Assembly: GCA_019313695.1 (NCBI GenBank) | Contig: JAFDAS010000029.1 | Span: forward strand, 1-34,293 | Direction: 5' to 3' | Length of the DNA stretch: 34,293 nt | Source: Deltaproteobacteria bacterium | GTDB taxonomy: Bacteria; Desulfobacterota; Syntrophia; Syntrophales; UBA2210 | Part shown: one piece after another, positions 1 through 34,293 of the stretch | How positions within the stretch are numbered: position 1 is the stretch's first letter | Layout of the letters: every line of letters begins with the position of its first letter | Notes under the pieces: model-generated | Seen by the model: the letters and a program-made list of their open reading frames with translations, nothing else | Told to the model about the DNA's origin: nothing | Database searches by the model: none | Position numbers and translations under genes: made by a program

Positions 1-168
1 CATATCAACAATCGCCAGGTCGGGAGACACGGACTTGATCATGTCAACACCGCTCTCGCCATTCTCCGCCGTAAATACCTCATATCCGCTCTTTTCAAGT
101 ATCAATCTGGTCGCCATCAGGAAGTCCCTGTCATCGTCTATCAAAAGTATTTTTTTCTTTGTGGTCAT
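1..168 (-). CDS. Response regulator receiver (REC) domain protein, partial (N-terminus only; runs off the window edge)
   Basis: Reverse complement reads MTTKKKILLIDDDRDFLMATRLILEKSGYEVFTAENGESGVDMIKSVSPDLAIVDM, with the acidic DDD pocket and the phospho-acceptor D region of REC domains. ATG at 168..166 on the minus strand. Confidence 0.85.
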   Translation of the reverse strand, partial: MTTKKKILLIDDDRDFLMATRLILEKSGYEVFTAENGESGVDMIKSVSPDLAIVDM

Positions 169-211
169 GATCTGGTTCCCCCATCATCATTATCAATTTT
201 AACACATACTG

Positions 212-227
212 TGCAAGACCAGTGCCA
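212..227 (-). promoter_or_regulatory. Candidate sigma54 (-24/-12) promoter upstream of the REC gene
   Basis: Minus strand reads TGGCAC-TGGTC-TTGCA, a full match to TGGCAC-N5-TTGCW, ~44 nt upstream of the REC start codon. Confidence 0.7.
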
Positions 228-383
228 AAATCCAACTCATTGTAATGCTTTATTAAAATAGAATTCCCGCATAGAAAACTTTTCTTCCCGAGGGGCGAAG
301 ATACCCACACACGAGGAAGATAACCCCACCCGAAGATTAAGGCCAATCCGGCGCAGTAAACTGATTGCAAACCTGATCGACTG

Positions 384-446
384 GATCGACTGAAAAACAC
401 TGTTGATCATCTGCTTGAAGGTTCTGGAGTTGCGATGCGGCGGGAT
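384..446. repeat. 63-bp imperfect direct repeat, copy 1 (partner at 9576-9638)
   Basis: gatcgactgaaaaacactgttgatcatctgcttgaaggttctggagttgcgatgcggcgggat aligns without gaps to 9576-9638 with about 12 mismatches. Confidence 0.75.
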
Positions 447-529
447 GGTGGAGCTTTTTAAGAACTTGTCAGTTTTAGATAATTGAGTTTTTGAATCTGT
501 GCATTACCGTTCCGATCAGTTAAACCACC

Positions 530-1987
530 TTAGAAGCTATATTTGAAGGAAGTTATGAGCCGGTCATTCCGTTTCCACCTGCCATAGTAACTGTCACTCT
601 TGCCATTGAAGAATTCAGTGGCTAAAATCCATTCGAGTCCCTCCCTGATTTTATATTTGGACTGGATTCTGTTGTATCGACCTGATGGATTGAACTCGAA
701 ATCCGAAACATACTGGAAGCTTAAATCTTCATTGTATTTAAAGTTAATACGGGTGAAGAGATTATTCCGTCCCAGCCTGCCTTTCCTGGAACTTGTCGTG
801 TAACCTGTTGCTGATTGTTTTTCAGTTACTTCCTCTCGAGCATATTCGATGGTTATGTCTATTTTCTCCAGAAAGACCTTCTCGGCGTATTCATCGATAG
901 TATACGTGAGGCCTCCAACGAGGTTTATATAATTATCGTCCTTTCCGTCATAACTGAGGTTAAACAGGCCTTCGCCGTGAAACTCAAACTTTTTGTAAGT
1001 GGTTGAGAAACCGGCTGCATAGTCGCCTACCTTTACATTTTCCTTGATGGCCACCTTTTTAATCCCACGGGTTTCTTCTCTCAGTACATGATAAGAATTG
1101 AGACCGTGGTAAGCAGAGGCAAATAGATCCCAGCCGTGGAGGGTTGTCTTGGCCCTGGCAAAGTAGCCGACGTTATTAATTGAAATGGCAGGGAAATCTT
1201 CCTCGATTTTCTTGCCGGAAATGTCTTCCCCGTAAAGCTCGTAATCTCCCCCGGCTCCGGACCAGCGGGAATGTTCACTGGGAGTCTTCCCGGTGTTGAA
1301 TACGGGAAGTATCATCGCCGTGAAGGTATATTTGCCAAGATAGTAATCAGCCCTTGTCTGCCATATACCGAAATCTTTAGGATCCAGCGGGTCATTCGAA
1401 TCCGCGGGACGATATCTGTCGGCAGGAGAGAAAAGTGTCGAAATTCCATCCTGAAAAATCTTTTTGCCCACGGTTACATCATAGGTATCCTGGGAAAGGG
1501 TAAGGTAAAGTTCATTCAATTCCAGATAGTGCCGTTGGCTATCCCTGTCCTGTGGCCACCTGAAAATGCCTTCATAGGTATCCTGTTGACTTCCCGCTTC
1601 CAGCCAGCCGGAAAGGTCCAGACGTAATGTATTGCCGCCTGTCCATGTGTTAAATCTCAAGAGAGCATCTCCAACAGGATTTTCCTTATCAAGACCTTCC
1701 TTGTCATCCGGCTTCCGGTAGAAATAATGGCCGCGCAATTGAAGGCTTCCCTCAAGGTTCTTGACGATCTGGGTGAGGTACTTAAATCGATCCTCCTTTT
1801 TCTCAGCCGGCGCTGCCTCCAATTCGCCTAAAAGATCAAGATCATCGCCGGATTTCTCTTCTGTGGTCGACATCTCTTGATCCAGAGCGTTTAACAGATC
1901 AAGATCATCAGCGCTCACAACCTGCTGAGAACTGAAGACCAGGAAAAGAACTAAGAAAAACGCGGCAAAATATTTTGTCCGGCTCAT
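530..1987 (-). CDS. Secreted outer-membrane beta-barrel protein (porin / DUF1302-like), probable outer-membrane partner of the adjacent RND protein
   Basis: 485 aa, signal peptide (MSRTKYFAAFFLVLFLVFSSQQVVSA), alternating amphipathic strands, C-terminal ...RLITSFKYSF ending in F. Directly downstream of the MMPL/RND gene. Confidence 0.7.
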   Translation of the reverse strand: MSRTKYFAAFFLVLFLVFSSQQVVSADDLDLLNALDQEMSTTEEKSGDDLDLLGELEAAPAEKKEDRFKYLTQIVKNLEGSLQLRGHYFYRKPDDKEGLDKENPVGDALLRFNTWTGGNTLRLDLSGWLEAGSQQDTYEGIFRWPQDRDSQRHYLELNELYLTLSQDTYDVTVGKKIFQDGISTLFSPADRYRPADSNDPLDPKDFGIWQTRADYYLGKYTFTAMILPVFNTGKTPSEHSRWSGAGGDYELYGEDISGKKIEEDFPAISINNVGYFARAKTTLHGWDLFASAYHGLNSYHVLREETRGIKKVAIKENVKVGDYAAGFSTTYKKFEFHGEGLFNLSYDGKDDNYINLVGGLTYTIDEYAEKVFLEKIDITIEYAREEVTEKQSATGYTTSSRKGRLGRNNLFTRINFKYNEDLSFQYVSDFEFNPSGRYNRIQSKYKIREGLEWILATEFFNGKSDSYYGRWKRNDRLITSFKYSF

Positions 1988-2007
1988 AAGAACAGATCTT
2001 CCTGACC

Positions 2008-4752
2008 CTATTTTGTCTGGAGAAGGAGCTTGTCCGCCTGTACCAGACGTCCCCCTAGAATCCTGGACAGATTGAGAAACAGACGACTGGCGATTCGGGG
2101 ATAAATTCTCTGAATCCTCTTGAGGCTGTTCCAGTCAATCTCAAGATACTTGATCGGTTCCAGGGCACGCACGTCGGCAGACCGGGGACCGGGTTCCACA
2201 AGGGCTATTTCACCGAAAACATCACCGGGATTGAGGTTGGCAAGAAAAAAATCCTTTCCTGCCTTTCTGTCCCTCACCACCACCTCGGCCCTCCCCTCAA
2301 GAAGGAGGTACATGCTTGAACCCTCTTCACCCTGTACTACGGCCAGATCCTCTGCTTCACTGGAAAGAACCTTGCCCAGCAAAACGATCTTTTTTATCTG
2401 CCAGGCCCTGAGATCCCGGAATAATTCGGCATCCCGCATGACTGCCCGTTGCAGATGCAGACCCAGCATATCCCAGAGAGTTATCAACTGAGTGGATGAG
2501 AGCAGGATCGGCGTTATGAACAGATCGCCAATGATAGCGAATATCATAACCATTGATGAAAGCAGGCCGAAACTGATGACAGGGACAAAATTGGAAAAAC
2601 CGAGCACGGCAAACCCAAGGGCCAGGGCTACAGACGTTGAAATGACCGGTCTCGTTTCAGCGCGTATGCACACCTCAATGGCCTTGTCCTGGCTTTGCAG
2701 TACACGCATCTCCGTATTATAACGGCTCATGAGATGTATGGTGTCATCCACGGCAATTCCGATGGCGATCGCCGCCACCATGGCGGTTCCGGTATTTAAG
2801 GGAATACCGAAAATGCCCATAATGCCGAAGTTAAGAACGATTGGAAACAGATTCGGAACGAGGGATAGAGCGCCGGCCTTAACATTGACGAACAAGATTG
2901 ACATAATGATAAAGATGAAGACAAGCACCAGGGAAAGTGACTTTGCCTGTCCCGCGGCCATACTGTCCGCCGCCGTATTAATGAGGATATTCTCACCGGT
3001 AAGCCCCCACAGGAAATGAGGATTCAGAGTTTTTCTAATGTGTTCCTCAAGGTCTTCGATCGCTTCGGCAAGTTCGTAGGAGGAACTGATATTATGCCTC
3101 ACCAGGATATTTGCTTCACTGAAATCCGCGGTCACGTAACGGGAAATTTCATCCCTGTGTAAGAAGAGGAGGTACTGGGCGATAAGATCAGCCGAATCAG
3201 GCAGCTTGAAGTATTTCTCATCACCGTTGTTCATTTCTCTGTGTATGAGGGAGATATCATCCGCCAGGGACTTTGTTTTATCAAACAATCCTTTTTCGGA
3301 GATGTATTTTTGTATTTGAGCAACCTGAGCAAGGTTTTCCGGCTGCTTGAAAGCACCCGGGAAACCACTGTTCACAGAGATGAAAAAGGCCTGAGTACCC
3401 GATAAATTTTTATGAAGTATCTCGCTGCGGGTACATATTGCGGAGCTTTTCTTGAAATAACCGAGAAGATCATTATCTACATTGACCTGCACCGTAAAAA
3501 CCCCGATGATAACAGCCAGACCAAGAAAAAACCCGAGAACCAGCGGTTTATTGCTGTAAATAATTTTTATTATATTATTGGCAATAATGCCAAAAAAGCG
3601 GTCTATAGAACTTTCTTTGTGTTCCCCGGAGATTTTGACTTTTGTAGAGCCGAAGAAATGGAGATAAGCCGGAGCGAGGAGGCAGGTGGCAACAGGATTA
3701 ACGAAAAGGCCAAATGCCGCCACAATACCGAATTGTTTAAGCAGGGTTATCTGGTTCAGTGTGATGGAAAGGAACCCGATAAAAGTCGTCAGAGAGGTGA
3801 GAAGGATCGCCGTGCCGACCTTGCCCGTCATGATTTTAATAGCCTCAGCCCTGTTGCCATCCGTTTCTTCCACACCTTCAAGATATTCGGAAAGGATATG
3901 TATGTCCTCTGTCGAGCCTATGACAATGATAAGAGAAGGCACTATAACTGTAAGTACATTCAGAGGGATACCCACCTGGGCCATAAAACCGGCTGTCCAG
4001 ACGATACTTGTGCCTGCCGTAAGCATGGGCAATACAGCTCCGCTGGCAGAGCGCATGAATATGATCAAGGTTAGCAGGAGAACAAGTGCCGCCATGGGAG
4101 CTAACCTGACCGTATCACTTATGATATTTTCAGAAATCAAACGGCGGGTATAGGAAGGACCAATTTGGAATATGGTACCGAACCGGTTCTGGAACGGTTT
4201 TATGATTTCATCTACTCTCCTGGAGAATTTGATATTAAAATCGGGATCATCAGGATCTCCCTCTACAAAGAGGTTTATCGCTGTAGCGGTACCATCTTTT
4301 GAAATCAGGTTGCTGAGAAAGATGGGATTCCGGAGGGCGTCTGTTTTTGCCCGTTCGGCCTCTTCCCGGGTTTCGGGGGGCCAGTCCATCAAGGGATTGG
4401 TTTCAAGCGCCCCGTCCACCCCCTTAAAGTTGGTTACGGAATAGAGACTTTCAACCTTGCTGACTCCGTGTAATTCCTCGCACTTGAAAACCAGCTCATC
4501 CAGCATTTTCAGTTTTTCAGGGGTAAAGAGATTTTTATCCTGGACAAAGATGGCGGTGATATTCTCAGTTCCAAATTTTTTCAGGGTGGCTTGATAATAG
4601 TCCTGGGCGGGATCTCCCTGGATCATCATGCCTTCCGTCGAGGCATCGATCCTTATATTGCGGGCGCCGTATAAGGCAAAAATTGTGACGATGGCAACTA
4701 CAACAATCGCAATCCACGGGTGAGCCTGACCCCACAGCATAAATTTACGCAT
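2008..4752 (-). CDS. RND superfamily (MMPL-type) exporter with a fused C-terminal cyclic-nucleotide-binding-like domain
   Basis: 914 aa. Two repeats of large periplasmic loop plus TM bundle, with GXXXD-type TM4 motifs (IVIGSTEDIHI, IAIGIAVDDTIHLMSRY). C-terminus GSSMYLLLEGRAEVVVRD...LNPGDVFGEIALVEPGPRSADVRALEP resembles CRP/cNMP-binding domains. Confidence 0.88.
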   Translation of the reverse strand: MRKFMLWGQAHPWIAIVVVAIVTIFALYGARNIRIDASTEGMMIQGDPAQDYYQATLKKFGTENITAIFVQDKNLFTPEKLKMLDELVFKCEELHGVSKVESLYSVTNFKGVDGALETNPLMDWPPETREEAERAKTDALRNPIFLSNLISKDGTATAINLFVEGDPDDPDFNIKFSRRVDEIIKPFQNRFGTIFQIGPSYTRRLISENIISDTVRLAPMAALVLLLTLIIFMRSASGAVLPMLTAGTSIVWTAGFMAQVGIPLNVLTVIVPSLIIVIGSTEDIHILSEYLEGVEETDGNRAEAIKIMTGKVGTAILLTSLTTFIGFLSITLNQITLLKQFGIVAAFGLFVNPVATCLLAPAYLHFFGSTKVKISGEHKESSIDRFFGIIANNIIKIIYSNKPLVLGFFLGLAVIIGVFTVQVNVDNDLLGYFKKSSAICTRSEILHKNLSGTQAFFISVNSGFPGAFKQPENLAQVAQIQKYISEKGLFDKTKSLADDISLIHREMNNGDEKYFKLPDSADLIAQYLLFLHRDEISRYVTADFSEANILVRHNISSSYELAEAIEDLEEHIRKTLNPHFLWGLTGENILINTAADSMAAGQAKSLSLVLVFIFIIMSILFVNVKAGALSLVPNLFPIVLNFGIMGIFGIPLNTGTAMVAAIAIGIAVDDTIHLMSRYNTEMRVLQSQDKAIEVCIRAETRPVISTSVALALGFAVLGFSNFVPVISFGLLSSMVMIFAIIGDLFITPILLSSTQLITLWDMLGLHLQRAVMRDAELFRDLRAWQIKKIVLLGKVLSSEAEDLAVVQGEEGSSMYLLLEGRAEVVVRDRKAGKDFFLANLNPGDVFGEIALVEPGPRSADVRALEPIKYLEIDWNSLKRIQRIYPRIASRLFLNLSRILGGRLVQADKLLLQTK

Positions 4753-4836
4753 AGATATAACCTCCGACTATCAGTATCCTGGTGAATTTCCGAAGTATTT
4801 CCAATAGAGGGCTAAATGTCCCGCTCCAAAATAATC

Positions 4837-4860
4837 GGGGACAGGTTTAAACCTGTCCCC
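4837..4860. repeat. Perfect 24-bp palindrome ggggacaggtttaaacctgtcccc
   Basis: Self-complementary over its full length; lies in the 135-bp gap between the LolA-like and RND genes. Confidence 0.9.
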
Positions 4861-4887
4861 ACTGGTTTATGAATGTATTAATGTTAC

Positions 4888-5703
4888 TTACCGTGTGTGC
4901 TTGCCGGAAAGTATAAAGCGTTCCGTGAAGACAGATTTCTCTACAGGCGTGTTGATCTTTCTCGACGTAATACCCGTGAGGGTTTTATGCTTTCTCCCCA
5001 GATGATTCATCAGAGTTTTTTTTGCGCGCCATACCGTTCCCGAGACATTTTCTAACGCGTGATTGGTTTGTATCTTCTGTAACCTGCCTCTGCGATCGTA
5101 AAACTCTGCCTTAAGGGTGTAGAGGTGTTCCTTTTCTATCCACATAATCCGTTTGGAATAGCCGCTTTCCCTCTTTTTTTCCTTGTTGGCCGGAACCGAC
5201 TCGATCACATAGCAGTCAGAATCCTTCTTGTCCTGATTCAGCTTTTCCGAACGCAGAATCGTATAGGTAAAGTTATCAATATCTTCCGGTTCCATATCTT
5301 CATATGTAAAGTCCGTGCCCATAAAGTAATTTTTCTTGCTTCCCTTGGCGATACGCTGCATTTTTTTCTGTGCCGGAAGGTACAGCCACTGGTCGTTGTC
5401 CCGTTCTTTCTGTTCCCATGTAAGGAGGGCTGTCCCCCTGATATCGGCAGGATCAAGGAATACGATCAGATAACGATGAATATCGTCTCCGGTTTCTTTC
5501 GAATAGCGTTTGATCAGCCTCTTTTCCTTGCTGCCGTCCTTGTCCACGAGGAGCATGATTTCGTCTCCAATTTCACTTTGTACTTTATGCAATTCTTTTT
5601 GTTTTTCCATAACCTCGCGTCCGGTCATCTCTGCGGCCTGTGCCACCAGTGGAACGATCAGCCACAGTATAATCAAACCTAATATCCAGAATTTTCTGTT
5701 CAT
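4888..5703 (-). CDS. Outer membrane lipoprotein-sorting (LolA-like) protein
   Basis: 271 aa with signal peptide. 'DIRGTALLTWEQKERDNDQWLYLPAQKKMQRIAKGSKKNYFMGTDFTYEDMEPED' is characteristic of the LolA-like family paired with MMPL/RND exporters. Confidence 0.8.
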   Translation of the reverse strand: MNRKFWILGLIILWLIVPLVAQAAEMTGREVMEKQKELHKVQSEIGDEIMLLVDKDGSKEKRLIKRYSKETGDDIHRYLIVFLDPADIRGTALLTWEQKERDNDQWLYLPAQKKMQRIAKGSKKNYFMGTDFTYEDMEPEDIDNFTYTILRSEKLNQDKKDSDCYVIESVPANKEKKRESGYSKRIMWIEKEHLYTLKAEFYDRRGRLQKIQTNHALENVSGTVWRAKKTLMNHLGRKHKTLTGITSRKINTPVEKSVFTERFILSGKHTR

Positions 5704-5785
5704 AACTTTCCCCTCGAGACCTCTGAATTTTCCAGTAAGTGGTCAAAGCTCATGATTTCTATTAAATTTTTAAAATGGTTATTGT

Positions 5786-5930
5786 GACGAACTCGTAAGA
5801 AGTCAAATTCAGTGAATCTGTCATCTCGACCATAGGGAAAAATCTTATCTTTTCAGCATGTTACGTTTTAAAGATTTCTCGTCCCGACCCGTCGGGATGA
5901 CAAGCTGAGAAGACTTTTGACGAACCCATC
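5786..5930. mobile_element. Degenerate MITE-like element with terminal inverted repeats related to the element at 14341-14497
   Basis: Left end gacgaactcgtaagaagtc and right end gacttttgacgaacccatc are imperfect inverted repeats. The interior also contains inverted arms (gtcatctcgacc...aaatctt / aaagatttctcgtcccg...gggatgac). Confidence 0.55.
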
Positions 5931-6025
5931 GATCGTGACATTTCCCGGTTTGTTCACCCTTTGACCCCGTTTGTGGCCCATCCCCTAATCTGTCAAAAGT
6001 GTCGGTCTGACCCCGTTTTTTACTT

Positions 6026-7837
6026 TTATGGTGTTACTATTTGCTCCCCCTTGTCCCCCTGGAAGATGCCGACGACTCCTTCGTCCCCCTCATCCATTCC
6101 CCATGCGCCGCCTATGGAGGCAGCGTCGGTCCCGTAAAATGACCCGTGGCACATCGTATGATCGGGCGGGCCCTCGGCCCCGTCGAGATTCCATGTTCCA
6201 TTTGCTATCGAGAAGGTGCCGTCACTGTTATAGATGCCGGAACCATCATGGATGTAGACTGTTCTTTCTCCGCCTAAAACGTCTATATCAAAATCACTGA
6301 TTTCAGCAGTCCCGAAATTTACGTAGCAGCTAAACTCACCCGTCATGTCGGTGCCGCCACCTGCTATCCAGTAGGTGCCATAAGCGTCTCCGGAATAAGT
6401 GGCTGTGGTCGTGGTCGGCATGGAAGAGGTGTCGTCACCGCAAATATAGTAACCTTTGTTATTTATAAGGTAGGTCTTGTCGTCGACAGTGATACTGTCG
6501 GCCATGGTCCAGTAACCCCACTCGAGATATTCGCAATCAGCGCTGCCCGGCAGCTCGGCATGGGTTATAGGCTTGCTCTCTCCAAGGTCTGTCGAGCTGT
6601 TCGCCCCGGAATTAAAGACCACCCACTTCGCGTAAGCAGTCTCTGTGAAATATTCAGGATCGGCTCTCAGATAATCGGCCGAGGGGTCCTTGCTGCCACG
6701 CGCCCACATATTTTCACCATCGAAATCCTGACGCTTGGTGCTGACAAAGAACTCCTCCAAGCTGGAATCGGATTGGTTGGTGAGCATTCCGGAAAAATAA
6801 CCAACGCCTGTTCCAGTTGCGTTCGTACCGGGATCTCTGACAGGGTCGGACGGTTTCTCAGCTGCTTTTGTCGTCTGATCCTGTGTTATATCTGTTGTAT
6901 CGGGCGTTTCTTCAATAACATCCGTTTCACTGGGTTCAGCCTCTGCGCTGGTTTCCGCCTCTCCGCCGGTTTCACCTTCATCTGCCCCGGTTCCCTCTTC
7001 TCCTTCAGGGGTCGGCGCTTCTGTAGTGCCCTCGAACTGTCTGGCCTCACCGGGAGGTGTGGGCTCAACCGCACCCGCCCCCTCTCCGGTACAGGTGAGC
7101 ATGTTCCCCGGTTCCAGGACCTGCGTGGTTCCATCCACAGGCGAGTGAACCTCTATCTCACCGTCGAACGCGTATACTATGGTTTCCGTAGCGCCGGGGT
7201 TTGCCCGGGCGAGGTAAATCCATCCCGAATCGGACGCGTCCGCAAGGTAAACAGGCCTTGAGGCCACAGATTTTCCCTGCACCTCTCTCACCGCTACACC
7301 AAACTTGGTTCCCCGCACACCCGCCACGGCTGTCGGGGTCTCGACCGACATGGATACCTTCCCGTATTTGAACAGTTTCAGGGCATAGAACATCGCCTTG
7401 CCTTTAGCCATGCCGAAGATCGACCTCTTCTCCTTCATTTCAAGATCGACGACAAATTCCTTTATGTCTATACTGGTATCTTCGGCCATGGTTATCAGAT
7501 TATCATCGAGAAACTTGACGCGGCAGCGGGATTCTTTCAGTGTAAAGATGACATCCTTTTCAAAGATCTTATCTCCCGGGGCCGCGAAGTAGGCCTGATC
7601 CGAGTCCCCGTGGATCACGGCCGCATGGCCGGTCATGGTCTCTATGACACCTGCCTCCCTGACATCGGCGCCGATGAAGTAATCTTTTATATCCAGACCC
7701 TGCAGTTCCCCGGGAAGCATCTCTGCCGGCACCATATTTCCCCTGTCCGGGGCGGCGGCCTCCTGACCAAGTATGGCCTGTGAGCTTCCTAACAGAAAAA
7801 TCAGAATAACAAATACTGTGAAAATGCGGTGCTTCAT
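6026..7837 (-). CDS. FecR-domain secreted protein with a large acidic/Thr-rich linker and C-terminal extension
   Basis: Start revised to the ATG at 7837 (MKHRIFTVFVILIFLLGSSQAILG, preceded by aggagggc). FecR-type core 'VKFLDDNLITMAEDTSIDIKEFVVDLEMKEKRSIFGMAKGKAMFYALKLFKYGKVSMSVETPTAVAGVRGTKFGVAV'. Confidence 0.8.
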   Translation of the reverse strand: MKHRIFTVFVILIFLLGSSQAILGQEAAAPDRGNMVPAEMLPGELQGLDIKDYFIGADVREAGVIETMTGHAAVIHGDSDQAYFAAPGDKIFEKDVIFTLKESRCRVKFLDDNLITMAEDTSIDIKEFVVDLEMKEKRSIFGMAKGKAMFYALKLFKYGKVSMSVETPTAVAGVRGTKFGVAVREVQGKSVASRPVYLADASDSGWIYLARANPGATETIVYAFDGEIEVHSPVDGTTQVLEPGNMLTCTGEGAGAVEPTPPGEARQFEGTTEAPTPEGEEGTGADEGETGGEAETSAEAEPSETDVIEETPDTTDITQDQTTKAAEKPSDPVRDPGTNATGTGVGYFSGMLTNQSDSSLEEFFVSTKRQDFDGENMWARGSKDPSADYLRADPEYFTETAYAKWVVFNSGANSSTDLGESKPITHAELPGSADCEYLEWGYWTMADSITVDDKTYLINNKGYYICGDDTSSMPTTTTATYSGDAYGTYWIAGGGTDMTGEFSCYVNFGTAEISDFDIDVLGGERTVYIHDGSGIYNSDGTFSIANGTWNLDGAEGPPDHTMCHGSFYGTDAASIGGAWGMDEGDEGVVGIFQGDKGEQIVTP

Positions 7838-7856
7838 GATAGCCCTCCTGTTTAAG

Positions 7857-9281
7857 CTAAAACTTAAACCCGACATCAAAGGTATAAGTAGTCTTGTCAA
7901 ATTCGTAAAGTGATGCGTTTGAGTCATTATCCGTATAGTTGAAAGTGACCGTTGCAAAGAAGTATTCCAGGAATTCCTGACTAAGCACCGCCATTATGTT
8001 GTGTTGTTTGTCTTTCCGGTCCTGGCTGTACAGCAGCGGTTTTTCTTTGTAGTCCCTTTCGGTCCACTTGTACCGGACAAAGAGTTCCGTCTTCGCTGAA
8101 AGCCTGGTAAGATAGGACAACGAATAATACCAGGCATCGTAACAGTACCTGCGCGCCTCCGCGTTGCGATCTTCAAATCCCAGTGCCGCGGAGATAATAT
8201 GACGTCTGTCGGCAAGATAGATGCTCGGGTTTATCTCGTACCGGTATTGACTGTTGTCAAGGGAAGCATTTGTTGTGTTGTAGTAGAACTCTTTGTTGAA
8301 GGAATAAGAACCGGCAAGACTGAAATAAGGGCTAAAATAATGTTCATAAGACGGATTTATGTGAAATACGTGGGAAAGCCGTTCACTGCCATAATATTGT
8401 TCCTTATATCCCACAGGGCACTTCACGATATCGCGCCGGCCCACCCACCAGGGACCGGTTGTAAAATCGACCATCATAAAATTGAATTTGGAGTAGCTCT
8501 GGTAAGCGCTGTTGTAAAACGCGCCCGTTGTGTTCCACATCAGCCCCTGTCTCTCACCAAAATCATACACCACGTTGCCCATCAGGTTTGTGATCAAGGC
8601 CTCGTCACGCAATTTGACGGATTCGTTTCCAAGGGTTAGCGTTCCCCCGGTAACGGCAAGTTCCCTCTGATCGGGTCCCGAGCTTGCGTTGTCATCAAAC
8701 TGTAATCCCTGGGAGAAACGGACATGCCACACGACCTTCCTTGTACTCTCATCGATTGCGGCAAGGAGTTTCTCTATGTTTTTCCGGACGGCTTCAGGGG
8801 GTTTTGCCGCCTGGACGGTTTCAAGCTCCTGGCGGGCTTCATCGTAACGCTGCAGTTTGAAATAGGCGGTTGCCAGTTCCAGCCTTACCCTGTGCAGATC
8901 AGGATTGATTTCCAGCATCTTCTTGAACTTTTCGATGGCAAGCCGGGTTTCCCCAACCTTCATGGCGCTTGTTCCGAGCCACCACATGATGTCCATTGTT
9001 TCCGCCTGGCCGGCGACCTCCCTGAAGATCGGCAGGGCCTGGCCAAATTTCCTGTCATAGTAAAGGATTAGCGCCTCGGCCAGCTTTTTATCCAGGGCAT
9101 CGATCTCTTCCGGTGTCATCTCGCGAAGCTTTTCAATGGCCTCATCATTCACCTTCTCGCTGATCTCTGTCTCCGGACCGGTTGAAAAATCTCCGGCCTC
9201 AGCTGAAACTGCGGGAAAGAGAAGGAAAGAAAAGATAAAAAACAGGATGATTCCATGATAAAATCTGGATGTGAAATGCAT
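7857..9281 (-). CDS. TPR-containing outer-membrane beta-barrel protein (surface lipoprotein assembly modifier / DUF560-like architecture)
   Basis: 474 aa, signal peptide, N-terminal TPR helices (ALPIFREVAGQ...RLAIEKFKKMLEINPDLHRVRLELATAYFKLQRYDEARQELE), C-terminal beta-barrel ending ...TYTFDVGFKF. 19-nt gap to the downstream FecR gene. Confidence 0.7.
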   Translation of the reverse strand: MHFTSRFYHGIILFFIFSFLLFPAVSAEAGDFSTGPETEISEKVNDEAIEKLREMTPEEIDALDKKLAEALILYYDRKFGQALPIFREVAGQAETMDIMWWLGTSAMKVGETRLAIEKFKKMLEINPDLHRVRLELATAYFKLQRYDEARQELETVQAAKPPEAVRKNIEKLLAAIDESTRKVVWHVRFSQGLQFDDNASSGPDQRELAVTGGTLTLGNESVKLRDEALITNLMGNVVYDFGERQGLMWNTTGAFYNSAYQSYSKFNFMMVDFTTGPWWVGRRDIVKCPVGYKEQYYGSERLSHVFHINPSYEHYFSPYFSLAGSYSFNKEFYYNTTNASLDNSQYRYEINPSIYLADRRHIISAALGFEDRNAEARRYCYDAWYYSLSYLTRLSAKTELFVRYKWTERDYKEKPLLYSQDRKDKQHNIMAVLSQEFLEYFFATVTFNYTDNDSNASLYEFDKTTYTFDVGFKF

Positions 9282-9575
9282 ATTTTTCTCCTTTTTAGAG
9301 CAAAACGGTTAGAGCTTGATTTACGATCTAAGGAGACCATTGGAAGTATGATTATTAGATGCTCAAAACATTCTTTCGGCAATTCTAAATCTTGATTCGC
9401 ACCCAGAATCATATTCCCAAAACCCTGTGCAATTCTCGGGTAGTTCTACAAAGCTCTCTATAAGACATTTTCGCTAATTCAACATGAAATAGAAATAATG
9501 TCAACAAAAAACCGCACAAAAAAACCGTACTTTAGCAATAACGCGTAAAAAAAGATGACAGGCAATTGCCAACCC

Positions 9576-9638
9576 GATCGACCGAAAAACACTGTCGATC
9601 ATCTGCTTAAAAACTCTACCGTTACGATACGCCGGGAT
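9576..9638. repeat. 63-bp imperfect direct repeat, copy 2 (partner at 384-446)
   Basis: gatcgaccgaaaaacactgtcgatcatctgcttaaaaactctaccgttacgatacgccgggat. Confidence 0.75.
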
Positions 9639-9904
9639 AGGATTAAGGATTATAATGGAACAGGAAGTAGCCTGCTTAAGTAAGAAAAGAGGAAACAGGG
9701 ATATAGCGTGCCAGGCTATACCCCTGCTCTCAGCAGGATGCGTGATTAACACTTACAGACACAGACAGGCACCTGCTCATATTTTGTACAGCATCCCGGC
9801 AAGGCTCCGCCACCCCCCGGTGAAACAGAACCCTGCATGGGATTTGAACCCGTTTTCTGACACGGGCTGCTGAATCTTCTCAATCACACATACAACACAC
9901 ATAC

Positions 9905-9920
9905 AGCAATTTTGATGCCA
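9905..9920 (-). promoter_or_regulatory. Possible sigma54-type promoter reading toward the TPR/FecR genes
   Basis: Minus strand TGGCAT-CAAAA-TTGCT (close to TGGCAC-N5-TTGCW), but ~620 nt upstream of the 9281 start codon. Confidence 0.3.
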
Positions 9921-10134
9921 CAAAGATAACTAATTGATATAATTTATTATATTCAGAGCACCAGCGGCGCGTACAAGCTCGGGATCGGGTAGTGCCGCCC
10001 CACCCTCGGGGAATTCTTACCCATTTGCAATCCATAATTAACGCCTTCGCACTTTCGGCGTCATATCGGGATTTTATGCTTGATTTTCAGAGTTAACCGC
10101 TATACCGTTTGACATGGTCACAAAGGAGGTCGCA

Positions 10135-12654
10135 ATGGACACATCGGCAGCGTGGAAAGCACAATACCCGATCAAGGAACCGGGCAATCTCTCTCCAAGG
10201 ATCGAATGGCTCAGGAATTACTATTTCAGGGGACTGGAACGACCGTGGAACAATGAGTTCACCTCCTGGGGAACGGGAGAGCCCTGGGATGTACAGTACG
10301 ATGAAACAACATTTTACATAGTCCCCGAGACCTACGCGTTTTTCAGCACACTCAGGGCGTCATTCATCCAGGCAGCTCAACCGGTCGAACTGCATGAAGA
10401 TTTCTGGTCGTGGAGTCTCCCTGAAAGAAAGGCGTGGTTTATAAAGGAGGTTATGGTAAACCATCTGCCGCAGGAGATACTCCCGGGGGACCTCATCGCC
10501 GGAGCGCGCTTCAACATTCAGGCATCCAAATGCTGGACAAGGGAAGAGACCGCTCAGAGAGACAAGCTCATGTATGGCAGGAAAGGCGCCCGCTCAAAAC
10601 TGAAGTGGTTTTACAACCGTGGATACGGAAACGCCGGGGCCACCAGCGGACATATTATACCCGGATACGAGAAGGCCTTGCGTATCGGGTGGAAGGGAAT
10701 ACACGCCAACCTGCAGGCGGCATTTGACGCGCTTACCCAGAAGGAACAGAAAACCAGAAAAGGCGCCCAGATAAGGGCCATGATGACGGCCGCAACCATG
10801 CCTCGTGAACTGGCGGCAAAGTATGCCTCCCTGTGCAGGGATATGGCGGAAAAGGAAGACAACCCCGAAAGAAAGACCGAACTTTACAATATAGCCGGGA
10901 ATCTGGACAGGGTCCCCTGGGAGCCCGCGACAACCTTCTGGGAGGCCGTCCAGGCCCTGTGGCTGACTCATATGCTGGTCATGAGCGATGAAAACTACCC
11001 CGGACCGGGAGTGTCTTTCGGAAGGATGGATCAGTACCTGCTTCCATACTGGGAGCACTCCCTCTCTTCCGGCATGGACAGAGAATCCGGAAAGGAAATC
11101 CTGAAATGCTTCTGGGTGCATGCCAACTACGCCTACGACGCCCTGATACGCATGGGAGATAACCAGGGCATCACAGCGGGATACGGCCAGTTGATCAATA
11201 TATCGGGCATGGGAAAAGACGGCCGTGACATGACCAATGACCTTACCTACGCCATCCTTGAGGTCATAGACGAAATGAGTCCCATACTGGAGCCTAAGCC
11301 CAACGTCCGACTCCACAGGGGCAGCCCAGACCAGCTCCTCGACCGGGTGGTGGACATGATTTCCACCAGCCAGGGTTCTCCTTTCCTGCTTAACTTCGAC
11401 GAGAGGTCTATGGCCGGAATGATGCGTGAAGCGAAAAGAGCGGGGTGTGAAAACCTTATAAATAAAGATAACGTTCACGATTACGCGTCCGTCGGATGTC
11501 TCGAAAACACCATGGTGGGCAATGACCGTTCCGGAACGGTAGACAACAATCTCAACCTCCTGAAGGCGGTGGAGCTGACCCTGACGGGCGGGAAAGACCT
11601 GATACCCGCCGTGGATCCCATCACAGGCAAACAGGAAAAGATCGGACAGGACGGTCCCGCCACTGGAGATCCCGCCACATTCAAGTCATGGGGCGAATTC
11701 TGGGAGGCCTACAGCAGGCAGACCGCCTATATTATAAGCAAATGCGTGGACCTGTACGAAGCGACGGAGTCCGTACGGGCCAGGTACTGCCCTACTCCAT
11801 ACTTGTCCTGCCTCGTAAAGGGATGTGCCGAGAATGGACTCGATGTCACACAGGGAGGAGCGGAGCTGAACTTTACTACACTGGAGGGCGTTACCTTCGC
11901 CACCACCGTGGATTCTCTGCTTGCCATAAAGTATCTGGTTTTTGATAAAAAAGAATGTTCCATGGAGGAGCTTGTCCGGGCGCTCAGGGATAACTGGACA
12001 GGGCATGAAGTGCTTCAGGCCAAGGCAAAGAACAGGGCGCCCAAGTACGGCAGGGATGACGACGCGGCCGATGATATGGGGATGAAGGCCATGGATCTGT
12101 GGACTGACGAGGCATGGAAACACAAAACCTTATCCACAAACAGACAGTTCAGGCCCGGGATGTTGAGCTGGAACTACTGGATAGGATCCGGGTACATCAT
12201 GGCGGCAAGCGCGGACGGAAGACCGAAGGGACAGTTTCTGTCCAACGCCATCTGCCCGTCGAATGGCACGGACACAAACGGGCCCACAGCCAACATTAAT
12301 TCCGTGGGAAAGGTACTCGGCGGGAAAGCGGGCAAAGGTAATGGCGACTGGGGCGAATATTTAAACAGTCTTCCGAACGGTTCAAGCCACACCATCACCC
12401 TTAATCCCTCGCTTCTGCGCGACCCGGAACACAGGGAAAAATTCAAGGCGTTTCTGCGCGGCTACACGGAAAATGGGGGCACATCACTGCAGATAAACAT
12501 ACTGGATGCCGGCATGTTGAAAGACGCGCAGAGCCATCCGGAGGATTATCGTACACTGCTGGTAAGGATAACTGGGTATAACGCGTATTTCACCACCATC
12601 GGCAGAGAACTTCAGGATGAGATCATTGCCCGTGAAAGCCACGGATGTTATTAA
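10135..12654 (+). CDS. Glycyl radical enzyme, arylacetate-decarboxylase-like (4-hydroxyphenylacetate / indoleacetate / phenylacetate decarboxylase group)
   Basis: C-terminal glycyl radical motif LLVRITGYNAYFTTIGRELQDEIIAR; active-site Cys-x-Glu motif SVGCLENTMVGNDRSGTVD. Start chosen at 10135 because aaaggaggt sits just upstream (the provided ORF starts at 10114). Confidence 0.85.
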   Translation: MDTSAAWKAQYPIKEPGNLSPRIEWLRNYYFRGLERPWNNEFTSWGTGEPWDVQYDETTFYIVPETYAFFSTLRASFIQAAQPVELHEDFWSWSLPERKAWFIKEVMVNHLPQEILPGDLIAGARFNIQASKCWTREETAQRDKLMYGRKGARSKLKWFYNRGYGNAGATSGHIIPGYEKALRIGWKGIHANLQAAFDALTQKEQKTRKGAQIRAMMTAATMPRELAAKYASLCRDMAEKEDNPERKTELYNIAGNLDRVPWEPATTFWEAVQALWLTHMLVMSDENYPGPGVSFGRMDQYLLPYWEHSLSSGMDRESGKEILKCFWVHANYAYDALIRMGDNQGITAGYGQLINISGMGKDGRDMTNDLTYAILEVIDEMSPILEPKPNVRLHRGSPDQLLDRVVDMISTSQGSPFLLNFDERSMAGMMREAKRAGCENLINKDNVHDYASVGCLENTMVGNDRSGTVDNNLNLLKAVELTLTGGKDLIPAVDPITGKQEKIGQDGPATGDPATFKSWGEFWEAYSRQTAYIISKCVDLYEATESVRARYCPTPYLSCLVKGCAENGLDVTQGGAELNFTTLEGVTFATTVDSLLAIKYLVFDKKECSMEELVRALRDNWTGHEVLQAKAKNRAPKYGRDDDAADDMGMKAMDLWTDEAWKHKTLSTNRQFRPGMLSWNYWIGSGYIMAASADGRPKGQFLSNAICPSNGTDTNGPTANINSVGKVLGGKAGKGNGDWGEYLNSLPNGSSHTITLNPSLLRDPEHREKFKAFLRGYTENGGTSLQINILDAGMLKDAQSHPEDYRTLLVRITGYNAYFTTIGRELQDEIIARESHGCY

Positions 12655-12661
12655 AACAGGT

Positions 12662-13645
12662 ATGGCAAAAAACAACTCATCATCCGCGGCCACAATACTG
12701 GAAATCCAGAGATTGTCCACAGAAGACGGTCCGGGCATAAGAACCACCATATTCTTCAAGGGCTGCCCGCTCAGGTGCACCTGGTGCCAGAACCCGGAGA
12801 GCATATCCATAAGGCCTCAACTGCAGTGGACAGAGACAGCCTGCATCGGCTGCGGCACATGTATTGATGTCTGCCCGGAAAATGCCCTCACTTCCGGTGC
12901 TGAAGGCATCACAATCGACAGACATCTCTGCACGTCCTGCGAAATGTGCAGCCGGGAATGTCCATCTGCGGCGATGAAAATGCTTGGAAGGGCATGGAAC
13001 CTGGAAGAGCTGATTGCCGAAGCGATAAAGGACAGGGTATATTTTGAAAAGTCAGGAGGAGGGATTACCCTCTCCGGGGGTGATCCGGCCATGCAGGCAA
13101 ACTTCGCCGCCCTCCTTCTCAAAAGTCTGAAGGAGGAGGGGATACATACCGCGCTCGACACCTCCGGACAGTGCGCGCAGGATGTCCTTGGCGCGCTCCT
13201 GCCACATGTTGACATGGTGCTGTATGATATCAAGGAAATAGACCCGGACAGGCACAGAGAATTTACAGGCGTCTCCAATGAAAAGATATTAGACAACCTT
13301 GTCTATCTGTGCCGGTACATGGAAACACATGAAACCCCGGCAGACCTGTGGATACGAACCCCTGTTATCCCGGGAGCCACCGCGTACGAGGAAAACATAA
13401 GAGGGATAGGCCGTTTCATAGCATCCAGACTGGGCAATTCAGTAAGTCGCTGGGAGCTCTGCTCCTTCAACAACCTCTGCAGCAGCAAATACGAGCGTCT
13501 TGATATGGACTGGCCCTTCAAAGACCGCCCTCTCATGAGCAGGGAATGCATGGAAAATTTCGCCGGCTGCGCCAGGGGTTCGGGAGTGGACCCGGACATC
13601 GTGCACTGGAGCGGACCGACAAAAATGGAGGTAGGGAATAAATGA
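12662..13645 (+). CDS. Glycyl radical enzyme activating enzyme (radical SAM, with two extra 4Fe-4S cluster motifs)
   Basis: CX3CX2C motif GCPLRCTWCQNPES, ferredoxin-like CIGCGTCIDVCPE and CTSCEMCSRECPS, GGITLSGGDPAMQ. Immediately follows the GRE stop (provided ORF opens at 12617). Confidence 0.92.
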   Translation: MAKNNSSSAATILEIQRLSTEDGPGIRTTIFFKGCPLRCTWCQNPESISIRPQLQWTETACIGCGTCIDVCPENALTSGAEGITIDRHLCTSCEMCSRECPSAAMKMLGRAWNLEELIAEAIKDRVYFEKSGGGITLSGGDPAMQANFAALLLKSLKEEGIHTALDTSGQCAQDVLGALLPHVDMVLYDIKEIDPDRHREFTGVSNEKILDNLVYLCRYMETHETPADLWIRTPVIPGATAYEENIRGIGRFIASRLGNSVSRWELCSFNNLCSSKYERLDMDWPFKDRPLMSRECMENFAGCARGSGVDPDIVHWSGPTKMEVGNK

Positions 13646-13671
13646 AGTCGTTCAGAGAATTCGATATCAAT
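13530..13671. repeat. 142-bp imperfect direct repeat, copy A (activase 3' end plus first 9 codons of the split-barrel gene)
   Basis: Ungapped alignment to 17038-17179 with 8 mismatches by hand count; ends abruptly after gatatcaat. Confidence 0.93.
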
Positions 13672-13725
13672 AAAGCGCAAGATCGGATTTTCATTCTTGA
13701 CAAACAACATGGGGAGGGGTCTTGA
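13645..13725 (+). pseudogene. Truncated 5' stub of the flavin split-barrel gene (intact copy at 17150)
   Basis: atgaagtcgttcagagaattcgatatcaat = MKSFREFDIN versus MKSFKEFDIN at 17150; sequence then diverges and terminates as ...KAQDRIFILDKQHGEGS*. Confidence 0.85.
13690..13707. repeat. 18-nt direct repeat ttcattcttgacaaacaa, copy 1
   Basis: Identical to 16993-17010; near the left edge of the insert. Confidence 0.85.
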
Positions 13726-13832
13726 CTGGGGATGTTCTTCTGACAAAAATGAAGTCCTCACCTTGAATGGGTGCCCCCTGCTGTGCCCTTTTGTTATAAA
13801 GTGCGTTTAACCGCAAATGCTGGAGTTTTGAC

Positions 13833-14321
13833 ATGGACGACCGGCAGGATACACGACCGGAAATAGAACCCTGTTTCTGGGATATCGCCAATTTGAAATG
13901 GCCGATAAAAGGTAAAACCAAACCGGATCTGATTATTTTTGATCCGCCCTATTTTAAAAAGCAATCAAACAACTACAATCCTGATGGCATATCCGGAATG
14001 TCCAAAGCGAACTATCTGAAACTTCTAAAAGACTTTTTTGCGCTGGCACACCTGAACGCCAAAAAGAGTACACAGATGGCCTTCATCAATGCCGACTGGC
14101 GCGATTTTCAAAACACCCCTGCCAGAAATGAGACCCGGACAAATTCGATTTTAATCAACGATTACCTTCGGATTTTAAACCAAAGCGGCTGGCAGGAAAC
14201 CCATATCATTCAGGCGCCGCTCTCCTCGGAACGTTTTCAGGCCAATGTTGTATCCGCCATGCAAAAGAAGAAAATAATCGGTGTAACCGGCAGGTACGTC
14301 ATCATGTCAAAGAAAAAATAG
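13833..14321 (+). pseudogene. DNA (N4/N6) methyltransferase fragment
   Basis: Catalytic motif IV PDLIIFDPPYFKK is present, but no FxGxG-type AdoMet-binding motif I is visible in the 162 aa, so probably truncated. Confidence 0.6.
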
Positions 14322-14340
14322 GTCTTTAAACGTATCAAGA

Positions 14341-14497
14341 TTGATGGACTCGTAAAAAGTCGAAATATACACAATTTTGTCATTCCCGTGAAAACGGGAA
14401 TCCAGTGTTTTTAAGTAGTTATGCGCTTCTGGATTCCCGCCTACGCGGGAATGAAAGTCCGGCATGACGTTTTTGGGACTTTTTACGAATCCATCAA
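14341..14497. mobile_element. MITE-like element, 157 bp, 21-bp terminal inverted repeats
   Basis: Left ttgatggactcgtaaaaagtc; right gactttttacgaatccatcaa (reverse complement with 1 mismatch). Interior inverted arms cattcccgtgaaaacgggaatcca / tggattcccgcctacgcgggaatg. Confidence 0.8.
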
Positions 14498-14516
14498 TGA
14501 TTAAAGGAGGTATGTT

Positions 14517-14618
14517 ATGCAGAAAGGCCAAAACATCTTATTGCAAAAAATCTGTCAAGAGGTTAAAGAAGAAAAGGGGTCTGACCCCTTTTCGCTTCTT
14601 TTCGCTTTGAATCAATAA
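14517..14618 (+). other. Small ORF (33 aa) or truncated gene start with strong RBS
   Basis: taaaggaggtatgttATG; MQKGQNILLQKICQEVKEEKGSDPFSLLFALNQ*; the second half is encoded by the palindromic repeat. Confidence 0.35.
14568..14596. repeat. 29-nt palindromic repeat gaagaaaaggggtctgaccccttttcgct, copy 1
   Basis: Exact match to 16050-16078; core arms AAAAGGGGTC-T-GACCCCTTTT. Confidence 0.92.
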
Positions 14619-14736
14619 CTAATCGTTCCACCAGAAGACAAAAGCCATGACTTGCTTCCGACAATTCAAAGTTTTCGTGACTTTAGCGTCTGGTGAATTT
14701 TTGATAGTAGAAAAATAATGGAGAGAATAATTTAGG

Positions 14737-15957
14737 ATGGAAAATGTCGATTTAGATAAGACTGTAAATAATGGACGGGTTCTGTCTATTGATGTCCTCC
14801 GCGGCTTCTTTCTTGTTTTAATGGTGCTTGTCCATTTTATTTTATACTTTGGTGATGAGGAAGCAGCCAACACTTTCACATATTTTTTCTTTGACGAGAT
14901 GCTGGCTGATTGGGGAGCAGCGGCATTTTTGATGATGATGGGAATGAGCCAGGTACTGTCATCAAAAAGAGTCACAAAACCCGACAACTGGATGTTGTTT
15001 AAAAGGGCACTACTTCGTGGCGGCTATATTTTTGCAGCGGGACTCTTGATGCTTATCCTTGCATGGGGTCCTGACAAACTGTGGTGGTGGGATATCCTCA
15101 CACTTATGGGTTTCGCTACTGTTGCCCTGTTTTTTTGTCGTTTTCTGCCTTCCTGGTTTTTGATTGTTCTTTGCTGTGCCATCGCGCTTTCAACCCCGTC
15201 TATTCGCGACATTTTTAACATTGCGGCTGATTGGGGATTTGAAGAATCTTCGTTTATATCTAAATACTTGCCGGGAATGTTTTTAGAGCCTCTCAGCGAT
15301 TATCATCCGGCGATAGTCAAGGGTTTTTTTCTATCTGGTTATTTTGCGGTTCTGCCATGGATAATATTCTCAATTATCGGTTTTGTTCTGGGCAGAAGAA
15401 TTGTTTTGGGGAAAATACAGCGTGACTTGCCGTTTTTGTTTATCACAGGTGTTCTGTTTTTGGGTCTTGGATTTAGCCTGGCTTACTTAGGTCGCCCTCA
15501 TCTTCCCTCTTCGGTAATCTATGGATTAATATCTCCTTTATGCTTCTACCCGGATTCGTTTTCCATGATAAACATACAGGTGGGCATGTCTATAATTGTG
15601 TTTGCCATGGCATACTTTTTTTTAGATGTAAGGAAAAAAGATAAAACAAATATTGGTACTATAAACCGGCTTTTTATCCGAACAAGCAACTTTTCGTTAA
15701 CTTTCTATTTTCTTCATTACATGTTGGTGGGGTGGCCCCTTGCAATATTGTATCTTATTACTGGCAGATATATGCTCGGTGATATGCTGAGTATTATACC
15801 TGCTTTGGTTTGTGGCATAGTTGCAGTTGCTTTGCTTGAAATTTTGATATTTTTCTGGGGTAAAGCTGGTTCCAAATGTAGCCTTGAATGGATCCTTGCT
15901 AAGCTCACAACGTTTGTGCTTCCTGGTTACAAGCGCAGTATTAACAAGATGAGCTGA
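14737..15957 (+). CDS. Polytopic membrane acyltransferase-like protein (heparan-alpha-glucosaminide N-acetyltransferase / DUF1624-like)
   Basis: 406 aa; N-terminal RVLSIDVLRGFFLVLMVLVHF signature followed by many TM segments. Confidence 0.75.
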   Translation: MENVDLDKTVNNGRVLSIDVLRGFFLVLMVLVHFILYFGDEEAANTFTYFFFDEMLADWGAAAFLMMMGMSQVLSSKRVTKPDNWMLFKRALLRGGYIFAAGLLMLILAWGPDKLWWWDILTLMGFATVALFFCRFLPSWFLIVLCCAIALSTPSIRDIFNIAADWGFEESSFISKYLPGMFLEPLSDYHPAIVKGFFLSGYFAVLPWIIFSIIGFVLGRRIVLGKIQRDLPFLFITGVLFLGLGFSLAYLGRPHLPSSVIYGLISPLCFYPDSFSMINIQVGMSIIVFAMAYFFLDVRKKDKTNIGTINRLFIRTSNFSLTFYFLHYMLVGWPLAILYLITGRYMLGDMLSIIPALVCGIVAVALLEILIFFWGKAGSKCSLEWILAKLTTFVLPGYKRSINKMS

Positions 15958-16049
15958 TATTTTCTTTCGCATGATTTTTTGAGATAAGTAAATTATAACT
16001 CTCATATTGTTGTTAAGATTTAGTAAGTTACAGAAATTTAAAAAATTGT

Positions 16050-16078
16050 GAAGAAAAGGGGTCTGACCCCTTTTCGCT
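16050..16078. repeat. 29-nt palindromic repeat, copy 2
   Basis: Exact copy of 14568-14596 in the same orientation. Confidence 0.92.
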
Positions 16079-16138
16079 CTCTAAAACATGCGGCCTGTGG
16101 GCCGGGCCGTTGGTCAGGAAGAAAGAGGACAGAAGATC

Positions 16139-16708
16139 ATGGATATGAACGTAGTCATCAGAGACGAGACGAATGCCGATGTTGAGGCGATAACTGAGGT
16201 GACAGTCGCCGCGTTCGAAACGCTGGAGATCAGCAACAATACAGAGCAGTTCATCATCATGGCACTACGTGCAGCCAAGGCCCTCGCAGTGTCTCTGGTT
16301 GCGGAACGGGATGGCTGCGTCATCGGGCATGTGGCTTTCTCCCCCGTGACCATTTCTGACGGCACACCCAACTGGTACGGACTAGGACCCGTCTCGGTGT
16401 TGCCGGCGCATCACCGGCAGGGCGTTGGCTCTACTCTGATCCAAGAAGGTCTGTCCCGACTCAAGAACCTGAATACTGCAGGATGCTGCGTTGTGGGGCA
16501 TCCGGAGTACTATAGGAAGTTTGGGTTCGAGAACGAACCCGGTCTGTTGCTTGAGGGAGTGCCACCAGAGGTCTTCTTCGCCCTATCCTTTGATGGGCGT
16601 GTTCCTCAGGGCACGGCCGCTTTTCACGAAGCATTCAAAGCAGATGGACAACAAGACGATGGACAACTATCATTTGAAAGCCCGCTTTCAGATGAAGTGT
16701 CATCGTAG
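16139..16708 (+). CDS. GNAT family N-acetyltransferase (YhbS-like)
   Basis: 'LGPVSVLPAHHRQGVGSTLIQEGLSRLK' (R/QxxGxG acetyl-CoA motif) and 'VVGHPEYYRKFGFE'. Start revised to 16139, preceded by gaaagagg. Confidence 0.8.
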   Translation: MDMNVVIRDETNADVEAITEVTVAAFETLEISNNTEQFIIMALRAAKALAVSLVAERDGCVIGHVAFSPVTISDGTPNWYGLGPVSVLPAHHRQGVGSTLIQEGLSRLKNLNTAGCCVVGHPEYYRKFGFENEPGLLLEGVPPEVFFALSFDGRVPQGTAAFHEAFKADGQQDDGQLSFESPLSDEVSS

Positions 16709-16737
16709 TCGTTAGCCACGAAATAGGATACAATAAT

Positions 16738-17028
16738 GAGTTTGGAAGTCTGGATTACCTACATTTTTGCTACAACGCTTATTTTGATAATACCGGGGCC
16801 AACAATCATTCTGGTTGTAAGTCAAGCTGTGACACATGGACGGGGGCCAATGGGGATCAAATCTTTATTCTTGAATCAAGATTTTCTGAATCCCGGTTAC
16901 AAGCTGGTTGCGCCTCCTCCGCATAAGCCAGGCCTTCTTCCCCGGTGGCTTGGCGAAAAGGGTGTGAATATTATCAAAGGTCGGAGGAGGTCTTCATTCT
17001 TGACAAACAATATGAACTGGCTTATTTA
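16738..17028 (+). pseudogene. Chimeric fragment: LysE/RhtB exporter N-terminus joined to a NifX/Mrp-like C-terminal fragment
   Basis: MSLEVWITYIFATTLILIIPGPTIILVVSQAVTHGR is LysE-like; NQDFLNPGYKLVAPPPHKPGLLPRWLGEKGVNII resembles the dinitrogenase-cofactor (NifX-type) domain segment 'PPPHxPGLLPxWLxEKGVNxIIAGGMG', which is cut before IAGGMG. Confidence 0.6.
16993..17010. repeat. 18-nt direct repeat ttcattcttgacaaacaa, copy 2
   Basis: Identical to 13690-13707; near the right edge of the insert. Confidence 0.85.
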
Positions 17029-17037
17029 AAAACAACG

Positions 17038-17179
17038 CTCTCATGAGCAGGGAATGCATGGAAAATCTCGCCGGCTGCGCCGCGGGTTCGGGAGTAGACC
17101 CGGATATTGTGCGCTGGAGCGGACCGACAAAAATGGAGGTAGGGAATAAATGAAGTCGTTCAAAGAATTCGATATCAAT
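17038..17179. repeat. 142-bp imperfect direct repeat, copy B (orphan activase 3' end plus start of the intact split-barrel gene)
   Basis: Encodes MSRECMENLAGCAAGSGVDPDIVRWSGPTKMEVGNK* versus MSRECMENFAGCARGSGVDPDIVHWSGPTKMEVGNK* in copy A. Confidence 0.93.
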
Positions 17180-17995
17180 GACATGAAAGCATTTGAACCG
17201 GAGGCGAAGGTTGGATTAATCGCGACCATAAATCCCGAAGGCCTTCCCCACATTACCCTGATCACCGCCCTCCAGGCAAAAACCCCGTCACAGATGATCT
17301 GGGCCCAGTTCACGGAAGGCATGAGCAAGAAGAACGTCAGGACAAATCCCCATACGGCTTTTCTTATAATGACTCTGGACAAGGCGCTCTGGAGGGGAAA
17401 GGCCACCTGGACCCACCTCGCAAAAGAGGGGGAAGACTATGAGATGTTTAACAAAAAGCCCATGTTCAGATATAATGCCTACTTGGGCATACACACAGTG
17501 TACTACATGGATCTCGTGGAGACATACGGCAGAGAAAAGCTGCCCCTGGCGAATATCGCCCTCGCGTCTCTGCTCACCGGAGCCGCGAAATCGGGTGCCG
17601 GGACAGGCGCGGGGGAACAGATACTGAGACCCTGGGGGGAAGGGCTGTTCAACGGGTTGAGTTCTCTGAAGTTCATAGCCTGGGTGGGGGAAGACGGCTT
17701 TCCCAACATTACTCCGTTGATACAATGCAAGGCTTCGGACAGCAGAAGACTCGTCTTTTCCACAGCGGCCTACGGGAAAGAACTGGACGCGATAAAGAAG
17801 GAGACATGCGTGGCGGTGTTCGGCCTTACCATGGACATGGAAGACATCCTGATACGCGGAACGTTCACGGGAATCAGACGGTATCGGGGAATAAAACTGG
17901 GCGCGATAGACATAGAATGGGTGTACAACTCCATGCCGCCAAAAGCGGGTCAGATTTATCCCGAAGTGCGGTTAAAACAAGTCGTGGATTTCTGA
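17150..17995 (+). CDS. Pyridoxamine 5'-phosphate oxidase-like FMN-binding split-barrel protein (apparently two barrel-like halves)
   Basis: 'EAKVGLIATINPEGLPHITLI' and 'LKFIAWVGEDGFPNITPLIQCKASDSRRLVFSTA' are two PNPOx-like strand pairs in one 281-aa ORF. Overlaps the orphan activase stop as in copy A. Confidence 0.7.
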   Translation: MKSFKEFDINDMKAFEPEAKVGLIATINPEGLPHITLITALQAKTPSQMIWAQFTEGMSKKNVRTNPHTAFLIMTLDKALWRGKATWTHLAKEGEDYEMFNKKPMFRYNAYLGIHTVYYMDLVETYGREKLPLANIALASLLTGAAKSGAGTGAGEQILRPWGEGLFNGLSSLKFIAWVGEDGFPNITPLIQCKASDSRRLVFSTAAYGKELDAIKKETCVAVFGLTMDMEDILIRGTFTGIRRYRGIKLGAIDIEWVYNSMPPKAGQIYPEVRLKQVVDF

Positions 17996-18021
17996 AAGGA
18001 CTTTTTACAAAGCCATATAGC

Positions 18022-19365
18022 CTATCTGTCCGTGTCTATACCGTAGTTTTTTATCTTCGTCCTCAGGGTTTTTCTGTCAATACCTAAAAACTTTGCGGTC
18101 TTGCCTATTTGAAAATCAAAATGGCGCAACGCCCTTTCTATATGCTCCTTTTCGACATCCACGAGGGTCATCCTTCCCGAATGAGAATCCACCACGGGAA
18201 CCTTCATATCCTTATGTTGCCCGAAGTAAAGGATATCAGACTGGTTTACGATCTCATTTTCGCAAAGCACGCATAGCCGCTCAACTGTATTCTTCAATTC
18301 TCTGATATTGCCCGGCCAGTTATACAACATCAAAGACTTCTCTGCCTCCTCCGAAAAACGCTTTACCTTGCTCTTGTGCTTTTTTATATATATGTTGAGA
18401 TAGTGTTGCGCGATTGGAATTATATCGGACCTGTGTTCTCTTAAGGGTTTTATATCTATCGGAACTACTGATATTCTGTAGAAGAGGTCTTCCCTGAACT
18501 GACCGGAATCCACCTGCGCCCTCAGTTCCTTATTAGTCGCCACCAGGAGCCTCACATCGACCTTGTCGGCTCTTGAACTGCCGACCCGTGGAACTTCCTG
18601 TTCCTGGATAACCCTCAACAGTCTGGCCTGGGTGGCAAGACTGATATTGGATATCTCATCCAGAAAGAGCGTGCCTCTGTCTGCCATCTGGAAACGTCCC
18701 TCACGCGACTGGGTCGCGCCGCTGAACGCGCCCTTGACATGACCGAAAAGCTCACTCTCCATCAGATTCTCCACGAGGGAAGAACAATCAACGGGAACAA
18801 ACGGTTTGTCTTTCCTGCTGCTGAGTTTCTGTATTGCGCCAGCCACAAGCTCCTTGCCCGTTCCACTCTCGCCGGTAATAAGAACCGTGCTGTCTGTGTA
18901 CGCCACCCTTCTGATCGTATCTTTTAATTCCTCCATGTAACTACTGTTCCCTACCAGGTCAGGGATATCACCCTCCGGTCTTTCCGCGCTTGACGCATTC
19001 AGAGCGTTCTTCACCGCCTTTCTCAGCTCAGTCGCGCTGAATGGCTTCGTCAGAAAATCAAATGCCCCGTACTTCATGGCCTCAACAGCTATTTCTATGC
19101 TTCCGTACCCGGTGATGATTATGATATGCGCGGATATATCGGACTCCATTTTAAGTTTTCTCAGGACATCCAGACCGCTCATCTTAGGCATCTGCACGTC
19201 CAGCAGAATGATATCATAAACATCTTTAAGGGCCATTTCAAGACCGCGAACCGCATCGCCCACCTCTTCAATACGATACCCCTCGCGTGACAATATCTGA
19301 CGGCAGCCATCACGTATTGATTCCTCATCATCGATGATAAGTATTTTTCCGACTCTCTCAGCCAA
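18022..19365 (-). CDS. Sigma54-dependent response regulator (REC-AAA+-Fis/HTH, NtrC family)
   Basis: REC N-terminus; GESGTGKE Walker A; GAFSGA loop; DRGTLFLDEI Walker B; C-terminal Fis-type HTH IGKTAKFLGIDRKTLRTKIKNYGI. Confidence 0.95.
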   Translation of the reverse strand: MAERVGKILIIDDEESIRDGCRQILSREGYRIEEVGDAVRGLEMALKDVYDIILLDVQMPKMSGLDVLRKLKMESDISAHIIIITGYGSIEIAVEAMKYGAFDFLTKPFSATELRKAVKNALNASSAERPEGDIPDLVGNSSYMEELKDTIRRVAYTDSTVLITGESGTGKELVAGAIQKLSSRKDKPFVPVDCSSLVENLMESELFGHVKGAFSGATQSREGRFQMADRGTLFLDEISNISLATQARLLRVIQEQEVPRVGSSRADKVDVRLLVATNKELRAQVDSGQFREDLFYRISVVPIDIKPLREHRSDIIPIAQHYLNIYIKKHKSKVKRFSEEAEKSLMLYNWPGNIRELKNTVERLCVLCENEIVNQSDILYFGQHKDMKVPVVDSHSGRMTLVDVEKEHIERALRHFDFQIGKTAKFLGIDRKTLRTKIKNYGIDTDR

Positions 19366-21421
19366 CCTTTATATCCTCCGCAGATTCGTCCCGCTCAGGG
19401 TTGTCAAACCCTTTTGCCGGCAAAAAAATAGAAAACGTCGTTCCCCGCCCGGGTTCGCTCTCCACATCGACGAAACCATCGTGTTTACGAACTATGCCAT
19501 AGGCGATGGACAGCCCCAGACCGGTCCCCTGCCCCGGATCTTTCGTGGTAAAGAAGGGCTCAAATATATGGGCCTGGTAGGTCTTGTCTATCCCTCTGCC
19601 GGTATCCGAGATAGTGATCTTGATGGTATGAGGGCTGGCCAGAAGGCATATCTTCTCCATTTCCGTACTTTCTGCCGCATCGGATGGAAATCTGCTGATC
19701 AGTTTTGTCGCTACTGTCAGCTTACCACCTTCAGCCATCGAATCGGAGGCATTGATAAACAGATTCAGAAAGACCTGTTCCAGCCGTAATCTGTCACCAT
19801 TAACCTCGGGAAGACCTTCCGTGAAGCTGGTTTCTATCTCTATTCCGTGAAACATGGATTGATCCTTCACCAGGCTGAGGGACGTCCAAAGCACATCGTT
19901 TATATCGAGCGGCATCATTTCGCCCGAAGGAGTCCGGGCAAAATCCAGGAGATTCTGAACGATCTCTTTACACCTGTTTGTTTGATATACGATTTTGTTC
20001 ATATTTTCCCATGCCGGGCTGTCTTCCGGAAGTTCCTCCAACACGAGATTGCTGTAAAGCAATATGCCGCCGAGAGGATTGTTCATCTCATGGGCGACAC
20101 CGGCCGCTATTTGTCCAAGGGAAATCAGCCGTTCCGTCTGTGTAAGTTGCTGGAGGGTTCTCTTGAGCCTGTCATCGCGATCCTTGAGCGATCTGACCAT
20201 GTCATTGAACGCCTTGTCCAGCACGCCAAAATCCGATGATTTACTGCGTGGCAATTGATAGTCGAGGTCACCGGTCGCGATTGTCTCCGCGGCCTGCTTC
20301 AGTATGCGCATCCTTTCTATAATGGTATGTCCCATCCAGAACGAGATAATGAAGGCTACAATCATGCCGAGTGTCGTTATGCCCAGGAATATCCACATGG
20401 CAAGCAGCTTCATGTCTCTGTATTTTGCCTCCAGTATTCCAACGTAGAGCATCCCTATTATGGTATTGTCTATACTGTACACAGGCACATATGAACTGAG
20501 ATACCAGTCATTGACCACAAACGCCCTTCCAGTCCAGTCTTCGCCATCTTCAACAACCTTTTCATACACCTCCCTCGACACAGTGGTGCCCGTTGCCCTT
20601 TTGGAATCCTTCGTCATCACATTGGTGGATACGCGCACGCCTCCCTGGAATATTGTGGCAAACCCCATATCAAGATTCTTGTATTTTTCGTCGCGGTATA
20701 CTGTTTCTTTTATCTTGTCCACTATGGCATAATCCCCGTTAAGCAAAACACCTCCAACGAGGGCGCCTCTGAAATCCCCTTGCGCGTCAAAGACGGGATA
20801 GGCCGCTCTCAGCACCATCCCCTCAGACAATTGTTTATCCCCGGTCTCCATGGATCGGGGCGTCTCTACTATGACTACATCAAGACGCTCCGAAAGCAGG
20901 GGGTTCTCCCTCTCTATTCTTTCCGAAGAAATCAGTTCGGTTGACGACAGTGGCGTTTTTTTATCAAGGCATTCCCGTATGACCGGATCCCACAAGACGT
21001 TATCACCTTTTACCGTCGGGTTAAAGGCCCTGTACAGCACGGTGCCTTCGGCATCCACCAGGAAAAGCATGTCAAGCCACATACCCCCTGGTACCTGCCC
21101 ATCTTTCCCCTCCGCTCCCGCGCGTATCAACCTCTTCAGGTCTTCCAGCGCGAGCGTATCGCCGGAAGAAGTAGCACCGTCAAGATGGGATCTCAACGCG
21201 ATACTGCGGACCTGAAATGCCAGTCTTTCCATGTTGTACTCATAGATGAGTCTCGCGGTATTTATATCCTGCCGCACTCTTCTCTGCGCCTCATCCATGG
21301 TATTTCTGCTGATTATTTTTATGCCAACGAACGTAGCCACAATACCGGTAATACAGGTGGCTGCCAGAAATCCCAGCACAAGACGTTTTTGCAGGCTTTC
21401 TTTGAAGATATATCGCAACAA
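19358..21421 (-). CDS. Membrane sensor histidine kinase (extracellular cache-like sensor, HAMP, HisKA, HATPase)
   Basis: GVAHEMNNPLGGI H-box; N/G boxes LFINASDSM, ISDTGRGIDK, GTGLGLSIAYGIV; two TMs flanking a large sensor region. Overlaps the regulator by 8 nt. Confidence 0.93.
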   Translation of the reverse strand: MLRYIFKESLQKRLVLGFLAATCITGIVATFVGIKIISRNTMDEAQRRVRQDINTARLIYEYNMERLAFQVRSIALRSHLDGATSSGDTLALEDLKRLIRAGAEGKDGQVPGGMWLDMLFLVDAEGTVLYRAFNPTVKGDNVLWDPVIRECLDKKTPLSSTELISSERIERENPLLSERLDVVIVETPRSMETGDKQLSEGMVLRAAYPVFDAQGDFRGALVGGVLLNGDYAIVDKIKETVYRDEKYKNLDMGFATIFQGGVRVSTNVMTKDSKRATGTTVSREVYEKVVEDGEDWTGRAFVVNDWYLSSYVPVYSIDNTIIGMLYVGILEAKYRDMKLLAMWIFLGITTLGMIVAFIISFWMGHTIIERMRILKQAAETIATGDLDYQLPRSKSSDFGVLDKAFNDMVRSLKDRDDRLKRTLQQLTQTERLISLGQIAAGVAHEMNNPLGGILLYSNLVLEELPEDSPAWENMNKIVYQTNRCKEIVQNLLDFARTPSGEMMPLDINDVLWTSLSLVKDQSMFHGIEIETSFTEGLPEVNGDRLRLEQVFLNLFINASDSMAEGGKLTVATKLISRFPSDAAESTEMEKICLLASPHTIKITISDTGRGIDKTYQAHIFEPFFTTKDPGQGTGLGLSIAYGIVRKHDGFVDVESEPGRGTTFSIFLPAKGFDNPERDESAEDIKVG

Positions 21422-21473
21422 TCACCTTGCCCTCATCGCATGGGTGGAAAAGGAAAACTTCGCGGTCCCTCTC

Positions 21474-21773
21474 CTACACCACTCTCTCGATGTCTTTCCT
21501 GTTTATTCCTGAAATTGAAACTTTTTTATTCTTTGATCTGTGACCGGCTATGATCTCTATTTGAGATTTCTTTACACCCAGCACACCTGAAAGGAATCTT
21601 ACGCACTCCTTGTTGGCCGCGCCTTCAACGGGAGGAGCCGTTATCCTGAGCTTCAGAGCGTCACCCTGGACACCCGCAAGTTCGCATCTGGACGCGCGTG
21701 GAATAACCCTGATATTGAATACAACGCCATCCGCTGTCTCGCCGACCGGGATCATGACTCCCTCTTGTTCCAC
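21474..21773 (-). CDS. DUF167 / YggU family protein
   Basis: VIPRASRCELAGVQGDALKLRITAPPVEGAANKECVRFLSGVLGVKKSQIEIIAGHRSKNKKVSI is a textbook DUF167 signature. Confidence 0.92.
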   Translation of the reverse strand: MEQEGVMIPVGETADGVVFNIRVIPRASRCELAGVQGDALKLRITAPPVEGAANKECVRFLSGVLGVKKSQIEIIAGHRSKNKKVSISGINRKDIERVV

Positions 21774-22180
21774 GTATCCAGGAGTTCAATATTGAATCTG
21801 AGAAACGATTCAAAATAGGTATCAAGTTGCTCTTTTGTCTTTTTCAGATGTTTAATTTCTTCTTTCAGTTTATCTGCTTCCACCTTCATTCCGTCAAGGA
21901 CGCCTTCCATCGCGGCCTCGGCTTCCTGGAGCATTGAGGTCTTCATCGTTTCCGCTCTGTCAGGAGATTCATCACCTTTTGGAGCAGGCGTTATGTCCTT
22001 CAATCGCTCCACCCGGGATTCAAGTTCCGTTACTCTTTCTTTCAGCCGCAAATTCTCTTTAAGCTGCAGTTCCAGTTCCCCCGCCACAGCCTGCAGGAAC
22101 TCATCGACCTCCCTGACATCGAATCCCCTGAACTTCGTTCGGAACTTCTGGTTATTTATGTCCAAAGGCGTAATCTTCAT
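21752..22180 (-). CDS. DivIVA domain-containing protein
   Basis: MKITPLDINNQKFRTKFRGFDVREVDEFLQAVAGELE followed by coiled coil. Confidence 0.9.
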   Translation of the reverse strand: MKITPLDINNQKFRTKFRGFDVREVDEFLQAVAGELELQLKENLRLKERVTELESRVERLKDITPAPKGDESPDRAETMKTSMLQEAEAAMEGVLDGMKVEADKLKEEIKHLKKTKEQLDTYFESFLRFNIELLDTWNKRES

Positions 22181-22197
22181 AAACAGGCACCTTTCAT

Positions 22198-22497
22198 TTA
22201 CCTGAAATTAACCGCGATCTGCAGCATGGTTTTTACGAGGAAACTCTGCAAAAACACAATCACCAGAATCACAATAATCGGAGAGAAATCCATGCCGATA
22301 CCTCTCAGCGGGATCAATCTCCTGACCTGGTAAAGCACGGGCTCAGTGACTTGATATAAGAACCGGACTATCGGGTTATACGGATCGGGATTCACCCAGG
22401 AGAGCAGGGCCCTTATGATGATGAGCCACATATACAAAGTAAGCCCCATGTCGACAATCCTGGCGAGAGCCTCTATGAAATTCCCTAATACAAACAT
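22198..22497 (-). CDS. YggT family membrane protein
   Basis: 99 aa; 'YMWLIIIRALLSWVNPDPYNPIVRFLYQVTEPVLYQVRRLIPLRGIGMDFSPIIVILVIVFLQ'. Confidence 0.93.
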   Translation of the reverse strand: MFVLGNFIEALARIVDMGLTLYMWLIIIRALLSWVNPDPYNPIVRFLYQVTEPVLYQVRRLIPLRGIGMDFSPIIVILVIVFLQSFLVKTMLQIAVNFR

Positions 22498-22623
22498 CTC
22501 TTCCCCTTTATATTAAAATAGGTTATGAATAGTAATTGCTACCTCAAAAGTCAAGATTTATGTTCCAGGAAAGGCGGGAAGTCCATGCCGTTTTCCGCAA
22601 ACAGGGAGGTTATCACACTGAAA

Positions 22624-23432
22624 TGCCGGAAAAAAAGATATGCATCATAGGCGGGGGGAACATGGGCGAGGCGCTCACCGGAGGGATCATTTCAAGCGGC
22701 CTGGCGCGTGCGGAGGACATAACAATACATGACATAGAAAAGGAACGGCTTGCGTACTTCAGGGACAAATATCATGTATGTGTGTCGGCCGACATCGCGG
22801 GAGCCATAGAGACCTCCGACATCGTTATCCTGGCAGTAAAACCCCGGAATATGGAAACCGTCTTAGGGGATATTGCTGATGCCGTCGCGGACAGGCTCGT
22901 CATATCCATCGCGGCGGGTATCACCCTCGGGTTCATGGAGGAACGTCTGGGTGGGAATGCACGCGCAATCAGGGTAATGCCGAATACACCCGCCCTCATA
23001 GGCGAAGGCGCGGCGGCCCTTGCAGGCGGAAAGAACGCAACGGACAGCGATATCGCCACAGCCCGCCGGATATTCGATTCCGTGGGAATTACAGTCGTTG
23101 TCAAAGAAGAACTGATCGACGCGGTTACAGGCCTGAGCGGGAGCGGTCCCGCCTATGGATTCATTATCATAGACGCGCTTGCAAATGCAGGTGTCAGCCA
23201 GGGGCTTGAAGCCGGGACCGCGTTAAAATTAGCGGCCCAGACCATGTTAGGTGCCGCGAAACTCTGCCTCAACGGAGACAAGACGCCGGCACAGCTCACA
23301 GACATGGTAACATCCCCCGGGGGCACCACCATAGAAGGCATAAAGGCGCTCAAGGCCGGGAAAATCAGGGAAGCCCTCGCGGCGGCAGTGGAAGCCGCGA
23401 CAAAGAAATCGAAGGAATTGGGTGAAAAATAG
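22624..23432 (+). CDS. proC: Pyrroline-5-carboxylate reductase
   Basis: MPEKKICIIGGGNMGEALTGGI; VKPRNMETVL; AIRVMPNTPALIGEGAAAL; TGLSGSGPAYGF; VTSPGGTTIEGIKAL. Start revised to 22624 (the provided ORF opens at 22536). Confidence 0.94.
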
Positions 23433-23550
23433 TCAGCTACTGACATGCGGCGTTCCACCGGCCCAGCGGAAGTCATGCCATCAGCAAAAAAAGGGGGAAT
23501 GCTGAATTTTTCGTATTACAAACCGAAGTATATTACTATACGAGGCGACA

Positions 23551-25020
23551 ATGACCTTAACTGTCAGAAGATTACCGAATAAATTTTACCCGGATCCAGC
23601 AAGGGTCATCTCCAGATTTTATATGCCTGGTTCTGAGGATAGGGTAAGAAGTATAATCAAGCGAATATTGGACTTCTCCGACCAGGAGGTGGGTTCAACT
23701 CTTAATGAGGTGCTCTCGGATTTTTCAAAGCGGCATCGCAATATCTCAAAAGTTTTTGAGAAAAATTTTGATACCGTAAAATACGTCCTGACATCGAACC
23801 TTAGAATATCCCCGGATACACTGTCTCTTGAAAGAAAATTGCTGATCGGTTCCTACTTTACATCGGAATATGCGATCGAGGCAGCCGCCTTCTTTAATCC
23901 CTCGATCGTCGAGGACCCGAACCAGGGGAATCTGGAAGAAGGACAGGAACGCGTCATTGTAAGCTTTCGCGCAGTCGGGGAGGGACATATCTCATCCATC
24001 GTATTCAGGGGGGGCATAATTACCCGGGATAATGAGCTGATCTTCAAACTGGCCGGAAGGTTCGTTGATTTACCGGAAACCGTAAAGCGTCATGTATATG
24101 ATAAGAAACATTTTTTGGAAAAATTACAGGAGATGCATGTCCAGAAGGATATCATTGGATTTGTTATGAGCAGCCTGGGAGATAAATTTACCTACCGTGA
24201 ATTGCAGGAAAGTATTGCCGAAATCAGCAAAAAGATAAAATTAAGCTACAGTAAGGAAAAGGTTATAAATGCAATGAACTGGCTGGCCAGTTCCCATTAC
24301 GAAATAAGCTTTTCCCTGGACACCGCCATATCGGAACGCGTTATCTTTCCGGTCTCTACCCATGAAAGCAATGGTATCGAAGATGCGCGATTTGTAAGAT
24401 TTACCAATGGTGACGGCAGTGTCACCTACTTCGCGACATACACGGCGTATAACGGATATACCATCTTGCCGAAGTCCATAGAAACGAAAGATTTTTATCA
24501 TTTCAAGATATCCCCGATCTACGGTAAATACACCCAAAACAAAAATCTGTCCTTGTTTCCGAAAAAAATTAGCGGTAAATATGCCATGCTCTCGCGCCAT
24601 GACGGGGTGAATAATTACATTATGTTTTCCGATGACATCCATTTTTGGCGCCATGCGCAAAAAATACAGGAACCCAGATATCCGTGGGAATTTATTCAAC
24701 TGGGCAATTGTGGCTCCCCCATTGAGACCGAAAAAGGCTGGCTGGTGATTACCCACGGAGTGGGACCGATGAGAAGGTACAGCCTGGGGGCGGTGTTGCT
24801 CGACCTGGAGGACCCCTCCAAAATCATCGGCCAGCTCCGGAAACCATTGCTGATGGCCAATGAGAAAGAAAGAGAAGGCTATGTGCCAAATGTCGTTTAT
24901 TCCTGCGGATCACTTATTCATAACGGTGATCTGATTATCCCTTACGGGATGTCCGATTATGCTTCAGGTTTTGCCACAGTGCCGGTGAATGAGCTTTTGA
25001 ACAGCTTGTTGAATGATTGA
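23551..25020 (+). CDS. GH130-like glycoside phosphorylase/hydrolase (long form)
   Basis: Five-bladed-propeller-type motifs: GIEDARFVRF...YFATYTAYNG, ISGKYAMLSRHDGVNNYIMFSDDIHFW, ETEKGWLVITHGVGPMRRYSLGAVLLDLEDPSKIIG, NVVYSCGSL. Confidence 0.85.
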   Translation: MTLTVRRLPNKFYPDPARVISRFYMPGSEDRVRSIIKRILDFSDQEVGSTLNEVLSDFSKRHRNISKVFEKNFDTVKYVLTSNLRISPDTLSLERKLLIGSYFTSEYAIEAAAFFNPSIVEDPNQGNLEEGQERVIVSFRAVGEGHISSIVFRGGIITRDNELIFKLAGRFVDLPETVKRHVYDKKHFLEKLQEMHVQKDIIGFVMSSLGDKFTYRELQESIAEISKKIKLSYSKEKVINAMNWLASSHYEISFSLDTAISERVIFPVSTHESNGIEDARFVRFTNGDGSVTYFATYTAYNGYTILPKSIETKDFYHFKISPIYGKYTQNKNLSLFPKKISGKYAMLSRHDGVNNYIMFSDDIHFWRHAQKIQEPRYPWEFIQLGNCGSPIETEKGWLVITHGVGPMRRYSLGAVLLDLEDPSKIIGQLRKPLLMANEKEREGYVPNVVYSCGSLIHNGDLIIPYGMSDYASGFATVPVNELLNSLLND

Positions 25021-25130
25021 GGGTGTCGGTGTCTTTCTCTAATGCGGCAAAGCCGCAAAGGTAAAAAGGTTCGGGGTTCAAGGTTTCTCATTCCAATGCT
25101 CCAGCATAGGAAGGCATATCAAAGATTAAC

Positions 25131-25306
25131 GTCCAACATCGAACATTGAGCGCCGAACGTCGAATGAAAAACAAATACCCAATACTGTTACCTGTTATCA
25201 GTTACCTGTTGCCGCTGGTCAACTGCAAATTGTAACCCCCTGATCCCATCCCATTCAACATTTGATGTTGGACGTTCGATATTCGATGTTCATTTTCGAT
25301 TCTCGA
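25131..25306. repeat. Complex intergenic repeat: two oppositely oriented clusters of gaac[ag]tcgaa-like units flanking a ~85-bp spacer
   Basis: Left gtccaacatcgaacattgagcgccgaacgtcgaatg; right cattcaacatttgatgttggacgttcgatattcgatgttcattttcgattctcga. Confidence 0.6.
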
Positions 25307-25485
25307 TACCTGCCGCCAACATCTGCGCAAAAAACGCAGTTATTGAGGATAAAGACTCTAAATTGCAGAAGTATCTCGGTTTTGTTTAAAAATGCCTGCG
25401 ATGACCGGCAAACACTTATTAGCAATAATATGCATGATGTATTTGATGAAGTGGGATGTAACCACTGAGAGACGGGGGAATATAG

Positions 25486-26031
25486 ATGGGAGAACAAAGC
25501 GTCTACGATGACTTGGAGCCCAAAATTCATAAGAAAATCGCCGAGGCAGTTGCCGATGCGGTTCCGGTTTTAGATGTTGCCTGTGGTGATGGCAGGCTGA
25601 CCGGTTTCATTGCATCGGGGTCTGGCTGCAAGACTTATGGTATCGATATCTCCGTATCTCATCTGACTGAAGCCCGGGAAAAAGCGGAGGCTCGGGGCGT
25701 CTCGCATCTTGTGTACCTCGCTGCCGGGGATGCACGGAAACTCTGTTTTCTTGATGGATCTTTCGGTTCTCTTATCATGCTTTACTCTTTGCACGAGATT
25801 CAGTATCTGCCGCAGGCACTGGAGGAGGCTCGACGAGTATTGAGACCTAACGGGAAGTTCATAGTAGTGGATCCTGTTAAAGGCGGCAAAGCTGAAACGC
25901 TCTGGAATGAGAGTTACTATGGTCTGGAGGAGATCGAGTCTATGTTGACGCATGCAGGATTCAGCAAGCTGACCTCCGACTTCCTGTACGATGATATCGT
26001 GTTTGTTTCGGCAAAAAAGGTTCCGATTTAA
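25486..26031 (+). CDS. Class I SAM-dependent methyltransferase
   Basis: VLDVACGDGRLTGF motif I; YGIDIS; LYSLHEIQYLPQALEEARRVLRPNGKFIVVDP. Confidence 0.88.
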   Translation: MGEQSVYDDLEPKIHKKIAEAVADAVPVLDVACGDGRLTGFIASGSGCKTYGIDISVSHLTEAREKAEARGVSHLVYLAAGDARKLCFLDGSFGSLIMLYSLHEIQYLPQALEEARRVLRPNGKFIVVDPVKGGKAETLWNESYYGLEEIESMLTHAGFSKLTSDFLYDDIVFVSAKKVPI

Positions 26032-26103
26032 ACTGATAAGAATCCCCTTTTTCGTAAAGGGGACCAGGAAAAACGTCTTTGTGTGTCAATGGAATAATGA
26101 CTA

Positions 26104-27120
26104 CTAAGGATAGTTATTATCCAGTATCTTGTGATAAACTTCAATATAATCATCGACCATTTTTTCCTGACTGAAATGCCTTTCTGCCCACCTCCGGCAG
26201 TATTTGCGGTCAATCTGCCTTATATTTTTTAAGGCAGATACGGCTTCATCCACCGTGTCAACCAGAAATCCGGTCTTTCCCTGGACGATCAGCTCCGGCA
26301 TGGAACCCTTATTAAAGGCAACCACCGGCGTTCCGCAAAGCATCGATTCAGCCACACTCAGGCCAAAGGGCTCGGCGAAATTGATGGGATGAAGCAGGGC
26401 ATACGCATGGCCGAGCAGGGTATCTCTTTTTTCCGGGCCTGAGTTGCCGACATAAACAATCTTATCATTTAAAAACGGTCTTACCTTTTTTTCATAATAT
26501 CTCTGATCCTGGATAAATCCGGAAATAATGAGCCTCATGTTAAATTTCTTAGCAATTTGAATGGCTTCATGGGTTCCTTTGTCCGGATGAATCCTGCCGA
26601 AATATAAAAGATACCCACCCACGGCTTCCTTCAGAGTAAAGCCAGCCACATTGATGCCGTTGTAAACCGTGGCGACATACTCCAGTTCCGGGCTGCGATC
26701 CGCATTGCTGATGGATACGAACCAACTGTGATCATTATACTGTTTGAAAACCGGGATGATCCTGGGTGAGGAAAATCCGTGGATGGTGGTTACCATCGGC
26801 GTGTTAATAAGACGTGAATAGGTCAACGGGAGAAAATCATAGTTGTTGTGGATGATGTCAAATTCATCGGCACATTCCATCATGTGCGCAATATGCAGGC
26901 ACTCCCATACCTTGGGATCGAGCGTTTTGTCTTCTTCATAGGGCCGCTCGCATATGTATTTTAGTTTTGCCCGGGTCAGAGAATCACCCGTCGCAAAAAG
27001 CGTTACGTCAAATCCGCGTTTGACAAGACCCTCTGTGATATTAGATGCAACCTGCTCCCACGGGCCATAATGCCGTGGTGGAGTCCTCCAGCAAATCGGG
27101 GCCAAGACTGCGATCTTCAT
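26104..27120 (-). CDS. GT4-family glycosyltransferase
   Basis: MKIAVLAPICWRTPPRHYGPWEQVASNITEGLVKRGFDVTLFATGDS; C-terminal EPFGLSVAESMLCGTPVVAFNKGSMPELIVQGKTGFLVD. Confidence 0.92.
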   Translation of the reverse strand: MKIAVLAPICWRTPPRHYGPWEQVASNITEGLVKRGFDVTLFATGDSLTRAKLKYICERPYEEDKTLDPKVWECLHIAHMMECADEFDIIHNNYDFLPLTYSRLINTPMVTTIHGFSSPRIIPVFKQYNDHSWFVSISNADRSPELEYVATVYNGINVAGFTLKEAVGGYLLYFGRIHPDKGTHEAIQIAKKFNMRLIISGFIQDQRYYEKKVRPFLNDKIVYVGNSGPEKRDTLLGHAYALLHPINFAEPFGLSVAESMLCGTPVVAFNKGSMPELIVQGKTGFLVDTVDEAVSALKNIRQIDRKYCRRWAERHFSQEKMVDDYIEVYHKILDNNYP

Positions 27121-27121
27121 C

Positions 27122-28051
27122 TTACACCGCCGCCCTGGGATTTTTCAGACAAAGGTCAACCAGGTCATTTATGTCGGCCGTACCCACGCACATCACTGTA
27201 TCAGCCGCGCCCCAGTAGATTTTAAGTGTGCCGTCGCTCTCGGGCACCGCCCCGCAGGTAAAAACGACATTGGGGACATAACCGGTGATTTCATATTCTT
27301 CTTCCGGCTGCAGGATCCAGCCGTCACTGACCCCCCTGATTATAGAGGGATTTGTTAAATCATGCAGGGCAACCCCCAGGCGGTAGACGCAACCGGCCAT
27401 GGTCTGAAAGACGCCGTGGTAGATATTCAGCCAGCCCTGATCGGTCTTAATGGGAGGGGCTCCTGGCCCTATTTTCATCTCATCCCAGTGATATTGAGCC
27501 GGTTTCATAATCAACCTGGAGCCCCCCCAGTATTTCAGATCGGGAGAATAGGATATCCAGATGGACCAGGGGGTTATCCCCGAATGGGGTCTGTCCAGAC
27601 GGGCATACCGGCCGTCGATCTTTTCAGGGAAAATAACCAGGTTGCGATAATCTGCCTCCGTAATCAGGGCAAACCGTTCTATCTTGTTAAAGTCTCTTGT
27701 TTTGGCCAGCGCGATGCGCGCGCCATACCTGGAATACGCACTGTAGGTGATCAGATATTCACCATCGATACAGGTGATGCGAGGATCTTCGATACCGTAC
27801 TCTTCATATACCTGAAATATCCCTTGCGTCGCCGGGGTCATAAAGGGCTTTTCGGTAACCGTAAACCGGAACCCGTCATCACTTTCAGCCAGCCCTAAAA
27901 TACTGCGGCCGCTCGTCAGATGCGAGCGGAAGATCATTATGTATCTGTCGTTATACCTGGTTATCCCGGCATTATGAACCGTTGCCACCGGATAGGGCAC
28001 ATCCTCTTTCGTTAAGATTGGATTCTTTTCATATCTTCGAATAATCGGCAT
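27122..28051 (-). CDS. GH130 glycoside phosphorylase-like protein (short form)
   Basis: 309 aa; YGIEDPRITCIDGEYLITYSAYS, RNLVIFPEKIDGRYARLDRP, KIGPGAPPIKTDQGWLNIYHGV, GYVPNVVFTCGAV. Confidence 0.92.
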   Translation of the reverse strand: MPIIRRYEKNPILTKEDVPYPVATVHNAGITRYNDRYIMIFRSHLTSGRSILGLAESDDGFRFTVTEKPFMTPATQGIFQVYEEYGIEDPRITCIDGEYLITYSAYSRYGARIALAKTRDFNKIERFALITEADYRNLVIFPEKIDGRYARLDRPHSGITPWSIWISYSPDLKYWGGSRLIMKPAQYHWDEMKIGPGAPPIKTDQGWLNIYHGVFQTMAGCVYRLGVALHDLTNPSIIRGVSDGWILQPEEEYEITGYVPNVVFTCGAVPESDGTLKIYWGAADTVMCVGTADINDLVDLCLKNPRAAV

Positions 28052-28153
28052 TCATAAACTCCTTACATTGTTGTGCGCGGCAGGGCTTTTCTCGGCATAA
28101 TCCCCTGCGGGAACAAGACCTGACCGGGTTATTCAATTAGAATATCGCCGCCA

Positions 28154-30376
28154 TTAAGTCTCATGCTCATGGGCCCGAAGGACTGTCAGGTGAGCAATGA
28201 GATACGCCAGGATACTTTCCGCACCCTGGTTCCGGTTTACACCATGGCTTTCCAGACCGTCACAACAGCCACATGTCTCAAAATCATATAACGGGATCCG
28301 CAGATCATTTTCACCTAAAAACCACATAAAGGAAGCAAACATCCGGTCGAGATAATGTTTATCCATGGTCACGACATAGGCCTGGTAGAACATCATAACT
28401 GAGGCCATCACATCAATGGCTTGCTGTGCATACTGCGCGCATTGTCCACCCTTCTGATACCAGCCCTCGGTCCCCACCGGTGCAAGATACTCGTCTCTAA
28501 AAATGATTTTTTCCAGAAAGTCCGCCGTCTCACGGGCGACGGCCAGCGCTTTTTCATCACCGGTTATTTCATGAGCATGGAACAGGGCCAGGGGGATAAT
28601 GCCGTTGTCATAGGTAAGCGCCGGTTCAAACCACCGCCAGTCCTGATCACTTTCGTTTTCGTACGATACGACGATCTTGTATGCCATATCTCTAAGGGTT
28701 TTATTCATGCCTTCATCGCTCGGATAGCGATGGAGATAATGACAGATGCCGATGATCGTATTGGCAATACCGCGGATAGAATGCATGTTCTGAAGATTTG
28801 GATACGCCCTGGAGAACAGTTCGTTGGCCAGCTGAAAGAAGGCGTCATTGGGAGAAAAATGAATAAGATATCCCAGCGCCCATATGGTTCTCCCGAAAGA
28901 ATCCTCCGATCCGACCTCATCCAGAAAGTTTCGATTGTAGCTTAAAAAATTCCTGAATGAACCGTCCTCGTTTTGCATGTAATCGGTATAACTAAGATAA
29001 ACGGGGAGTAGCTCCAGAGTCGCCGGGTCTTTTTGCTGGCGATAGGCCATGGTCGCCATTAAAAGCCCCCGGGCATTATCATCCAGGCAATATCCTTCCT
29101 TCCGGTTTGGTACACTGTATCTTGCATGCTGGATAATACCGGTATCATCGGTTAACCGCCGGACATGGGCCAGATTAAAGGGAGGGAGAACCAACGGATC
29201 GACGACAGATTCTTCTTTAACGTTAATCACCGGGTAGGACTGCACCACATCTCGGATGAGCCTGGTATATTTTCTCCCGATAATGGGCCATGTCATCCGG
29301 CGGCCGTAGTCGTAAGCCTTCTGTCGCAATTCGAGCAGGGCTGAAGGGTCATCCAGCAGTTCGTTGAGGATGCCGGCCAGTGCATTTGAATCGTGAAAAT
29401 CAAAAAGCCTTCCCCTCCCGTCCGCCAGGAGCTCCTGCGCGTGCCAGTAAGGCGTGGAGATTACGGCAGCGCCCGCTCCGACCGCGTAGGCCAGGGTCCC
29501 GCTGGTAATTTGGGCTTTATTCAGATAGGGGGTAATGTAGATATCGGTAGCGGACAGGTATTCAAACAGTTCCGTCGAACTGACAAAACTGTCATAAAAA
29601 TAGACATGCTTTCTCAGATTATTCTTTTCGACCAGACGTCGCAGATAATTCCTGTACTCCTCGCCGGAAACTCGCACCACAGCCGGGTGCGTTTTGCCTA
29701 ACACGATATAAATGAGATCCGGATGTTTCCGGACAACCTCAGGCAAAGCCTGGATTACCGTTTCAATCCCCTTGCTCCTGCTCAAGAGACCAAAGGTCAG
29801 CAGTGATTTTTTCTTTTCCAGCTTAATTTTCTTTTTATAATGATTTCTCTGGACAGGATCGAAATCAGGGACCCCGTGCTCAAACAGCTCAATCTTATCT
29901 CGCGGTACATCGTAGGTTTCGGTTAAAAAATCTATAGCGAGACGACTCATCACTACCACTTTTTCGGCCTCTTCACCGATTTCATGGATAATGGCCCTTT
30001 CATTGTAGGAAGGTTTTTTAAGCACCGTATGCAGTGTAGCAATAAAAGGTATCTCCAGCCGATGAATTAACGGAAGGATATAAATACCGCTGTCACCGCC
30101 GAATATGCCGAACTCATGTTCCAGCACACAGATATCGGCATCACTGTGATTGATAAATTTAACCGCTTTCAAATAATCCTGCTGATAATCCTGCCGGATC
30201 ACATATCTTACTTTTTCAGGGTAGGAATAGCTCTGGCCCCGATCGTTCATGGCGATAATGTGGCCCTCAGCTTCATTGGTTCTTTCCACCGAATCGATCA
30301 GATCCCTCGTAAATGTCGCAATCCCGCATTCCCGCGGGGGGTAATTACCGATACAGGCAACTTTGAACTTTTCCAT
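28154..30376 (-). CDS. GT4-family glycosyltransferase fused to a C-terminal alpha/alpha-barrel-like domain
   Basis: N-terminal YPPRECGIATFTRDL...; GT core; after ~res 390 'HVRRLTDDTGIIQHARYSVPNRKEGYCLDDNARGLLMAT...' helical toroid-like region. Start revised to 30376 (aaaggagatccgaATG). Confidence 0.85.
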   Translation of the reverse strand: MEKFKVACIGNYPPRECGIATFTRDLIDSVERTNEAEGHIIAMNDRGQSYSYPEKVRYVIRQDYQQDYLKAVKFINHSDADICVLEHEFGIFGGDSGIYILPLIHRLEIPFIATLHTVLKKPSYNERAIIHEIGEEAEKVVVMSRLAIDFLTETYDVPRDKIELFEHGVPDFDPVQRNHYKKKIKLEKKKSLLTFGLLSRSKGIETVIQALPEVVRKHPDLIYIVLGKTHPAVVRVSGEEYRNYLRRLVEKNNLRKHVYFYDSFVSSTELFEYLSATDIYITPYLNKAQITSGTLAYAVGAGAAVISTPYWHAQELLADGRGRLFDFHDSNALAGILNELLDDPSALLELRQKAYDYGRRMTWPIIGRKYTRLIRDVVQSYPVINVKEESVVDPLVLPPFNLAHVRRLTDDTGIIQHARYSVPNRKEGYCLDDNARGLLMATMAYRQQKDPATLELLPVYLSYTDYMQNEDGSFRNFLSYNRNFLDEVGSEDSFGRTIWALGYLIHFSPNDAFFQLANELFSRAYPNLQNMHSIRGIANTIIGICHYLHRYPSDEGMNKTLRDMAYKIVVSYENESDQDWRWFEPALTYDNGIIPLALFHAHEITGDEKALAVARETADFLEKIIFRDEYLAPVGTEGWYQKGGQCAQYAQQAIDVMASVMMFYQAYVVTMDKHYLDRMFASFMWFLGENDLRIPLYDFETCGCCDGLESHGVNRNQGAESILAYLIAHLTVLRAHEHET

Positions 30377-30387
30377 TCGGATCTCCT

Positions 30388-31605
30388 TTATAATTTCTTC
30401 TCGAGATTTTGTCTTATACAATCAATAAACTCTTCAGTGTAAACCCGTCTGTTATTTGAATCGGGATCAGCGACAAGCATAAGGTCACCCGTCATGATCC
30501 CGCTTTCAACGGTCTCTAATGCGGCATCTTCTATTTTTCGGGCAAACTCGCCGACCTCGGGGGTGCCGTCAAGTTCCGCTCTCTTTTTCAGACATCCGGT
30601 CCAGGCAAATATAAGCGCCATTGAGTTCGTGGATGTCTTCTCGCCCGCGAGATGTTTGTAGTAGTGCTTCTGGACGGTCCCATGAGCCGCCTCGTACTCA
30701 AAGTATCCTTGTGGAGATACGAGGACGGATGTCATCATGGCAAGGCTTCCATTGGCGGAAGCCAACATGTCCGACATGACGTCTCCGTCGTAGTTCTTGC
30801 AGGCCCAGAGCATACCGCCTTCCGACTTCATCACTCGCGCAACGGCATCATCGATCAAGGTGAAAAAATACTCTATCCCTGCCGCTTCGAATTTATCCTT
30901 CCAGTTCGCATCGAACTCTTCCTGAAAAATATTGCGGAACTCAGCATCATAAGTCTTGGAGACTGTATCCTTCGTGCCGAACCAGCAGTCTATCTTCTGG
31001 TCGTATGCGTATGTAAAGCACGCCCGGGCAAAGCTCCTGATGGACGGCTCTGTATTGTGAATTCCCTGTATAATCCCGGGGACAGTAAATTCATGGATGA
31101 CTTTTCTTATGGGTTCCCCACCGCCACTGGGTGTAAAAACTAACTCCCCGATACCGGGCCCCGTAACCTTTATCTCCTGGTTTTTGTAGATATCGCCATA
31201 CGCGTGCCTTCCGATATGGATCGGCTTTTTCCAGTTCGCGACCGCCGGTTTTATGTTTTTGACCAGAATGGGTGCCCTGAAAACGGTCCCATCTAACATC
31301 CCCCTGATGGTTCCGTTGGGGCTGTCCCACTGCTTCTTGAGACCATATTCCTCGACCCTGTCCGCGTTGGGTGTAATGGTAGCGCATTTGACGCCTACCT
31401 TGTATTTCATGATGGCGCGAGCAGAATCGATGGTGACCTGGTCGTCGGTTTCGTCCCTGTTCTTGAGTCCAAGGTCGTAGTACTCGGTTTCCATGTCGAG
31501 ATACGGCAGGAGCAGTTTATCCTTGACCATCTGCCACATAATCCGGGTCATTTCATCCCCATCCATTTCTACTATCGGTGTTTTTACTCTGATCTTTTCG
31601 CTCAT
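30388..31605 (-). CDS. icd: Isocitrate dehydrogenase (NADP+), eukaryotic-like type
   Basis: [87 protein letters not shown]. Confidence 0.94.
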
Positions 31606-31616
31606 TCCTGTTTCTC

Positions 31617-33554
31617 CTACTTTTTATTCTTGATTAGTGACAACATTCCTCCGGCCAGAACAATATCCTTTGCCCTTTCAGAGAGATCACAGTCAACCTC
31701 AAACTCCACTCCTTTGGTGGCATTCTTGACAACCAGAGTCTTCCCCAGGCTGATCTTTTCTCGTATATCCGGAATTTCCAGTCTGTCGCCTTGGTCTATC
31801 TTGTCGTAGTCGTCTTCGTTCCTGAATGTCACAGGAACAATACCGAAGTTTATCAGGTTCGCCGTGTGTATTCTTTCGAAGGACTTGGCTAATACCGCCT
31901 TCACTCCCATATACATTGGGCAAAGCGCCGCGTGTTCCCTCGATGATCCCTGCCCGTAGCTGAGCCCGCCTACGATGATGTTGTGCATTCCGGAATCCCT
32001 TATTTCCCTGGCCCTGTTGTAAAACCCGGTGTCAAGAACTTCGAACAGGAATTCGGAATACCTGGGCACGTTGGACCTGTATTTCATCCTGGAGCCGGCC
32101 GGTATGATGTGATCCGTGGTGATATTGTCCTCCACCTTTATGGTTACGACACCGGTCACAGTTTCGGGCAGCGGGTCATTGCTCGGCGGTTCTCCAATAT
32201 TGGGACCCCTGTAAATCTCGACACTGTCCGGATCGTCGGAAGGGGGAAGTATCATCGAATCATCTATTATGAATTCATCGGGAATTGCGATCTCGGGATA
32301 CGGCATTCCCAGGCCCCTCGGATCAGTAATCTTTCCCGTTATTACTGCCGCCGCCGCCGTCTCCGGACTTACCAGATAGACATTAGCACTCTTCGTTCCC
32401 GATCTGGCCAGGAAGTTTCTGTTGCTGGTCCTGAGGGATACGGCACCGGTCTGTGGTGACTGACTGTTTCCTATGCAGAAACCGCAGGCGTTCTCTTCCA
32501 GTCTGACACCCGTCTCGATGAGATCGGCCAGAGCGCCATTCCGGGCCAGCATGTCCACCACCTGTTTTGAGCCCGGAGCCAGGACAAAACTTACATTCGG
32601 GTGCACTTTTTTACCCTTCAGGGTCTTTGCAACAACCATTAGATCCCTGTATGAAGAGTTGGTGCAGGAACCCACACACACCTGGTTAACATCCATACCC
32701 TCAAGTTCCTTTACGGCGGATATGTTGCAGGGACTGTGAGGGGTTGCCGTCAGAGGAACCAGTTCCGACAGATCGATATCTATGACCTTGAAGCATTCGG
32801 CTCCAGGGTCTGCATCAAGTTCCTGCCAGCCCCCTTCCCTGGCCTGAGCCTTGAGGAACTTCCTGGTCTCTTCGTCACTCGGAAATATGGATGTTGTCAC
32901 GCCGCACTCAGCGCCCATGTTGGCAATGGTTGCCCTCTCGGGTACGGTCAGTGTTTCTACACCGGACCCGCCATACTCGAACACACACCCTACATTCCCC
33001 TTCGTTCCAAATATCTCCAGAATCTTGAGTATCACATCCTTGGCGCTCACCCAGGACTCCAATTTGCCTGTCAGATTGATCCTGATTACCCTGGGACAGG
33101 TCAGGAAGAACGGTTCACCGGCCATGGCCAGCGCCACATCAAGGCCGCCCGCCCCGATGGCTATCTGTCCGATACCACCGCCTGTGGGAGTATGACTGTC
33201 GGAACCCAGGAGAGTTGTTCCGGGCTTTCCAAACCTTTCCAGGTGCACCTGATGGCAAATCCCGTTTCCCGCCCTGGAATAATCCAGGCCATACCTGGCT
33301 GCCACTGTCTGAAGATATCTGTGATCGTCCGCGTTCTCGAACCCTATCTGTATAGTGTTGTGATCAACAAAGCTCACCGAGCTGTCTGTTTTTACCCTGT
33401 CAAGGCCCATGGCCTCGAATTGCAGACAGGCCATTGTTCCTGTGGCATCCTGGGTCAGGGTCTGGTCTATGCGAATACCGATTTCATTACCCGGTTCATA
33501 TTCACCCGAGACAAGATGTCTTTCCAATATTTTTTGTGTGAGAGTCTTTGTCAT
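31617..33554 (-). CDS. Aconitate hydratase
   Basis: [45 protein letters not shown] (Fe-S cysteines); [32 protein letters not shown]. Confidence 0.94.
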
Positions 33555-33733
33555 CTAAGTTTCCCCTGCTTGAAATTTGAATATACGTACAATTGAACAT
33601 ACTCGAATGAGCGTAACGATCGGGTAACGAATAATACGCCCGTAGCAATAATTGTCAAGAAATTTCAGGAAAAGTGTTGGCAATATCAAAAAAAGCTTGA
33701 CATAGCATATTTTATTAGTTTATTAGAACTAAG

Positions 33734-33747
33734 TTAGAAGATTCTAA
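33734..33747. promoter_or_regulatory. Candidate operator palindrome TTAGAA-GA-TTCTAA upstream of the DtxR-like gene
   Basis: 6-bp inverted arms with 2-nt spacer, ~40 nt upstream of the regulator start and downstream of a TTGACA-like box (near 33697). Confidence 0.4.
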
Positions 33748-33785
33748 TATTATTGTTCCAGGGTTTTATGGATGGGCAGGAGATT

Positions 33786-34208
33786 ATGAGTACAAAAGCA
33801 TTAAGCTCTACAATGGAAGATTATCTGGAGACTGTTCTCAATCTGGAGAAGGATAAAAAATTTGTCCGGGTCAAAGATATAGCCCAGAAGATGGATGTAA
33901 AGCTGCCGACGGTTACCAGCATGTTGAACAATCTTGTAGAGAGGGGTCTGATCAATCATGAAAAGTATGAGTATGTCGAATTGACAAAGAAGGGTGCCCA
34001 TATAGCAAAGGATATCTACCGCCGACATGTTATTTTTCGTGATTTTCTGACAGGCATATTAAACATAGATCCTAAAACGGCTGAAGAAGATGCCTGTAAA
34101 ATGGAACATGTTGTCAGTCCTGTTACACTGGAGAGGTTTGTCAAGTTTATGGAATTTGTTGAAAGCTGTCCGAGGGGTGGTGCCTATTCCGATGATTCCG
34201 CCATGTGA
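33786..34208 (+). pseudogene. DtxR/MntR-family metal-dependent transcriptional regulator, probably 3'-truncated by an IS-like end
   Basis: MSTKALSSTMEDYLETVLNLEKDKKFVRVKDIAQKMDVKLPTVTSMLNNLVERGLINHEKYEYVELTKKG (winged HTH), then dimerisation helices to CPRGG; the last residues AYSDDSAM are encoded by the repeat starting at 34185. Confidence 0.75.
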
Positions 34209-34293
34209 TTCCGAAGGAAGCCGCCACCCTGTTCCGATGCAAAGCGCCAGGGTATTCCGATGATTCCGCCACCCCCCAGTCGGAGCGTAGCGA
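34185..34293. mobile_element. Terminal repeat region of a probable IS21-like insertion sequence (runs off the window)
   Basis: Four TTCCGA...CGCCA-type units at ~21-24 bp spacing: tattccgatgattccgcca (34185), tgattccgaaggaagccgccaccc (34206), tgttccgatgcaaagcgccaggg (34230), tattccgatgattccgccacccc (34253). Confidence 0.5.

Follow-up and report, generated by a model that had tools for sequence, protein, structure and literature searches.

Foreign DNA enclosed by a direct, partial duplication of its target has been described in Escherichia coli, where 56 of 60 Lac- integrants at lacZ gave a PCR product diagnostic of partial target duplication, and the 14 duplications sequenced measured 109-950 bp (PMC3240628). 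In the authors' account, such structures arise by one crossover with a circular molecule, part of the homology having been lost (PMC3240628). Homology-facilitated illegitimate recombination (HFIR), defined in the same study, has also been proposed for Vibrio cholerae immunity arrays (PMC5361080), and approximately 10% of the small variable segments attributed to illegitimate recombination are reported to be flanked by direct repeats (PMC2884548). The duplicated gene junction described here is most likely a real feature of the genome and most plausibly an ordinary, if elaborate, insertion scar.

The window, a stretch of 34,293 bp, is one whole contig (C145) of the metagenome-assembled genome (MAG; G000) of an uncultured, Syntrophales-like bacterium, with 282 contigs and 2.8 Mb, 95% complete and 4% contaminated, and was compared with MAGs labelled Deltaproteobacteria, Syntrophales, Syntrophaceae and Syntrophobacterales, among others. 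It carries an operon in the order glycyl radical enzyme (GRE; PFL-like, with a glycyl radical domain), radical-SAM activase and PNPOx-like split-barrel protein, downstream of which a sigma-54 response regulator and a histidine kinase lie on the opposite strand (approximately 17996-21289). Each of the three genes has an open frame and a conserved protein sequence, with dN/dS of 0.12-0.16. The GRE falls below the cut-off of every NCBIfam model (the best, subfamily PFL2-3, gives 406 bits against 678) and apparently belongs to an uncharacterised class, while the GRE-activase-split-barrel operon is conserved across many loci, one of them labelled Firmicutes. A PNPOx-like protein, LssP, is also reported from a limonenylsuccinate synthase operon (PMC12583861). 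Two further repeats were seen in the window: a 63-bp direct repeat of 81% identity upstream of the GRE operon, its copies 9.2 kb apart (384-446 and 9576-9638), and a dispersed repeat at 4829-4868, whose 40 bp are identical to the DNA directly after the split-barrel gene of the related genome G001 (L038 251-290).

Table 1. Features of the interrupted operon and its insert; positions are those of the window, and matches elsewhere are given as genome:contig, with positions where available.
Feature	Coordinates	Strand	Details
GRE, 846 aa, intact	10114..12654	+	Pfam PF02901 and PF01228; dN/dS 0.12 versus G001
GRE activase (radical SAM), 342 aa by longest ORF, intact, tail within copy A	12617..13645	+	NCBIfam TIGR02494, 311 bits, cut-off 174
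Copy A of junction	13530..13671	+	37 activase codons, stop, ATGA overlap, 10 split-barrel codons
Mosaic insert, ~3.4 kb	13672..17009	.	Right limit is the start of copy B homology; absent from the operon of G001, G003, G005-G007, G010, G011 and G016
ParB/methylase gene leader segment	13683..13803	+	95% to G003:C115:5287-5408
22-bp repeat, left copy (LD_L)	13690..13711	+	Just inside the insert, adjoins copy A
3' part of ParB-HTH-DNA-methylase gene (ORF 13833-14321)	13802..14321	+	Internal deletion relative to leader; 87% to G002:C136, 92% to G000:C119, 91% to G000:C38
MITE-like repeat, ends CTCGTAAAAAGTC / GACTTTTTACGAA	14335..14498	.	Many copies in the order; self-inverted match 14340-14498
HGSNAT-like membrane acyltransferase ORF, 406 aa	14737..15957	+	PF07786, E 2.6e-16
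GNAT acetyltransferase ORF, 206 aa	16088..16708	+	PF00583; 75% nt to G009:C7 across 245 bp
LysE-type transporter gene, first 126 bp	16717..16842	+	98.4% to intact ORF on own contig G000:C33
Dispersed-repeat fragment	16843..16913	.	16861-16913 91% to G000:C38:838-890, upstream of decayed ParB/methylase copy
NifX/Mrp-like gene fragment, 66 bp	16914..16979	+	92% to G003:C54 and G002:C70; 88% to G000:C131
22-bp repeat, right copy (LD_R)	16993..17014	+	Just left of copy B, overlaps its left edge by ~5 bp
Copy B of junction	17038..17179	+	Gives split-barrel gene its GGAGG ribosome site and start; weaker homology from 17010
Split-barrel (PNPOx-like), 281 aa, intact	17150..17995	+	PF01243; dN/dS 0.13 versus G002

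Between activase and split-barrel gene the operon is interrupted, and the gene junction itself stands on both sides of the interruption. The two copies, A and B, lie at an offset of 3508 and agree at 134 of 142 positions (94.4%) with no gaps, the mismatches being at 13559, 13574, 13575, 13588, 13597, 13600, 13605 and 13655; this is the ungapped repeat with eight mismatches that a first-pass annotation of the DNA had claimed. No better 142-bp match occurs at offsets of 3.0-4.0 kb, and five shuffles give 63-65 matching positions. Weaker homology runs 27-28 bases further left, to 13503/17010, extending the repeat to 170 nt at 90% identity with one gap. The mismatches are unevenly spread, with seven in the 76 bp of 13530-13605 (9%) and one in the 66 bp of 13606-13671 (1.5%), and leave a mismatch-free block of 49 bp at 13606-13654. 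The same annotation had read each copy as the last 36 activase codons, an overlapping stop and start, and about nine split-barrel codons; the overlap stands, and the counts become 37 sense codons plus the stop and 10 codons, respectively. Its amino-acid differences between the copies (F/L, R/A and H/R) are correct, the activase tail at the junction reading LMSRECMENF... in one copy and LMSRECMENL... in the other, and the gene reading agrees with its assignment of the full activase and a split-barrel stub to copy A and of the intact split-barrel gene to copy B. The stub comprises 27 codons before a stop. Because activase and split-barrel gene overlap by ATGA, an insertion at the overlap would normally break one of the two; with the junction duplicated, the activase is whole through copy A, and the split-barrel gene obtains its ribosome site and start through copy B.

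The claim that the operon has been interrupted is borne out by related genomes, in the same genus as well as in distant relatives: the split-barrel gene directly follows the activase in G001 (L039), G016 (L028), G003, G005, G006, G007, G010, G011 and more distant loci. The insertion is therefore derived. Both flanks of the window are collinear with G016 and G001, and the operon sequence is complete, no host DNA being missing relative to these relatives. A chimera of a fragmented metagenome assembly might be suspected in a MAG with this number of contigs and this level of contamination, the more so as the relatives' contigs also break in the GRE operon. However, the contig departs from a collinear locus and rejoins it where it left off, and two independent false joins would be needed for this; the insert pieces are 2-13% diverged from their counterparts and hence do not come from the same reads; and the junction copies differ at eight sites. 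We regard a chimera as very improbable.

A second disturbed case is found in G002, where only the last 97 bp of the activase stand before the split-barrel gene; the unrelated DNA further upstream has no match in the insert or in the other loci compared. The GRE of G002 ends at a contig end (residue 826), and no activase was found in that genome. On the other side of the same split-barrel gene (L027 1992-2532, G002:C112), most of the downstream pair of histidine kinase and sigma-54 regulator has been lost. As a separate observation, the activase of G001 lacks 64 bp (corresponding to window 13380-13443; L039 around 5202, G001:C131) and is shifted in frame; it is likely broken, and the GRE beside it is intact.

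The insert is a mosaic of unrelated fragments, many of which match other places in the genus at 87-98% identity, and its pieces meet at joins with between 0 and about 5 bp of microhomology. The G+C content along it ranges from 28% to 55%, compared with 52-54% in the operon genes. Both acyltransferase ORFs are intact, the HGSNAT-like one being flanked by identical 29-bp palindromic repeats (14568-14596 and 16050-16078). No transposase or integrase was detected among the insert ORFs scanned, and the insert has no terminal inverted repeats at its ends, the MITE, its sole element-like unit, being internal. A phage search with the insert and a plasmid search with the methylase fragment only returned no match. 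An integron cassette array was considered on account of the acetyltransferase and LysE pieces, but the ORFs scanned include no integrase. A promoter scan gave a total of 10 promoter-like sites, only mildly above the 5.7 +/- 2.3 of shuffles. Differently deleted copies of the ParB-HTH-DNA-methylase gene are present at G000:C38, G000:C119, G002:C136 and G003:C115, as if this gene spreads and decays across the genus.

A feature absent from the first-pass annotation, a 22-bp repeat, TTCATTCTTGACAAACAA(C/T)ATG, lies at both inner ends of the insert, and the only third place found for it is G003:C115. There, the left end of the insert (repeat and leader) and its right end (NifX fragment and repeat) are direct neighbours, with no junction segment between them, so that the insert is circularly permuted relative to G003, as expected of a circle opened at the 22-bp repeat or of copying past its own start. 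The TTGACA within this repeat was also considered as a new promoter at the joint of insert and copy B, and was rejected, as the scan gave it no score.

From these features we infer a circular molecule, a single crossover and an origin inside the genus. The reading that we tentatively prefer, at somewhat short of even probability, is that scrap DNA, already joined to a truncated junction copy, integrated by accident, likely through one crossover with a circular molecule. The ancestral state would have been an uninterrupted GRE-activase-split-barrel operon; beforehand, a patchwork of scraps would have become joined to a short truncated junction copy of about 170 bp, on a molecule that was circular or had been circularised by illegitimate end joining. 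A single recombination with the chromosomal junction, plausibly within the identical block of 49 bp, would then yield the order junction-insert-junction. The adjacency of the insert ends in G003 would fit a single crossover, and, as in Campbell-type integration, homologous host sequence is directly repeated on both sides of the insert (142 bp, 94.4%). A donor carrying junction and scrap was found neither in the own genome nor among relatives and phages, nor among plasmids, which were searched with the methylase fragment only; such a molecule need not have survived or been sequenced. Some pieces, such as the MITE and the LysE fragment at 98%, may be later additions, and the insert need not have arrived all at once.

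The main rival of the single crossover is template switching in replication or repair, which would generate insert and duplication in one event and would need no junction-carrying donor. Synthesis would leave its template within the split-barrel start, copy the scrap, passing the 22-bp repeat twice, and re-enter 142-170 bp upstream. Consistent with such a path are the tiny joins within a succession of short pieces (126, about 70, 66 and about 20 bp) and the adjacency of both insert ends in G003; at three sites, moreover, copies A and B stand together, apart from G001 and G002. Against it, the left halves of A and B differ by 9%, like different species, and the event would thus need to be old. 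To our knowledge, such long re-entry is little documented in bacteria, and a literature search gave no close bacterial precedent. We consider template switching rather unlikely, although clearly worth weighing beside the single crossover.

The age and origin of the two copies bear on the same question. Overall, A and B differ by 5.6%, and the GRE DNA of three close species by 8.7-10.5%; the view that the duplication is not very recent is supported. Recombination with a homologous donor fragment is a possible source of this divergence, and two copies 5.6% apart can also derive from an older local duplication. Over the 97 bp shared with G002, the three sites that group A with B are matched by three at which B agrees with G002 and A agrees with G001. 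These latter states would suit HFIR with linear DNA of a related lineage whose split-barrel gene had already been cut off from its activase, with the anchor in the split-barrel gene and the illegitimate end at 13671, and G002 does carry an allele of that kind. However, in the tree from the repeat the grouping of B with G002 is weak (59% bootstrap) and the AU test rejects no topology, the upstream DNA of G002 matches nothing in the insert, and insertion by HFIR usually comes with the loss of as much DNA (PMC3240628), whereas nothing is deleted here. An origin of the insert by HFIR appears distinctly unlikely.

The first-pass annotation had proposed that a tandem pair of operons collapsed or that a paralogous operon replaced the interior, and had predicted a second GRE/activase/split-barrel operon. 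Searches of the own genome by DNA and by protein, in an assembly that is 95% complete, did not find one: the junction DNA occurs twice, both times inside the window, there is no second full activase match of this type, and the genome's one other GRE has 35% identity. Either model would leave two diverged copies, directly oriented and in operon order; nevertheless, the insert beyond the 142-170 bp repeat contains no remnant of GRE, activase or split-barrel gene, none of the relatives examined has a tandem operon, and the unrelated scrap would still require a separate insertion. Both models are accordingly quite improbable, and the accidental integration of a junction-carrying molecule remains our preferred reading.

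Other direct repeats are present in the same genome. Contig C57 has a 130-bp repeat of 96% identity (L132 2017-2146 and 5215-5344) flanking an open frame of 966 codons, just upstream of the genome's other GRE. On contig C88, approximately 1.5 kb of unrelated DNA is enclosed by a 202-bp repeat of 80% identity (L145 2202-2403 and 3916-4117), each copy of which holds the 5' end of the same gene; as G002 also has two copies of this repeat, it may be an old paralogy and is given no weight here. In a 383-kb sample of the genome, the remaining low-copy direct repeats mostly look like palindromic intergenic repeats or MITEs.

The locus represents an accidental insertion of a known kind and no new genetic system. 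It offers a natural example of overlapping genes separated without loss, and it illustrates how short gene fragments that also occur in other places of the genus can be chained at one locus by tiny joins. More than one species of that genus shows the GRE-activase-split-barrel operon in the course of being broken. Given the overlap, both genes stay whole only where an insertion duplicates it, and such survivors may be over-represented. We hold it to be extremely improbable that selection has kept the duplication, with recombination between A and B excising the 3.4-kb insert and restoring the coupled operon, so that a population would switch its split-barrel gene from operon-coupled to insert-driven expression and back.

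Compared with known systems, the locus resembles a transposon or IS insertion in having a direct target repeat on both sides, but its copies differ from each other and its scanned ORFs include no transposase or integrase; the usual target duplications of transposons and IS elements are far shorter than 142-170 bp. With HFIR it may share one homologous and one illegitimate end, and it does share the retention of downstream host sequence behind the insert; no join exceeds about 5 bp. Host sequence is duplicated here, whereas deletion of host DNA is usual in HFIR. Like the variable segments of PMC2884548, it is a short segment between conserved backbone genes, but what flanks it is an entire, repeated gene junction, and both neighbours stay readable. 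The recircularised, partly degraded linear molecule of E. coli was selected in a single conjugation experiment, whereas the copies in the present locus have diverged by 5.6% and no donor was found in the searches; in both cases, foreign DNA lies within a direct partial duplication of its target, of 109-950 bp there and 142-170 bp here (PMC3240628).
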